64,000 bases of DNA. It comes from an uncultured Pelagibacteraceae bacterium. GTDB taxonomy: Bacteria > Pseudomonadota > Alphaproteobacteria > Pelagibacterales > Pelagibacteraceae. Positions within the stretch are counted from its first letter, which is position 1; each line of letters begins with the position of its first letter. Below, piece by piece: positions 1 to 64,000 of the stretch. The position numbers and the translations under genes were made by a program. The DNA lies in NCBI GenBank assembly GCA_902514755.1, contig CABXRY010000001.1, forward strand, positions 1-64,000, in the 5' to 3' direction. The notes under the pieces are model-generated. The model was given only the letters and a program-made list of their open reading frames with translations, was not told the DNA's origin and ran no database searches.

Positions 1-162
1 AGCTAAATATTCAACTGTATCTGTTCCAGTGTAAACATCACTTTGCATTTGTCCTTGGATGTCTGTTGAAGTAGTTACCTCTTTTTTTGTTGCACAAGCT
101 GATAACACCAGGCATGCTGCTAATAACAATAGTGTGTTTTTAAAAATTTTGCTTAGTATCAT
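1..162 (-). CDS. pal: Peptidoglycan-associated lipoprotein Pal, N-terminal part (runs off window start)
   Basis: Reverse strand reads MILSKIFKNTLLLLLAACLVLSACATKKEVTTSTDIQGQMQSDVYTGTDTVEYLA; lipobox LSAC; directly downstream of tolB. Confidence 0.8.
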   Translation of the reverse strand, partial: MILSKIFKNTLLLLAACLVLSACATKKEVTTSTDIQGQMQSDVYTGTDTVEYLA

Positions 163-259
163 TAAATTGCTCCTTGCTGCTAATTTCTATTAATTAGTTT
201 TTCACAACTAATTAGAGGTTTCAAGTCAAAAAATCAAGATATTTCAATTAATTAACAAA

Positions 260-1603
260 CTAATTACTCAATAAAGATGACCATGATGGGTCTGACGCAT
301 CAGTTGGGGTGGTCACTAAACGCTCATTATATCCTGTTAAATCAATAGACCAGAGTTTGGCAGAAAAACCTTCGCCTTTTGCGTTAGTCTTTGTTTCTCT
401 ATAAAAAATCAAGACTCTACCATTAGGCGACCAAGATGGGGCTTCTTGATAATAATTTTCGGTTAATAGTCTTTCTCCAGTTCCATCAGTTCTCATAACA
501 CCAATATAAAATTTTCCATTATGCAACTTTGTAAAAGCAATTAGATCTCCTCTTGGAGACCAAACTGGTGTTCCATATATCCCATTGCCAAATGAAATTC
601 TCTTAACATCTCTACCATCATTTTTCATAATATAAATTTGTTGGTACCCACTTCTATCTGAATTAAATGCAATGAATTTTCCATTAGGAGAATAAGATGG
701 AGATGTGTCAATTGAAGGATGATTTGTAATTCGTTCAACTATTCTATTTTCTAGGTCCATTGTATAAATATCTGACTTACCATCTTTAGCAAAACTCATT
801 ATTATTTTTTTTCCATCTGGAGAAAATCTTGGTGCAAATGTCATCCCTGGAAAATCTCCAACTACCTCTTGAGTCCCTGTCTCAATATCTAAAAGATACA
901 CTCTAGGTAAATTTTTAAAGTATGACAAATATGTAACCATCTGACTAGTGGGATTAAATCTTGGTGTTAATACAAGTTCATTTCCAAGTGTCAAAAATTT
1001 ATTATTAGCTCCATCTTGATCCATTATTGCTAATTTTTTTTTTCTTTGTGTTTTTGGACCCTCTTCAGCAACATAAATTATTCTGGTATCAAAGTATCCT
1101 TTTTCCCCTGTCAGTCTTTCATAAATTTTATCTGATATGATATGTCCAACTCTTCTCCAGTTATTAGGAACTGTAGTGAATGCAAGTGCCATCATTTCTT
1201 TACCTGCAAGCACGTCCCATAATCTAAATTCAACTCTCAGTTTTTCATCAACATATGTTACTTTACCAGTGATTAATGCTTGAGCTTTAATTAAATTCCA
1301 ATCTTCAAATCTTGGTTTTAAATTTGCAATATCTGGTGCTTGTAAAAATGCATCTTTACTTAATGGATTAAAGAGGCCAGATGTTCTTAAATTATTTTCA
1401 ACAATAATTGAAATCTCAGATCCAATATTCTCTTTATCAAGAATTTTTTCAAAATTTTTTTTAGAATTTTTATCAATAGATAATGGTGAGACTGCTAATG
1501 GTAATGGATTTAAATTTCCTCTTGTAATATCAACTTCAATTAAAGCAAATGTCTTAATTGGAATTATTAAAAATAAACATATAAATATTAATTTTTTTTT
1601 CAT
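260..1603 (-). CDS. tolB: Tol-Pal system translocation protein TolB
   Basis: Signal peptide plus repeated beta-propeller motifs ([33 protein letters not shown]); synteny with tolA/R/Q. Confidence 0.95.
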
Positions 1604-1612
1604 TTGCTTATC

Positions 1613-2491
1613 TTAACCTTCTAGCATCTCTCTTGCATCAAAATTTAATTGCAATTCTTTCCATCTTTCATATCCTGTATTTGGAACTCTTAACGGCTGA
1701 CACAATTTAACTGCTCTTAAAGCACTTTCTGCTAAAACTTTATAGAACCCTTGACCAGGTTTATTCATTCTAGCATGATCTAATATTTCAGTTTTTACAA
1801 CCGACCCGTCTGGCTCCAATTTTAATTTAATTCTAACTAATAAATCCTCATTGTAAGGTAAACCTAGTGGAATACTCCAACAACCAAAAATTTGTGCCTT
1901 CAAAGCATCTTCCTCACTTAAAGTTAGTTTATTAGACTCAATATTTCTATCTTGATCTTGTGTGATATCATTATTCTTCTTTATATTATCTATTTCCTCA
2001 ATTTTAGACTTATCAATTAAAGCTGCTATGTTGCTTGGATCAAATAAATCTTTTTTTTCGAACTCTGATACTTGTTTTACTTCATTATCTAACTTTTCAG
2101 GATTTTGTCTGGTTTCTTTTTTCTTTTCAATTTTCTTAACAGTTTTATCTGGTAGAGGGATAGCCTCTGGTTTTTTGTTATCAATTTTTTCTTTTTGGCT
2201 ATCTAATGAAACAACAGTTTTAGTTTTTGATTTTTTAACTTTTTTTGGAGGGGCTTGTTCAGATACTAATTTTTTTTCTTTTTCTTTTAACTTCTTTTTC
2301 TTTTTTTTCTCTATTATTTTTTTTGCTTTAGGTGCAAAAGGGATATTTGTCTTTTCTGCAATTTGTATCAGTTCAACTGAGACTATTGGAGGAATATCAA
2401 TTGGTTTTTTTGCTAAAAAAGGAAGGCTCAATGCTGTAATAAAAATTAAAGCACCATGTAAAACAGAAGAAATTATTAAACTTCTATTCAC
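1613..2491 (-). CDS. tolA: TolA-like / TonB C-terminal domain protein
   Basis: N-terminal TM, Lys/Glu-rich middle, C-terminal TonB/TolA-like domain; position between tolB and tolR. Confidence 0.85.
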   Translation of the reverse strand: MNRSLIISSVLHGALIFITALSLPFLAKKPIDIPPIVSVELIQIAEKTNIPFAPKAKKIIEKKKKKKLKEKEKKLVSEQAPPKKVKKSKTKTVVSLDSQKEKIDNKKPEAIPLPDKTVKKIEKKKETRQNPEKLDNEVKQVSEFEKKDLFDPSNIAALIDKSKIEEIDNIKKNNDITQDQDRNIESNKLTLSEEDALKAQIFGCWSIPLGLPYNEDLLVRIKLKLEPDGSVVKTEILDHARMNKPGQGFYKVLAESALRAVKLCQPLRVPNTGYERWKELQLNFDAREMLEG

Positions 2492-2497
2492 TTTAAA

Positions 2498-2914
2498 TTA
2501 CCTTTGTTTTAATGGTTCAGAAATTAATGCAACTTTTGTAAAGCCGGAGCCTGATAACAATCCCATTATTTCAAGGACTCTGCCATAATTTATAGTTTTA
2601 TCTCCTCGAACATAAATTCTTGTATCTGTTCTATTTTTTGAGACTGCTAAAACTTTTGCAATTATATTATCAAATTCAACCTTAGCTTCTTGAATGAAAA
2701 TCTCTCCTTTTGAATTTATAGATAGAGTAAGTGGTTCAGCTTCCTCTGGAAGAGAGTCAGCTGAACTTTCTGGTAAATCAACTTGAACTCCAACAGTTAA
2801 TAATGGGGCTGTAACCATAAAAATAATTAGAAGAACTAACATAACATCCACAAAAGGAGTTACGTTGATTTCGCTAATTGGTTCTTTTGATAAACGATTA
2901 AGTTTAAAAGCCAT
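2498..2914 (-). CDS. tolR: Biopolymer transport protein TolR/ExbD
   Basis: EINVTPFVDVMLVLLIIFMV motif. Confidence 0.95.
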   Translation of the reverse strand: MAFKLNRLSKEPISEINVTPFVDVMLVLLIIFMVTAPLLTVGVQVDLPESSADSLPEEAEPLTLSINSKGEIFIQEAKVEFDNIIAKVLAVSKNRTDTRIYVRGDKTINYGRVLEIMGLLSGSGFTKVALISEPLKQR

Positions 2915-3589
2915 TTAGATAATCGTTAAAAATTTTTTAGAGAAATTTTCTAATTTTTGAGAATATTTTTGGGAGTCTCTATTAAATTTATTATAAGCTA
3001 CAACTGCTGGAATAGCAGCTAACAAACCAAGAGCTGTAGCGAATAGAGCTTCTGCAATACCTGGAGCAACTATAGCCAAACTAGTATTTCTAGATATTGC
3101 TATTGACTGAAACGAATTCATTATTCCCCATACTGTTCCAAATAAACCAATAAATGGAGCTGTTGACCCTACTGTTGCTAAAAAGGTAAATCCTTTTTCA
3201 ATTTTTGACATCTGTTTTTCAACTCCAGCCTCCAACATTGCCGTCATTCTCTCACTTAAATTAGTTTTAGACTTCTTTTTTAATAGTCCTTCCATGGCAT
3301 TTTGAAAAACTATAGCCATTGGGTCTTCAACTTTTGTTGGTAAACTATTATAAAAATTTTCAGCAGATTTAGAATTCCAAAACTTCTCCTCAAACTCTTC
3401 AGATGATATATTAATTTTTTTAAACATCCTAAACTTTTCAATAATTACTGCCCATGAATATATTGAGCATAAAATCAAAATTATAATTACTGATTTTACG
3501 ACTATATCTGCTCTTAGAAAAAGGCTTAATAAAGAAAAATCAGTATTTGTACCTAATCCAACTGCTTGAGATGCAATATCTGCTTCCAT
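2915..3589 (-). CDS. tolQ: TolQ/ExbB proton channel protein
   Basis: GSTAPFIGLFGTVWGIMNSF motif; synteny. Confidence 0.95.
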   Translation of the reverse strand: MEADIASQAVGLGTNTDFSLLSLFLRADIVVKSVIIILILCSIYSWAVIIEKFRMFKKINISSEEFEEKFWNSKSAENFYNSLPTKVEDPMAIVFQNAMEGLLKKKSKTNLSERMTAMLEAGVEKQMSKIEKGFTFLATVGSTAPFIGLFGTVWGIMNSFQSIAISRNTSLAIVAPGIAEALFATALGLLAAIPAVVAYNKFNRDSQKYSQKLENFSKKFLTII

Positions 3590-3638
3590 GATTACTCATC
3601 ACACTTAAATGTGTCATGAATTTGTCTTTAATTTTTGA

Positions 3639-4133
3639 TTACTCTTCTAGTTTATAAGTTTCATAATAAAAACTAGCTATGAGAATAGCATCTGCTTTAT
3701 TAGAGTCTTTTTTTCTTGATAATTGTGATGAAAAATAGGGAAAAACTTCAATTGCTCTTGCTCTACTTGCATCTTTCTCTGAATTTAGAAGATTAAAGTA
3801 TTTTTTCCATTTAGCTGGTCTCACGAAATACATTGATAGCTGCATCGCAGAACATATGCCTTTCAAAATTCCAAATGATTGACCAAAATTAAACATACTT
3901 GTAACTCCTTGACCTGGCATTGCAGATACTTGCTCAATTACCACTCTTATATCTTTTTTATCAATCTTATTTATTCTATTTGAAATTTCATTGAAAATTT
4001 GAGAACCATTCACTTGTTTTTTATTTTTCTTACCGTCGGTCATTGTAGGCATATCCACAACATCGATTATTTTTCCATCTTGAAAAAAACAAATTGATCC
4101 TGAAATACCTGGGTCAATTCCAATAATTAACAT
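3639..4133 (-). CDS. RuvC-like Holliday junction resolvase (resembles phage-type RuvC)
   Basis: GIDPGISGSI, VIEQVSAMPGQGVTSMFNFGQSFG, PAKWKKYF, KADAILIA motifs; between yebC and tolQ. Confidence 0.75.
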   Translation of the reverse strand: MLIIGIDPGISGSICFFQDGKIIDVVDMPTMTDGKKNKKQVNGSQIFNEISNRINKIDKKDIRVVIEQVSAMPGQGVTSMFNFGQSFGILKGICSAMQLSMYFVRPAKWKKYFNLLNSEKDASRARAIEVFPYFSSQLSRKKDSNKADAILIASFYYETYKLEE

Positions 4134-4858
4134 TAGATATTACCAAGTTTAACATTAGAATAAACATTTTGTACATCATCATCATCCTCAATGGACTCTA
4201 AAAATTCGATCACACCCTCTTTTCTATCATTTGTAATATTGACACTATTTAATGGAACCCATTCAATCTCTGTCGAAATAAAATTTGCAACTATTTTTTC
4301 TAATTTTTTTTTTACATTATAAATTTCACTCATATTACATTGAATTTCATGAAATTCATCGTGTGAAATACATTCATCCGCTCCCGACTCTATAGCTAGC
4401 TCAAAAATATTTTCATCAGAAATTTCATTTTTATCGATTTTGATAATACCCAATTGATTAAAATTATGTGAAGCGGATCCCTGCGTCCCTAAACTTCCAC
4501 CACTTTTTTGAAATATAGTTCTAATATTTGAGGCAGTTCTATTTTTATTATCAGTCAAAGTTTCGACAATAACTGCTATTTTATCAGGACCAAAACCTTC
4601 ATATCTCAAATTCTCAAAATTTACCCCTGATGCTATAGAAGATTTATCTATTGCTCTTTCTATATTATCCTTTGGCATATTAGCAGATCTTGCTGCTTGA
4701 ATTGCAGATCTTAACCTTGGATTCATCGCGGGATCTTTGTCTCCTAGTTTTGCTGCTACAGTAATTTCTTTTGATAATTTTGAAAATATTTTTGAACGTT
4801 GTTTATCAGCTTTTCCTTTTTTATGTTTTATACCAGCCCAATGAGAATGTCCTGCCAT
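4133..4858 (-). CDS. yebC: YebC/PmpR family DNA-binding protein
   Basis: MAGHSHWAGIKHKKGKADKQRSKIFSKLSKEI signature N-terminus. Confidence 0.95.
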   Translation of the reverse strand: MAGHSHWAGIKHKKGKADKQRSKIFSKLSKEITVAAKLGDKDPAMNPRLRSAIQAARSANMPKDNIERAIDKSSIASGVNFENLRYEGFGPDKIAVIVETLTDNKNRTASNIRTIFQKSGGSLGTQGSASHNFNQLGIIKIDKNEISDENIFELAIESGADECISHDEFHEIQCNMSEIYNVKKKLEKIVANFISTEIEWVPLNSVNITNDRKEGVIEFLESIEDDDDVQNVYSNVKLGNI

Positions 4859-4862
4859 TTTT

Positions 4863-5666
4863 TTAAGTATTTTTTAGTTGAGCTCCATTAACATAACTTT
4901 CAATATTTTTTGCTAAACCAGTTTTTATATCACATTCAACTATAACACCACACAAAGTAGCATCTCCAGTAGCTGGAAAATGTTTTGTTGAATTTTTTTT
5001 TAAAAATCTATTTAAAGAATTTTCTTTATTCATTCCAATTACAGAGTCGTAATCACCACACATTCCTGCATCTGTTTGATATCCAGTTCCATTATGTAAA
5101 ATTCTTGCATCATTAGTTGGAATATGAGTATGTGTTCCAACTACTAACGAAGCTTTGCCGTCGAAAAACTGACCAATTGCATTTTTTTCACTTGTTATTT
5201 CTCCATGAAAATCAACAACTAGAAAGTCATAATCCTCTTTTAATTTAAATTGTTTCATAAATTTTTCTGAAATTTCAAAAACATCCTCACATTTTTTCAT
5301 GAAAACATTTCCCATTAAATTTAATACTCCAATTCTGATATTTTCATTTGTTTCATATATATTAAAACCTTTTCCAGGTGCTGGTTCAAAAAGATTTTTT
5401 GGACGTAATAACCTTTCCTCTTTATCTATAAATTCCATTATCTCTTTTTGATCCCATACATGATTGCCAGTCGTAATAACATTTACACCACAATTAAAAA
5501 AATCATTACATATCTCTTTTGTTAAACCAACACCTTGTATTGCTGCATTTTCAGCATTAACAATTACAAAATCAATTTTTTTTGACTCAATTTCATTTAA
5601 TAGACAATTCATTAGTTTTGAACACCCAGATACTCCGACCACATCTCCTAAAAATAAAATTCTCAT
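4863..5666 (-). CDS. ymdB: YmdB family metallophosphoesterase
   Basis: MRILFLGDVVGVSG, NAENAA, TGNHVWDQKE, GTHTHIPT motifs. Confidence 0.9.
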   Translation of the reverse strand: MRILFLGDVVGVSGCSKLMNCLLNEIESKKIDFVIVNAENAAIQGVGLTKEICNDFFNCGVNVITTGNHVWDQKEIMEFIDKEERLLRPKNLFEPAPGKGFNIYETNENIRIGVLNLMGNVFMKKCEDVFEISEKFMKQFKLKEDYDFLVVDFHGEITSEKNAIGQFFDGKASLVVGTHTHIPTNDARILHNGTGYQTDAGMCGDYDSVIGMNKENSLNRFLKKNSTKHFPATGDATLCGVIVECDIKTGLAKNIESYVNGAQLKNT

Positions 5667-6208
5667 TGTAAAATTTCTTTTTCAGTAATTATAAAATCTA
5701 ATTTTCTATCAAATTTATTTGTGGGTATTTTTTTTATTTTTTGATACGAAAAAGCTAACCCAATTTTAATAACTTTTTTTACTTTTTCAATTTTTTCAAT
5801 ATAACGATCATAGAAACCTCCACCATAACCTAATCTATTTAATTCATTATCAAAAGAGACTAGTGGAACTAATAAAATATCAGGGACGATAGTCTTTGAT
5901 GAGATGGGTTCAGGTATTCCAAATTTATTTATTTTTAATGGATCATTTCTTGACCATTGTAAAAAATTCATTTGATTATTTTCTTTTATAACTGGTAATG
6001 AAATATGAAATTTTTTTTTTTCCATCATTTCTAAAATCTTTAAGTCATCAATTTCAAAATTTGACGGAAAATATCCACCTATATTTTTAGACTTTAATTT
6101 ATTAATTTTTAAAAAGGAAAAAAATTTATTTAAGTTAATTTCAAGCTTTCTATTTGAGTTTTTTTTTCTAATTTTTAAAATTTTACGTCTTAACTTAAAT
6201 TTATTCAC
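5663..6208 (-). CDS. 5-formyltetrahydrofolate cyclo-ligase
   Basis: DILLVPLVSFDNELNRLGYGGGFYDRYI signature; adjacent to zapA. Confidence 0.9.
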   Translation of the reverse strand: MNKFKLRRKILKIRKKNSNRKLEINLNKFFSFLKINKLKSKNIGGYFPSNFEIDDLKILEMMEKKKFHISLPVIKENNQMNFLQWSRNDPLKINKFGIPEPISSKTIVPDILLVPLVSFDNELNRLGYGGGFYDRYIEKIEKVKKVIKIGLAFSYQKIKKIPTNKFDRKLDFIITEKEILQ

Positions 6209-6213
6209 AAAAT

Positions 6214-6660
6214 TTATTGAGATTGATTATCTTGTTTAGCCTTTTCAACAAAACTTGATATTTCATTTGCTGCTTCATCAATTAATTGTTCATATTTTTT
6301 TTGATTCACTTCAATCTCATCATTAAATTTTTGATGACTTTTTTTTAATTCTTGAATTTCTTCTTCTTTCTTATCTCTGTAATCATATATTAAAGACTTT
6401 AATTCTTTAAATTTGTTTGAGAGATCTCTTAATTCGTTTTTTTTTTGATCTACATTTTTTTTAGTTTCATAATATTCATCCATAATCTTTACAGCAGTGA
6501 TTAAAAGTAATTTGTTTTCTCCCAAATTACCTAGGTCGTTTTTCAAATTATTAAATTTTTGATTTATATGAATTAATAACTCTTCAAGATGTTCTTCTTG
6601 ACCGTCCTCACAAGACAATAAAAACTCTTTATTATTAAATTTAATACTTACATTTGCCAT
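6214..6660 (-). CDS. zapA: Cell division protein ZapA
   Basis: MANVSIKFNNKEFLLSCEDGQEEHLEELLIHINQKFN; coiled-coil C-terminus; synteny with the 5-FCL gene. Confidence 0.85.
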   Translation of the reverse strand: MANVSIKFNNKEFLLSCEDGQEEHLEELLIHINQKFNNLKNDLGNLGENKLLLITAVKIMDEYYETKKNVDQKKNELRDLSNKFKELKSLIYDYRDKKEEEIQELKKSHQKFNDEIEVNQKKYEQLIDEAANEISSFVEKAKQDNQSQ

Positions 6661-6971
6661 TTGTCTATTTCATCTAACAAAGTATCTGTTTCTTGATTTA
6701 ATTCATCAATTTTTTCAGAAAATTCAGCCTGTTTTTTTTGTTCTATTTTTTCTTTATTTTGAATTTCTTCTAGTTTTTTTGTTAAACTTTCATGTTCATC
6801 TGCTAAAATTTTATACTTTTGTTCTAATTCAGATTTTTCAATTTCTAATTGATTTTTTTGAATACTTAAATTTTCAATATTATTTTGTAAATCAGGATTA
6901 CTTAAATCTAAATTTTTTAGTTCTAATAAGGCTTCATTTAATTTTTTTTCTTTTTCGATTATAGAATTCAT
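6648..6971 (-). CDS. Small coiled-coil protein of unknown function
   Basis: Low-complexity heptad-like Glu/Lys/Leu protein overlapping the zapA start. Confidence 0.6.
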   Translation of the reverse strand: MNSIIEKEKKLNEALLELKNLDLSNPDLQNNIENLSIQKNQLEIEKSELEQKYKILADEHESLTKKLEEIQNKEKIEQKKQAEFSEKIDELNQETDTLLDEIDKWQM

Positions 6972-7024
6972 ATATATATATTTATATTATTAAATAGAAT
7001 CTTCTTAGTCTAGTCAGGATAATT

Positions 7025-8989
7025 TTGAACAAACTACACAATGATTTGGCAAATTGCATCAGATTTCTGTCAATAGATGCAGTACAAAAAGCAAATTCGG
7101 GTCATCCAGGTATGCCAATGGGCATGGCAGATGTAGCAACTGTTCTTTTTAAAAATTTTTTAAGATTTAATCCAAAAAACCCTAATTGGCTTAATAGAGA
7201 TAGATTTGTTCTGTCTGCGGGTCATGGATCTATGTTACTTTACTCTTTGCTTTATTTGACTGGTTATAAAAGTGTTACACTTAATAGTATTAAAAAATTT
7301 AGAAAACTTAATTCTATTTGTGCGGGACACCCAGAGTATCATCCTAATACTGGTATTGAAACTACAACAGGACCACTTGGTCAAGGCATCGCAAATGCTG
7401 TTGGATTTTCAATTGCAGAGGAAATTTTAAAAAAAAAATTAGGTAAAGAAATTATAGACCACAAAACTTATGTTCTTGCTGGAGACGGTTGTTTAATGGA
7501 AGGAATAAGTCATGAGGCAATGAGTTTAGCTGGACATTTAAAACTCAAAAATTTAGTGATGCTTTTTGATAATAATTCAATATCTATAGATGGACCAACT
7601 AGTTTAGCTGTGTCAGACAACTTTAAGAAGAGGTTTGAAAGTTACGGTTGGGATTATATTTTAATTGATGGTCATAACGAAAAAGAAATATTCAAAGCTT
7701 TGAAGAAAGTTCAAAAAGCAAAAAAACCAACTGTTATTTCCTGTAAAACTAAAATTGGCTATGGCTCTCCAAATAAATCAGGTAAATCCTCATCTCATGG
7801 TAGCCCATTAGGTTTAGATGAAATAAAGTTAGTAAGAAATGCTTTAAACTGGAATTACAAGCCTTTTAAAATTCCAAATAAATTTTTAAAAGAATGGAAA
7901 AAAATTGGTAAAAAAGGTCAGAGACTTGAGAATAATTGGAACAAAATATATAAAAAGAAAAAAGAATTAATAAACAAACTGCAAAAAAATAATTTTACAA
8001 AAATTTTAAAAACAGAAAAGCTTCGTGCAATTAAAGAACTGAATAGCTTAGCAACAAGAAAATCCTCTGAGCTAACTTTAAGTAAGTTAACTAGCATAAG
8101 AAATAATTTAATCGGTGGTTCTGCTGATTTAGCTGGATCAAACAATACAAAAACTAAACATCATAAGATTGTAAAACCAGGTGACTTTAACAGTGATTAC
8201 ATTCACTATGGTGTGAGAGAACATGCTATGTGTGGAATAATGAATGGGTTAGCTCTGCATAGCAATTTTATACCTTATGGTGGAACATTTTTGATATTTT
8301 CAGATTATTGCAAGCCTTCTATAAGATTATCAGCATTAATGGAGCAAAGAGTTATTTATGTAATGACACACGACTCAATTGGCCTTGGGGAAGATGGTCC
8401 AACGCATCAACCGATTGAACAATTATCAGGCTTACGTTCTATTCCAAATCTAAATGTTTTTAGGCCCGCAGATAGAATGGAAACTATTGAATGTTGGGAG
8501 CATGCATTAAAAACATCAAAAACACCAAGTATCTTATCTTTAACAAGACAAAATCTAGATCCAATAAGAAAAAAATACTCAAAAAATAATAAATGTTCTT
8601 TTGGAGCTTATGAAGTTTTAAGAACAAACAAAAAAATTCACTTAACTATACTTGCAAGTGGGTCAGAAGTTAATTTAGCAATTGAAACTAGTCATAAATT
8701 GGCCAAAAAAAAAATATATTCAAAGGTTATATCAATGCCGTGCCAAGATCTTTTTGACTTACAGTCAAATTCATACAAACAAAAAATAATTAATGAAACA
8801 AAAATGAAAATTTCTATTGAGGCTGCATCAACAGATAGTTGGAAAAAATATATTGGGAATAATGGTTTGGCTTTTGGAATTGATTCTTTTGGTAAAAGTG
8901 CTCCATATAAAGAAATTTATAAACATTTTGGTTTAACGGCAGCAAATATTGCTAATAAATCAAAAAGAATGTTAAGAATAAAAAAATGA
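7025..8989 (+). CDS. tkt: Transketolase (TTG start)
   Basis: ANSGHPGMPMGMAD, GDGCLMEGISHEAMSLAGHL, THDSIGLGEDGPTHQPIEQL motifs. Confidence 0.97.
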   Translation: MNKLHNDLANCIRFLSIDAVQKANSGHPGMPMGMADVATVLFKNFLRFNPKNPNWLNRDRFVLSAGHGSMLLYSLLYLTGYKSVTLNSIKKFRKLNSICAGHPEYHPNTGIETTTGPLGQGIANAVGFSIAEEILKKKLGKEIIDHKTYVLAGDGCLMEGISHEAMSLAGHLKLKNLVMLFDNNSISIDGPTSLAVSDNFKKRFESYGWDYILIDGHNEKEIFKALKKVQKAKKPTVISCKTKIGYGSPNKSGKSSSHGSPLGLDEIKLVRNALNWNYKPFKIPNKFLKEWKKIGKKGQRLENNWNKIYKKKKELINKLQKNNFTKILKTEKLRAIKELNSLATRKSSELTLSKLTSIRNNLIGGSADLAGSNNTKTKHHKIVKPGDFNSDYIHYGVREHAMCGIMNGLALHSNFIPYGGTFLIFSDYCKPSIRLSALMEQRVIYVMTHDSIGLGEDGPTHQPIEQLSGLRSIPNLNVFRPADRMETIECWEHALKTSKTPSILSLTRQNLDPIRKKYSKNNKCSFGAYEVLRTNKKIHLTILASGSEVNLAIETSHKLAKKKIYSKVISMPCQDLFDLQSNSYKQKIINETKMKISIEAASTDSWKKYIGNNGLAFGIDSFGKSAPYKEIYKHFGLTAANIANKSKRMLRIKK

Positions 8990-9993
8990 CAATAAATGTT
9001 GGAATCAATGGAATGGGAAGAATTGGCCGAATGGTTATTAGGGCAATTATTGAAAGCCAAAATACAGATATAAAAATAAAGCACATCAATAATAGATCTA
9101 ATTCAGAGGCAAGCTGTACTCTAATTAAATACGATTCTGTCCACGGTAAATTTAATGCAGAACTAAATTATGATGAAAATCATTTGATTATAAACAATGA
9201 TAAAATCTCTTTTTCACAAGAATCAAAAATTGAAGATATTGATTGGAAAAAATTTGGTGTTGATTACGTTTTTGAGTGTACTGGAAAGTTCAATTCAAAA
9301 GAAAAACTTTTAGCACACATTAATAATGGTGCAAAAAAAGTTATTGTCTCTGCTCCTTGTAAAAATGCTGATAAAACAATTATTTTTGGTGTAAATGAAG
9401 AAGAACTAACAAAAAATGATCAAATAATATCTGCTGCTTCTTGCACAACAAACTGTTTGGCACCTGTTGCAAACATCCTTCACAAAAATTTTGAGATAGA
9501 AAAAGGTTTTATGACCACAATTCATGCTTTTACCAGTGATCAAAGAATTTTAGATAATTCTCATAAAGATCCTAGAAGAGCAAGATCAGCAAGTCAATCG
9601 ATTGTTCCAACATCTACTGGGGCATCAAAGGCAATTGGAGAAATAATTCCATCATTAAAAGGTAAATTAGAAGGTGTAGCCATGAGAGTTCCAACCCCAA
9701 ATGTATCTCTTATCGAATTAGTTTTTTGTACAAAAAAAGATATTGATAAAGAAAAAATTAATAATGTATTTAGAGAAGTTTCAAAAACTCAGTCTAAAAA
9801 AGTATTAGAGATAACTTCTGAAAAACTTGTGTCTATTGATTTTAATCATAATTCATCATCAGCAATTATTGACTCATCACTTACCAGCGTAGTAGGTAAA
9901 AATATGGGAAAAATTTCTGCCTGGTATGATAATGAATGGGGATTTTCAAATAGGATGTGTGATATAGCTGAATATGTCAATAAAATCTCTTAA
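8986..9993 (+). CDS. gap: Type I glyceraldehyde-3-phosphate dehydrogenase
   Basis: VGINGMGRIGRMVIRA, SAASCTTNCLAPVA, WYDNEWGFSNRM motifs. Confidence 0.97.
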   Translation: MTINVGINGMGRIGRMVIRAIIESQNTDIKIKHINNRSNSEASCTLIKYDSVHGKFNAELNYDENHLIINNDKISFSQESKIEDIDWKKFGVDYVFECTGKFNSKEKLLAHINNGAKKVIVSAPCKNADKTIIFGVNEEELTKNDQIISAASCTTNCLAPVANILHKNFEIEKGFMTTIHAFTSDQRILDNSHKDPRRARSASQSIVPTSTGASKAIGEIIPSLKGKLEGVAMRVPTPNVSLIELVFCTKKDIDKEKINNVFREVSKTQSKKVLEITSEKLVSIDFNHNSSSAIIDSSLTSVVGKNMGKISAWYDNEWGFSNRMCDIAEYVNKIS

Positions 9994-11168
9994 TGAAAAG
10001 TATAAAAGAAGAAGCAAATCTTGTTAATAAAAAATTATTATTAAGATTAGATTTAAACGTTCCTATAGTTAATAATAAAATCACTGACACTACAAGAATT
10101 GATAAAATTTTACCCACTTTAGAATTTCTAATTAATCAAAATACAAGAATCATAATTATTTCTCATGTAGGAAGGCCAAAAGGTAAAATTGTTAATGAAC
10201 TTTCACTTAAACTAATATGCGAAGAATTAAGTAAAAAATTAAATCAAAATGTAAAATTATTTTCTAAAAATATTAAAGAGATAGACTCAAAAGAATTATT
10301 TAATAATGATGAAAGAGTAATAATGTTAGAAAATATAAGATTTTATCCTGAGGAAGAAGAAAACAATGAAAAATTTGCTAAACATCTTTCAACTTTGGCT
10401 GATATTTATGTAAATGATGCTTTTTCATGTTCTCATAGAGCACACACTTCAATTCATAAGATAACAAATTTTTTGCCTTCTTTTTCTGGTTTACAACTTG
10501 ACTTGGAGGTTAATGCTTTAAAAAAAATCACTTCTGAGATTAAAAAACCTATTACCTGCATAATTGGAGGTTCAAAAGTCTCAACTAAAATTAATATAAT
10601 TAAAAATTTAATGCCCAAATTTGATAATATTATTATTGTTGGTGGGATGGCTAATAATATTATTAAGTATATGGGTAACAATATTGGAAGATCTTTACAA
10701 GAAGAAAACTCGGAAGAAATTATTAAAGAAATTTTCTCACTTTCAGAAAAAGTAAACTGTAAAATAATATATCCTGAGGACATATTAGTAGGAAAAAATT
10801 TAAAAGGAGAGTCTACAATTAAACAATTGAATGAAATTGCAACAGATGAAATGATTTTAGATATTGGCCCAAAAACTACTGATAATATTATTAATATAAT
10901 TGATAAAAGCAGTACTATTTTATGGAATGGGCCTGCTGGGTATTATGAAAATCCAAATTTTGCTATTGGCAGTATTAAAATTGCAAAAAAAATAATTGAA
11001 AATAATAAATCTAATGTAATCTATTCAGTTGCCGGAGGAGGAGATACAGTTTCATTAATAAATAGTTTAAATGCAGTAAACGATTTTAATTTTGTTTCAA
11101 CTGCTGGTGGAGCATTCTTAGAATATCTTGAAGGCAAAGAACTTCCTGGTATAAAAGCTTTAAATTAA
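9993..11168 (+). CDS. pgk: Phosphoglycerate kinase
   Basis: LLRLDLNVPI, SHVGRPKG, ENIRFYPEEE, AGGGDTVSLI motifs. Confidence 0.97.
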   Translation: MKSIKEEANLVNKKLLLRLDLNVPIVNNKITDTTRIDKILPTLEFLINQNTRIIIISHVGRPKGKIVNELSLKLICEELSKKLNQNVKLFSKNIKEIDSKELFNNDERVIMLENIRFYPEEEENNEKFAKHLSTLADIYVNDAFSCSHRAHTSIHKITNFLPSFSGLQLDLEVNALKKITSEIKKPITCIIGGSKVSTKINIIKNLMPKFDNIIIVGGMANNIIKYMGNNIGRSLQEENSEEIIKEIFSLSEKVNCKIIYPEDILVGKNLKGESTIKQLNEIATDEMILDIGPKTTDNIINIIDKSSTILWNGPAGYYENPNFAIGSIKIAKKIIENNKSNVIYSVAGGGDTVSLINSLNAVNDFNFVSTAGGAFLEYLEGKELPGIKALN

Positions 11169-11169
11169 T

Positions 11170-12180
11170 ATGTCAGAACTTAATACAATTGCTTTAAAAA
11201 TTCTTTCTAATGGTAAAGGTATACTTGCTGCTGATGAAAGTAATGGAACTATGACCAAAAGATTGGACTCAGTGAATATTCAATCATCACCAGAAAATAG
11301 ACTTCTTTTTAGAGAAACACTATTTGCCTCTGACAGCATGAAAGATTGTATTGGTGGAGTTATTTTATTTGATGAAACAATTAATCAAACATCAAATTAT
11401 GGAAAAACAATTCCAGCAATGATATCAGAAACAGGCTCAATTCCAGGGATTAAAGTAGATATTGGTGCAAAAGATTTAGCAAATTCATTGGATGAAAAAA
11501 TTACTGAGGGCTTAGATGGATTAAGAGAAAGATTAAAAAAATATTATGAACTTGGGGCGAGATTTACAAAATGGAGAGGAGTTTACAGTATTGGAGAAAA
11601 ATATCCCAGTGAACTTGCTATCAATTCAAATGCTCACGCATTAGCAAGATATTCTGCTCTAGTGCAAGAAAGTGGGATGGTGCCAATTGTAGAACCAGAG
11701 GTATTAATGGATGGTGAACATTCAGCAGATGACTGTTTAATTAAAACATCTGAGGTAATTAAAAAATGCTTTGAGGAACTAATAATTCATAAAATTGATC
11801 TATCAGGAGTAATTTTAAAACCAAATATGATTTTAGCAGGAAATAAATCAAAAAATAAAATTTCTAATGAGGAGGTTGCGTCTAAAACGCTGGAGTGTTT
11901 AAAAAATTCTGTTCCAAAAGAAGTTCCTGGAATTGCTTTCTTATCTGGTGGTCAATCAGAAGTAGAAGCAACAGAAAATTTAAACTTAATCAATAAAAAT
12001 AATGATACTAATTTTATAATGACTTATTCATATGGTAGAGCTCTTCAACAAAGTGCTTTAAAATTTTGGTCAAAAGATACTAAAGACATAAAAGGAACTC
12101 AAAATATTTTTAATCATAGAGCAAAAATGAATACTTTAGCTGCTCAAGGAAAATGGTCTAAAGAGCTTGAGAATAAATAA
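11170..12180 (+). CDS. Class I fructose-bisphosphate aldolase
   Basis: GKGILAADESNGTMTKRL, VPIVEPEVLMDGEHS, GVILKPNMI, FLSGGQSEVEAT motifs. Confidence 0.95.
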   Translation: MSELNTIALKILSNGKGILAADESNGTMTKRLDSVNIQSSPENRLLFRETLFASDSMKDCIGGVILFDETINQTSNYGKTIPAMISETGSIPGIKVDIGAKDLANSLDEKITEGLDGLRERLKKYYELGARFTKWRGVYSIGEKYPSELAINSNAHALARYSALVQESGMVPIVEPEVLMDGEHSADDCLIKTSEVIKKCFEELIIHKIDLSGVILKPNMILAGNKSKNKISNEEVASKTLECLKNSVPKEVPGIAFLSGGQSEVEATENLNLINKNNDTNFIMTYSYGRALQQSALKFWSKDTKDIKGTQNIFNHRAKMNTLAAQGKWSKELENK

Positions 12181-12781
12181 AAAAAAATTTATTTATCTTA
12201 TATCCCCAAACAAAATTTACCCTAAATTCTATCATGATTTAAAAAAAGTGCTTGATACTGGTAAGGTTGGTATATTTCAATTAAGACTTAAAAGATATTC
12301 ACTTAAAAAAAAAATTTTAATTGGAAAAAAAATTCGTCCAATATGTAAAAAAAATGGGGTAAAATTTTTAATAAATGATGATCCTGCACTTTCAAAAAAA
12401 CTTAATGCTGATGGGTGTCATATAGGACAAAAAGATATAAGTATAACAGAAGCAAGAAAAATAGTTGGAAATAAAATTATAGGAGTTACCTGTCATAACT
12501 CAATTAATTTAGCAAAAGATGCTATCAAAAGAAAAGCAGATTATATTGCTTTTGGTGCTTTCTTCTCTTCTAAAACAAAAAAAGTAAAATATAAGGCAAC
12601 AACCAAAATTATAAATAAAGTAAAAAAGTTAACTAAAATACCAATAGTGGCTATTGGAGGAATTAATATAAGTAATTATAAAAAACTGTTATTGAACAAT
12701 GTTAATTTATTAGCTATTTCAGGCTACGTTTGGAATAATAAAAAATATAAACCCTTTAAAACTATAGAAAAAATTAAATGA
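12167..12781 (+). CDS. thiE: Thiamine-phosphate synthase family protein
   Basis: GIFQLRLKRY, FLINDDPALSKKLNADGCHIGQKD, GVTCHN, PIVAIGGINISN motifs. Confidence 0.85.
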   Translation: MRINKKKFIYLISPNKIYPKFYHDLKKVLDTGKVGIFQLRLKRYSLKKKILIGKKIRPICKKNGVKFLINDDPALSKKLNADGCHIGQKDISITEARKIVGNKIIGVTCHNSINLAKDAIKRKADYIAFGAFFSSKTKKVKYKATTKIINKVKKLTKIPIVAIGGINISNYKKLLLNNVNLLAISGYVWNNKKYKPFKTIEKIK

Positions 12782-13338
12782 AACTAAATGCTGGAGAAAT
12801 AAGAGTAGGAATGCTCTTAGAATACAAAAATGATTTATGGTTGGTGCTTAAAACTCAACATGTAAAACCTGGTAAGGGAGGAGCATTTGCCCAAGTAGAA
12901 ATGAAAAGTGTTGGTAAAAACACAAAATTAAATGAAAGATTTAGATCTAGCGAAACAGTTGAAAAAGCGTCACTTGAAGAAAAAAATTTTAATTATTTAT
13001 ATGATGATGAAATCAATTATATTTTTATGGATCCAAAATCATTTGAACAAATTGAAATTAAAAAAAATATTATTGGTGAAAAAGGAAAATTATTGACTGA
13101 AAATCTTGAGGTTAAAGTAAGCTTTCATAATGAAAGTCCAATTTCAGTTGAACTTCCTAACCAGGTAAAATGTAAAATTGAGACAACAGATGTTGCTCTT
13201 AAAGGACAAACTGTTTCCTCATCTTATAAACCTGCCTCACTTGATAATGGCTTGAATATTCAAGTACCACCGTTTATAGATTCTGGCGATGAAGTAATTG
13301 TCGACACAAGAACTCTTGAATACATAAAAAAAATATAA
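12778..13338 (+). CDS. efp: Translation elongation factor P
   Basis: LKTQHVKPGKGGAFAQVEMKS, YLYDDEINYIFMD, PPFIDSGDEVIVDTRT motifs. Confidence 0.97.
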   Translation: MKLNAGEIRVGMLLEYKNDLWLVLKTQHVKPGKGGAFAQVEMKSVGKNTKLNERFRSSETVEKASLEEKNFNYLYDDEINYIFMDPKSFEQIEIKKNIIGEKGKLLTENLEVKVSFHNESPISVELPNQVKCKIETTDVALKGQTVSSSYKPASLDNGLNIQVPPFIDSGDEVIVDTRTLEYIKKI

Positions 13339-13342
13339 TTCA

Positions 13343-14083
13343 ATGTTATCTATATCTGCAAATCTCAATATGATGATTAAAGCTGCTGAAAAAGCATCTA
13401 AATCAATAATAAGAGATTTTGGAGAAATTGAAAAGTTACAAGTATCAAAAAAAGGGCCACATGATTTTGTAACTAAAACAGATAAACATGTTGAAAAAAT
13501 ATTAATTGAAGAATTGTCCAAAACAAAAAAAAATTATTCTTTTTTGACTGAAGAAACTGGTACAATTAAAAATAAAGATAAAGAAAATACTTGGATAATT
13601 GATCCAATTGATGGAACAACTAATTTTCTTCACGGCATACCTCACTTTGCAATTTCTATTGCTCTTATGTCAAAAGAGGAATTATTAAGTGGTCTAATAT
13701 TTGATCCAATTAAGGATGAGATGTTTTTTGCTGAAAAAGACAAAGGTGCCTTTTTGAATAATCAAAGATTAAGAGTTTCGAACAAAAATTCTTTAGATGA
13801 ATGTTTGTTTTCAAGTAATAATGAAGGTGTAAAATTTAGTAATTTAAATATGAGATGTAGTGGGTCTGCCTCATTAGATTTAGCTTATGTTGCTTCTGGC
13901 AGACTAGATGGATACTTTCAAAATAAGATCAATATATGGGATGTAGCAGCAGGAACTTTAATGATAAATGAAGCAGGTGGAATAGTGAATGATATTCATA
14001 AATTTGAAGTGAATAAGATTGACATTAAAGCTTCAAGTGCTGCAATTAATGAAAAAATGTTGCAAAATTTAGTTAACTTTTAA
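13343..14083 (+). CDS. suhB: Inositol monophosphatase family protein
   Basis: TEETG, WIIDPIDGTTNFLHGIPHFAISIAL, IWDVAAGTLMINEAGG motifs. Confidence 0.92.
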   Translation: MLSISANLNMMIKAAEKASKSIIRDFGEIEKLQVSKKGPHDFVTKTDKHVEKILIEELSKTKKNYSFLTEETGTIKNKDKENTWIIDPIDGTTNFLHGIPHFAISIALMSKEELLSGLIFDPIKDEMFFAEKDKGAFLNNQRLRVSNKNSLDECLFSSNNEGVKFSNLNMRCSGSASLDLAYVASGRLDGYFQNKINIWDVAAGTLMINEAGGIVNDIHKFEVNKIDIKASSAAINEKMLQNLVNF

Positions 14084-14118
14084 TTGTTTTATAAAATTCT
14101 TTTGCTATAAGTCTCGAT

Positions 14119-14349
14119 ATGAAGAAAGACATTCACCCAAACTACCACACAATAAAAGTCGAAATGACTGACGGAACTCAATTTGAAACAAAATCAACTT
14201 GGGGTGCTGAAGGTGATTTACTCAAATTAGAAATTGATCCAAAATCTCACTCTGCGTGGACAGGTGGAAAACAAAAGTTAATGGATAAAGGTAGAATAAG
14301 TAAATTTAACAAAAAATTTCAAAACTTTAAATCAGATAAAAAAAATTAA
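14119..14349 (+). CDS. rpmE: 50S ribosomal protein L31
   Basis: [22 protein letters not shown]...[24 protein letters not shown]. Confidence 0.95.
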
Positions 14350-14937
14350 ATGTCGAATGCACCTTTGATGCCAATGGCTACGGCTGTGTGGTTAGTTGAG
14401 AACACAACGCTTACTTTCAAACAAATTGCGAATTTTTGTAACTTACATGAAGTTGAAATTCAAGGGATAGCAGACGGTGAAGTTGCAAGAGGAATTAAAG
14501 CCTATAACCCTATAATCTCTGGTCAACTTTCTAGAGAAGAGATTGAATTATCATCTAAAGATGAAAATAGACCTTTGGTAATCAAAAGTACAGACATTGA
14601 AATTTCTAACAGCGAAAAAAAAATTAAAAAATATGTACCTTTATCTAAAAGACAAGATAAACCAGACTCTGCTCTATGGTTAATTAGGCAGCATAACATG
14701 CTAAAAGATTCCCAAATTGCGAAGCTAGTTGGGATAACAAAAAATTCAGTTACTTCGATAAGAAATAAAAGCTACTGGAACTATAATAATTTAAATCCAA
14801 AAGACCCTGTTGCTTTAAACCTATTTTCACAAAAAGATCTGATAGAAGCAATAGAAAAATCTGAAAGAAGAATAAAAAGAGAGAAAAAAGAAAAAGAAAA
14901 AGCAAAACAAGCTAAAGAAACTTCAAACATTGAATAA
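14350..14937 (+). CDS. DUF1013 family protein (TrcR-like cell-cycle regulator)
   Basis: PLMPMATAVWLVENTTLTFKQIANFCNLHEVEIQGIADGEVA; alphaproteobacterial family. Confidence 0.85.
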   Translation: MSNAPLMPMATAVWLVENTTLTFKQIANFCNLHEVEIQGIADGEVARGIKAYNPIISGQLSREEIELSSKDENRPLVIKSTDIEISNSEKKIKKYVPLSKRQDKPDSALWLIRQHNMLKDSQIAKLVGITKNSVTSIRNKSYWNYNNLNPKDPVALNLFSQKDLIEAIEKSERRIKREKKEKEKAKQAKETSNIE

Positions 14938-14990
14938 ATTTAATAGACATCAAAATTTTATAGTGATAGTTACTCACCTTAGAAAAATAT

Positions 14991-15185
14991 ATGAAAATAG
15001 AAGTTAAAGACAATAACATTGAACAAGCACTTAGAGTACTTAAAAGGAAACTACAACGTGATGGTTTTTTTAAAGTTATAAAATTAAAAAATACTTACGA
15101 AAAACCTTCTGAAAAGAAAAAAAGAATTCTACAAGAAAACATTAAAAGAGTTAAAAAGTTAAATAAACTTAAAAATAGAATTTAA
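14991..15185 (+). CDS. rpsU: 30S ribosomal protein S21
   Basis: VKDNNIEQALRVLKRKLQRDGFFKVIKLKNTYEKPSEKKKR. Confidence 0.92.
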   Translation: MKIEVKDNNIEQALRVLKRKLQRDGFFKVIKLKNTYEKPSEKKKRILQENIKRVKKLNKLKNRI

Positions 15186-15191
15186 ATATAC

Positions 15192-15268
<77 letters not shown>

Positions 15269-15276
15269 ATTCCTAA

Positions 15277-15975
15277 CTAAATTTTAAAATCAGATTTTTT
15301 ACTGTCTACTAAAAAAGCAGTAACTGTTTCTTTTGTAAGTTGATCAAATGATTTTCCAAAATTTTCTATTTTTTCAATAATAGCTGGAGGAACAGTAATA
15401 ATGTGACAACCTAATTGTTTTGCTTGCAAATAATTGTAGGGCTCTCGGACACTAGCCCATAATATTTCAACATTTTTATACTTTTTAGCTAATTTAATAC
15501 TCTTAACAAATTCTGGTAACGGGTCCTTTCCTGCGTCACCTGCTCTTCCTGCAAAAATAGAGATAATTACTTTTGTTTTTTTATTAATTAACTTCAAAAT
15601 TTTTTCTGTTTGTTTAGCGTTATAAACAGCTGTTATGTTAAGTTTTATATTATGATTATTTAGCTCTTTAATAATTTGACCCATAAATTTGCCTTTTGAA
15701 TTAGCAACTGGCACTTTTACATAAACATTTTTTCCCCAAGTGTTAATTTTCATAGCTTGAGTTTTCATTTCTTCATGTTCATCAGCAAATACCTCAAAGG
15801 ATACTGGCTTATTATTACAAATTTTAAGAATTTTTTTTGAATATGACTTATAATCTTTTGCTCCAGCTTTTCTCATTAAGCTAGGATTTGTCGTAAATCC
15901 TTTAACAATCTTTTTTTTATTAAATTTTTTGATTTGACTCAATTCTGCAATGTCACAAAATATTTTAGTATTCAA
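15277..15975 (-). CDS. Transaldolase / fructose-6-phosphate aldolase family protein
   Basis: KGFTTNPSLMRKAG, NITAVYNAKQ, SIFAGRAGDAGKDP motifs. Confidence 0.88.
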   Translation of the reverse strand: MNTKIFCDIAELSQIKKFNKKKIVKGFTTNPSLMRKAGAKDYKSYSKKILKICNNKPVSFEVFADEHEEMKTQAMKINTWGKNVYVKVPVANSKGKFMGQIIKELNNHNIKLNITAVYNAKQTEKILKLINKKTKVIISIFAGRAGDAGKDPLPEFVKSIKLAKKYKNVEILWASVREPYNYLQAKQLGCHIITVPPAIIEKIENFGKSFDQLTKETVTAFLVDSKKSDFKI

Positions 15976-15983
15976 ATTTATAC

Positions 15984-17381
15984 CTACAGATTTTTAGTAA
16001 TATCTTCTGTCATTTTTTTTGCATCTGCAAATAACATTAAAGTATTTTCTTTATAAAATAAATCGTTGTCAATTCCAGCATAACCAGGTGATAAACTACG
16101 TTTAACAAATAATACTGACTTACATTTTTCAACATCAAGAACTGGCATACCATAGATTGGACTTTGTGGGTCTGTTTTTGCAACTGGATTTGTTACATCA
16201 TTAGCACCAATAACAAAAGCTACATCTGCATTCGCAAAATCATTATTAATCTCCTCTAACTCAAATACTTCGTCATATGGAACATTCGCTTCAGCTAATA
16301 GCACATTCATGTGCCCTGGCATTCGTCCTGCAACAGGATGTATTGCATAAGAGACGTTTATGTCATTTTTTTTTAATGTATCTACCATTTCTCTTAAAGC
16401 ATGTTGTGCCTGCGCAACAGCCATTCCATAGCCTGGTACAATTATTACTGATGAAGCATTCTTCATTAAAAATGCAGCATCATCTGCATTTCCACTTTTA
16501 ACTGGCTTTTGTTCTTTATTTTGTGAAGATGAAGATTGTTCAGTTGCACCAAATCCACCTAAAATAACATTAAAAAATGATCTATTCATTCCTTTGCACA
16601 TTATATAAGATAAAATTGCGCCAGACGATCCAACTAATGCACCTGTAATTATTAACGCAGTATTTTCTAATGTAAATCCAATTCCAGCTGCAGCCCAACC
16701 AGAATATGAGTTTAACATTGAGATCACGACAGGCATATCTGCTCCCCCAATTGGAATTATTAATAAAAATCCAATCAAAAATGATACTGTTAATAAAATC
16801 CAAAATAAATTTGAAGATTGGGTAGAACAAAGTAGATAGGTTAATACAATTATTGAAATTAATATTAAAGCGTTTAAAGGATGTTGCCCTTTAAAAGTTA
16901 TAGGTGAACCTGACATTATTCCTTGAAGTTTTAAAAAAGCAATAATTGATCCTGAAAAAGTTATTGCACCAACTGCTGCACCAATTGACATCTCAATTAA
17001 GCTTCCAAGTTTAATGTTTCCTGGAGATCCTAAATTAAAGGCTTCTGGATTTAAAAAAGCAGCTATAGCGACAAAAACTGCTGCAAGACCAACTAAACTA
17101 TGAAAACCTGCTACTAGTTCCGGCATTGCTGTCATAGGAATTTTATAAGCAATAAATGCACCTATTAATCCACCAATTAAAAGAAAGATTAAAACAACTA
17201 CAAATCCAATTGAAAAATTTCCAATTGATAAAAATGTAACTGTGATTGCAATAATCATACCTAGAATACCAAAGAAATTTCCTTGTCTAGATGTTTCTGG
17301 TGAAGAAAGACCTCTTAAAGCTAAAATAAATAATACCCCCGAAATTAGATAAAATATAGCTGACAAATTTGCTGATAACAT
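15984..17381 (-). CDS. pntB: NAD(P) transhydrogenase subunit beta
   Basis: Multi-TM N-terminus plus IVPGYGMAVAQAQHALREM, IHPVAGRMPGHMNVLLAEANVPYDEVFELEEIN. Confidence 0.97.
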   Translation of the reverse strand: MLSANLSAIFYLISGVLFILALRGLSSPETSRQGNFFGILGMIIAITVTFLSIGNFSIGFVVVLIFLLIGGLIGAFIAYKIPMTAMPELVAGFHSLVGLAAVFVAIAAFLNPEAFNLGSPGNIKLGSLIEMSIGAAVGAITFSGSIIAFLKLQGIMSGSPITFKGQHPLNALILISIIVLTYLLCSTQSSNLFWILLTVSFLIGFLLIIPIGGADMPVVISMLNSYSGWAAAGIGFTLENTALIITGALVGSSGAILSYIMCKGMNRSFFNVILGGFGATEQSSSSQNKEQKPVKSGNADDAAFLMKNASSVIIVPGYGMAVAQAQHALREMVDTLKKNDINVSYAIHPVAGRMPGHMNVLLAEANVPYDEVFELEEINNDFANADVAFVIGANDVTNPVAKTDPQSPIYGMPVLDVEKCKSVLFVKRSLSPGYAGIDNDLFYKENTLMLFADAKKMTEDITKNL

Positions 17382-17689
17382 TACTTTTCCTTTTTCTTTT
17401 TCTTATACATCGCAAGCATCCTTTGAGTGACTAGAAAGCCTCCAAATATATTAATTGCCGCTAATGATATTGCCAAAAAACCAAATGTGCTTGAGATATT
17501 AAATACACTATCAGGGTTACCTGCTAAACCGGCAATAATTGCACCCACAATTATTACTGAAGAAATTGCATTAGTAACAGACATCAAAGGTGTATGTAGC
17601 GATGGAGTAACACTCCAAACTACATAATATCCAATAAAAATTGAAAGTATAAAAATACTTAATCTAAATATAAAAGGATCTATTTCCAT
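17381..17689 (-). CDS. NAD(P) transhydrogenase subunit alpha, membrane part
   Basis: Small TM protein GYYVVWSVTPSLHTPLMSVTNAISSVIIVGA between pntB and the soluble alpha subunit. Confidence 0.93.
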   Translation of the reverse strand: MEIDPFIFRLSIFILSIFIGYYVVWSVTPSLHTPLMSVTNAISSVIIVGAIIAGLAGNPDSVFNISSTFGFLAISLAAINIFGGFLVTQRMLAMYKKKKKEK

Positions 17690-17693
17690 AATT

Positions 17694-18782
17694 TTATTTT
17701 ATCAAAGTTTTATCAATTATCTCATCTTCTAAATTTATATTTATTTTTTTATTTTCCTTATCATATAAATTTGAAACAAAATTAAATACATTTTTTGCAT
17801 ATAAATTAGATGCTGAAGTTGGAAGTTTGTTTAAAATATTGCTCTCTCCCATTATTTTAACTCCGTTTTTATCAACAATTTCATCAACTTTAGTAAAGGC
17901 TGTGTTTCCACCTTGAATAGCTGCTAAATCATAAATTATCGAACCAGAATTCATGTTATTGATCATGTCTTCTTTTATTATCACTGGTGCTTTTTTTCCA
18001 GGAATTAAAGCTGTACAAATTACAATATCAATTTTCTTTAATGTTTCTGATAAAAGTTCTTCTTGTTTCTTTTTAAAATCATCTGAAGCTTCTTTAGCAT
18101 AACCACCTTCTGTCTCAAGATTTTCAGCACCTTCAACAGTTAAAAATTTTCCTCCCAAACTTTCAACTTGTTCTTTTGAAGCCATTCTTACATCTGTTGC
18201 AAATACAATTCCACCCATTCGTTTTGCTGTTGCAATTGCTTGTAATCCTGCAACTCCTGCACCAACAACTAATACTTTTGCTGCAGGAATAGTTCCTGCC
18301 GCTGTCATCATCATTGGAATTGCTTTTTCAAAGTTAGCAAATGAGTCTATTACCGCTTTATAACCTGCAAGGTTGGCTTGTGAGGATAATATATCCATAG
18401 ATTGAGCTCTTGTTATTCTTGGAAGTAATTCAAGCGAGAAAGTATTAATATTTTTTTTTACTAAATCATTTATTTTATCTTTATTTTCATATGGGTTTAA
18501 AACACCAATAAATGTTTGATTTTCTTTTATTAAGGAATTTTTATCATCATCTAATAAACCTAATTGAACAATAATATCTCCACTATTTATAATTTCTTTT
18601 TCATCTTTTAAAATTGATGCTCCTAATGCTTTATAGTCTTCATCTTTAATTCCCAAATGATTTCCATAATTTTCAGGTAAACAAACTTCAAGACCAAGTG
18701 ATATATATTTTTTTGCTATCTCTGGAGTGATTGATATTCTTTTTTCAATTTTTAGATTTTCTAAAATAGAGACAATTTTCAT
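17694..18782 (-). CDS. NAD(P) transhydrogenase subunit alpha, soluble NAD-binding part
   Basis: EKRISITPEIAKKYISLGLEV, VVGAGVAGLQAIATAKRMGGIVFATDVR motifs. Confidence 0.95.
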   Translation of the reverse strand: MKIVSILENLKIEKRISITPEIAKKYISLGLEVCLPENYGNHLGIKDEDYKALGASILKDEKEIINSGDIIVQLGLLDDDKNSLIKENQTFIGVLNPYENKDKINDLVKKNINTFSLELLPRITRAQSMDILSSQANLAGYKAVIDSFANFEKAIPMMMTAAGTIPAAKVLVVGAGVAGLQAIATAKRMGGIVFATDVRMASKEQVESLGGKFLTVEGAENLETEGGYAKEASDDFKKKQEELLSETLKKIDIVICTALIPGKKAPVIIKEDMINNMNSGSIIYDLAAIQGGNTAFTKVDEIVDKNGVKIMGESNILNKLPTSASNLYAKNVFNFVSNLYDKENKKININLEDEIIDKTLIK

Positions 18783-18791
18783 AAAACTACC

Positions 18792-18902
18792 TTATAGTAA
18801 GAATATTGCCATTAAAACTAAAACACCAATAACTGCGACGGTTCCCCACAACACAAATTTAGTGAAATTGTTCCAGGTATTTTTATGGTCTTCATTATCC
18901 AT
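18792..18902 (-). CDS. 36-aa protein resembling aa3-type cytochrome oxidase subunit IV
   Basis: Reverse strand ATG..TAA: MDNEDHKNTWNNFTKFVLWGTVAVIGVLVLMAIFLL; short acidic N-terminus, W-x-x-F-TKF, one TM helix; absent from ORF track. Confidence 0.65.
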   Translation of the reverse strand: MDNEDHKNTWNNFTKFVLWGTVAVIGVLVLMAIFLL

Positions 18903-18907
18903 AAAAA

Positions 18908-19033
18908 TTATTTTTGTCTTGCTTTAAATTTTGGATTAGTTTTATTGATCACATAAACACGACCTCTTCTTCTAACTAATTTAGAATTAAGATCTCTTTT
19001 TTTTATAGACTTCAATGAACTTTTTATTTTCAT
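18908..19033 (-). CDS. rpmJ: 50S ribosomal protein L36 (B-type, without zinc ligands)
   Basis: Reverse strand: [41 protein letters not shown]; absent from ORF track because of length. Confidence 0.85.
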
Positions 19034-19917
19034 AATTTTTCATCTTTAATAAACGAAGTTACATAATCTTTCAAATCTATTTTTCCATATTTATTAATTA
19101 TTTTCCTATTATTTGATATTTTAGTTAATGCTGATGCATATCGCTCACCTGATCTTGGTTTTAAATAAATTATTTTAGTTTTAAACATTTTAGCAAGATC
19201 TTTGATAGAATAAGATTTCTTGTGACTTATGCTATAATGAACGCATTTATTTTTCCTCCATGCCTCAACACAAGTATTAATAGTATCATCTATATGGGTA
19301 AATCTCCTTGTTTGCGTTCCAGGTTTTACAATAGTTAAAGGTTTTTTTTTTTTATACTGATCCTCAAAAATACCAACTACAGTTGCCATATCTCCTACTT
19401 TAATTTGACCTGGTCCATAAACATTATAAAAATAAATAACTTCAAATTTAAAATTAAACCATTTTCTTAAGTTATCTAATAATTCCAAATTTTTAGATTT
19501 TGTAAATGCATATGGAGATAAATTTTTATCATTACCATCATTACCTAATGACGCTGAGGTCGCTGAATAAATCAGCTTAATATTATTCTCCAAACAAAAT
19601 TTAAAAATAGCATTTGAGCCAATAGAATTTGATTTAAAACATTGGTCAAATTTTTTAAAACTTTGAAATATTCTTGCAAATTCTCCAAAATGAAAAATTG
19701 AATGAATTTTTTTTTTTAAATGTTTTAGATGTTTTGAAATATCAATTGTATCAGCTTTTATGTACTTAATTCTGTTATCTTTGACATGATTTTTTTTATT
19801 TCCTGATGAATAATTATCTAGACTTATAATACTTTTATTTGTTTTTTTTAACAAAGATTTAATTAAATTAGAGCCAACAAATCCTGCACCACCAGTTACA
19901 ATTATGAGATTTTTCAT
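19030..19917 (-). CDS. NAD-dependent nucleotide-sugar epimerase/dehydratase (start corrected from 19971)
   Basis: [23 protein letters not shown] at 19917; the ORF-track start at 19971 lies inside the 5S rRNA. Confidence 0.85.
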
Positions 19918-19925
19918 TTTAGATA

Positions 19926-20043
19926 TGCCTGGCAATGTCCTACTCTTCCGTGTCTTAAGACAAAGTACCATTGGCGCAGAAAGGCTTGACTGCCGAGTTC
20001 GGAATGGGATCGGGTATTACACTTTCGCAATAATCACCAGGCA
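19926..20043 (-). rRNA. rrf: 5S ribosomal RNA
   Basis: Reverse strand TGCCTGGTGATTATTGCGAAAGTGTAATACCCGATCCCATTCCGAACTCGGCAGTCAAGCC...GGTACTTTGTCTTAAGACACGGAAGAGTAGGACATTGCCAGGCA; terminal stem TGCCTGG/CCAGGCA. Confidence 0.95.
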
Positions 20044-20134
20044 GGATTTTCTACTAAAAATATTTAATAATGTAAAGATTTATATGTCGTTTAAAAATCA
20101 AAATAATCTCGGATTTTGTTTAAATTCTTAATTA

Positions 20135-21133
20135 TTATTTTTTTGAACCAGTTTGAGATTGAATAGAGTTTGAGATAAATACATAAAATAATCCAAGTAT
20201 TAACCCTAGCAAAATTGAAGTTTGTAAAATTAATTTAGTATTTTTAAGTAATTTAACATTCGTTAAATGAATATTATAATCTAAAAATTTAATATCTGTA
20301 TCTTTGAATAAATCTAATTCTTGTTCTACGAATTTAAATTGTTGATAATTTCGAGTTTTAATTAGTTCAATTTCTTTATCAATTGCCTTATACCCTCTTA
20401 AATAATATGCAATATCTGCAGTATTAATTCTTAAGGAAACACTGGATTGAGATAAATTAGCATCATCTATTTGATTATCTATAATTTTAAGTTCTTTAGC
20501 TATTGTGCTTTGCTCTTTTAAATAATCTAATCTTTCTCTATCACCACTTAATGTTAATTTTTTTTGAAATTCTAGAGAATGCTCTAATGCATCGTCAATT
20601 TTTTTTTTCAAACTATTTGATACAAGATTTAATGTATCTTGTAAAATCTTCTTTGCTTCATCAGGATCGTCCCATATTAAATTTAAAGTATAATTAAAAT
20701 TTTTATTATAATCATTTTCCGATTGAACAATCTCTAATAATTCTGAATATTTTAACAATAATATTTCCTGATCTTTATTACTAAATTTTAAAATATCTTC
20801 TTGAAATTTTTTTGTATTTTTTATAATAAAAAAAAATTCATTATAATCATTTAATTCACTAACAAACTTATCTAGAAACATTAGATTTGTATTATTTGAT
20901 GCACCTATCGTTATTAGTTTTTGAATATCATCATATTTTCTTAAATCATAACTGTTAGATGCATTTATAGTTAATGAATTTAAATAATTTTTTGGTATTT
21001 GATATGAATATCCAAATCCTATTAGAAATGAAATTGTTATAATTAAAAGAATTTTTATTTTACCATCCCAAATAATTTTTAATGAATCAGTAAGATTTAT
21101 TTCATCATCATTAAAAGGTGTATTTTTTTTCAT
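20135..21133 (-). CDS. Wzz/Lpp-type polysaccharide chain-length determinant protein
   Basis: Two terminal TM segments flanking coiled-coil; DDEINLTDSLKIIWDGK N-terminus; LGLILGLFYVF C-terminal TM. Confidence 0.8.
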   Translation of the reverse strand: MKKNTPFNDDEINLTDSLKIIWDGKIKILLIITISFLIGFGYSYQIPKNYLNSLTINASNSYDLRKYDDIQKLITIGASNNTNLMFLDKFVSELNDYNEFFFIIKNTKKFQEDILKFSNKDQEILLLKYSELLEIVQSENDYNKNFNYTLNLIWDDPDEAKKILQDTLNLVSNSLKKKIDDALEHSLEFQKKLTLSGDRERLDYLKEQSTIAKELKIIDNQIDDANLSQSSVSLRINTADIAYYLRGYKAIDKEIELIKTRNYQQFKFVEQELDLFKDTDIKFLDYNIHLTNVKLLKNTKLILQTSILLGLILGLFYVFISNSIQSQTGSKK

Positions 21134-21171
21134 TTAATAATCTTAATATCTTAATAATTAATTTTTATAAA

Positions 21172-22425
21172 TCATTTTTTAACTTTTCTTTTAGAAAAAA
21201 AGGACTGAAAATAAAAACCTACTGGTAAACTATAAACTATCATCAGCCAATTGTTAAAAAAATTACCATTTGGAGTTAATGGCCAAACGGATATTAACAA
21301 TCCAGCTAATAAACAAACTTGATAATCTGATAGAGGTCTTTTTTCCTTAAAAATTATAGATTTAAATTGTCTAAAAGCTGTATACATTACATATACTAAA
21401 GCACTTAATAGAAATAAAAATCCTAAAATACCTGTTTCAGCCAATAGTTGAACATAAAAATTATGTGGATGTGTCGAACATGGAGTGTCTCCTGTTGCAT
21501 ATTTTTTATCTTTACATATAACCCTAAACATTTTTGGACCATGCCCAAAGAGAGGTTGATCTTTGAACATGTTGTAAGCTGTTCGAATTAAGCTATCGTG
21601 CTGGGGGGTAAAAATTACTTTTTCATTAGGACTTTCAATTAAGCCCATATTTTGAGCAGGATTTTTGAACATTCTCTCATTTAATTTTGATGAATTTAAA
21701 CTTAAAACCAAAACACATATAATTGCTATAATAAAGGTTAATAATCTGAATTTTTGGTATTCTTTTATTAAAATAATAATAAATACTGTTGATAAATTTA
21801 AAAAGAAAAAAGAAGATCTTTCTCCTGAGAGAAAAATAAGTACATCTACTAAGATAAATAAAACTCCAATGAAATAAATTTCATATTTTTGTTTTTTTTT
21901 AATTAAAAACAAGGCAAATAATAAAGGGAACAATCTTGATAAATATGAGCCCATAATAAGTTCATCTCCAAAAAATGATGAAACACGATTACCTGATATT
22001 TTAAATCCTGATAAACTTATACCTGTAAAAAATTGAATATAGCCATCTATTACTAAAGCTAAAAAACATAAAACTAGTGCATAATAAAAGTAAATTAAAA
22101 TATTTTTATCTCTTTCAATTAAATACCAAATAAAACAACTAAACACTCCTATTCTAAAATAAAATAAAGAACTTTTTATACTAAGGGATATATTTTCAGA
22201 TTCTAAGCTTATTAATGATGAGATTATGCAAAATACCAAAAATATAATAAATGGTTTTTTATTAAAATAATCAAAATTATTCATTTTAAATAAATAAAAT
22301 AAAAATAATAAAGATGAGACACTGACAATTAAATCTGGAAAAAAAGGTCCCCATATTAAAAAAGGGATAATAGATACTATTGTTAAATTGATTAATACTG
22401 AATTTGAATATTTAAGATTATTCAT
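21172..22425 (-). CDS. O-antigen ligase/polymerase family (Wzy/WaaL-like)
   Basis: Multi-TM with GHGPKMFR....CSTHPHNFYVQLLAETGILGFLFLL motif. Confidence 0.85.
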   Translation of the reverse strand: MNNLKYSNSVLINLTIVSIIPFLIWGPFFPDLIVSVSSLLFLFYLFKMNNFDYFNKKPFIIFLVFCIISSLISLESENISLSIKSSLFYFRIGVFSCFIWYLIERDKNILIYFYYALVLCFLALVIDGYIQFFTGISLSGFKISGNRVSSFFGDELIMGSYLSRLFPLLFALFLIKKKQKYEIYFIGVLFILVDVLIFLSGERSSFFFLNLSTVFIIILIKEYQKFRLLTFIIAIICVLVLSLNSSKLNERMFKNPAQNMGLIESPNEKVIFTPQHDSLIRTAYNMFKDQPLFGHGPKMFRVICKDKKYATGDTPCSTHPHNFYVQLLAETGILGFLFLLSALVYVMYTAFRQFKSIIFKEKRPLSDYQVCLLAGLLISVWPLTPNGNFFNNWLMIVYSLPVGFYFQSFFSKRKVKK

Positions 22426-22445
22426 AAACTTTTTAAATTTTAGGA

Positions 22446-24422
22446 TTATTTAGTTTTAATTCTTACAACTTTATTTTCTTCACTATTAGTTATTTTAGGT
22501 GATTTAAAATCATTCTTTACATTTGATTGTAGTTCATAAAAATGATCAACAATTTTTGAATTTGATTGATAAGAAGGAACTAATTTTGAGAGCATATTTT
22601 TAACTTCCTCTACTTTATTTTCCTCTATTAAATTTGTTAAATGGTTTAAATCTATTTTAAGTCTACTAAAAGAAATAAAAGGATCTTGGGCTTTTTGAAT
22701 TTTTTCATGAAAAGTTTTTTGGGGATTATCTCCCATCAATAATTCTTCATACAATTTTTCACCCGGTCTAAGCCCTGTTATTTTAATTTCAATATCACCC
22801 TCTAAATTTTTACTATCTTTAATTGAAAGTCCTGAAAGTTTTATCATTTTTTCAATTAAGTCTTTAATTTTAACACTTTTTCCCATATCAAGGACATACA
22901 CCTCACATTTTTCAGCCATAGCACCTGCTTGCATAACTAATTGGGATGCCTCAAATATTGTCATAAAATAACGTGTTACATCAGGGTGAGTCAGGGTTAC
23001 TGGACCTCCATCATTAATTTGTTTTTTGAATTTTGGAATAACAGATCCTGATGACTCTAAAACATTTCCAAATCTTACAATTGCAAATTTAGATTGTTTA
23101 TTTTGATTGTCATAAAGAGATTGAACACAAATTTCAGCAAGCCTTTTTGTTGCACCCATAACATTTGTTGATCTAACCGCTTTATCACTTGAGACTAGAA
23201 CAAAATTAGAAATATTATACTTAAGAGCAGCTTCTGCTAAAATAAAAGTTCCAAACACATTATTATTTACACTTTCACAAATATTTTCTTCGACTAAAGG
23301 CACATGTTTATAAGCTGCTGCATGATAAATGGTATCTATATTAAAAGATTTAAACACTTCTTCAATTTTTAACTTGTTTTGAATATTTAAAAGTAAAGAA
23401 ATGATTTTTATATTATGATTTAAATTTTTTAAATCCTCGCTTATTTTATAAAGAGCGAACTCATTTAATTCGATAAGAATTAATCTTTTTGGTTTTAGTT
23501 TTATAATTTGTCGAGATATCTCTGAACCAATAGAACCTCCTGCGCCTGTGACCATTACAACTTTTGATTTAATATTTTTAGATAATAATTCTAAATTTGG
23601 TTCAACTTGTTCTCTATTTAAAAGATCATCAATACTTAAATCTTTAATATCTGATACGGATATTTTACCATCAACAATATCTTGAACACTTGGTAATGTT
23701 TTAACATTTACATTATATTCATTTAAATTGTTTATAATTTGATTTCTTTTTTGCCTAGTAATTGAAGGAAGGGCTAGTAAGACTAAGTATATTTTTTTTG
23801 TGGTAATTATTTTATCTATTTTTAATGGATCATATACCGTTTGACCTAATATAATTTGTCGATGAAATTGAGGGTCATCATCTAAAAAACCAACGACTTT
23901 CATCTCAGGATTACTTTCTAGACTAGTTAATAACTGTCTTCCAGCACTACCTGCTCCATAAATTAATACATTGGTTTTATTTTTTGTCTTTTTAGAATTT
24001 GGTAAAAATAAAAATTTAATAGCTATTCTTGTGGATGAAACTGTTAAAAATAATAGAATAGGTTGAATGATACCAATAGATCTTGGAATGCCTTGAATCC
24101 CATAAATAGTAATTACTGCAAAATATAATAATGAATAAACAAAGCTTGCAACAAACAATGTAAATATTATTGACGAACCTTGAAAACGAAAAATAGTTTT
24201 ATACAATCCTATCAACCAAAAGATTGGTATTGCAAGTATTATTGAAATCAGAACTGCTAAAATTGTTACATCGTTAATTTGAATAAATTTCTCTAACCTT
24301 AGATAAAATGCAAACCAAGTACAAAAAACACACAAACCTATATCTATTAAAATTGCAATTATCCTCTTTGAATAACGAGGAAGATTAATAATATTTTTCG
24401 TTAAGTCTGTTAAAATTGACAT
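22446..24422 (-). CDS. Membrane nucleotide-sugar 4,6-dehydratase (WbpM/FlaA1/CapD family)
   Basis: Four TM helices, CoA-binding-like domain, then VMVTGAGGSIGSEISRQI and FVLVSSDKAVRSTNVMGATKR. Confidence 0.92.
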   Translation of the reverse strand: MSILTDLTKNIINLPRYSKRIIAILIDIGLCVFCTWFAFYLRLEKFIQINDVTILAVLISIILAIPIFWLIGLYKTIFRFQGSSIIFTLFVASFVYSLLYFAVITIYGIQGIPRSIGIIQPILLFLTVSSTRIAIKFLFLPNSKKTKNKTNVLIYGAGSAGRQLLTSLESNPEMKVVGFLDDDPQFHRQIILGQTVYDPLKIDKIITTKKIYLVLLALPSITRQKRNQIINNLNEYNVNVKTLPSVQDIVDGKISVSDIKDLSIDDLLNREQVEPNLELLSKNIKSKVVMVTGAGGSIGSEISRQIIKLKPKRLILIELNEFALYKISEDLKNLNHNIKIISLLLNIQNKLKIEEVFKSFNIDTIYHAAAYKHVPLVEENICESVNNNVFGTFILAEAALKYNISNFVLVSSDKAVRSTNVMGATKRLAEICVQSLYDNQNKQSKFAIVRFGNVLESSGSVIPKFKKQINDGGPVTLTHPDVTRYFMTIFEASQLVMQAGAMAEKCEVYVLDMGKSVKIKDLIEKMIKLSGLSIKDSKNLEGDIEIKITGLRPGEKLYEELLMGDNPQKTFHEKIQKAQDPFISFSRLKIDLNHLTNLIEENKVEEVKNMLSKLVPSYQSNSKIVDHFYELQSNVKNDFKSPKITNSEENKVVRIKTK

Positions 24423-24576
24423 GATTTTAATTTAATTAAAGTGTTAATAATTTAATAATAAAGCACAAATATCAAAAAACAATAACAATGAAAATCAACA
24501 AAAATTATCAGTCAGAATAATTATACTTTCTAAGTTTTTTAAACCCCCAGCTTTGAGAATGACCTAAGCTTATTTA

Positions 24577-25107
24577 TTAGATAATTTTAAATATTGTTTT
24601 AAAGATATAATAAAAATAGTTATATAAGCTCATCTTCTTAATCATTTTTTGATCTGTTTTAGCAAGAAGTGTTGGTGTTTTCATATTTATGCCTGAAATT
24701 TGAGCAAGTCCTGTAATCCCTGGTCTTACTTTAAATACCCCTCTTTTTTTGCGCTCATTAATTAATTTTCTCTGATTAAACAAACAAGGCCTTGGTCCAA
24801 CTAAGCTCATATCACCAATCAAAACATTTAATAATTGAGGTATTTCATCAATTTTGGTTCCTCTTAAAAAATATCCAAATGAACTAAATTTGATATTTTT
24901 AATTAAATGTGTTCCAGCTGATCTCATACCCACTGGCATCGTTCTAAATTTAATTAATGAAAAAGATTTAAAATTATAACCAACTCGTTTTTGTATAAAT
25001 AAAGGTGATCCATTATCAAATAAACCAATCAAAAATATTAAAATTAATAGAGGAAACAGTAGTATTAATCCTATTAGTGAAAATAAAAAATCAAAAATCC
25101 TTATCAT
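24577..25107 (-). CDS. Initiating bacterial sugar transferase (WbaP/WreU/WbpL-like)
   Basis: PLFIQKRVGYNFKSFSLIKFRTM, GTKIDEIPQLLNVLIGDMSLVGPRPCL, RPGITGLAQISG motifs. Confidence 0.93.
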   Translation of the reverse strand: MIRIFDFLFSLIGLILLFPLLILIFLIGLFDNGSPLFIQKRVGYNFKSFSLIKFRTMPVGMRSAGTHLIKNIKFSSFGYFLRGTKIDEIPQLLNVLIGDMSLVGPRPCLFNQRKLINERKKRGVFKVRPGITGLAQISGINMKTPTLLAKTDQKMIKKMSLYNYFYYIFKTIFKII

Positions 25108-26060
25108 TCTCCTTGAACCATTCTTCTGATACCTTCTTCAACACTTATAGGAGGTGTCCAATTTAATGTTTCTTGTGTAAAACTATTGTCTATCCTTAAT
25201 GATCCAACTAACCTATTTATTTCTTCTCTTTTTCCAAAAATTATACCTAGAAATTTGAGCATATAAACAGGCAAAGAAAATAAGTTAGCTTTTCTTCCCA
25301 TTGATGAAGCAATCAATTTTATAAGTTCAGGGGTAGATAAATCTTCACCATCAGAAGCTAAAAAAGTTTTTCCACTTGCCTCTGGATGATCAATACACCT
25401 AATTAATAAGTCAACCAAATTATGAATTCCAATTAAAGAACGTTTATTATTTATGGCCTTAAACGGTAGTGGTAAATTTTTTGAAATAATATCTATTAAC
25501 CTTGCTAGATTTCCTTTAGCAGCATTTCCATAAACTAATGGAAAACGAACAACTACCGTCTCCAATTCTGTATTAGCTGAAATGTTAAATAATACCTTTT
25601 CAGCTTCAAATTTATATACAGCATAAGGGTCTTTAGGTTTTGGAATATCATTATATAAAAATTTTTCCTTTCCATTAATAATATCTGTATTCTCACCATT
25701 AACTTTAATCGAACTTAAAAATACTAATCTTTTAACACCTGCTTCTGCTGCCTGTTCTGCAAGATATTTTGTACCATTTAAATTTGTTAGTTTATAAGCA
25801 TCAAAATTTTTATCTTTATTCATTTTATGCGCTATTCCTGCACAATGAATAATACAATCAACTCCAAATAATAAGTCTTTCCAATTTTTTTTAAAACTAA
25901 TATCTCCAACTGATATATATTTTATGTTGTTATTTAATAAAATTGAATTTAAACTTCGAACAGCTCCAATCACTGTTCTTCCAGATTTTGATAAAGTTTC
26001 ACAAAGAGAGTGTCCAATAAATCCAGAGGCTCCTGTTACTAAAATTTTTTTCATTAACAT
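25104..26060 (-). CDS. NAD-dependent nucleotide-sugar reductase/epimerase (WbpV/WreQ-like)
   Basis: VTGASGFIGHSLCETLSKSG, DPYAVYKFEAEKVL; overlaps the sugar transferase gene. Confidence 0.82.
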   Translation of the reverse strand: MLMKKILVTGASGFIGHSLCETLSKSGRTVIGAVRSLNSILLNNNIKYISVGDISFKKNWKDLLFGVDCIIHCAGIAHKMNKDKNFDAYKLTNLNGTKYLAEQAAEAGVKRLVFLSSIKVNGENTDIINGKEKFLYNDIPKPKDPYAVYKFEAEKVLFNISANTELETVVVRFPLVYGNAAKGNLARLIDIISKNLPLPFKAINNKRSLIGIHNLVDLLIRCIDHPEASGKTFLASDGEDLSTPELIKLIASSMGRKANLFSLPVYMLKFLGIIFGKREEINRLVGSLRIDNSFTQETLNWTPPISVEEGIRRMVQGE

Positions 26061-26185
26061 GGCCTTTTAAAAAGTTGAAGCATTCATGAAATAATCTTAA
26101 AAATTAAAAATTTTAATATACCATACACTGCAACAAAACTACATTTTTATTAAAATCACATATAGTTTTCAGCGTTAATGCAAAC

Positions 26186-26424
26186 TCAGTAAGATAGCCG
26201 ATATTTTACATACAGGTGAGAGCTTATTTTTTTTATAATTTTTAGAAATTGTAAATTTTTATTATCTGGAGAGAGAACTTTATAAACACACAAATCTAAA
26301 AAATCTAAATCACTCAAGCTTTGTTCATCAATGGCGTTGTTAAAATATTATTCCTTTTTTTTACAATACTTTTTAAGCTCATGTTTCTGTTCCTTGGAAA
26401 CTTCTAATTTTTTAACATTTCAAA
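26186..26424 (-). pseudogene. Decayed N-acetylneuraminate-synthase-like (NeuB/LegI/PseI) fragment
   Basis: Reverse strand: FEML-K-[-1 frameshift in poly-A]-LEVSKEQKHELKKYCKKKE*YFNNAIDEQSLSDLDFLDLCVYKVLSPDNKNLQFLKIIKK; resembles the NeuB region 'QFEMLKKLELS..HxELKxYCxxKGIxFLSTPFDEESxDFL..xVxxYKIxS'. Confidence 0.6.
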
Positions 26425-26607
26425 TTAAGTCTTATTTTATTTGTAGTTTCTTTTGTATAACTATTAACTACCTGTAAGGATCAAGTAATTCTATCAATCT
26501 CGCTTTTCTTGTCCAAAATAAAGTTTTGTTTGTGGTAAGTGGAATAAATTTTTTAGTTTAAAATAATTATTTTTTTATAAATAACAAATACTTAACATTA
26601 ATCACAA

Positions 26608-27618
26608 TCAATTATAACCTTTGGGGTTTAAAGTTTGCCATCGCCAAGCATCTTCACACATTTCATCAAGCTTATACTTTGCTTTCCAATTAAGGACTTT
26701 ATTTGCATGGTTGCAGTCGGCATAACTAATGGCTATATCTCCCTGTCTACGATCTACTATAGTAAAAGGTATTTTTCTACCTGAAGTTTTTTCAAAGGCT
26801 TTGACCACGTCAAGCACTGAATGGCCTTTGCCTGTACCTAAATTTGCTATCAATACTTGTGGCTTTTTCATAATTACTTGTAATGCTTTTATATGTCCAA
26901 TTGCTAAATCTACAACATGGATATAATCGCGAATTCCAGTTCCATCTGGTGTTTCATAGTCTCCTCCAAAAATATAGAGTTTTTTTATTTTTCCGATAGC
27001 TACTTGTGAGACAAATGGAATTAAATTATTTGGAATATCATTTGGATCTTCACCGATTAATCCACTTTTATGAGCACCTATAGGATTAAAATATCTTAAT
27101 ATTCCCAGACAATAATTATCGCTTGTATTAAATACATCTTGCAAATATTGCTCAATCATAATTTTACTTCGACTATATGGATTTGATCCTGATAATGGAA
27201 CATTTTCTTTAATAGGTATACTTTGAGGATTACCATAAACACTAGCAGATGAACTGAATAGAAATATCTTACAATTAAATTCTTTCATAACTTCAATTAA
27301 AGAAAATGTTCCTCCTAAATTATTATTATAATATTCAACAGGCTTTAAAATTGACTCATTAACTGATTTTAAACCTGCAAAGTGAATCACGGCCTCAATA
27401 GAGTGTTTGTCAAAAACTTTTTTAAGAGCAGATTTGTTTCGAATATCAAGCCTATAAAAAGGAATTTTACATTTAAACAATTTTTCAACACGTTTTAAAG
27501 ATTCTAAAGATGAATTTGTAAGATTATCCACTGCTACTACTTTAAAACCAGCATTAATAAGTTCTGCTACAGTATGTGATCCTATATAACCTGTTGCTCC
27601 TGATACTAATATTTTCAT
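26608..27618 (-). CDS. galE: UDP-glucose 4-epimerase
   Basis: VSGATGYIGSHTVAELINAGF, FSSSASVYGNP, LRYFNPIGAHKSGLIGEDP, DGTGIRDYIHVVDLA. Confidence 0.95.
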   Translation of the reverse strand: MKILVSGATGYIGSHTVAELINAGFKVVAVDNLTNSSLESLKRVEKLFKCKIPFYRLDIRNKSALKKVFDKHSIEAVIHFAGLKSVNESILKPVEYYNNNLGGTFSLIEVMKEFNCKIFLFSSSASVYGNPQSIPIKENVPLSGSNPYSRSKIMIEQYLQDVFNTSDNYCLGILRYFNPIGAHKSGLIGEDPNDIPNNLIPFVSQVAIGKIKKLYIFGGDYETPDGTGIRDYIHVVDLAIGHIKALQVIMKKPQVLIANLGTGKGHSVLDVVKAFEKTSGRKIPFTIVDRRQGDIAISYADCNHANKVLNWKAKYKLDEMCEDAWRWQTLNPKGYN

Positions 27619-27706
27619 ATTTTTTATAAAATTTTATTAATTAATACTATCGAATTTTTTTTGAAAAAAATAATAATTTATATAATAAGTAAATATTTAT
27701 TTTTTT

Positions 27707-28918
27707 TTAAATTTTGTTCGTTACAAGCTTCAACAAACTTTCAATTATTTTTTCTTTATTAAAAACTGTTTTCAGTAAATAATCATTTCGATTAATAAAA
27801 TTTTCTCTCTCTTCTTTATTCATTTCAATACATTTCTTAAATAACTTTGCAATATCTTTAATATTTGATGGATCAGCATATAACCCAAGATTATTTTCCT
27901 TAACAATATTGGCAGTCTCTCCATTAATTATTGCTAAAATAGGTTTTTTTGCTGCAATATAAGTTTGTGTTTTGGAAGGAATTAAAGATGAGAATAAGGG
28001 ATCATTAATTAAAGAGATAATTAAAAAATCACTATTGTTGTAATATTCAGACATCTTTGAACTTGGCTGCCTACCATAAAAAATTATATTAGAATTATTT
28101 TTTGCTAGCATCTTTAATTTAGCTAGATTGGATCCATCTCCAACTATACTTAGTTGAGATTTTTTTTGATATTCATCTGATAATGAACTGTAAGCAATAA
28201 TTATATTCTCTAAATTTTGAAGTTTTCCTATATTTCCTGCAAAAGTAAAATTTACAACTTTATTAGTTTCGTCTACCTTTTTCGCCAAGGAGCTTATATC
28301 TAAATTGTCAGACCAATTTGGTAAATAATGAAAATTTATATCCTTTTTAGTGTAATGTGCAAGTTTTGTCTCAAAGCCTTTGCTAGAAATTGCTATAGCA
28401 TCAATATTTCTATAAATAAACTTTACAAATATATTTAAAATATTGTGTAATATTTTATTTTTTTTAAAACCATAAGCATACAAACTTTCAGGCCAAATAT
28501 CTTGTACCCAAAGAGTAGTTCTCTTTTTATATAACTTTTTTATTAATACTACAGGTAACATGTCAGTTAATGCACCCAAATTAAAACCAAATATATAATC
28601 ATATTTCCTACCTATTAAAATTGCGATAATGCTTCCTAAAATCATAAAATTTAAATATTTCATTTTTTTTTTAAATGCACTATCTCTATATCCAGTGATG
28701 GCGTAAACTCTGAAAATATTTATATCTTGATAATTATCTTTTCGAAAAAAAGTGTTCTTAAAATTTGAAAAAACTTTTCCAAATGGATAAGTTGGGACTA
28801 AAGTTAAAACGTCAATATCATATCCTTTGTTTTTCCATGATAAAGCAATGTCATTGATTTTAAACTCTTCAGGATAAAAACACTCAGTTACAATTAAAAT
28901 TTTTTTATTCTTTGTCAA
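27707..28918 (-). CDS. Glycosyltransferase family 4 (WbuB/WcaI-like); TTG start preferred over 28972
   Basis: KILIVTECFYPEEFKINDIALSWKNKGYDIDVLTLVPTYPFGKVF; VQDIWPES; C-terminal GT4 domain. Confidence 0.85.
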   Translation of the reverse strand: MTKNKKILIVTECFYPEEFKINDIALSWKNKGYDIDVLTLVPTYPFGKVFSNFKNTFFRKDNYQDINIFRVYAITGYRDSAFKKKMKYLNFMILGSIIAILIGRKYDYIFGFNLGALTDMLPVVLIKKLYKKRTTLWVQDIWPESLYAYGFKKNKILHNILNIFVKFIYRNIDAIAISSKGFETKLAHYTKKDINFHYLPNWSDNLDISSLAKKVDETNKVVNFTFAGNIGKLQNLENIIIAYSSLSDEYQKKSQLSIVGDGSNLAKLKMLAKNNSNIIFYGRQPSSKMSEYYNNSDFLIISLINDPLFSSLIPSKTQTYIAAKKPILAIINGETANIVKENNLGLYADPSNIKDIAKLFKKCIEMNKEERENFINRNDYLLKTVFNKEKIIESLLKLVTNKI

Positions 28919-29789
28919 AATAAATTGCCTTATATTGAGAATACAAAGGCCTATTTTTAACAATAGTCTCAATCATTTCAAAAATCATTTCATCGTAAGA
29001 TGGAATAGTGTGATTTAATAATAATCTAGTATCAACAAAGCTTTTATCAACAAATTTACTCTCAAATTGTTTAATATTGATATTTTTTTTAGTGTGTTTA
29101 TTAAATAAATTTAGAAGTTCATACTTAGTGATAGTTGAGTTATTTGTTACATGATATAATCCTGTCACACGTCTATCGACTGACCATTTAATTACTTTCG
29201 CAAGCTCTATTGTTGTTACTCCTGACCAAATAGCTTTGGTAAAACCTAAAATTTCATTTTCTTGATTCATGAACCAATGAAACAATCCTTCTCCATTATC
29301 TTTAATTTCTGGACCAATAACAGAGGTCCTCAAGGTTAGATTTTTATTATCTACAATTTCTCCTAATATTTTAGTTTGCGCATAGATACCTTGACCATCC
29401 CTATGATCAGTCTCAATATACTCACCTTTTTCGCCAGAAAATACACAATCAGTAGATATATGAATAAGTCTTGACTTAATTTCATCAGAAATTCTTGCCA
29501 ACATATGGGGAAGATATGAATTTATAAAAATTGCTTCCTCTATATTTTTATTCGAACCACTTATCAAAATACCAACACAATTTATTATATAATCAGGCCT
29601 TAAATCTTTAATATAGTCTAATAACTTTCTTTCATTTCTTACATCAATAAGAGCGGTTTCTTTTCTAAACTTGGAGGTTCTAGCAATGTCAAATAATGTG
29701 TAGTCACTATTATTAATTAAATAGTTACAAAGTTGATGACCCAGCATTCCTGTTGAGCCTAAAACTAAAACCCTGGGATTTTTAAACAT
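28905..29789 (-). CDS. RmlD-like nucleotide-sugar reductase
   Basis: VLVLGSTGMLGHQLCNYL, HISTDCVFSGEKGEY, YAQTKILGE motifs. Confidence 0.85.
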   Translation of the reverse strand: MFKNPRVLVLGSTGMLGHQLCNYLINNSDYTLFDIARTSKFRKETALIDVRNERKLLDYIKDLRPDYIINCVGILISGSNKNIEEAIFINSYLPHMLARISDEIKSRLIHISTDCVFSGEKGEYIETDHRDGQGIYAQTKILGEIVDNKNLTLRTSVIGPEIKDNGEGLFHWFMNQENEILGFTKAIWSGVTTIELAKVIKWSVDRRVTGLYHVTNNSTITKYELLNLFNKHTKKNINIKQFESKFVDKSFVDTRLLLNHTIPSYDEMIFEMIETIVKNRPLYSQYKAIYFDKE

Positions 29790-29791
29790 AT

Positions 29792-30907
29792 TTACTTATA
29801 CCACACAGTTCTATTAATATAGTCAGTATAAGAAAGAATGATTTTAAGTATTTTGTCTGAAACATTGTCAACATTATAATCTTGCACTATTTTTGTACAT
29901 CGATTCTCCGTTACAACTTTAATTGACTGCATAATTCTATCTTTATCCAATCCTGACATTATCAAAGTGCCTTCATCCATACCTTCCGGTCTTTCATGAG
30001 CTTGGCGAATAGTGATAGCAGGAAAACTCAAAATAGATGCCTCCTCTGTTATAGTTCCACTATCAGAAATTGTACAAAAAGCATTCATTTGCAATTTAAT
30101 ATAGTCATGAAACCCATAAGGTTTGGCAAAAGTTATATTTTTACTTAAATTTTTATAATTCATAAGTTTTAGTTTTTTTTCAGTTCTTGGGTGTGTTGAT
30201 ATAAAAATTGGCATTTTAAAAACTTTTTCAATTTCATTAATCGAACTTAATAATTTTTCAAAATTTTTTTTATAATCTACATTTTCTTCACGATGGATGC
30301 TTACTACAAAATATTTCTTAGGAGTTAGTTTAAGTTTAGCAAGGATCTTACTAGTCTCTATTAAATTCATATTCGCATTAACAACTTCTTTCATAGGTGA
30401 ACCAATTTTAATAATTGTTTCTGGTTTTATACCTTCAGAAATTAAATAATCTCTAGCGTGTTCTGATAGTGGTAAATTTATGTCACTTAAGTGATCAACA
30501 ATTTTTCTATTTATTTCCTCGGGGACCCTTTGATCAAAACATCTATTACCAGCCTCCATATGAAAAACAGGTATCTTTCTTTTTTTTGCAGGTATGACAC
30601 TTAAACAACTATTTGTATCACCATAAATTAATACTGCATCTGGATTTAGTTCATCTAAATGGTCATCTATCTTTGATATTATATCCCCTATAGTTTTTGA
30701 TGGTGTTTCTTTTGCGGCTTCTAGAAAGTAATTAGGTTTTCTTATACCAAGTTGCTCGAAAAATAATTCATTAAGTTCATAATTGTGGTTTTGCCCTGTA
30801 TGGACAATAATATGTTCAGTATACTCATCTAATTTTTTTATAACTTGACTTAATTTAATAATTTCAGGACGAGTTCCAACAATTGTTAATACTTTTATTT
30901 TTTTCAT
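29792..30907 (-). CDS. UDP-N-acetylglucosamine 2-epimerase (WecB/FnlC-like)
   Basis: TIVGTRPEIIKLSQVI, HTGQNHNYELNELFFEQL, VYGDTNSCLSVIPAKKRKIPVFHMEAGNRCFDQRVPEEINR. Confidence 0.93.
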   Translation of the reverse strand: MKKIKVLTIVGTRPEIIKLSQVIKKLDEYTEHIIVHTGQNHNYELNELFFEQLGIRKPNYFLEAAKETPSKTIGDIISKIDDHLDELNPDAVLIYGDTNSCLSVIPAKKRKIPVFHMEAGNRCFDQRVPEEINRKIVDHLSDINLPLSEHARDYLISEGIKPETIIKIGSPMKEVVNANMNLIETSKILAKLKLTPKKYFVVSIHREENVDYKKNFEKLLSSINEIEKVFKMPIFISTHPRTEKKLKLMNYKNLSKNITFAKPYGFHDYIKLQMNAFCTISDSGTITEEASILSFPAITIRQAHERPEGMDEGTLIMSGLDKDRIMQSIKVVTENRCTKIVQDYNVDNVSDKILKIILSYTDYINRTVWYK

Positions 30908-30956
30908 AAAGTTATTTAGCTTTAAACATTTTCAATTTGTTATATATTTTAATACT

Positions 30957-31724
30957 TTAATTGTTTTCTACCAAATCATCTTTTTCGATACCATAAGGGT
31001 AGTTGATCAATACTGCTTTTAAGGGCCCTTTAAAAACAAATAGACTTCCAGCTATGGCTCCAACAACCCCACATGAGTTAAAAAGATTTTTCATATCATT
31101 AAGATTTTCAGCTCCTCCCATAATAGAGATTGGAACATTAACAGCATTTCGCAAATTTTTAGCCAAAATAAGATCATAACCACTCATTGCGCCATCCAAA
31201 TCAATAGAATTAATTACAACCTCTCCAGCACCAAACTTTACTGCTAATTTAGCTAGCTCTATAGGTGTTTTATTAGTCCTAACTTTGCCATTATGCGTAA
31301 AAACTTCATATTTTCCAAATAAATTTCTCTTAACATCAAGAATAACTATTACACTCTGGCCACCAATTTTTGATGATATATCTGTTACCAACTCAGGATT
31401 AGCAATAAAGGCAGCACTAATTGCAACCTTTTCAACACCAAGACTAATAATATATTCAGCATGTTCAACCGTTTTTACACCTCCACCATAACAAAGAGGC
31501 ATTCTACATTCTGCTGCAATTTTTTTTATTGTTAAAAAATCTGGGTCCATGCCTTTGGTAGTTGCATCAATATCTAAAACAATCAATTCGTCAGCTTCTT
31601 TTTCATTAAATATTCTAACAGCATTAATTGGGTCTCCAACATATTTAAACGGTTTAAAATTCTTTGTCTTGACTAAGCCTTTATCCCTTATTAACAAACA
31701 GGGAATAATTCTTGGTTTCAGCAT
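30957..31724 (-). CDS. HisF-like cyclase subunit (WbpI/HisF2-type, O-antigen associated)
   Basis: MLKPRIIPCLLIRDKGLVKTKNFKPFKYVGDPINAVRIFNEKEADELIVLDI; next to HisH- and WbpG-like genes. Confidence 0.92.
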   Translation of the reverse strand: MLKPRIIPCLLIRDKGLVKTKNFKPFKYVGDPINAVRIFNEKEADELIVLDIDATTKGMDPDFLTIKKIAAECRMPLCYGGGVKTVEHAEYIISLGVEKVAISAAFIANPELVTDISSKIGGQSVIVILDVKRNLFGKYEVFTHNGKVRTNKTPIELAKLAVKFGAGEVVINSIDLDGAMSGYDLILAKNLRNAVNVPISIMGGAENLNDMKNLFNSCGVVGAIAGSLFVFKGPLKAVLINYPYGIEKDDLVENN

Positions 31725-31727
31725 ATA

Positions 31728-32333
31728 TTAAATTTCTGCGAAATTTTTCAAAAGTTGCATTCCAAAATGATGGCTCTTTTCGGGATGAAACTGAACTCCA
31801 AATATATTCCCTTTTCTAACAGAACATACATATTCACCTCCATAATTTGCAGTGGCTTCTACATCAGACTCTTCACAAGCATCAAAGTAATACGAATGTA
31901 AAAAATAAAACTTCAAATCTTCTTTTGTATTTTTATACAATCCGCCATAAGACTTTGGATTAACATTATTCCAACCCATGTGGGGCAGAATAATGCCATT
32001 AGTAGAGTCAAACCTTTTAACTATTGCATCAATCCATCCTAATCCCTTTAATTTACCTTCCTCACTTGATCTTGCTAACATTTGCATACCTACACACACA
32101 CCTAAAATTGGTATTTTTCTATCAATCACCAGATCCTCTAAATTTTTACGCATACCAGATTTATCTAATTTCATAAATGCGTAATCAAACGACCCTACAC
32201 CTGGAAGTATCAGCTTAGTTACATTTACTAGGTCTTTTGAGGATCTTGCTATTAAAACCGGCAAGTTTAATCTAGTATAAACATCTTTAAATGCTTGGAC
32301 ATTTCCCAAGCCATAATCAACAATAGCAATCAT
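31728..32333 (-). CDS. HisH-like glutamine amidotransferase subunit
   Basis: IAIVDYGLGNVQAF, LPGVGSFDYAF, PILGVCVGMQML, GVQFHPEKSH. Confidence 0.93.
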   Translation of the reverse strand: MIAIVDYGLGNVQAFKDVYTRLNLPVLIARSSKDLVNVTKLILPGVGSFDYAFMKLDKSGMRKNLEDLVIDRKIPILGVCVGMQMLARSSEEGKLKGLGWIDAIVKRFDSTNGIILPHMGWNNVNPKSYGGLYKNTKEDLKFYFLHSYYFDACEESDVEATANYGGEYVCSVRKGNIFGVQFHPEKSHHFGMQLLKNFAEI

Positions 32334-33472
32334 TTATATAACCTCTTTTCTAAGCCAAATAATTGCATCATCTTTGAGCCAAAATTCACAAATAATTGTT
32401 TATTTTTATAGTCACCAACGTTTTTGTTATCACTTTCAAATATAGAATTCAATTCGCTAACAGTCAAACCTAGCTTATGAGAAACATATTCAAATTCTTT
32501 CTTTAAAAAATGATCATCAAGTTCTGGAGATTTAATTCTCTCAATTGCATCTTCTCTTGTCATTTGACTGGTAAGAATTAAACTAGAAAAATGAGCTCTC
32601 CTTTTATCAAAACCAAATTTATTGGGTAACCAGTAATCTTCAAAAAAACGAGTAAAACGAGACTCATGGTGCTTATGTTTAAATTTTTTCCAACCACAAA
32701 ATTTATTTAATTCAACCTCGGCATCTGACTTTACATATGTAATAAAATTTAAGGGGTTAAATACCTGCATTCCTAAAAAGTATTTATAATAAATCTTAGA
32801 TACAAATACATCAATAATTGGAAAAGTTTTTAATGGTCTTTCTCCATATATAGAATGAATATCTGTAATTAATGTTTTGTCAATTCCAGGGGTCACACCC
32901 CACTCATCTGGCTCTCTAATACACTCAGTAGAATAATTGCTTCCAGTTAAGACATATTTAACCTTATGCTTACGCGCAAACTTATACAATTCAGAAAAAA
33001 AGGCAGTGTCTTGAGGTATATCTTGATGTGGAATTTGTGACTTTAGAAATGCAACCTGAAGATCTTTCATTTCTTCCCAGTTAATAACCTCAGTATACAG
33101 ATCGAGTTGCAATCCATCGACAAGTTTTTCAATATTACCAACCGCTATATCTGTATTCCATCCCGCATCCACATGGAATAGCAAAGGCCTTAAGCCAAAC
33201 TTTACTTTTGCAATATAAGTTAAATATGAACTATCTAAACCACCACTTAATCCTATAATGCAATCAAAATTCTTGTGTTTACCCTCTTTTTTAATTTTCT
33301 CTATAGTTTTAAATAATCCCTTTTCGTCTTTGAGATTTTTGTTCCATTTTGGGAGAATTATATTGTAAAAGTTATTACAGTATATACATCGGCCATTTTC
33401 ATCAAACTCAATACGTGAGTCTGATGAGTCCATTATGCAATTTTTACATATTCTATATTGCTTATCAATCAT
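32330..33472 (-). CDS. N-acetyl sugar amidotransferase (WbpG/PseA family)
   Basis: CKNCIMDSSDSRIEFDENGRCIYCNNF, PP-loop CIIGLSGGLDSSYLTYIA. Confidence 0.93.
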   Translation of the reverse strand: MIDKQYRICKNCIMDSSDSRIEFDENGRCIYCNNFYNIILPKWNKNLKDEKGLFKTIEKIKKEGKHKNFDCIIGLSGGLDSSYLTYIAKVKFGLRPLLFHVDAGWNTDIAVGNIEKLVDGLQLDLYTEVINWEEMKDLQVAFLKSQIPHQDIPQDTAFFSELYKFARKHKVKYVLTGSNYSTECIREPDEWGVTPGIDKTLITDIHSIYGERPLKTFPIIDVFVSKIYYKYFLGMQVFNPLNFITYVKSDAEVELNKFCGWKKFKHKHHESRFTRFFEDYWLPNKFGFDKRRAHFSSLILTSQMTREDAIERIKSPELDDHFLKKEFEYVSHKLGLTVSELNSIFESDNKNVGDYKNKQLFVNFGSKMMQLFGLEKRLYK

Positions 33473-34613
33473 GATTCAACTCCCTATATGTGTCTACAAT
33501 AAATTCCCATGTTTGATCTGAACAACGTTTCCAAGAATATTTATTTGAAAGTTTTTTTGCACGTTTTGAAATATATTTACGAAGTGAATGGTTATAGATA
33601 ATTTTCTCTATAGCGAAAACAATAGACTTACAATCTTCTGGGTTAAAATATACGCCGCCATCCTGAAGTACTTCTGGCATTGGTCCACGATCAGAACATG
33701 CAATAGGCAACCCCGATGCCATCCCTTCAATTAAAGTTATAGGCATATTTTCACAACTTGATGCAAAAATAAAAATATTCGATTTTGATAAGTATTCAGG
33801 CACCTTGTTGTGAGAAATAAAATCAATAACTTGGACAAATGAAGCCTCAGGATCATATTTATTAATACTTTTATCCAATAATGTCTGAGCCTTACCTTCT
33901 CCTCCACCAATCAGTTGTAATGTAATATTATGACCATGCGCTCGTAAAATCGAAAGCGCTTGAACAACAACCCATTGATGCTTATACATTTCGGTATTTG
34001 AAATATATACACATCGAATTGGTTCAGTGGAATCATTCGGCCAAGTATGATTAAATTGTAATGATCTAAAATTTAAACCTACCCCATGCGGAATACACTT
34101 TACACGAGTAAGGAGACCTGTTGATCTTTGTATAACTTTTGAAGCGTATTGAGTAAGAAAAATTACTCCATCAGAAAATCGAAATGCATAATTTTGAATA
34201 AGGAGAATTGCAAGCAACCTTATCCGTTGCTTTGTATAACCATAACGCCTCATTGCTCCAGGCTCATATGAAAGCATATCTTGACTAAGAACAATCATTG
34301 GTTTAAATCTACACAGCGTACTTGCATCAGTCGTAAACATAATATCACAACCAATACTTTTAGCTTCATAACTTAGCTTAGTTGCTTGCCACCAAATTTG
34401 TTTAATTATAGACTGCTGCAACTCTTTGGATGAATGCTTAATCAACCACCTATAGTTTTCTAATTTATTTAATAAACTATCTGGTGCCCATATATGCACC
34501 TCTTTGATGCCGTAATCTAAAGGGTTTACTTCGGATAGAATTCCCATCAAATAAGCTTTTGCACCACCAGAACGATTCCTTGATGCATCAATACCAACAG
34601 TTATTCTACGCAT
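33465..34613 (-). CDS. Glycosyltransferase family 4
   Basis: GIDASRNRSGGAKAYL; FIFASSCENMPITLIEGMASGLPIACSDRGPMPEVLQDGGVYFNP. Confidence 0.92.
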   Translation of the reverse strand: MRRITVGIDASRNRSGGAKAYLMGILSEVNPLDYGIKEVHIWAPDSLLNKLENYRWLIKHSSKELQQSIIKQIWWQATKLSYEAKSIGCDIMFTTDASTLCRFKPMIVLSQDMLSYEPGAMRRYGYTKQRIRLLAILLIQNYAFRFSDGVIFLTQYASKVIQRSTGLLTRVKCIPHGVGLNFRSLQFNHTWPNDSTEPIRCVYISNTEMYKHQWVVVQALSILRAHGHNITLQLIGGGEGKAQTLLDKSINKYDPEASFVQVIDFISHNKVPEYLSKSNIFIFASSCENMPITLIEGMASGLPIACSDRGPMPEVLQDGGVYFNPEDCKSIVFAIEKIIYNHSLRKYISKRAKKLSNKYSWKRCSDQTWEFIVDTYRELNHD

Positions 34614-34644
34614 TCATTGCTCAACAATACAAAAAATTAAAAAA

Positions 34645-35934
34645 TTATACAACAGAAGCTTTTGATGAACTATATTGATTGTTAAGTTTATTTTGTAATA
34701 CTATACCCATAGCTATAAAAAAACCATAATGGAATCTGCCGTAGACATGGACAGGGATAAAAAGATCTGCAATGATAGCCGTAATTATAAATATTTTTAA
34801 AGATGCTGCTATTGTATCATGATGCGCATTAACATTGTTAATTGAAATCTTTCTATAATTGTGCACAACAAAATATAACATAAAGAGCAGTCCTATAATT
34901 CCATACCTAAAAGAGTAAACACCTGGTACAAAGAAAATATCATGAATTCCACCATCTGGTCTATAATTTCCCGCTGATATGCCACCCTTTATTTGGGCAT
35001 GTTTTTCATAGTATAACGCACCACTTCCAAATCCAAAAGGTAATGAGTATGGAAATTTATCAATTAACATGCCAAATACATTTTTAATTTCTGCAACTCG
35101 ATATGCTGTACTAGCATCTACAGAATACTCTTTAGTTTGAATCAGTTTTAATGTATCCTGGTACCTAGAAGTCACATTATCGAGATTAGTAGTGAATTTA
35201 AAATTTTCACCACCAGAATATATAAGAATTATTCCCGTAACCAATGAAGCTAACAAAATCAGCAAAAGTTTATTTTTAAATTTAGTAAAAAAAACAAATA
35301 TTAATGTAAATGATAATATCATGGTTATAGTTCTAGCTTTACTTTCTATTAGAATTGGATTTACAATATAGCCGACAACATAACCAATCAATAATACTTT
35401 TTTAAACCCGGAGACAAGTTTATTTCTTATAAGAAAATAAGCTAAAAAGGAATATAGGAAATGAACCTCTAAACCATATCGACTAGCATACTCAACTAAT
35501 TGACCTCCTTGAAAAACATCGCTTACCTTAGAGACTACTGATCCATAATACGAAAACAACTTTAAGGTTAACAGCCCGTACAATACATATAGAATCCTAT
35601 TATACTCTAAGTGATTTAACAATAATATACCTGCCGTATAACCTAAAAATGGAGCTAAATATCTCGCTAAATCTGCAGAAATATCTATGTAGCTCCACCC
35701 CATATATAAGCCAAGCAATCCTGATGGTATTAATACAACTATTGCAAAAAACAACATTCTATTCATGTGTGCTATGGCGTTTTTATGAAAAAAAATAATT
35801 AAAACATAAAACAAAAAAATAATTGCATAATTTATCTTTGGGTGAAGTTGTAAAGGAGCCAATAAAGTACTAATAAAAAGTAATATAAATATTATTAATA
35901 CATAAAAATTATTATATGCTTTTAAAATTCTCAT
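34645..35934 (-). CDS. O-antigen polymerase-like multi-TM protein (Wzy candidate)
   Basis: About 10 hydrophobic segments; large loop then GIHDIFFVPGVYSFRYGIIGLLFML. Confidence 0.7.
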   Translation of the reverse strand: MRILKAYNNFYVLIIFILLFISTLLAPLQLHPKINYAIIFLFYVLIIFFHKNAIAHMNRMLFFAIVVLIPSGLLGLYMGWSYIDISADLARYLAPFLGYTAGILLLNHLEYNRILYVLYGLLTLKLFSYYGSVVSKVSDVFQGGQLVEYASRYGLEVHFLYSFLAYFLIRNKLVSGFKKVLLIGYVVGYIVNPILIESKARTITMILSFTLIFVFFTKFKNKLLLILLASLVTGIILIYSGGENFKFTTNLDNVTSRYQDTLKLIQTKEYSVDASTAYRVAEIKNVFGMLIDKFPYSLPFGFGSGALYYEKHAQIKGGISAGNYRPDGGIHDIFFVPGVYSFRYGIIGLLFMLYFVVHNYRKISINNVNAHHDTIAASLKIFIITAIIADLFIPVHVYGRFHYGFFIAMGIVLQNKLNNQYSSSKASVV

Positions 35935-36854
35935 TAACTCATTGCTCTATACTTGGAAAATAAGTATTTTATTACTATTTTTATGGCCAATAAAAAAGAG
36001 CCATTTAATAAAATAAGTTTTACGCCCCTAATGTAATTGTTTTTATATTTCATTTCCATAAAAGCAATCATTACATTTAATTCTCTAATTCTTTTTATCT
36101 TTTGCAAATCATCAACGTCAACATATTTGACCCATTTATTAAAGATCATCAATTGCTCTTCAAATGCAATAACTTTTTGATTTAATGTTAAGTTATTTTG
36201 ATGCTCTCTATATTTTGCAACATATTTATTAACTACTCCAACTCTATAAATGCTAGAAATCGCACAAGAAATATAATAGTCGGAAGCATTTAAATATCCT
36301 ATTGGAAATCCTCCGATTTGTTTGAAAGCATTCATGCTGAATAAAATAGAAGGGCTCATGATAAAATTACCTTTCAATAACAATTCTTTTAAAATCATAC
36401 CATTTGGTAATATTTTATTCTTATAGTTAATGTGAGAGAGTTCGCCAACTTCGACACCTCTTTCATTAATTTCTAAAACCTTGCCGTAGACCAACCCTAA
36501 TTCAACACCATCATTGAGAGATTTATTTATTATGTCAACTTGATATTCTAACTTTTCTTTACACCAAATATCATCCACATCTAATATACCAACCCAACTA
36601 CCTTTAGCTTTGCTCATGGCTTCTACCCTAGCATCGCCTAATTCTGTATGTTTTTGAGCATAAAAATATTTCAACCTACAATCATCATATTCTAAAAAAA
36701 GTTTAGCACTTGAATCACTAGACTGGTTATCCCAAAATATTAATTCCCAATTTTCATATGTTTGATTAATTACACTGTCGACAGCTTCACGAATATATTT
36801 CTCTCCATTATAGCAATTCATCAACACACTAATTAACGGCTTTTTTGTAATCAC
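35934..36854 (-). CDS. Glycosyltransferase family 2
   Basis: ISVLMNCYNGEKYIREAVDSVINQTYENWELIFWDNQSSDSS. Confidence 0.95.
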   Translation of the reverse strand: MITKKPLISVLMNCYNGEKYIREAVDSVINQTYENWELIFWDNQSSDSSAKLFLEYDDCRLKYFYAQKHTELGDARVEAMSKAKGSWVGILDVDDIWCKEKLEYQVDIINKSLNDGVELGLVYGKVLEINERGVEVGELSHINYKNKILPNGMILKELLLKGNFIMSPSILFSMNAFKQIGGFPIGYLNASDYYISCAISSIYRVGVVNKYVAKYREHQNNLTLNQKVIAFEEQLMIFNKWVKYVDVDDLQKIKRIRELNVMIAFMEMKYKNNYIRGVKLILLNGSFLLAIKIVIKYLFSKYRAMS

Positions 36855-37795
36855 TTTAGATCGTATACTCGGTAATGGTCTACTGTTTTTTTAATTCCAT
36901 CATCAATGGTTATCTTTGATTTCCATCCTAAAAGGTGCTCTGCTCTTGTTGTATCAGCATAAAGACTCATATTTTCTCCAGCACGATAAGCAATTTTTCC
37001 AAATTTCGGACTACCTTTTCCAATATAAGTTTTTACCTTTTCTATCACAGTGCGAATAGATATTGGATCTCCTGATGCAAGGTTAATTATCTCCCCATTT
37101 ACATTATCGCTCTTTATTGCTCTCAATATTCCATCTGTAATATCATCAATATAACAAAAATCACGCAACTGTTCACCTGAAGAGGTTTCAAATTCCTCCC
37201 CAGAAAAACAACCTTTAATAATCTGAGGTAAAAATCTACCACTATTTTGACCTGGTCCATAAACAAGAAATGGTCGAAGGATTACAACTGGAAATCTCTC
37301 TGTTCTATATAACATTTGCAAAAAATGAGTTGCTGAAGTTTTGGCAATTGAATAAGGAGAGATAGGCATTTCTCTTTGGTTCTCTTTTTGAGGTGCAATG
37401 TTTGCTCCGTACTCATCACTACTTCCAATTTGAATAAACCCTTTTAGAAAATCCTTATTGATACTTTTGACTAAATTTAAAGTTCCACTGAAATGTGTTT
37501 CAAAAACTTCTTTACCACCTTCACTAAAATTTTTATGGTCCACATAGCCACCTAAATTTAAGACATATTCAAATACCCTATCTTTTAAAATATGATATAA
37601 ATCTTTTTCTCTTGAAATATCTACATTAATATAATCAACACAATTTATTTGTTTGTTTTGTGGATAATTATTTTTTGAGATAACTGTAACTTTAAACCCA
37701 TTTTCCAAAGCTTTTTTGGCAACATTTGAACCAATAAAGCCTGTGCCACCTACAATAAGTAAATTACTATTATTCAAATTTTTACTTAATATCAT
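36851..37795 (-). CDS. NAD-dependent nucleotide-sugar epimerase/reductase
   Basis: LLIVGGTGFIGSNVAKKALENGF, QIGSSDEYG, SPYSIAKTSATHFL; adjacent to the rfbG/rfbF cassette. Confidence 0.85.
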   Translation of the reverse strand: MILSKNLNNSNLLIVGGTGFIGSNVAKKALENGFKVTVISKNNYPQNKQINCVDYINVDISREKDLYHILKDRVFEYVLNLGGYVDHKNFSEGGKEVFETHFSGTLNLVKSINKDFLKGFIQIGSSDEYGANIAPQKENQREMPISPYSIAKTSATHFLQMLYRTERFPVVILRPFLVYGPGQNSGRFLPQIIKGCFSGEEFETSSGEQLRDFCYIDDITDGILRAIKSDNVNGEIINLASGDPISIRTVIEKVKTYIGKGSPKFGKIAYRAGENMSLYADTTRAEHLLGWKSKITIDDGIKKTVDHYRVYDLK

Positions 37796-37820
37796 AATTA
37801 TTTATTACTGTCTTATCTGT

Positions 37821-38231
37821 CTAAATTTTATGCCAATCATAAGGAAAATTTTTTAAATCTTTATTTTCACTTTCTTTTGGATCATGTTCTATGCTAGCTA
37901 AATTAAGTAGCATATTATCTGAAGACAATCCTCTAAAGGCAAGCCATAAACCAGGTCCAACCGTTAATCTCTGGAAATTATTTTTTGACAAATTAACGTT
38001 AAAAAAACTTTTATTATCATAAATAACAAACTCAATCTCACCTTTAACAACAATTATATTCAAGGTCATTTTGTTATGTTTTTTCCAACCTTTTATTTTA
38101 CCTTGATAAACGGATGAAAAGTAAGCTTCTCCAAACCCAGAAAACTCCTTTTCACTTTTTTTCATTGCATGAAGAATGTCACCCTTCAAATGTGTTATTT
38201 TTTTTAATGGTGTTAAAATTACTCCGTCCAT
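37821..38231 (-). CDS. RmlC-like cupin (dTDP-4-dehydrorhamnose 3,5-epimerase-related)
   Basis: GFGEAYFSSVYQGKIKGWKKHNKMTLNIIVVKGEIEFVIYD; 13 bp overlap with rfbG. Confidence 0.75.
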   Translation of the reverse strand: MDGVILTPLKKITHLKGDILHAMKKSEKEFSGFGEAYFSSVYQGKIKGWKKHNKMTLNIIVVKGEIEFVIYDNKSFFNVNLSKNNFQRLTVGPGLWLAFRGLSSDNMLLNLASIEHDPKESENKDLKNFPYDWHKI

Positions 38232-39322
38232 GCAAGTTTTTTATTTTTAGCAAAATTTTCATATTCAATAATCTGATTTGTTGTTTTTATTTGTGCAGAA
38301 TCAGGTTCTGTGTAATAGTTTTTATACCATTCAGAAGTAAATCTAATTGTATCCTTATAATCTAATACAGATCGCCAATTCAATAAGGCAAGAGATTTTT
38401 CACAATTAAGTTTTAGTAGTGTTGCTTCATGAAAAGAAATTGGGTCTTTAACAATAAATATTTTTTCATTAGTATCTAAATCCCAGTATCTACTTAAATC
38501 AGATAAAAGCTCTTTAACAGTTCGATTTTGTTCTGATGAAGGACCAAAATTAAATCCTTCACCGTTTAACTTCTTATTATTAAAAAGTTCCTTTCCTAAA
38601 TTTAAATAACCACTAAGGGGTTCTAGAACATGTTGCCAAGGTCGAGTTGCTTGCGGATTTCTAACTTTAACAGGTTTATTTTTGCTCCATGCTAAAACTG
38701 CATCAACAACAATTCTATCTTTTGCCCAATCACCACCACCAATCACATTTCCAGCTCTTGCAACTGCTAGGCATACATTGGACTCTCTAAGTTTGAAAAA
38801 TGAGTGATAATAAGATTTAATTATTAATTCTGCTGCTCCTTTAGAACCACTATAAATATCTTTGCCTCCCATTTGATCATTTTCTTTATATCCCCAAATC
38901 TGCTCAACATTATCATAAGCTTTATCACTCGTTATAATAATTGCTGTACATTGATGATTTGAATTTCTTAATGCTTCTAATATATTGGTTGTACCCATAG
39001 TATTAGATGAAATAGTTTCTAATGGATCTGTATATGAGGTAGATACAATAGCTTGAGCTGCTAAATGAAAAACAAAGTCTGGTTTATCATTTGAAATAAC
39101 TTTACTAATATCTTTATAATTTCGAATATCAAGAACGACATTACGGATCTTATCTGAAAGTTTTAATATATTGAACATTGACGGGTTCGTTGGAATATCT
39201 TTGGAGACCCCAATAACATTTGCACCTAGATGTAATAACCAGGTTGTTAACCATGTTCCTTTAAAGCCAGTATGTCCTGTTAATAATATTTTTTTTCCAC
39301 GGTAAATATTACTAAACATCAA
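38219..39322 (-). CDS. rfbG: CDP-glucose 4,6-dehydratase
   Basis: ILLTGHTGFKGTWLTTWLLHLGANVIGVSKDIPT, HLAAQAIVSTSYTDP, ARAGNVIGGGDWAKDRIVVDAV. Confidence 0.95.
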   Translation of the reverse strand: MMFSNIYRGKKILLTGHTGFKGTWLTTWLLHLGANVIGVSKDIPTNPSMFNILKLSDKIRNVVLDIRNYKDISKVISNDKPDFVFHLAAQAIVSTSYTDPLETISSNTMGTTNILEALRNSNHQCTAIIITSDKAYDNVEQIWGYKENDQMGGKDIYSGSKGAAELIIKSYYHSFFKLRESNVCLAVARAGNVIGGGDWAKDRIVVDAVLAWSKNKPVKVRNPQATRPWQHVLEPLSGYLNLGKELFNNKKLNGEGFNFGPSSEQNRTVKELLSDLSRYWDLDTNEKIFIVKDPISFHEATLLKLNCEKSLALLNWRSVLDYKDTIRFTSEWYKNYYTEPDSAQIKTTNQIIEYENFAKNKKLAWTE

Positions 39323-40098
39323 TCAGCCCAAACCACCCAAGGTGCTTTTTTGCTATTATAAATTTCATTAAGTTTATTTTTGTCTCTAAGAGTATCCATT
39401 GGCATCCAGAAACTATTGTGTTTATAAGTAAAAATCTGTTCATCTTTAACAAGATTTTTAAGTGGTTCCTTTTCAAAGACTACATCGTCACCATCACCGA
39501 TATAATTAAAAACCTCTGGTTCGCAAATAAAGTAACCTGCGTTAATCCAAGACTCCTCTCCTTGAGGTTTTTCCCTAAAATCAATCACCCGATTGCTTTT
39601 ATCCACGTTAAGAGCGCCAAACCTACCACCTGGTTGTGCCGAAGTCATAGTCATAAATTTTCCATGTTTTTTATGAAATTTAAGTGTCTCTTTAATATTA
39701 ATATCAGCAAGCCCATCGCCGTATGTAAGCATAAAAGTTTCATTGCCAATATAATCTTTAGCCTTTTTAATTCTTGCACCGGTCATGGCGTTTGAACCAG
39801 TATCAAGCAAGGTTACTTTCCATGGCTCAGAAGATTTGTTATGCATTTGTATATCACCATTTGACATATCTATAGTTACGTCACTTTGATGTAAGATATA
39901 ATTAGCAAAATATTCTTTAATAAAATAACCCTTATATCCCAGTAAGATAATAAATTCATTCACTCCATAGTATGAATAGGTTTTCATAATGTGCCATAGT
40001 ATTGGTTTACCTCCTACCTCAACCATTGGTTTAGGTCTTATATCAGTTTCTTCACTTAGGCGAGTTCCATAACCCCCAGCTAGTATTAATGCCTTCAT
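39319..40098 (-). CDS. rfbF: Glucose-1-phosphate cytidylyltransferase
   Basis: MKALILAGGYGTRLSEETDIRPKPMVEVGGKPILWHIMK. Confidence 0.96.
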   Translation of the reverse strand: MKALILAGGYGTRLSEETDIRPKPMVEVGGKPILWHIMKTYSYYGVNEFIILLGYKGYFIKEYFANYILHQSDVTIDMSNGDIQMHNKSSEPWKVTLLDTGSNAMTGARIKKAKDYIGNETFMLTYGDGLADINIKETLKFHKKHGKFMTMTSAQPGGRFGALNVDKSNRVIDFREKPQGEESWINAGYFICEPEVFNYIGDGDDVVFEKEPLKNLVKDEQIFTYKHNSFWMPMDTLRDKNKLNEIYNSKKAPWVVWAD

Positions 40099-40178
40099 AT
40101 TTATTTACTTTTCATTACTATTTATTCACTTAACAACCATTAATTCTTTTAAAAGCTTTGTGATATTAATAATTTTCA

Positions 40179-40904
40179 TTACTGACTTTGTCTAAATAAA
40201 TTCTTAGCCTCTTTATGCCATACATAATTTTGTTTTGGTGTTTTCCAGTCATCCCCATACGTATACTTTAAAACATCCTCGGGTTCAACTGGCACAATTA
40301 TATCTGTTCCCAAAAATTTAATCACTTTAAATTTCATTAACTCAATTGGAAAGCTATAACCAACAGTGTCAAGTTTTTTATAAAAATCCTTTATTAATTT
40401 AGTCTTAATAAATTTTGGCAGCAAAAGTCTAAAAAAAAATAATGGAATTATAATTAGTAGCTTACCAAGCTCTATAAGCTTTCCATTGCTTGATTTAATT
40501 GTTTTTTTGACGCTTTTTTCGTTTGCAAGAAATTTGAAAACAAAGTCATACAATTTAAAAAAAAAACCCTCAGGCAAAGCTATCCATTTAATATATGCTT
40601 TCTCCTTATCTCTAGTATAAAAATTAATATCTACTCTCTTTTCATTTATTAAAAAGTGTAAGCTATTTATTTCCTCTATAATAATTTCTTTTTTGAAACG
40701 ATTGTCACTTAAAAAGATTTCAAGTATATCTTCTTTGGAGTATTCATCCTCCCATACTGCAAAATCTATGTCACTATCCCAAGAAAGTAACTTATTATCA
40801 CGAATAATACCTAATAAGGTGCCATGACAAACCCAATAATTTATATTGTTATCTATTAATATTTTTACAGCCGTTTTAAAAATATTATTATTATCAAATA
40901 TCAT
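40179..40904 (-). CDS. LicD family phosphotransferase
   Basis: NYWVCHGTLLGIIRDNKLLSWDSDIDFAVWEDE (LicD nucleotidyltransferase-fold motif); YGDDWKTP C-terminus. Confidence 0.85.
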   Translation of the reverse strand: MIFDNNNIFKTAVKILIDNNINYWVCHGTLLGIIRDNKLLSWDSDIDFAVWEDEYSKEDILEIFLSDNRFKKEIIIEEINSLHFLINEKRVDINFYTRDKEKAYIKWIALPEGFFFKLYDFVFKFLANEKSVKKTIKSSNGKLIELGKLLIIIPLFFFRLLLPKFIKTKLIKDFYKKLDTVGYSFPIELMKFKVIKFLGTDIIVPVEPEDVLKYTYGDDWKTPKQNYVWHKEAKNLFRQSQ

Positions 40905-41545
40905 TTTTGTAAAATTATTCTCATCAATACTGGATTATCATTTTTATAAATTGATAGATTATTTTCCTCAATAAAATATAATTCTTTGAAGCCTAAATCT
41001 AAAACTTGTTTTCGAAAGACTTTAGTATCTATAAATCGTCGTTTATGATTGTCAGTCACAAATGTATTTTCACCACAAAACTCTCCAATTCCATACAGAG
41101 GATCATTGATTGTTCTTACTTCAACGCAAAATAAACCTTTTCTTTCTAAATTATCATAAATTTTTGGAAGTAATTCAAATTCATCACTTTTAGAAATTGA
41201 ATGAATAGTAAACCTAGAATAAAAGGCATCTATTTTTTCATATCTTGAATAATCTTCCTTGACAAAATCTTGTGCTTTAGAATGTAAATTCATTGCAAAC
41301 TTATTGTCTAAATTTTGTTTTTGGATATTAATCACTTTTGTACTTTGATCAATAGCGATTACATTATGACCGTTATAAGCAAAAAAAATTGCATCTCTTC
41401 CATTTCCAGATCCAAGCTCTACAATGTTAAATTTCCTTTCAGAAAAAAAATTTTTTAAAATAAATTTTGCAAAACTACTAGGGTCACTAATTTCTTTATC
41501 TCCCCCATGTAGTTTATAGTACTCATCCCAATAATTTTTATCCAT
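40901..41545 (-). CDS. Class I SAM-dependent methyltransferase
   Basis: IVELGSGNGRDAIFFAYNGHNVIAIDQS motif I/II. Confidence 0.85.
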   Translation of the reverse strand: MDKNYWDEYYKLHGGDKEISDPSSFAKFILKNFFSERKFNIVELGSGNGRDAIFFAYNGHNVIAIDQSTKVINIQKQNLDNKFAMNLHSKAQDFVKEDYSRYEKIDAFYSRFTIHSISKSDEFELLPKIYDNLERKGLFCVEVRTINDPLYGIGEFCGENTFVTDNHKRRFIDTKVFRKQVLDLGFKELYFIEENNLSIYKNDNPVLMRIILQK

Positions 41546-41547
41546 TT

Positions 41548-42345
41548 TTAATTCCTATAATTTTGAAATGCCAAATAAGTAGTGGCAAAATATTCTACAA
41601 TAGCTCTTAAAATAATTAATGCTGATAAAATTAACAATATAAAGGTAATATCAACATCAGTTATCCCATCGATTAATAAAATTAATATTAGAAAATCAGT
41701 ACTTCTTGCTCTTGCATCTAAAAAGGATGTATAAATATTATATAGTTTTGTTATTTTTTTCATTTTTTTTCCTTGTCTCAAATCTTCCTCAAAGTTATTT
41801 TTCTTTTTATCATTTGTCTTATAGTCATCTCTAATATTTTTATAATAAAGAAGATCAGAGAACGTATTAAATTTGGTTATTAAAATTACAAAGGCGAATA
41901 ATGGAAAAAAAATTATATATTCCGGGTAATAATTCGTAGTATAAAAAACAAAAGCCATTTTGAATGCCACATCACAAATATTTGCTCCATAAACATCAAG
42001 TGCATGGCCCAAAAATGAGGTTTTGTTTAATCTTCGTGCTAAAGCTCCATCAGCCCAGTCAAAAGTTCCTTTGGTAAAAATCATAAATAATCCAAGGTAA
42101 AAAAAACAATTATGAGGACTTAAAATAACTAGGAAGGCACCAAAAACACCAGTTAAAATATAAAGAACTGTAACAAAGTTTGGTGATTTAATAATTTTTT
42201 GTGTAATGAACAAAAATAGAGAAGCAGTTTCTATATAGTAAACAGCTTTAATTAGTGAGTAAGGTGAATTGATATTTAAAATATTTTTCCAACGTTCAAA
42301 TTGAACACTATAAATTTTCTTTCTAATCTTTTTATACTGCTCCAT
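41548..42345 (-). CDS. CDP-alcohol phosphatidyltransferase-like membrane protein
   Basis: DWADGALARRLNKTSFLGHALD (D-x2-DG-x2-AR-x8-G-x3-D) with multiple TM helices. Confidence 0.85.
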   Translation of the reverse strand: MEQYKKIRKKIYSVQFERWKNILNINSPYSLIKAVYYIETASLFLFITQKIIKSPNFVTVLYILTGVFGAFLVILSPHNCFFYLGLFMIFTKGTFDWADGALARRLNKTSFLGHALDVYGANICDVAFKMAFVFYTTNYYPEYIIFFPLFAFVILITKFNTFSDLLYYKNIRDDYKTNDKKKNNFEEDLRQGKKMKKITKLYNIYTSFLDARARSTDFLILILLIDGITDVDITFILLILSALIILRAIVEYFATTYLAFQNYRN

Positions 42346-42348
42346 AAT

Positions 42349-43431
42349 TTAGAATATTTTATTAAGTTCTTTGATTAAAATTTCCTTTTCGATATTTAGT
42401 GGATGATTTTTTAACCTTTCGACGTTGACTGAGTCGACTATAAGTTCTAAATCTTCTTTTTTAACTCCTAGATTAGATAACTTTGTTTCTAAGCCACCTA
42501 CTTGCATTAAATTATACCAATACTTTTCAAAATTTTTAATATCAATATGCAACATTAAACATATATCATTCATAACTTTTTTGAGATTATCACACCCAGA
42601 ATTATAATTAATTTTTCCAATAAATCCCAAAGTTAAAGCCACAGCATGCCCGTGCGAAACATTATATTTTATAGTCAGAAAGTAAGATAATGCATGTGGC
42701 AAGGTTGTTTTTGATATGTTTATTGCCTTCCCTGAATAATATGCGGCCTCTACCATATTCTTTGTATTTTTAGACTCATTATTTAAATATCCTTTTAAAT
42801 TCATATTGATTAATTCAATTGCTCTTCTAGCGTATTTTCTGCTCATGTCTGTTGCATTAACAGACCAAAAGGACTCTATAGCTTGAGAAAAAGCATCAAA
42901 TAAAGTACATGCTTTTAGATAATTTGGCATTTCTTGAACTAATGAAGTGTCTGCTATTACATACTCTGGTAATAATTTTTCGCTAGCAATAGAAAATTTT
43001 TTTTTACCAAGATATACAACACTAAAACTTGTCGCTTCACTACCTGTACCTGCAGTAGTTGGCATAACTAACAAAGGTAAAAATTTATTTTTTATAATTT
43101 CTTTTCCTCTTATTACATTTTCATAATTTTCTTTAGAAAGAGCTGTAACACTAATTAATTTTGCTGCATCAATAATTCTTCCACCTCCAATAGCAATAAT
43201 TAAATCTGAATTTGATTGTTTGAGTTTTTCACATCCGGAAATTATAGTTTTAAAATTTGAGTCAGTCATAATAAATGTTTCTATACTGGCACTTTTGGTG
43301 TAAGGCTTAATTAAATTCTCGATAGATTGATAAGCGTTATTTCCAACAACTAAAAAAATTTTTTTTATCCTAAGATCATTTAAGATTTCAGGTAAAATGG
43401 TTATGCCTTGATTAATAAATACTTTTTGCAA
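42349..43431 (-). CDS. Iron-containing alcohol dehydrogenase, probable phosphonoacetaldehyde reductase
   Basis: IAIGGGRIIDAAKLI, PTTAGTGSEATSFSVVY, ALSYFLTIKYNVSHGHAVALTL; between PEP mutase and CDP-alcohol transferase genes. Confidence 0.88.
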   Translation of the reverse strand: MQKVFINQGITILPEILNDLRIKKIFLVVGNNAYQSIENLIKPYTKSASIETFIMTDSNFKTIISGCEKLKQSNSDLIIAIGGGRIIDAAKLISVTALSKENYENVIRGKEIIKNKFLPLLVMPTTAGTGSEATSFSVVYLGKKKFSIASEKLLPEYVIADTSLVQEMPNYLKACTLFDAFSQAIESFWSVNATDMSRKYARRAIELINMNLKGYLNNESKNTKNMVEAAYYSGKAINISKTTLPHALSYFLTIKYNVSHGHAVALTLGFIGKINYNSGCDNLKKVMNDICLMLHIDIKNFEKYWYNLMQVGGLETKLSNLGVKKEDLELIVDSVNVERLKNHPLNIEKEILIKELNKIF

Positions 43432-44739
43432 CTACTTAGTACCTGGAATGATTTCTAAAATTTCTTTAATAGACATGCAGTCTGACTCAGCCTCCAAGCT
43501 TCTTCCATTTTTTAACAAAGATTTGGCAACTTTTGACATTGCAGGATAAGCAGCTCGCAACATATGATTTGCAGAAATAACAACATTAACACCCATTTTA
43601 ATGAACTCTTCTACGGTTACGGAATTAAAACTTGTTGGCACCACTACTACAGGCGTACTATTATCTACAGCTCTAAATTTTTCCATAAATTCAACTATTT
43701 CTGCTGGATCTTTATGTCTTGAATGTATCATGATCCCATCAGCACCTGACTTGATGTAGGCTTCTGCTCGAATTAATGCATCTTTCATACCAGCCTCTAG
43801 AATTAGTGACTCTATTCGCGCAATTATCATAAAATCATCACTTAGTTGAGCAGCTTTTCCCCGATTAATCTTATCACAAAAGTTTTCAATAGTCTCTTGT
43901 GTTTGTTTTACCTCATTGCCAAAAAGAGAGTTTTTTTTAAGCCCTGTTTTATCCTCTATAACAACTGCACTAACGCCAGCTCGCTCCAAACTACGCACAT
44001 TAAATTCAAAATGTTCAGTTTTTCCACCTGTGTCACCATCAAATATCATTGGTTTACTAGTTACTTCAAAAATATCATTCACTGAACTAATTCGTGAAGT
44101 CATATCAATAGCTTCGATATCTGGCTTTCCTCTAGCTGTTGAGTCTGTTAAAGAGCTTGACCAAACACCATCGAAGTAAACATTTTTGCCATCTCTTTCA
44201 ACAACTGTGTTCTCTGCAATAAGTGCACTTAATGCATTATGTGCTTCTAAAATACGAACAATTGGCTTAGCATTTATCAATCTTCTAAGCCTTGCTCTTC
44301 TTACGTCAACCGTTGTGCCAATTTCTGCTAAAGCATTGTTTAATTGTGTTGAAGAAATTCCATGTGTATATTTAATTTCAACCAACTCACCACCCCAATC
44401 AGCAAGAGTATCAATTACTTGTTGTCTTGTTTTAATCTGAACTCCTTCTTTCCAATCATCACCATGAACTACAATGTCAGGTTTAATCCTTTTAAGATTT
44501 GGCCTGTAATCTAAAGTTTCTTGAGCAATAACACTTGATACTCCTTTAATATTTTCAATCACTTCTTTTCTCAGTTCAAATGACATAAAAGGCATTCTTT
44601 TATAGCTTGCTATCGCTTTGTCAGTAAGCAATCCAACTGTCACATCACCTAATTTTGCAGCTTCTTTTAAAATATTCATGTGTCCTGGATGCACTAAATC
44701 TGCACTCATGCCAACGTAAATCTTCTTACTCATAATCAT
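43432..44739 (-). CDS. pepM: Phosphoenolpyruvate mutase fused to an N-terminal HxGH cytidylyltransferase
   Basis: N-term [20 protein letters not shown]...[11 protein letters not shown]-term [16 protein letters not shown] and [10 protein letters not shown] (PEP mutase EDKxxxKxNS signature). Confidence 0.95.
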
Positions 44740-45871
44740 TTTCTCTAATAAATTTCATTAAATCTTCTTTGTTTTTTTTTGGTGTAGTATTAGGTCTTCC
44801 TAAATCTTTTCTAAAACCTTTCTTAACCTTAATCTCAAAAAATACTTTACCATCAAATTTTTTTAATACCTCCATAGATTGAATAATTTCTTTATTTGTT
44901 TTAGCATGCAAAATTAAATCATATCCACTTGCTTTAGCGATATTTTGAAAATCTATATTAAAGCCAACTGTAGATTGTCCACCAACGGAGTCGTGGGCAC
45001 CATTATTTAAAACTATATGTCGAAAATTATTACATTGTAAGTTACCATTTATTGCGATTGAACCCATATGCATCAAAGCTGCTCCATCACCATCGAGACA
45101 AAAAACTCTTCTACTAGGCTTTTGTAAAGCAATTCCCATTGCGATTTGATTAGCATGTCCCATTCCACCAACTGTTAAAAAATCTTTATTATGACTTTTG
45201 TTTGTTTCTTCTCTATATTCAAATAACTCTCTTGATGCAACGCCAGTGGTAGATATTATGATATCTTTATTATCTAGATTTTTAACAATTGTTTTTATTG
45301 CATCCTCTCTAAATAATTCATAATTAGCATAATGATCAATTTTTGTTGTATATTTAGAAAAAGTGTCTTTTTGAACAACAATCGCGTAAGGTACATTGTT
45401 ATTTAATGCTTCATTGGTTGCTGTTTTAATAATTTCGTCAGCTTGTTCATCTGTTTTATCTGTAGATAAAATTTGATAAGGTACTTCCATCGTTTCTAAC
45501 ATCTCGATTGTAACCCTTCCTTGTTTTTTATGTTGAGGCTCATCTTTTATACCAGGTTGACCTCTCCAACCAATCATTAATAACATTGGAATAGAATAAA
45601 CTTCAGGATCGCTTAGAGATAATAATGGATTAACTATATTGCCAAGTCCAGAGTTCTGCATATAAATTAGAGGCAATTTACCTGTTGCCAAATAGTATCC
45701 TATACCAATTGCTAATGCATTACCCTCATTAGCGGCAATAATATGATTCTTTGAGTCTGCATGATCTGAAATATATGCACAAATATTCTTTAAGAGAGAG
45801 TCTGGGACTCCAGAAAAAAAGTTAATATCATTTTTAACCAGGCTTTTAAAAAAAAATTTAGTATTTATCAT
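44726..45871 (-). CDS. ppd: Phosphonopyruvate decarboxylase
   Basis: [78 protein letters not shown]. Confidence 0.95.
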
Positions 45872-47334
45872 AATTCAAGATTTTTAATATACTTTCCTAA
45901 TCTTAAGGATAATGCAATTATAGTAAATGTTGGATTTACAATTGAAGACGTAGTAAAGACAGAACTACTAGTAATATAAAGATTAGAAATCCCAAAAACT
46001 TTACAATTTTTATCAACCACTCCTGTCTGTGGATCATCTGACATTCGAGTTGTTCCGATGTGATGGTTTATGGGATCATTAAAATTAAACGAATTTCCAT
46101 TTAATAACTCTTTTTTAAATCTAATCTTGCCTGCACCTATTACTCCAAGTTCACGAGCCATAATTTTTACCGACTTTATAACAGTATCTTTTTCAATTTT
46201 ACTCAAATTATCCCAATACATGTCTATTTTTGGCATGCCTAATGTATCTTTAATATTAGATAATTTTAAATTATTTGTTACTCTAGGGGGTTGTTCAAGT
46301 CCAACAGACAAATTCCATTTTTCAGGAATCGGATCACAATTATTTTTTTGAGAAAAAATCTGATCATTAGGATCGTTTATATCTTTCATAGACAAATTAT
46401 GTCTTAGAATTTTTGATTCCAACCTCTCCTTTAAGGATGTTGTATATGAAACTTTATATTTTTTTTTTTTTAAGTATTTATCAATACATGATTTTTTTTC
46501 AGTTTTTAAAATTTCTGCAACATTTTCAATACCAGGGTGACTCATAAAACAAGAGCCAACAAAACCAGAATTATTTCCTATTCCTCTTTTATAATATTTA
46601 TTAGAGGTTAATAAGATTCGAGGATTTTCCAAAGCCCCACAAGCTAATACAAATATTTTTGCTTTGACGAGAGCGCTATTGCCATTCAGATCAGAAATTG
46701 AAAGACTGTCAACATCTATACCATTTTTTGCCAAATTCAATTCTGTAGCAGTAGAATGAAAAATAACATCTGTATTTTTGGAAGTCTCAAATTCTATTTT
46801 ATATTTTTCTGCAAAATCTTTATTTTCCGAAGTGGAAAATTGATAAACTTCAGTTGTTAAAAAAGAATTATTTCTATTAAACTTCTTAAAACTTTTTTCC
46901 TTAAAAGTATTTCCTAATAAATCTTTATTATAAAATTTTTGATATGATATGCCCAGCATCTCAGCAGCTTGCATATAGTAAACTTTCAAATCATCTAGAG
47001 TAATAGGCCAACCACTTAAAGATGAGAAAGATTTTTTTTCAAAATCATCTTTTTTAAAAGGTGCACAATGTCCAGCCCATATCTTGCCTGCACCCCCAAA
47101 ACATCTAAGTCTAGAGCTGTCAAGTGACAAGTAACTAGGTCCTGAATTAATACCTACATTTAATTCCTGATATTCAGGTTCTGGTTCAAGTCCACCTGAC
47201 TCAAGTATAGCAATTTTTAGATCTGTGCCTAATAATTGTTTAGCTACACTTAAACCTGCAGGCCCAGTACCAACAATACAAATATCATATCTTAAAATTG
47301 AATTAGAAGAAAAATTCTTTAAATCTTTAAACAT
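45868..47334 (-). CDS. GMC family FAD oxidoreductase
   Basis: DICIVGTGPAGLSVAKQLLG; HHIGTTRMSDDPQTGVVDKNCKVFGISNLYITSSSVFTTSSIVNPTFTI. Confidence 0.92.
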   Translation of the reverse strand: MFKDLKNFSSNSILRYDICIVGTGPAGLSVAKQLLGTDLKIAILESGGLEPEPEYQELNVGINSGPSYLSLDSSRLRCFGGAGKIWAGHCAPFKKDDFEKKSFSSLSGWPITLDDLKVYYMQAAEMLGISYQKFYNKDLLGNTFKEKSFKKFNRNNSFLTTEVYQFSTSENKDFAEKYKIEFETSKNTDVIFHSTATELNLAKNGIDVDSLSISDLNGNSALVKAKIFVLACGALENPRILLTSNKYYKRGIGNNSGFVGSCFMSHPGIENVAEILKTEKKSCIDKYLKKKKYKVSYTTSLKERLESKILRHNLSMKDINDPNDQIFSQKNNCDPIPEKWNLSVGLEQPPRVTNNLKLSNIKDTLGMPKIDMYWDNLSKIEKDTVIKSVKIMARELGVIGAGKIRFKKELLNGNSFNFNDPINHHIGTTRMSDDPQTGVVDKNCKVFGISNLYITSSSVFTTSSIVNPTFTIIALSLRLGKYIKNLEL

Positions 47335-47689
47335 ATTTTCGTTTAAGTTCTAAAATACTAGCCTCTGTGTTTGATATAATCCAACCATCAAATAATTTAA
47401 GATTTCCTGACTGATAATCATGCTTAATATCTTGATCAATAGATATTATTGTTTTTTCTATCCCTGTGCTAGACAGCATCAATTTGATCTTATTTTCAAA
47501 TAAATCTGTCTCCTTACTCCAATTTTGATTATATCTTAATTTTAATGGGATAATATTTTCATAATTAGACAAAAAAATTAGAATTTTTTTTTTTTTTTTA
47601 TTTTTTTTACGATTTAGGCCTACACCTGAAATTAATGCTATTGATAAGGTAGACAAACCTAATACGAATTTTCTTCTGCTTAATTTCAT
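47327..47689 (-). CDS. Small Tat-signal protein, probable partner subunit of the GMC oxidoreductase
   Basis: MKLSRRKFVLGLSTLSIALISGVGL twin-arginine signal; 8-bp overlap with the GMC gene; LFDGWIISNTEASILELKRKY. Confidence 0.7.
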   Translation of the reverse strand: MKLSRRKFVLGLSTLSIALISGVGLNRKKNKKKKKILIFLSNYENIIPLKLRYNQNWSKETDLFENKIKLMLSSTGIEKTIISIDQDIKHDYQSGNLKLFDGWIISNTEASILELKRKYV

Positions 47690-47710
47690 TAATTATAATA
47701 ATATATTTAA

Positions 47711-48166
47711 TTAGTTTATTAAAACCTTAATTGTAATTTTTGTGATCAATTCAGAATATTTCACAGAATGTTTTGGCGAGTGCCCATCGTTTTCAAACAT
47801 GATTGCAAACACTCTATTTCCAATATCAACATATCTCGATGGTGAAATGGGATCATTATAAATGGTGATATCTTTAATATTATCATATGATTTTTTAACT
47901 TTCATATCAGTTATAGGTGACCAAAACACTCTTTCTAGACCTATGATGGGACACTGAATATCGATTACACGTTTATGAGACTCAAACTCAAAACTATTGT
48001 TATTTATTGTCTCATACTTCTCAACAATTGCTTTTACGCGATTATTAATATCATGTACCCCTAGTTCAATTTTATAATCTATATTTTTCAGAAATATTAG
48101 TCCTGCATATACATCTTTAGATAATTTTTTATAAATACTTATATTGTCTAGAGTGTCAATTATCAT
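47711..48166 (-). CDS. YhcH/YjgK/YiaL family (DUF386) cupin protein
   Basis: YDNIKDITIYNDP; IMFENDGHSPKHSVKYSELITKITIKV; FESHKRVIDIQCPIIGLERV. Confidence 0.85.
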   Translation of the reverse strand: MIIDTLDNISIYKKLSKDVYAGLIFLKNIDYKIELGVHDINNRVKAIVEKYETINNNSFEFESHKRVIDIQCPIIGLERVFWSPITDMKVKKSYDNIKDITIYNDPISPSRYVDIGNRVFAIMFENDGHSPKHSVKYSELITKITIKVLIN

Positions 48167-48184
48167 TAGGCGCCTTATTTTAAA

Positions 48185-49156
48185 CTACTTTCTCATAAAT
48201 ACTCTATAATGATCACCCAATAATAAATCATTTAATGTATCTTGAATATTTATAATTTTATCTGTTGTTTCATTTTCAAACTCTTCTAGTAATATAGTTT
48301 GAATATCAAGTCCGTTGGTTTCTAAGTATTCTATTTTCAAATTAAACTTTTCTGCGAATTGACTAATAACTTTTTTTGAAAAAAAAATATTATGACGTCC
48401 ACTTTCTATATATCTTGTTGGAGAAAAATTATTCTTTTTTAGATATTCACTTATAAAGCAATCAGCTGAAGGTACTTCAAAAATAACCATTCCATCATTG
48501 TTGAGTAATTCTTTTGCTTTCTTAATTGTGGCTATAGGATCTGAGATGTGTTCAAGCACACCCCATAAAGTAATAATATCAAAAGTTTTATTAAATTTTA
48601 TTTTATTAAAATCTCCTTGATGAACCTTAATATTATAATTTTCTAATACTGTTTGTGAAACTGTGGGTGAAGGATCTACTCCTTCAACATTCCACCCATT
48701 TTGCTTACACACATCAAGGAAAGTGCCACTTCCACAACCAATGTCGAGTAACGCAGGATCACTATTTTTATTTATAAATTTTTTTATTTGAAAAAATTTT
48801 CTTTCCTCTAGCACTCCTTTTCGTATTTCTTTTCCCTTTTTAACAAGATTATCTTGGTATACTTGATAAGTTCCATCGCTATATAAGGCATCTAAAACAC
48901 CATCACGCAAATGGGGTTTAGTATATAAAGAGTTACAATATGAACATTCATGGTAAGAAAATCCATCTATTTTAAATGCTTCTTTACTGGTATCACTATT
49001 ACACAAAGGACATTTTCTTATATAAAAAAATTCATCTTTAGGGCTTTGATTGTTATTAAACCATTTACTAGTGCTTTTTTTAAAAAAATGATAAATACTT
49101 TCTAAATCCTTTTTTGATTTTAGTTTAAATAAATCTAACTTTATTTTTTCAATCAT
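48185..49156 (-). CDS. Class I SAM methyltransferase with N-terminal CxxC zinc-ribbon
   Basis: CPLCNSDTSKEAFKIDGFSYHECSYCNSLY; LLDIGCGSGTFLDVCKQNGWNVEGVDPS. Confidence 0.9.
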   Translation of the reverse strand: MIEKIKLDLFKLKSKKDLESIYHFFKKSTSKWFNNNQSPKDEFFYIRKCPLCNSDTSKEAFKIDGFSYHECSYCNSLYTKPHLRDGVLDALYSDGTYQVYQDNLVKKGKEIRKGVLEERKFFQIKKFINKNSDPALLDIGCGSGTFLDVCKQNGWNVEGVDPSPTVSQTVLENYNIKVHQGDFNKIKFNKTFDIITLWGVLEHISDPIATIKKAKELLNNDGMVIFEVPSADCFISEYLKKNNFSPTRYIESGRHNIFFSKKVISQFAEKFNLKIEYLETNGLDIQTILLEEFENETTDKIINIQDTLNDLLLGDHYRVFMRK

Positions 49157-50649
49157 TGGTTTTTTTTTTTTTGATTTATAAGATAATTATAAATTTTATT
49201 TGAAACATAAAAACTTTTTAAACACCACATATTAGTATTTTCAATAACTATATCTTCAAGTTTTTTTTTATCTATAATTTCTTTTGTCAATAAATTTAAA
49301 GAATCATAATTATCTATCCTCATATTATCAATATATTTAATTCCTTTATCAGGCAAAAAAGACGAACGATATTCAGGATCAATAAAAAAAGTCGGTAGAC
49401 CGTGTCCATTAAGTTCATGTGCCATTGTAGAACCGTAAGTAATGGCAAATTTAGATGAAAATGCAATTTCATAGCTATTTAAATCTTTATCTAAAGTTTT
49501 TATTCTTGAATTCTTTAATATATCATTCTCAATTTTATCCTCTCCTGCACTACTATGATGAATAGAGACAATATTAATTTCTGGATTTTCAATACTTAAC
49601 TTAGCTGCCCAGCGATATAACGAATAATAATCCTCCATAAATTTATTATATGAGTCTAATCTTTCATAAGCATTTGAGGTGTTGATTCCTAATATTGCTA
49701 TATCAAATTTTTTTATATTTTCTTTTTTTTTGTTAAAATAAGAATATTCCATAAAAAGAGATCCTACAGGTTTAATATGTTCAATACGTCCACCATATTG
49801 TTTTAAACTATTATATCCGTCATCACCTAAGGTTAACAAAATATCAATATCAATATAAAAAAATATTGGATCAATTTGTATTATATTTTTCTGAATTGAG
49901 GTTGATGCAGTACCACCGAGCTTTCTAAATAAATAGTTTTTTATCGGTTCAGTATTATAATGTTTGCCTTGAATTATAAACTCAGCCTTATTTGTCTCTA
50001 ATAAAGATTTAAATGATAAATAACTATGAATGATTTCTAATGAAATAGGAAATAAATTTACTCTTGTTTTGACAGAAACTATAAGAACAATCCAAATTCC
50101 ATAAAAAAACTCACTAAATATAGACTTCAATAAATCTGATAAATTAATACCACAAAATACTTTTTTATTATGTATATGATATTTTAAAAAATATTTCTTA
50201 ATATCTATATCTCTTGTTACACACAGAACATTGTCACTGCCAAATAGATTTAATAATTTTTCAAATCTTTTTAATTCATTGGCTGAAGTGATATTATCAA
50301 TTATTAATTTGAATTTTTTAACCCTCTTCTTTACTTTGGAAAAAAATAAAGCATAAATTAAAGCTCCATATTTTAGTAAAAATCTAGGTATATTTCTTAA
50401 TTTTAGTTTTGAATTAAACTTACCTCTTTTCATTAAATATGAACGAGCTAAATATTGTCTGAATGATTGTTTAACTACACTTGTTGGTAAATTATATTTT
50501 TTTTCAAAATAATTATATAATTTTACTAATTCTTGTTGATCTGTATAACTATTTATTAAATTAAAGATTTTATTTGTAGTAATTTTACAATCAGTTTCTC
50601 TATAATGCCTAAATTTTAACAAATCTATATTATTATCTACAGTTTTCAT
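49153..50649 (-). CDS. Capsule/surface-polysaccharide biosynthesis-like protein
   Basis: C-terminal FAITYGSTMAHELNGHGLPTFFIDPEYRSSFL resembling capsule-type glycosyltransferases; cluster context. Confidence 0.5.
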   Translation of the reverse strand: MKTVDNNIDLLKFRHYRETDCKITTNKIFNLINSYTDQQELVKLYNYFEKKYNLPTSVVKQSFRQYLARSYLMKRGKFNSKLKLRNIPRFLLKYGALIYALFFSKVKKRVKKFKLIIDNITSANELKRFEKLLNLFGSDNVLCVTRDIDIKKYFLKYHIHNKKVFCGINLSDLLKSIFSEFFYGIWIVLIVSVKTRVNLFPISLEIIHSYLSFKSLLETNKAEFIIQGKHYNTEPIKNYLFRKLGGTASTSIQKNIIQIDPIFFYIDIDILLTLGDDGYNSLKQYGGRIEHIKPVGSLFMEYSYFNKKKENIKKFDIAILGINTSNAYERLDSYNKFMEDYYSLYRWAAKLSIENPEINIVSIHHSSAGEDKIENDILKNSRIKTLDKDLNSYEIAFSSKFAITYGSTMAHELNGHGLPTFFIDPEYRSSFLPDKGIKYIDNMRIDNYDSLNLLTKEIIDKKKLEDIVIENTNMWCLKSFYVSNKIYNYLINQKKKNQ

Positions 50650-50687
50650 TATATCTTTTTTAAGAATTTTTTTTATTATAAATCATC

Positions 50688-50777
50688 TCACAAAAAACAA
50701 AATCTTCTTAAGTTTTTCATTTGTAATCGATCAGACAAACCCTTGAGAGGAGTTAGGCCTATTATTTCTTTAGACAT
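50688..50777 (-). pseudogene. 29-codon N-terminal remnant resembling acylneuraminate-type cytidylyltransferase
   Basis: MSKEIIGLTPLKGLSDRLQMKNLRRFCFL*; resembles 'IIGLIPLKGxSxRLPxKNLRxFxGKPL'; start codon overlaps upstream stop (TAATG). Confidence 0.4.
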
Positions 50778-52606
50778 TATTTATCTTCTTTATATTTGTT
50801 TGAGGAAATACTCTCAATATATTTTGCAATATTTCTGCCAGGGTTTCCCTTGCCAACTGGATATATATAGTTGTCAATTATATCCTCTCTCCATTTTGAA
50901 GGTAAATCTCCTGCTTTATATCTGTTTAAAAGATCAAGTAATTCAGACGTATTTTTTGCTATATAACATCTATTGCGAAGATCAGATAAAACTAAATCAT
51001 TTATTCTCATTTTATCAAAGTCACGGTCATAAATAATTACTGGTATCTTTAAACTAAAAATATGTTTTCGAACTCCTGAGGCAAGAAAATCCATAATAAT
51101 AAGTTTATAGTTTCTTGATATAGTTTCAGCAGAACCTCCATAAATAATATTAGTGTTCTTAAATTTTTTATTTTTAATAATATTTATATAATTATTCAAA
51201 CTAAATCGATCACCTGTAGGATGCAATTTTATATCAACTGATAAAAAAACTTCTTCAGCTGTTTTGATTACATCGAGTGATTGTTGGTGTTTTTTATTTA
51301 CACTATAATATTCCAACAAATGTCTAAATGAAAAATTTACATCAGGACCGAGACAAAAAAAAATATCTTTATTAGGTTTTTTATACAAAAGTTGATTTCT
51401 TTCGTATTGTTGAATGGAACCCATATTAAGAACTTTCGTTTTATTATTTTGAAATTTTTCTACATCTTTCTTAGATTGAACTATTAATGTCTTAAATACT
51501 CTTTTATTATACTCTAAACTTTCATCATATGCCTTATCGCTAAATATTCTGTTTCCACCGTGTTGTTGTATAATTATTGGAATACTATATTTATTTGCTA
51601 AATGGCAACAAGCTGTATCAAAAACATCTCTGGTACCCGAGCCTAGTAAAAAAAGACAGGGTTTATCTTTTTTAATCATAAGTTCGAATTGTCTTTTAAA
51701 AGAACTCAATCTACCCACTACCTCTAAATGATATGAGCTGATTATCAAATAAAAATATTTATTTAAATAGAAAAAGTGATCCTTAGCAAAACTTTGCAAA
51801 GTATTTTCGATAGATGAATTGGATATATCTTGAGGCTTTTCTTGCTTAATATCTTGCCTTAATTTAGTAATTGGATTTAAAAAGTTAAACTTAGGTAAAT
51901 ATTTTTTTAATGCAGTTATCTCATATGCATCGTGAAAGATATATATATTTTTATTTACTACTCTTATATTTTTGTCCTTGTTAAAATTTTTAAAAATTTG
52001 CTTTCTATCATAATAACTTTTCAATCTGTTTAAAAAAAAACTTATTCTATATTTATATGGAATATCTTTATGTGAAACATTCTTGTCTTGTAAAAAATAT
52101 ACATCAATTGAATTATAAATTAATTGAATTTTTCTTTTATCTGATTTTTCTAGTAATAGTGAAATATTATTCTCAACCCCGAAGGAAATTAATTGTAAAA
52201 AACTAATCCTATTATTTGATATTCTTTCTGGTTCACAAGTTGCGTATAAATGTATTTTTTTATATCTGTTTTTGATAGTTTGAATTAATTTTTCTAAATA
52301 TATTAAATCATCAAACCACGTTGATAAATAATGTTCATTTCCACTAAATGCATATGGAAAATCCACAAAAGTTTCACAATTTTTATCAAGTTGTGTCAGA
52401 AAACTTTCTGTTTTTTTTCGATAAATACATACATCTTCATAGTATTGACCTTCAGAATAAAAGTCCTGAATTACCTTGTATTTAACTTTTTTTTTGTCCA
52501 GTTCAACCATGACACTCTGGTCAAATACTAAAATATCAGTGGAGGTAGAGAGTAATTTTTCTAATGAAGGAAAGTCATTAACAGATTGCACAATAATTAA
52601 TTCCAT
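50777..52606 (-). CDS. Large polysaccharide-biosynthesis protein, transferase-like (function uncertain)
   Basis: C-terminal capsule-transferase-like region SIPIIIQQHGGNRIF...IYGGSAETISRNYKLIIMDFLASG. Confidence 0.5.
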   Translation of the reverse strand: MELIIVQSVNDFPSLEKLLSTSTDILVFDQSVMVELDKKKVKYKVIQDFYSEGQYYEDVCIYRKKTESFLTQLDKNCETFVDFPYAFSGNEHYLSTWFDDLIYLEKLIQTIKNRYKKIHLYATCEPERISNNRISFLQLISFGVENNISLLLEKSDKRKIQLIYNSIDVYFLQDKNVSHKDIPYKYRISFFLNRLKSYYDRKQIFKNFNKDKNIRVVNKNIYIFHDAYEITALKKYLPKFNFLNPITKLRQDIKQEKPQDISNSSIENTLQSFAKDHFFYLNKYFYLIISSYHLEVVGRLSSFKRQFELMIKKDKPCLFLLGSGTRDVFDTACCHLANKYSIPIIIQQHGGNRIFSDKAYDESLEYNKRVFKTLIVQSKKDVEKFQNNKTKVLNMGSIQQYERNQLLYKKPNKDIFFCLGPDVNFSFRHLLEYYSVNKKHQQSLDVIKTAEEVFLSVDIKLHPTGDRFSLNNYINIIKNKKFKNTNIIYGGSAETISRNYKLIIMDFLASGVRKHIFSLKIPVIIYDRDFDKMRINDLVLSDLRNRCYIAKNTSELLDLLNRYKAGDLPSKWREDIIDNYIYPVGKGNPGRNIAKYIESISSNKYKEDK

Positions 52607-52628
52607 TTATGAACCTTCAAATTAAATC

Positions 52629-53261
52629 CTATTTATTATTAAAGTCATGAATCACTAAACAGTCAGGATCTATATTTAAATTTTGATTAAATTGGTGTCT
52701 ACGAAAAATAAAATCAATATTATTTTCTTTTGCCGCATGAATATCAGCGCTAGCGTCGCCAATCATTAAGCATTTTTTTGGTGAAATACCATTCTCAAGC
52801 ATACTCTCTTTTATAGCGCTAGATTTAGAAGTGGGAGATCCAAAAATTTTAAAAAAACAATCATCTATATTAATTAACTGACAAATATCTAATAATTCAT
52901 CTTGGGGTGTAGCTGAAACAATTATAAATTTGAATTTTTTTTTATTTTTCTTAAGAAATGGCTCGACACCTGGAACCCAATCTGAACTTATAACTTTATT
53001 TTTAACAATTTTACTAAATTGAGAACACATCTCATCGACCTTCACAGTTGTCGGTTCTTTACCAGACCATTTTAAATATAATGGAATCTTATTAAATCGC
53101 GACATGCCAGCATTTTCAATATGATGATTTTTAACTTTATTACGGACTATGTCACCATAAGTTTTGAACAACTCCTCAAACGCATCTGTCTTTACTGAAA
53201 CAGATTCTTTAATAACCCCATCAAAGTCCCAAAATACCATCTCATACTTATCTAAGATCAT
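52629..53261 (-). CDS. HAD superfamily hydrolase
   Basis: VFWDFDGVIKESV, VSATPQDEL, KKCLMIGDASADIHAAKENNIDFIFR. Confidence 0.92.
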   Translation of the reverse strand: MILDKYEMVFWDFDGVIKESVSVKTDAFEELFKTYGDIVRNKVKNHHIENAGMSRFNKIPLYLKWSGKEPTTVKVDEMCSQFSKIVKNKVISSDWVPGVEPFLKKNKKKFKFIIVSATPQDELLDICQLINIDDCFFKIFGSPTSKSSAIKESMLENGISPKKCLMIGDASADIHAAKENNIDFIFRRHQFNQNLNIDPDCLVIHDFNNK

Positions 53262-53267
53262 AAAAAT

Positions 53268-54152
53268 TTATTTATTATTATGAATTTCTTCAATGATATT
53301 TAATATGCCCTGGCCTAAATCTACAAATTCTGTTGGGGTGATTTTCATTGATGGCTTCGGTGTGTACCTGTAAGGTGTATTCCCGTAATGAGATGTATTA
53401 ATATGTTTGTCTAAATACTTAATATTTACTTCCTTGCCCTCAATCTCAAAGATCATAGTAAACATATCCGAAACTTTGATTGATTGCTGACCAGTTATAG
53501 TAACTGCTTTATTTTTATATTTGTCCTCTAAAACCTTGACGCTTAAATTGGCAGCATCTTGTACGTGAATATACTCTCTTACCTCTGAACCATTTCCTGA
53601 ATACTCTAAACAACCTTTTTCTATGACTTGTTTTGCAAATCCTTTGATACCATTCCAGTTTTGAGACCTTGGTCCGTACAATGATCCATACCTCAAAAAA
53701 ACATATTCTATACCATAATTTTCATTATATGTTTCAATTATTATTTCTGCTGCCTGTTTAGTTGCCCTATAAAAGGATCCATGAGAACTATAAACATACA
53801 TAGTTGAAGCATAAATAAATTTTTTTACATTATTTTTTACTGCAGCCTCTAGTGCCTTTGTTAATCCCATTATATTTAACTCAATAGTATTATATGGGTC
53901 GGATTTAGCCTCACCAATATCTGCAATACCAGCAAAATAGTAAACATAATCAATTTCCTTCATAGATGAGTCCAGAATATCTTGCTCCATCATGTTTCCA
54001 ACAATCATTTTTTGATCACTTTTTAACCATTTAGAGTGTGTCTTATCTAGAATAGTAACTTTGTGACCATTTTTACTCAAAATATCTGCAGTATGGCTAC
54101 CTACAAATCCTGAACCACCAACAACTAAAATATTTTTTGTTTTTTTGCTCAC
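53268..54152 (-). CDS. NAD-dependent epimerase/dehydratase
   Basis: ILVVGGSGFVGSHTADILSKNGH, YASTMYVYSSHGSFYRATKQAAE. Confidence 0.9.
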   Translation of the reverse strand: MSKKTKNILVVGGSGFVGSHTADILSKNGHKVTILDKTHSKWLKSDQKMIVGNMMEQDILDSSMKEIDYVYYFAGIADIGEAKSDPYNTIELNIMGLTKALEAAVKNNVKKFIYASTMYVYSSHGSFYRATKQAAEIIIETYNENYGIEYVFLRYGSLYGPRSQNWNGIKGFAKQVIEKGCLEYSGNGSEVREYIHVQDAANLSVKVLEDKYKNKAVTITGQQSIKVSDMFTMIFEIEGKEVNIKYLDKHINTSHYGNTPYRYTPKPSMKITPTEFVDLGQGILNIIEEIHNNK

Positions 54153-55126
54153 AAACCCTCTCTTTGAATGTCATATTCTTCTTTTGGCACTTCTCTCTGC
54201 AATAATTCACCTGTTAGAAATCTAATGGCTTCTTCTGTAGCTTCAATCTCCATTTTGGTTCTACAATCAATTGACATAGAGCCAATATGTGAGGTCATTA
54301 AGCATCTTTCTATCTCTTTTAAAGGTCCACTATATGGTTCCTTTTCATAAACATCAACAGCGGCACCACTTAAATGACCAGATTTCATTACATTATAAAG
54401 ATCATTTTCATTAATTATACCTCCTCGGGAGGTATTTATAATTATTGCATCCTTTTTCATTAACATTAAATGTTCTTGTTTAATTAAATTCTTAGTTAAA
54501 CCTGTCAATGGAAGGTGAAGAGTTATAACATCTGCCTCTTTAAAAATTTTTTCCTTATCTACCCACTGAACAGGTAAATCTAACTCTTTTACTGATTTAG
54601 ATAAATCATTTGCTAAAATATGTGGTGAGTCAAAACCTTGTAAATGTTTTATAACACGAAAACCAACACGTCCCACACCTATAAGACCTATAGTAACATT
54701 TGACAATCGTTTTCCAAAAACTCGGTGCCATTCTCCATTGTGCATTTTTGAATTAGAGACATGTGTTGAGCGCAACAAAGTAAGCATCATTCCAATAGTT
54801 AATTCTGCAATAGCTGGTGCTGGTACATCTGGTGTGTATGAGACTTTAATTCCTTTTTTTTCTGCTGCTAACAAATCTACACTATCAAGTCCAATACCAA
54901 CACGAGAAATATGCTTTAATTTATTAGCTTTATTTAATACTTTTTCAGATATTTTTTCAGTTCCAGCAATAATAGCATCAAAATCTACTATCATTTTTAT
55001 TAATTCCTCTTCGTTTAATTTTTTATTTAAAGGATTTATTATATATTCAATGTTAGATTTTTTAAGTAAATCTAATGGTAATCTATTTTTATCTCCAAAT
55101 GGAACTGTGGTAATTAAAACTTTCAA
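54149..55126 (-). CDS. D-2-hydroxyacid dehydrogenase (SerA-like)
   Basis: HISRVGIGLDSVDLLAAEKKGIKVSYTPDVPAPAIAELTIGMML, IGLIGVGRVGFRVIKHL. Confidence 0.92.
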   Translation of the reverse strand: MKVLITTVPFGDKNRLPLDLLKKSNIEYIINPLNKKLNEEELIKMIVDFDAIIAGTEKISEKVLNKANKLKHISRVGIGLDSVDLLAAEKKGIKVSYTPDVPAPAIAELTIGMMLTLLRSTHVSNSKMHNGEWHRVFGKRLSNVTIGLIGVGRVGFRVIKHLQGFDSPHILANDLSKSVKELDLPVQWVDKEKIFKEADVITLHLPLTGLTKNLIKQEHLMLMKKDAIIINTSRGGIINENDLYNVMKSGHLSGAAVDVYEKEPYSGPLKEIERCLMTSHIGSMSIDCRTKMEIEATEEAIRFLTGELLQREVPKEEYDIQREGL

Positions 55127-55279
55127 CTTTTAAAATCCTATTTTTTAATTTTGATTTCAAATTTGTTTTTTTATAACAAAAGTATTATTACAATACTCTA
55201 ATTCTAATAAATTTCTAGCATAAGGTAAAATGAAAAATAGAAATTAAATTAATAATTTAAGTTTTGTTCACAAACTATC

Positions 55280-55963
55280 TTAAATAATACCTGTTAACAC
55301 ATCATCGCAAATATAAACTTTCTCTACTTCTCCATAAATCTGGTTAATTGGTAAGTCTTCACCATTCATCCATAAATTTAATGCTTTAGATTTTGAAGGA
55401 CCACTAATCAATTTATAAACGTATTTTGATTTATTTAGTCTTGAATAAGATAAGCTTATTCTTTCTTTGGGATATTTTGGTGAATTATATTCAATTACAA
55501 CACTTTTATTTTTATTGTAAAAATGATTTGGAAATAATGATGCCGTATGACCATCTTCACCCATTCCCAACAAAACTAAATCAAAATTAATTATATCTTT
55601 TAAAGCTAATCCATAATGCTTAACTGCATCCTTGGTATCTAATTCAGCACATATAAAATTTATATTTTTTTTTGGAATCTTTCCATTATTAAGCCATACT
55701 TCATTAATTTTTTGATCATTTCTATTTTTATCATTTGCTGGTAGACAACGCTCATCAGAAAGATAAATATACCAATTACGCCAATTAGATTTTGACTCTC
55801 TCAAAATTTTATAAGAATTAATAAAACTGTTTCCTCCAGCTAAAACGATTGTAAATTTCCCATTTTTATTTATAGATTTATTGGCAATAGATAGAATATC
55901 TTTAGCTAAACACTCAGATAGCATATTGGTATTTTTAAATCTCATCCAGTTACTTTTTAACAT
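55280..55963 (-). CDS. pgl: 6-phosphogluconolactonase
   Basis: IVLAGGNSFINSYKIL, WYIYLSDERCLPANDKNRNDQ, DLVLLGMGEDGHTASLFPNH. Confidence 0.9.
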   Translation of the reverse strand: MLKSNWMRFKNTNMLSECLAKDILSIANKSINKNGKFTIVLAGGNSFINSYKILRESKSNWRNWYIYLSDERCLPANDKNRNDQKINEVWLNNGKIPKKNINFICAELDTKDAVKHYGLALKDIINFDLVLLGMGEDGHTASLFPNHFYNKNKSVVIEYNSPKYPKERISLSYSRLNKSKYVYKLISGPSKSKALNLWMNGEDLPINQIYGEVEKVYICDDVLTGII

Positions 55964-56045
55964 CTTTGCCTTAAAGAATATTTGAGCATTAAAACTAATT
56001 ACTTAAGTCAGATTATTTTAAACCTTATTTTAAAATTCATCTATC

Positions 56046-56717
56046 CTAACTAATGATTCTATACACTTCAAATGCTTCAGCCATATTTACACCAATTGTA
56101 TGACCACGATGCTCTGCAAGGACTTTGACATGTTTCAAGCTTCTAGAATGTGGTGAAGATCTCATTTCTTCTTTATATAATTTTAATGCTCTAGTTTTAG
56201 TTGTCAGAAATCTAGTTATATTAACAAACAAAGTGGGTGCAAAACTAGATTTTTGTGGTGCTGTCCATTCTGTACTTGATATCACTTCAAATCCATAGAT
56301 TTCACGAACAGTTGAATCTGGAACTGGTCTGCATGCAGTCATCACGGCAGCATGTGTTAATTGATGATCAATATTTAAATCACCATAACAATGAGTATAA
56401 ATAACCGATGGTTTAATTTTATTAATTATTGGCTCAAGCTTTTGCACAATCTCAAGAAGTGGAACGCTATCCATAGAGTTATCTGGAAGATTTAAATAAT
56501 GAGTAGAAGAAATTCCTAGTAACGATTGGACTGACTTAGAAGCTTTTAATCTTCGATTTAATTTTACTTTTGACGAATCAAGACGAGAACTAACTCCGTC
56601 TGACATAAAGACTGAGTGTACTATGTCGCCTTGAGCCACATGTTTAACTATAGTACCTCCGCAGCCTAACACTTCATCGTCTGGATGGGCTGCAACAACA
56701 ATAATTTTTTTTTTCAT
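56046..56717 (-). CDS. PIG-L family deacetylase
   Basis: VVAAHPDDEVLGCGGTIVKHVAQGD; THCYGDLNIDHQLTHAAV. Confidence 0.93.
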   Translation of the reverse strand: MKKKIIVVAAHPDDEVLGCGGTIVKHVAQGDIVHSVFMSDGVSSRLDSSKVKLNRRLKASKSVQSLLGISSTHYLNLPDNSMDSVPLLEIVQKLEPIINKIKPSVIYTHCYGDLNIDHQLTHAAVMTACRPVPDSTVREIYGFEVISSTEWTAPQKSSFAPTLFVNITRFLTTKTRALKLYKEEMRSSPHSRSLKHVKVLAEHRGHTIGVNMAEAFEVYRIIS

Positions 56718-56819
56718 TTCTGCCCCACCTAAGATAAATTAACTATTTTTCCCTAAAGAAATAATATTATTTTCAATATGTTTATATTTATAAAAATAAA
56801 TCTCAACAAATTTATTAAA

Positions 56820-57533
56820 CTAATTTTGAAATTTTTTTTTATCTTTTAACAAAATAGTATCTACAATTTTTGATAATTCTTTGTGCATAGAAAAATATTG
56901 CTTTCCCTCTACAGTTTTTTGTTTTTTCGTATTTATATAGCCATTTTCTAGTAATTGTTTGATTGGAGATAAATAAGAGTAAAGTTTTTTATTATAATAA
57001 AATTTTTTGCCAAGTTGTTCTATACTAGTTGGTAGTTCATTTTCTAAATTTATTTTGTAAGTAGAAACTACGTTACCAGTATCTACTCCTGAATCTAGCA
57101 ACATGGTAGAAGTTCCAACTTCATTTTCTTTATTTAGAACAGCCCATCTCAAACAATCATCGCCTCTATAGTATGGCAAGACACCTCCATGTGATGAAAT
57201 AACTCCATGTTTTGAAGTATTTAAAAATTTATCTTTAACAATTACGTCCAAAACAACAACTAAGATTAAATCAATATTAAGTGTTTTTAAAAGATTTATT
57301 GTTTTATCTGATGTTACATTATCAACTTTATATAATGGTATATTTAATACATCACATTGTAGCTGAAGTGTATTCACAGTTGCTTTTGAATATTCGTTTA
57401 ACAAATATTTTGTAATGTTATTTAGACTTGGCTTCACAATGACTATTGCTGATGGAAAAACATCTATACCTCCAAGTAAATATATCAAATTAACTGTTTG
57501 AATTGGTTTTTGTGAAACAATAACAATATTCAT
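56820..57533 (-). CDS. Formyltransferase-fold protein (putative sugar N-formyltransferase)
   Basis: HGVISSHGGVLPYYRGDDCLRWAVLNKENEVGTSTMLLDSGVDTGNVV. Confidence 0.85.
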   Translation of the reverse strand: MNIVIVSQKPIQTVNLIYLLGGIDVFPSAIVIVKPSLNNITKYLLNEYSKATVNTLQLQCDVLNIPLYKVDNVTSDKTINLLKTLNIDLILVVVLDVIVKDKFLNTSKHGVISSHGGVLPYYRGDDCLRWAVLNKENEVGTSTMLLDSGVDTGNVVSTYKINLENELPTSIEQLGKKFYYNKKLYSYLSPIKQLLENGYINTKKQKTVEGKQYFSMHKELSKIVDTILLKDKKKFQN

Positions 57534-57808
57534 AATATATTTTCTTTTAAAGAATTAAGACTTATCTCAATTTCTTTTTTTAAATTTAATTTATCTGCTA
57601 ATACACTTTTTGAATCTAAAATCTTTAATGCCAGATTTAAAAATCGCCAATCGTTTGATATCATGGAATGTTTTGAGCAAATAATTCCAAAGTTAACTAA
57701 TTCTCTATCATTAAATTTAAGTTTAATTCTATCCTGCTCTGGAGAGTCATAAAGTCTTTTTCTTTCAACAAAAAGTAATTTCTGTTCAATATTTTTTAAA
57801 AGGCTCAT
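57530..57808 (-). CDS. Small hypothetical protein overlapping the formyltransferase start
   Basis: 92-aa ORF, 4-bp overlap with downstream gene, no recognised domain. Confidence 0.5.
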   Translation of the reverse strand: MSLLKNIEQKLLFVERKRLYDSPEQDRIKLKFNDRELVNFGIICSKHSMISNDWRFLNLALKILDSKSVLADKLNLKKEIEISLNSLKENIL

Positions 57809-57852
57809 GATAATTAATGTAGACTATTCTATATCATGGTTACCTAAGAATA

Positions 57853-58521
57853 TCATAGCTGTATAAAAGAAATGTTTGGCTCAAAAGAAAAACTTTCAAT
57901 TTTACAGTCTCTTATATTTAAACTTTCCAACATAGCCATAGTTTCACCTTTCCAATTTTCAGCATGTAATTCATCAAATGCAATGATAGACCCTTTGCTC
58001 ATTCTTGGTAAAAAATGTTTAAGTGCCATCTTTGTTGGTTCATAAATATCAAAGTCTAAATATAAAAGTGATACTAAAAGATGCTTATTCTTCTCGATGT
58101 ATTCAGCTATAGTTAAGTTTGCATCTCCTTTAACTAATTCTATTTTGTCAATATTATTGAGAAATCTATTATTGTTATATTCTTTAATACATTCGAGAAG
58201 TTCCTCATAAGTATTATAATCCTCAGCGAACATTCCTTCTTTTGAATTATCTATTTCTGATACTGATGGAAAACCCTCGAATGTATCAAAACCAATAATT
58301 TTTTTTTTATAATTATAGGGTTCTAATAAACTAGAAATTTTAGCCCAAGCCATTACCCCGCCTCCATGGTGAACACCACACTCTACAATGCTGCCCATAA
58401 CATTAAGTTGCCTCTTAAAAATTTCATACTGAGCCATAAACCTAGCTAAATGCTGTCTTTTTACATATTTTGAAAAATTCTTTAATTTTTTTTCTGTTGA
58501 GCATTTTGATTTTTCAAACAT
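57853..58521 (-). CDS. TylF/MycF-type macrocin O-methyltransferase family protein
   Basis: GSIVECGVHHGGGVMAWAKISSLLEPYNYKKKIIGFDTFEGFPSVSEID; LLYLDFDIYEPTKMALKHFLPRMSKGSIIAFDEL. Confidence 0.88.
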   Translation of the reverse strand: MFEKSKCSTEKKLKNFSKYVKRQHLARFMAQYEIFKRQLNVMGSIVECGVHHGGGVMAWAKISSLLEPYNYKKKIIGFDTFEGFPSVSEIDNSKEGMFAEDYNTYEELLECIKEYNNNRFLNNIDKIELVKGDANLTIAEYIEKNKHLLVSLLYLDFDIYEPTKMALKHFLPRMSKGSIIAFDELHAENWKGETMAMLESLNIRDCKIESFSFEPNISFIQL

Positions 58522-58528
58522 TTTTTTC

Positions 58529-59236
58529 CTATATAGTTAAATTATTTTTTAATATAATAGATTTAATATCATTATTATCATAATTCATCATTAAGTCTAA
58601 TATTGATAAATGTGATATGAAATTCTTTTTATTTCCTTTTTGCGTATAAATTGGATGTTTATAGTCTTGAAAGATTAAATTAATATTGTTTTTTTTAAAA
58701 GCTTCCTTATTAGCATAGTTTTCTCCTTCACCTCCAAATATATAAGTAGAGGCATTTAATTTTAGGCACATATCCAGAACCAAATCACTCTTTTGTCCTT
58801 GAATATTATAGTCGCTTGCCATTACAATTTTTATATCCTTATCAATTATTTTCAAAATATATTTATAAAAAAAAATATTTAATTCCATTAATTTCTGCCA
58901 TTTTTTGACAAGATACATTTCTTCTAAAAAAGACTTGTGATTGTTAAAAAAAGGGTGGTTTTTATAAATCAAAAAAATTGTTTTATAATGCTTCCTTGAC
59001 CAGTTGGTATCATTGTTAACCTCAATCTCACCAATAGTTTTTTCAAAATGATCTTTTGATTTTGTTGGGACACTAAGCATCAGTTCGCCATTATTAGAGT
59101 AAATTTTGTTCCTATTGTCCCATTCTTTTTTTTGATATTGGGCGATATCAAAAAAACAAAAAACATCAGCAAACAAAATTTTATGAAATGTTCCAAGCCA
59201 TGGCAAATAAGTAGGCTGATGTGCAGTTAAAATCAG
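58529..59236 (-). CDS. WbqC family protein; probable CTG start at 59236 (ORF track starts at internal TTG 59206)
   Basis: Extended frame LILTAHQPTYLPWLGTFHKILFADVFCFFDIAQYQKKEWDNRNKI restores the HQPxYLPW motif; GGAG 6 nt upstream of CTG; in-frame TAA immediately before. Confidence 0.8.
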   Translation of the reverse strand: MILTAHQPTYLPWLGTFHKILFADVFCFFDIAQYQKKEWDNRNKIYSNNGELMLSVPTKSKDHFEKTIGEIEVNNDTNWSRKHYKTIFLIYKNHPFFNNHKSFLEEMYLVKKWQKLMELNIFFYKYILKIIDKDIKIVMASDYNIQGQKSDLVLDMCLKLNASTYIFGGEGENYANKEAFKKNNINLIFQDYKHPIYTQKGNKKNFISHLSILDLMMNYDNNDIKSIILKNNLTI

Positions 59237-59312
59237 TTAAAGCTCCTATTAAAGTATAATTTTTTAAAATTTACTAATTTAATTTTTTAATAAAAAAAGA
59301 TAATTTTTTTCT

Positions 59313-60242
59313 TCATTTTTTTAAATTTACTTTTTCTTTCAATATTGGTTTTCCTAATCCATCAATGTCTTGTCTAGTTCTGATTGGTTTAAGTTCACCT
59401 TTTATATTGGAGTTTATTTCATCAATATATGTTTGTTGAAAATTTTTATTTGATTTTCCTATTAAATATCTCAATGAAATTCTAAATTTATCAGACTCAT
59501 TTTCAACTGGTTGTGTCCCATGTAATGTGCAATTATGCCAGATTGCTGCATAGCCAGGCTTACCTGTTAAAATACATTCATCGCACTCAACCTTCTCTCC
59601 TTGCTCATTTTCATATATCCATAAGTCATTATTATTTTTTTTTAATTTATGAGGAAATAATGTTGCTCCAAGTCTATGACTATTCTTTAATAAATGTAAA
59701 GGAGAATCACTTTTACTAACTTCGTGAATATAAACATAAAGTGTGAAAAAAGTTGATGGATCTAAGTCGATCTTTCCTTTTGGCCAGTCAATTATGTCCT
59801 GATGGAAATCTATTCCTCTAAAATATGTAATATCTCTAAATTTATTCTTTATATAAGGTCCTAAGTTTGGAACATTAATACCTTTTATTTCTGACTTTAC
59901 CCACTCAGGCAACCATGAGGACGGCACTCCACAAACGGCTTTTCTTATAACAATTTCATAATCTTTACCTAAAAGTTCCGTTATTAAGCTATTTATTGCC
60001 TCATTTTCTTCAATAAATTTTAAATCATCATTAAACTGATTAAGAAAATTGAAAGTTTTTGTTGGATTATGTTTTAAATGACTTTCCTCTAATTTATACT
60101 CTTCTTTTGTTTGAAACAAAGAAGAGCTAAAATTTCTTTTTTCTCTTATTTTTTTATAAATACTCTCAACACTATCTTTGTCTAGAAGCTCTTTAAAAAT
60201 ATAAAAACCATTGTTATATATTTCCCTTGCTGGACCTGTCAT
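59313..60242 (-). CDS. Phytanoyl-CoA dioxygenase (PhyH) family Fe/2OG oxygenase
   Basis: YFRGIDFHQDIIDWP (HxD), IWHNCTLHGTQPVENESDKFRISLRYLI (distal His and Arg). Confidence 0.87.
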   Translation of the reverse strand: MTGPAREIYNNGFYIFKELLDKDSVESIYKKIREKRNFSSSLFQTKEEYKLEESHLKHNPTKTFNFLNQFNDDLKFIEENEAINSLITELLGKDYEIVIRKAVCGVPSSWLPEWVKSEIKGINVPNLGPYIKNKFRDITYFRGIDFHQDIIDWPKGKIDLDPSTFFTLYVYIHEVSKSDSPLHLLKNSHRLGATLFPHKLKKNNNDLWIYENEQGEKVECDECILTGKPGYAAIWHNCTLHGTQPVENESDKFRISLRYLIGKSNKNFQQTYIDEINSNIKGELKPIRTRQDIDGLGKPILKEKVNLKK

Positions 60243-60398
60243 TTTTTATATACTTCAACTATATTAGTTAATAATTATTATTTTTACTCTAATAATGAGC
60301 AATATCAGAAAAATAAAAAAGAATCTACTAACATAGTATTTCGGTAAGTTCATTTCTAAATTAAGAAACTTGCTAATAAGTTGCCAATATCAACTTAA

Positions 60399-61040
60399 TT
60401 ATAAATTAAACTCTGATTTTTTAACTTCTATTATATCTAAATAAAACTTTTCTGTTGCATCAGCCTCATTACATGTTTCAAAAAAATGAGAATTTTGATT
60501 ATTAACTTTTTTTAAATGAAATCTTTCTTTTAACTTAAATCCAAATCTGTTATGTAACAACATTGCCATAGAATTATGTGATAATACTTGTGCATTAATT
60601 TCATCTACTTTAAGCACTTCAAACGCCCATTCAATAATAGATTTCTCAGCAAAGTATATAAGGTCAGTGTGTCCCCCAGATTTACCTCTGATGACATTAT
60701 CCAACTGAGCTTGTTTAGAATTAATTTCATCCAAGCCTATATGGCCAATTAATTCATTGTCCAAATAAATACCAAAAAAAATTCTATTTGGTTGAGCTAT
60801 TAAAAGATTTTTAATGTAATGCGTGGTACTTTGAACTGTTACTTTTGACTGATTGACAAAGAATCTGTTAAAAGTATTACGCCATTTCATAAATGAGTTT
60901 ATCAATTCATCATTTTTAAGTGCCCAATTACCGATTGGAATTAGCTCTGCTAAAATTTGACCATCTAGATCACAAACATGAATAGAAGAAGCTGCCGCTT
61001 CTTTGAATTCATTTTTTTTTAGTTTTTGTAAATCAATCAT
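60399..61040 (-). CDS. GNAT acetyltransferase, RimJ/RimL-like
   Basis: FFGIYLDNELIGHIGLDEI; IIEWAFEVLKVDEINAQVLSHNSMAMLLHNRFGFKLKERF. Confidence 0.85.
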   Translation of the reverse strand: MIDLQKLKKNEFKEAAASSIHVCDLDGQILAELIPIGNWALKNDELINSFMKWRNTFNRFFVNQSKVTVQSTTHYIKNLLIAQPNRIFFGIYLDNELIGHIGLDEINSKQAQLDNVIRGKSGGHTDLIYFAEKSIIEWAFEVLKVDEINAQVLSHNSMAMLLHNRFGFKLKERFHLKKVNNQNSHFFETCNEADATEKFYLDIIEVKKSEFNL

Positions 61041-61042
61041 GA

Positions 61043-62338
61043 TTAATCTTTTTTAAATCTATGACCTACTTTAACTTCAGAAAATTTTATCCTCATAGGC
61101 AGCATGTGACTGGGTAGAGCCTTATTTAAAAATATTTGAAATTTATTTTTATCAATTTTTATATTTTTTGCCAATTGAACAGTAAGCTCGACATGTTGAC
61201 CTGTTATTGGATTTGGCTTACCCTCTGCTTTAACTAGACTTACATCATCATATTGCAACGCTACACGCTCAACTTCTGATGCCATAAATTTTAAACCTCC
61301 AACATTAATAACATCACTGGTTCGACCTGTTACCTTATAGTATCCATCACACTCTTCTACAATATCTTTTGTATTATACCAGCCTTCTTCATTAAAAGGA
61401 CTACTAGCATTTAAATATCCTAACATTCTTGTTTGAGAACGAATTTCAAGCACATTGTCCACTACTCTTGTTTCAATATCTTCACCACCAATTTTCATAA
61501 ATAAACTATTTCGAGCTTTACTTTTAACACGAACAATTCCTAGCTCAGACATTCCAAAAGTTTGTCTAAAATCTACATAAGGAAGTAAATCACAAAGCAA
61601 ATCTAGTGTTGGCTGGTCCATACGTTCAGTTCCATAGGTTATAATCCTAAGAGATTTTGGAACTTTATCAGGTATTAAACCGCTCATTAACATCATGCGA
61701 AGAAAGGTTGGTGTTGTGGGAAGCACTTCAATTTTGTGCTCCTCACAAGTTGCTAAAATATCCTCAACACTTCTAGATCTTGGCGCTACAACAGTACCTT
61801 TATTAAAAAGGGTGTGAAGAAGAGTGTTAAGTCCCCCAATATGATCAAACAATAGAAAATTAATAGCTTTCAATGTAGGACGGGGTGTTTCAAATCGCTT
61901 CATAAACACAGTTAAATCATGCAAAATTGCTTTTGGTCTACCGGTAGTTCCTGTTGAAAAAAGTACTAATCCTGCATGTTTTTGAGATCGCAGGTTTTCG
62001 ATTAATTCATGTTTCTGATTGTGATGAATACGCTTTATTGTGTTGCCATCTATTATTATATCAACAAATGCTGACTGAAAGAAGTATTCATGTTGCGATT
62101 TAGTTTCAGTTGTAAGAGGTACTAGAATAACATTTTTGTCAATCAGCTGTAATAGTGTCAATATTGATTGAGGGTCAAAGTCACCTATTAGAGCTACTAC
62201 ATCACCACTATTGACATCTGATAAATCTAGAGATTTATGATAAACTATTTCTTTAAAACTTAATTTACCTTTAGAATGCTCGAGAAAAGGATGATCAATA
62301 TCTTCCCAACGCTTCTTAAGCTTGTCTAAAATCTTCAC
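61043..62338 (-). CDS. ANL-superfamily AMP-dependent acyl ligase
   Basis: GLVLFSTGTTGRPKAILHDL; YNTKDIVEECDGYYKVTGRTSDVINVGGLKFMASEVE. Confidence 0.92.
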   Translation of the reverse strand: MKILDKLKKRWEDIDHPFLEHSKGKLSFKEIVYHKSLDLSDVNSGDVVALIGDFDPQSILTLLQLIDKNVILVPLTTETKSQHEYFFQSAFVDIIIDGNTIKRIHHNQKHELIENLRSQKHAGLVLFSTGTTGRPKAILHDLTVFMKRFETPRPTLKAINFLLFDHIGGLNTLLHTLFNKGTVVAPRSRSVEDILATCEEHKIEVLPTTPTFLRMMLMSGLIPDKVPKSLRIITYGTERMDQPTLDLLCDLLPYVDFRQTFGMSELGIVRVKSKARNSLFMKIGGEDIETRVVDNVLEIRSQTRMLGYLNASSPFNEEGWYNTKDIVEECDGYYKVTGRTSDVINVGGLKFMASEVERVALQYDDVSLVKAEGKPNPITGQHVELTVQLAKNIKIDKNKFQIFLNKALPSHMLPMRIKFSEVKVGHRFKKD

Positions 62339-63015
62339 TAAACACCGCCAACATTAAGGACTTGTCCACTTAATGAGGAGGCTTTTTCATCAATTAAAAG
62401 TTCAACAAGATCACAGATATCTGACTTCTGATATTGCTTTGGTACTATTTGTTGTGAAGTAATATTTTTGATCTGACTATCTGTAATGCCTTTTAGTAAG
62501 TCTGTTTTTATCGGTCCGGGTGCTATACAGTTTACGCGCACATTAAAGTCAGCCATTTCTCTCGCAAAGGTTCGTGAAAAAGTCTCAACCCCGGCTTTAG
62601 AAGCTGCATACACAGATTCACCTTTTAATGCTAGTGCCACTGCAATCGTAGAAAAATTTATGAAACTTCCATATTTTTGTCTTAACATTATTGGTGCAAA
62701 TAGCTGACAACAATATATTGTGCCAACTAAGTTTGTTTGAATCAAATTTTGAACAGTTGACTTGTCAGTTGTTATTGCTAAGTTCATTGACGCTATACCA
62801 GCTGCATTTATAAAAGCTTTTACTGGCATCTTCATTCTTTTAATTTCGCGAGCAGCACTTTTAACAGACAAGTAATTACTTACATCACACTCGATACCTT
62901 CAATATGAAGATCATTTATAGATCTTGAGAGACCAACGACCTTCTCACTTCTTTCTATCAAACGCTCAGTAATTGCCTTTCCAAGTCCACGGCTGGCTCC
63001 AGTAACAATAATCAA
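62338..63015 (-). CDS. SDR family oxidoreductase (FabG-like)
   Basis: MIIVTGASRGLGKAITERL, INAAGIASMN, VYAASKAGVETFSRTFAREMADFNVRVNCIAPGPIKTD. Confidence 0.93.
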   Translation of the reverse strand: MIIVTGASRGLGKAITERLIERSEKVVGLSRSINDLHIEGIECDVSNYLSVKSAAREIKRMKMPVKAFINAAGIASMNLAITTDKSTVQNLIQTNLVGTIYCCQLFAPIMLRQKYGSFINFSTIAVALALKGESVYAASKAGVETFSRTFAREMADFNVRVNCIAPGPIKTDLLKGITDSQIKNITSQQIVPKQYQKSDICDLVELLIDEKASSLSGQVLNVGGV

Positions 63016-63291
63016 CTATGCCTCCGATTGTTTTTTAAACTCTTCAGCAAGCGCTGCTACACTTCGAAACATACTACGTGATTTGGACATTGCTTCTTCT
63101 GAAGTCCAGTCAAATTCAAAATCATACTCATCAGCTATATCCTCTAGAGCAATACATAATTCCACAAGCTTCATTGAGTCTAACAAAGATTCGCTTCCGA
63201 TTAGACTCATTTCTTCTTTTACTTCAACTTTACCAGCTAACAAATTAGAAATTGTTGTAATTACAATCTCGCTAGCTTTATTATATTTCAT
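63016..63291 (-). CDS. Acyl carrier protein
   Basis: GSESLLDSMKLVELCIALED: phosphopantetheine-attachment DSM motif. Confidence 0.88.
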   Translation of the reverse strand: MKYNKASEIVITTISNLLAGKVEVKEEMSLIGSESLLDSMKLVELCIALEDIADEYDFEFDWTSEEAMSKSRSMFRSVAALAEEFKKQSEA

Positions 63292-63397
63292 TTAAATTCT
63301 TTAAGTTAAACAATTTTAATTAAGTATTTTTTTATATTAACAATTATTTAATAATTGAAGAATACAAGTAATATTTTATTAGATAGTAAATAAATAA

Positions 63398-64000
63398 TCA
63401 ACACAATGATGCTTCACTTGCAATTTGTGCAATTTTAATTACATCCGCTTGTTTTAATCCTGGATAGGCAGGCAAAGAGACAGTGCAATGTGCTAGAGAT
63501 CTGGCATATGGAAAATTATTTGGATCACCTAATAATTCATATTCTTCAATAGGAACAATAGCTTTAACATCTGCTTTTGCAAGCGCGCTTATTACTTTTT
63601 TTGGATTCTTGCATTTCATTACTATTCTATAGCGCACTGGTTCAATTATTTTTGATTCATCATCTATAAGATTTAGTCCGGATTGACGATAAATTTCAAA
63701 CCATTTTTGTCTTTGCCTTATGAAATTAGGTAATTTTAGAAGTTGCGCTCTGCCAATGGCTGCTTGTAAATCCGTCATCTGAAAATTAAAACGAAGATTA
63801 CTATCCTTGCGACAATCAAATTCACGGTAATCCCGAATATAATCAATCAATTTTTTATTTCGTGAGATTACAGCACCTCCTTGTCCACCACTTGTGATCA
63901 TTTTTGTAGCATAAAATGAACAAATTCCTAATTCTCCACGTAAACCAATTCTTTTTCCCTTAATTAAAGCGCCAAATGATTGTGCTAAATCTTCTACAAC
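63398..64000 (-). CDS. DegT/DnrJ/EryC1/StrS aminotransferase (partial, runs off window end)
   Basis: Frame stays open from ORF-track start 63901 to window end: VVEDLAQSFGALIKGKRIGLRGELGICSFYATKMITSGGQGGAVISRNKKL; PLP lysine in FYATK. Confidence 0.93.
   Translation of the reverse strand, partial: VVEDLAQSFGALIKGKRIGLRGELGICSFYATKMITSGGQGGAVISRNKKLIDYIRDYREFDCRKDSNLRFNFQMTDLQAAIGRAQLLKLPNFIRQRQKWFEIYRQSGLNLIDDESKIIEPVRYRIVMKCKNPKKVISALAKADVKAIVPIEEYELLGDPNNFPYARSLAHCTVSLPAYPGLKQADVIKIAQIASEASLC

Follow-up and report, generated by a model that had tools for sequence, protein, structure and literature searches.

Gene sets for the ACP-dependent acylation of sugars are already known from Vibrio cholerae O1, Pseudomonas syringae, and the flagellin islands of Aeromonas and of enterobacteria. 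In the Aeromonas group II flagellin island, orf1-3 encode an acyl carrier protein (ACP), a 3-oxoacyl-ACP reductase, and an AMP-dependent synthetase, located between pse genes, and the enterobacterial flagellin islands encode Acp, FabG, CaiC, LuxE, and LuxC; these studies refer to the ACP, reductase, and ligase genes as "fatty acid synthesis" genes and possible "liposugar" makers (PMC7874193, PMC4875605). The P. syringae viosamine island comprises vioA, vioB, vioS, vioR, and acp, and its product, a hydroxyacyl amino sugar identified by mass spectrometry as N-(3-hydroxybutyryl)viosamine, is lost in vioR mutants (PMC3927599). In antibiotic biosynthesis, MupQ, MupS, and MacpD produce 3-hydroxypropionyl-ACP from malonyl-CoA, and the thiomarinol starter is 4-hydroxybutanoyl (PMC10098928). 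In V. cholerae O1, the ligase and dedicated ACP encoded by rfbK/rfbL (wbeL) supply a hydroxyacyl group to the O-antigen amino sugar (PMC12208996, PMC3441752). By published gene function, this pairing of ligase and dedicated ACP is also that of the locus described here, while the V. cholerae product is 2,4-dihydroxybutanoate on perosamine. The tetronate route additionally employs an Fe-alcohol dehydrogenase and, in place of an SDR, a reductase of the LuxC type.

The present locus lies in the window, a 64,000-nucleotide stretch of a SAR11 contig that continues to 85.9 kb, in what is apparently the hypervariable island of SAR11, located between the 5S and 23S/16S rRNA genes. By published gene content, it resembles the Aeromonas island, with an ACP, an SDR, and a ligase encoded beside pse genes, whereas the Aeromonas and enterobacterial islands add LuxE and LuxC, neither of which occurs among the genes neighboring the trio here, and serve flagellin. 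LuxC was also considered as a missing reductase and set aside, as the only trace was a weak model match, on another contig, within an ORF of 501 aa. With the P. syringae island the window shares a DegT, an SDR, an ACP, and a sugar N-acyltransferase; that island, however, has a ketosynthase III (VioS), the acyltransferase VioB, and viosamine as its sugar, with no ligase, whereas a ligase is encoded in the window and the genes read on either side of the trio include no ketosynthase. The Shewanella oneidensis sfm operon was rejected as a further precedent, since SO_3264 and SO_3265 encode a methyltransferase and an ATP-grasp protein. Given these published routes, including one with ACP, 3-oxoacyl-ACP reductase, and AMP ligase beside pse genes, the supposition in the initial annotation of the window that an ACP-based route would be unusual in such a streamlined genome is not supported.

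Gene Organization and Conservation

Five genes are encoded on the minus strand, as initially annotated: a DegT aminotransferase (340 aa; contig positions 63398-64420, running past the window end at 64000 and complete on the longer contig) and, with coordinates from the ORF list, an ACP (91 aa; 63016-63291), a FabG-like SDR reductase (225 aa; 62338-63015), an ANL adenylate-forming ligase (431 aa; 61043-62338), and a GNAT (60399-61040). Pfam matches were obtained for the GNAT, the ligase (AMP-binding), the SDR, and DegT. The close packing of ACP, SDR, and ligase had been correctly described: the first two genes abut (63015/63016), the SDR and ligase genes share one base (62338), and a further 2 nt separate the ligase from the GNAT. 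Wide gaps flank this set, with 106 nt between DegT and ACP and 156 nt between the GNAT and a PhyH-type oxygenase (59313-60242, minus strand; PF05721, 2e-8), and the compact unit is therefore one of four genes. A promoter scan at the locus gave no signal above chance. The GC content of the trio (0.34-0.37, vs. 0.286 for the whole window) is not diagnostic of a foreign origin, since DegT, PseI, and PseB have similar values.

In 60 of the 70 scorable loci with all three genes, which were fetched by ligase and span many bacterial phyla, the ACP, SDR, and ligase genes adjoin one another in this order; their junctions are mostly -4 or -1 nt. A layout conserved to this extent is not due to chance, and the true unit is ACP-SDR-ligase; in the window, a PseH-like GNAT comes next. 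The ligase from the window is 76% identical to one from a verrucomicrobial single cell, which suggests, from sequence comparison, movement of the trio between distant phyla and its arrival in a surface-antigen island of SAR11. The ACP was found in none of the 60 close relatives searched, and vertical inheritance among them was rejected. No tblastn match to the ACP was found in phages or plasmids, and none in viral contigs, nor did the ligase have a phage match.

The DegT protein, which matches PF01041 over its full length (2e-46), is a nonulosonate backbone gene product outside this module. At no fetched locus was it the best match in the vicinity of the trio, and a 42% identical homologue occurs in a locus without the trio, L101, in the order AT3-PseG-PseI-DegT-WbqC-PIG-L. 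Thus, of the self-contained five-gene route first proposed, the tightly packed ACP-SDR-ligase-GNAT portion holds, but DegT falls outside it, and the five genes are not conserved as a block. WbqC, which directly follows DegT in L101 ahead of PIG-L, is found in the window at 58529-59206 (minus strand; PF08889, 5e-60), where this backbone gene would mark the far side of the module insertion. No match to the PhyH protein was found near any fetched locus; membership in the module was rejected for this want of linkage, and with it the suggested role of PhyH as a hydroxylase of the acyl chain.

Acyl Carrier Protein, Reductase, and Ligase

The predicted phosphopantetheine site of the ACP is Ser39, within LLDSMKLVEL, and this serine is invariant in the family (73/73 sequences). 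No Pfam or NCBIfam model matches the ACP, including PF00550 at its gathering score, and PF00550 matches 1 of 47 family members, weakly; a profile of the family nevertheless retrieves ACPs from the PDB. In the AF2 model (pLDDT 91), Ser39 opens a helix (39-55), and the top Foldseek matches are ACPs and carrier proteins (probability ∼1.0, TM 0.6-0.75, E of 0.02 at best), with MacpD in third place (TM 0.68). The predicted fold thus marks this protein as a genuine ACP. An AcpS gene is present in this genome. A PF00550 search of the genome returned no match, a result that is uninformative given that the ACP of the window itself escapes that model.

The SDR (PF00106, 1e-40) has 3-oxoacyl-ACP reductases as its best family models, of which TIGR01830 falls below cut-off, and its catalytic tetrad N95-S122-Y136-K140 is conserved among homologues (N, Y, and K in 76/76, S in 75/76). 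The ligase (PF00501, 2e-16), predicted from its sequence to load the ACP, retains the P-loop, E238, E265, D325, R339, K350, and K429 in 78-79 of 79 homologues, the C-terminal Lys429 in 79/79. The sole biochemically characterized relative of the ligase found in this analysis is TmlQ (37% identity, 220 bits, E of 3e-70), compared with ≤46 bits for the best PDB ligase. In the ligase tree, TmlQ, a long branch, is placed outside a sugar-type clade of 61 rows with a branch support of 100.

Downstream Acyltransferase

The GNAT (PF13420, 1e-9) has PseH (4xpk) as its top PDB match (E of 1e-6), and scores 45.4 bits against the PseH equivalog TIGR03585, below the curated cut-off of 93.1. Homologues occur near the module in loci L028, L034, L039, L043, L046, L047, and L073. 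Among 44 proteins encoded adjacent to the trio on its downstream side (from 43 loci, and the GNAT of the window), ∼20 match GNAT families (14 the PseH model) and nine match the NeuD/PglB/VioB model of sugar N-acyltransferases, and a protein of one or the other type is most commonly encoded after the trio. These partners have exchanged at least seven times on the ligase tree. Of 58 sugar-clade loci, only 26 had a recognized acyltransferase as the gene next to the ligase on that side; the others include three at contig edges and 22 without assignment, with ORF calls that are often unreliable. The GNAT is the predicted carrier of the ACP-bound acyl group onto an amino sugar; its acyl donor may instead be acetyl-CoA, which would count against coupling to the ACP.

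Nonulosonate Biosynthesis Cluster

The trio is surrounded by a nonulosonate cluster of the pseudaminic acid type. Of the pathway PseB-PseC-PseH-PseG-PseI-PseF, the cluster contains PseB, PseC, and PseG (518, 523, and 312 bits, all above curated cut-offs), a pseF divided between two reading frames, and two PseI-like synthase genes, which reach neither the NeuB nor the PseI cut-off. It differs from the canonical pathway in these two synthases, in a GNAT below the PseH cut-off that would be coupled to an ACP module, and in the extra AT3, DegT, and Gfo/Idh genes. No second PseH candidate was found among the cluster genes read. The nucleotide-sugar dehydratase that had been expected beyond 64 kb is PseB, at contig positions 71982-72983, and is paired with PseC; the amino sugar is therefore probably a pseudaminic-type precursor, formed independently of the DegT.

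Proposed Route to the Acylated Sugar

The reading toward which we lean is that the ACP, SDR, ligase, and PseH-like GNAT (63291-60399), inserted in the pseudaminic-type cluster, make a short hydroxyacyl-ACP, the acyl donor for a GNAT acting in place of PseH. This retains the roles first assigned to the four proteins, given the intact ACP serine, the ligase core motifs, the SDR tetrad, and the PseH type of the GNAT, but dispenses with DegT and PhyH as participants. The individual reactions and their order, like the acceptor amine and the identity of the acyl group, are inferred, as follows. The host AcpS would attach phosphopantetheine to Ser39 of the ACP; the ligase would adenylate a short acid and load it onto the ACP, and reduction by the SDR would give the hydroxyacyl-ACP. 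At the PseH step, the GNAT would then acylate the 4-amine of UDP-4-amino-4,6-dideoxy-AltNAc (the product of PseB and PseC) with the hydroxyacyl group carried by the ACP, after which PseG, PseI, and PseF would lead to a CMP-nonulosonate with the hydroxyacyl group at N-7, for a surface glycan. The group so transferred is probably that of a C3-C4 hydroxyacid, either 3-hydroxybutyryl (from acetoacetate) or 3-hydroxypropionyl or 4-hydroxybutyryl, by priming of the mupirocin/thiomarinol type.

Several observations count against this mechanism. A FabG-like SDR without a ketosynthase has no evident keto substrate; further points are the split pseF and the limited share of loci with a recognized acyltransferase after the ligase. 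In addition, just 5 of 78 loci had nonulosonate-specific genes recognized around the trio, such that acceptors elsewhere must usually be other amino sugars.

The compact gene set, horizontally transferred, probably loads a small hydroxylated acid on its own ACP, from which an acyltransferase would add it to a sialic-acid-like sugar of the cell surface. The trio is thereby given a role that is testable and narrower than fatty acid synthesis, in which it would supply a single small acyl group to an interchangeable sugar N-acyltransferase, and such decoration in a SAR11 surface-antigen island may bear on recognition by phage and grazers.

Alternative Interpretations

Two more specific versions of the favored route, each possible but doubtful, differ in the acyl group. 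In one, as in mupirocin and thiomarinol priming, the ligase would activate the free carboxylate of a dicarboxylic acyl-CoA (malonyl- or succinyl-CoA) and attach it to the ACP, after which reduction of the CoA thioester by the SDR would give 3-hydroxypropionyl- or 4-hydroxybutyryl-ACP for a sugar and not a polyketide synthase. The bis-thioester detail of this chemistry is reportedly from Walker et al. in 2020. Such priming accounts for a ligase and reductase without a ketosynthase, and is consistent with the score of the ligase to TmlQ, far above that to any PDB ligase, with the third-place fold match of the ACP to MacpD, and with the known products of MupQ/MupS/MacpD and the thiomarinol system, which likewise form hydroxyacyl-ACP with a homologous ligase, an SDR, and an ACP; on pTML1 and on Bradyrhizobium/Burkholderia plasmids, a PKS-type gene comes next after ligase-SDR-ACP. 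In contrast, TmlQ lies outside the sugar-type clade, TmlS and the SDR share only 26% identity, TacpD has no similarity to the ACP detectable by BLAST, the gene order is reversed, and those systems feed a polyketide/fatty-acid chain.

In the other version, similarly placed, the ligase would load acetoacetate, or a ketosynthase encoded elsewhere would provide acetoacetyl-ACP, and the SDR would form 3-hydroxybutyryl-ACP, and from it an N-(3-hydroxybutyryl) sugar. This agrees with the top family models of the SDR, with the vioR/vioS/acp precedent, and with the FabH-like genes that follow the trio in ∼5 sugar-clade loci, but viosamine acylation in P. syringae relies on a ketosynthase and on no ligase, the reverse of the window cluster.

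More tentatively, the trio may represent a module for hydroxyacyl-ACP priming that is widespread, moves horizontally, and is common to antibiotic polyketide and surface-sugar clusters; its sugar version would convert a dicarboxylic acyl-CoA to an omega-hydroxyacyl group on a dedicated ACP, for nonulosonates or other amino sugars, via exchangeable GNAT or NeuD-type acyltransferases. To our knowledge, this omega-hydroxyacyl chemistry has been assigned to no surface glycan pathway.

The initial proposal that DegT, ACP, SDR, ligase, and GNAT form one self-contained route, with DegT making the acceptor amine, is improbable. The five genes are adjacent and on the same strand here, and a CDP-sugar cluster of Aeromonas enteropelogenes (L034) has DegT, GNAT, and a CmcI-like gene followed by ACP-SDR-ligase; that DegT, however, scored best to PseC and not to the DegT of the window, which itself separates from the trio and is set apart from the ACP, and a canonical PseC is already present in the cluster. 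Least probable is a hitchhiking trio that serves a lipid, polyketide, or other small molecule: distant relatives do adjoin PKS genes or a FAD halogenase-like gene (L076-L088), but this locus has no PKS or halogenase, its sugar-type ligase clade is distinct, and the trio adjoins a PseH-like GNAT amid nonulosonate genes.

Gene Content and Identity of the Acyl Carrier Protein

On sequence grounds, the window is predicted to hold an acyl carrier protein (ACP)-based acyl-sugar gene set in a streamlined marine genome, joined to a pseudaminic acid cluster. The GC content of 28.6% and the 0.5–1.3 Mb genomes of relatives make a SAR11-type host a reasonable reading. The five minus-strand genes of the initial annotation exist and were correctly placed, and Pfam family matches were obtained for the GNAT (60399–61040), ligase (61043–62338), SDR (62338–63015), and DegT (63398–64420). 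Because the 91-aa ACP-like protein (63016–63291) gave no match in Pfam and NCBIfam searches, its identity was tested separately. Its family profile matches ACPs in the PDB (best 2e-5), and Ser39, unlike the Asp before it, is invariant (73/73 aligned sequences). In the AlphaFold model (pLDDT 91) a helix begins at Ser39, and the top Foldseek matches are ACPs (probability about 1.0; none with E < 0.001, the protein being very short). On this evidence, we take the protein to be an ACP. In the ACPs of nine comparison loci (L056, L059, L060, L065, L072, L074, L011, L012, and L015), Lys replaces the Asp of the DS motif (KSR, KSA, or KSH), a charge reversal adjoining the phosphopantetheine Ser that makes recognition by AcpS puzzling.

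Compact packing holds for the ACP, SDR, ligase, and GNAT genes, but not for DegT, which lies 106 nt upstream of the ACP; PhyH (59313–60242), 156 nt downstream of the GNAT, is also outside it.

A Probably Mobile Trio With Exchangeable Acyltransferases

The ACP occurs in 6/399 genomes of a phylum sample and in one of 61 genomes among close relatives, that one being the source genome itself. Scanning the ligase alignment against about 85,000 species' genomes gave 577 relatives. The comparison used the 80 best-scoring loci, which are the closest to the query ligase and not a random sample. A full ligase ORF was present at 78 of them, with all three genes at 70/78, contiguous in the order ACP-SDR-ligase at 60 of the 70, and with junctions mostly of -4 or -1 nt; at four loci lacking the ACP, the ligase is near a contig edge. 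Since the ligase was the query, its association with the ACP and SDR is an independent result.

Among these 80 loci, hosts of the trio include Pseudomonadota, Verrucomicrobiota, Cyanobacteriota, Thermodesulfobacteriota, Chloroflexota, Acidobacteriota, Gemmatimonadota, and others. The window ligase shares 78% identity with a copy from Rhodobacteraceae and 76% with one from a verrucomicrobial single cell; in the ligase tree it clusters with both of these, as well as with SAR116 and Litorivicinus copies. The simplest reading is that the trio has moved between phyla, although some records are bins or single-cell assemblies. Loci L076–L088, mainly from Gemmatimonadota, Acidobacteriota, and Latescibacterota bins, form a distinct clade in which the ligase is followed by a FAD-dependent halogenase-like gene and then by the ACP and SDR. 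The Yersinia rohdei ligase copy (L075, 10001–11304) is broken into two overlapping frames.

The gene following the ligase was classified at 43 loci with a plausible directly adjacent gene, plus the window GNAT, after doubtful ORFs were pruned by hand. Pfam and NCBIfam assigned ∼20 to GNAT families (14 matching the PseH model), nine to the NeuD/PglB/VioB sugar acetyltransferase model, and four to ketosynthase III. Within the sugar-type clade, which holds the window ligase, a stricter automated tally (n = 58) gave 18 GNAT, eight NeuD-type, five FabH, one DegT, and one PIG-L, with three contig edges and 22 without assignment. Along a quick ligase tree, GNAT and NeuD types swap at least seven times, which argues for the trio as a stable unit behind which the acyltransferase is exchanged. 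Mainly because both partners' families include amino-sugar N-acyltransferases, the trio is read as supplying acyl donors for amino sugars.

The Pseudaminic Acid-Type Cluster

The contig spans 85,903 bases, past the window end. Moving upstream of the trio, in contig coordinates, DegT (below its curated cut-off) is followed by a PseI/NeuB-like synthase (64507–65571; below cut-off), PseG (65568–66650; passing), a class III aminotransferase (AT3; 66647–67936), PseF in two frames (67933–68623), a Gfo/Idh oxidoreductase (68779–69729), a second synthase (69720–70787; below cut-off), PseC (70803–71978; passing), and PseB (71982–72983), after which comes an ABC transporter. PseB, over its curated cut-off, is the dehydratase that was to be sought past 64 kb. 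The pseF frame splits at a T/A homopolymer (68351–68382; L001:10351–10382, L001 being a piece of this contig). The split may reflect an error in the assembly, gene decay, or phase variation at this site, for which the V. cholerae wbeL poly-A tract is a parallel.

One other close DegT homolog (42%) was found among 200 sampled genomes. Its locus reads PseC, aldo/keto reductase-like, cytidylyltransferase-like, AT3, PseG, methyltransferase-like, PseI, FAD oxidoreductase-like, hexapeptide transferase, DegT, WbqC, PIG-L; this contig shares the AT3, PseG, PseI, DegT backbone, continuing with ACP, SDR, ligase, GNAT, PhyH, and WbqC (58529–59206), with PIG-L farther along. This single comparison locus suggests insertion of the ACP unit at a point between DegT and WbqC. 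The five-gene block originally proposed thus gives way to the trio as the stable unit, with the DegT homolog standing next to WbqC and PIG-L without it.

Proposed Function and Related Systems

The SDR tetrad, ligase core motifs, and ACP Ser have all been retained, and AcpS is encoded in the genome. PseH is the GNAT's best structural relative by sequence, and no second PseH candidate was seen among the genes read around the cluster. These observations together suggest that the ligase and SDR would produce a hydroxyacyl-ACP, from which the GNAT would move the hydroxyacyl group at the PseH step, the end product being a nonulosonate with hydroxyacyl at N-7.

Published glycans offer a lead. Genes for an ACP, a reductase, and an AMP ligase lie in the Aeromonas piscicola AH-3 island, and the pseudaminic acid derivative of this strain has a mass of 376.14 Da, heavier by 60.02 than the calculated residue mass of Pse5Ac7Ac (316.13), which A. 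caviae Sch3 carries in plain form. The difference fits either two 3-hydroxypropionyl groups replacing two acetyls or one dihydroxybutanoyl replacing one acetyl. The Yersinia ruckeri O1-specific genes include, at neighboring locus tags, a phosphopantetheine-site protein, an AMP-dependent synthetase, and a 3-oxoacyl-ACP reductase; its O antigen contains a 4-hydroxybutyramido nonulosonate. Both sets are likened to the trio by gene description.

The sole characterized ligase relative found, at 37% identity, is on plasmid pTML1; we take it to be TmlQ because of where it lies within the thiomarinol cluster. There, ligase, SDR, and ACP precede a polyketide synthase gene, and the thiomarinol starter is 4-hydroxybutanoyl. 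In mupirocin synthesis, MupQ, MupS, and MacpD convert malonyl-CoA to 3-hydroxypropionyl-ACP (PMC10098928). The plasmid ligase branches outside the sugar-type clade, and the SDR and ACP encoded with it show little or no similarity to those of the window, so priming chemistry of this kind is plausible but not established, and we do not claim membership in that system.

An ACP-based route in such a streamlined genome had been expected to be unusual; ACP-dependent acylation of surface sugars is, however, already established for V. cholerae O1 RfbL/RfbK (PMC12208996, PMC3441752) and P. syringae vioR/vioS/acp (PMC3927599), and indicated by gene content in Aeromonas and enterobacterial islands (PMC7874193, PMC4875605). 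The features that appear new are how widespread and stable the trio is, the swapping of the acyltransferase type that follows it, and the ligase link to antibiotic priming enzymes.

Surface Island Setting

A large surface island splits the 5S gene (19927–20041) from a partial 16S gene (contig 80112–80603; L002:2112–2603, L002 being a second piece); part of the sequence separating the cluster from the 16S gene is masked. This arrangement resembles the published split rRNA operon layout of SAR11 HVR2, a cell-surface island that lies between the 5S and 23S genes. The same island holds phosphonate genes (41548–45871), namely a cytidylyltransferase fused to PEP mutase and a phosphonopyruvate decarboxylase, both above curated cut-offs, beside genes for an Fe-alcohol dehydrogenase and a CDP-alcohol transferase-like protein; a surface glycan decorated with phosphonate is likely from this gene content.
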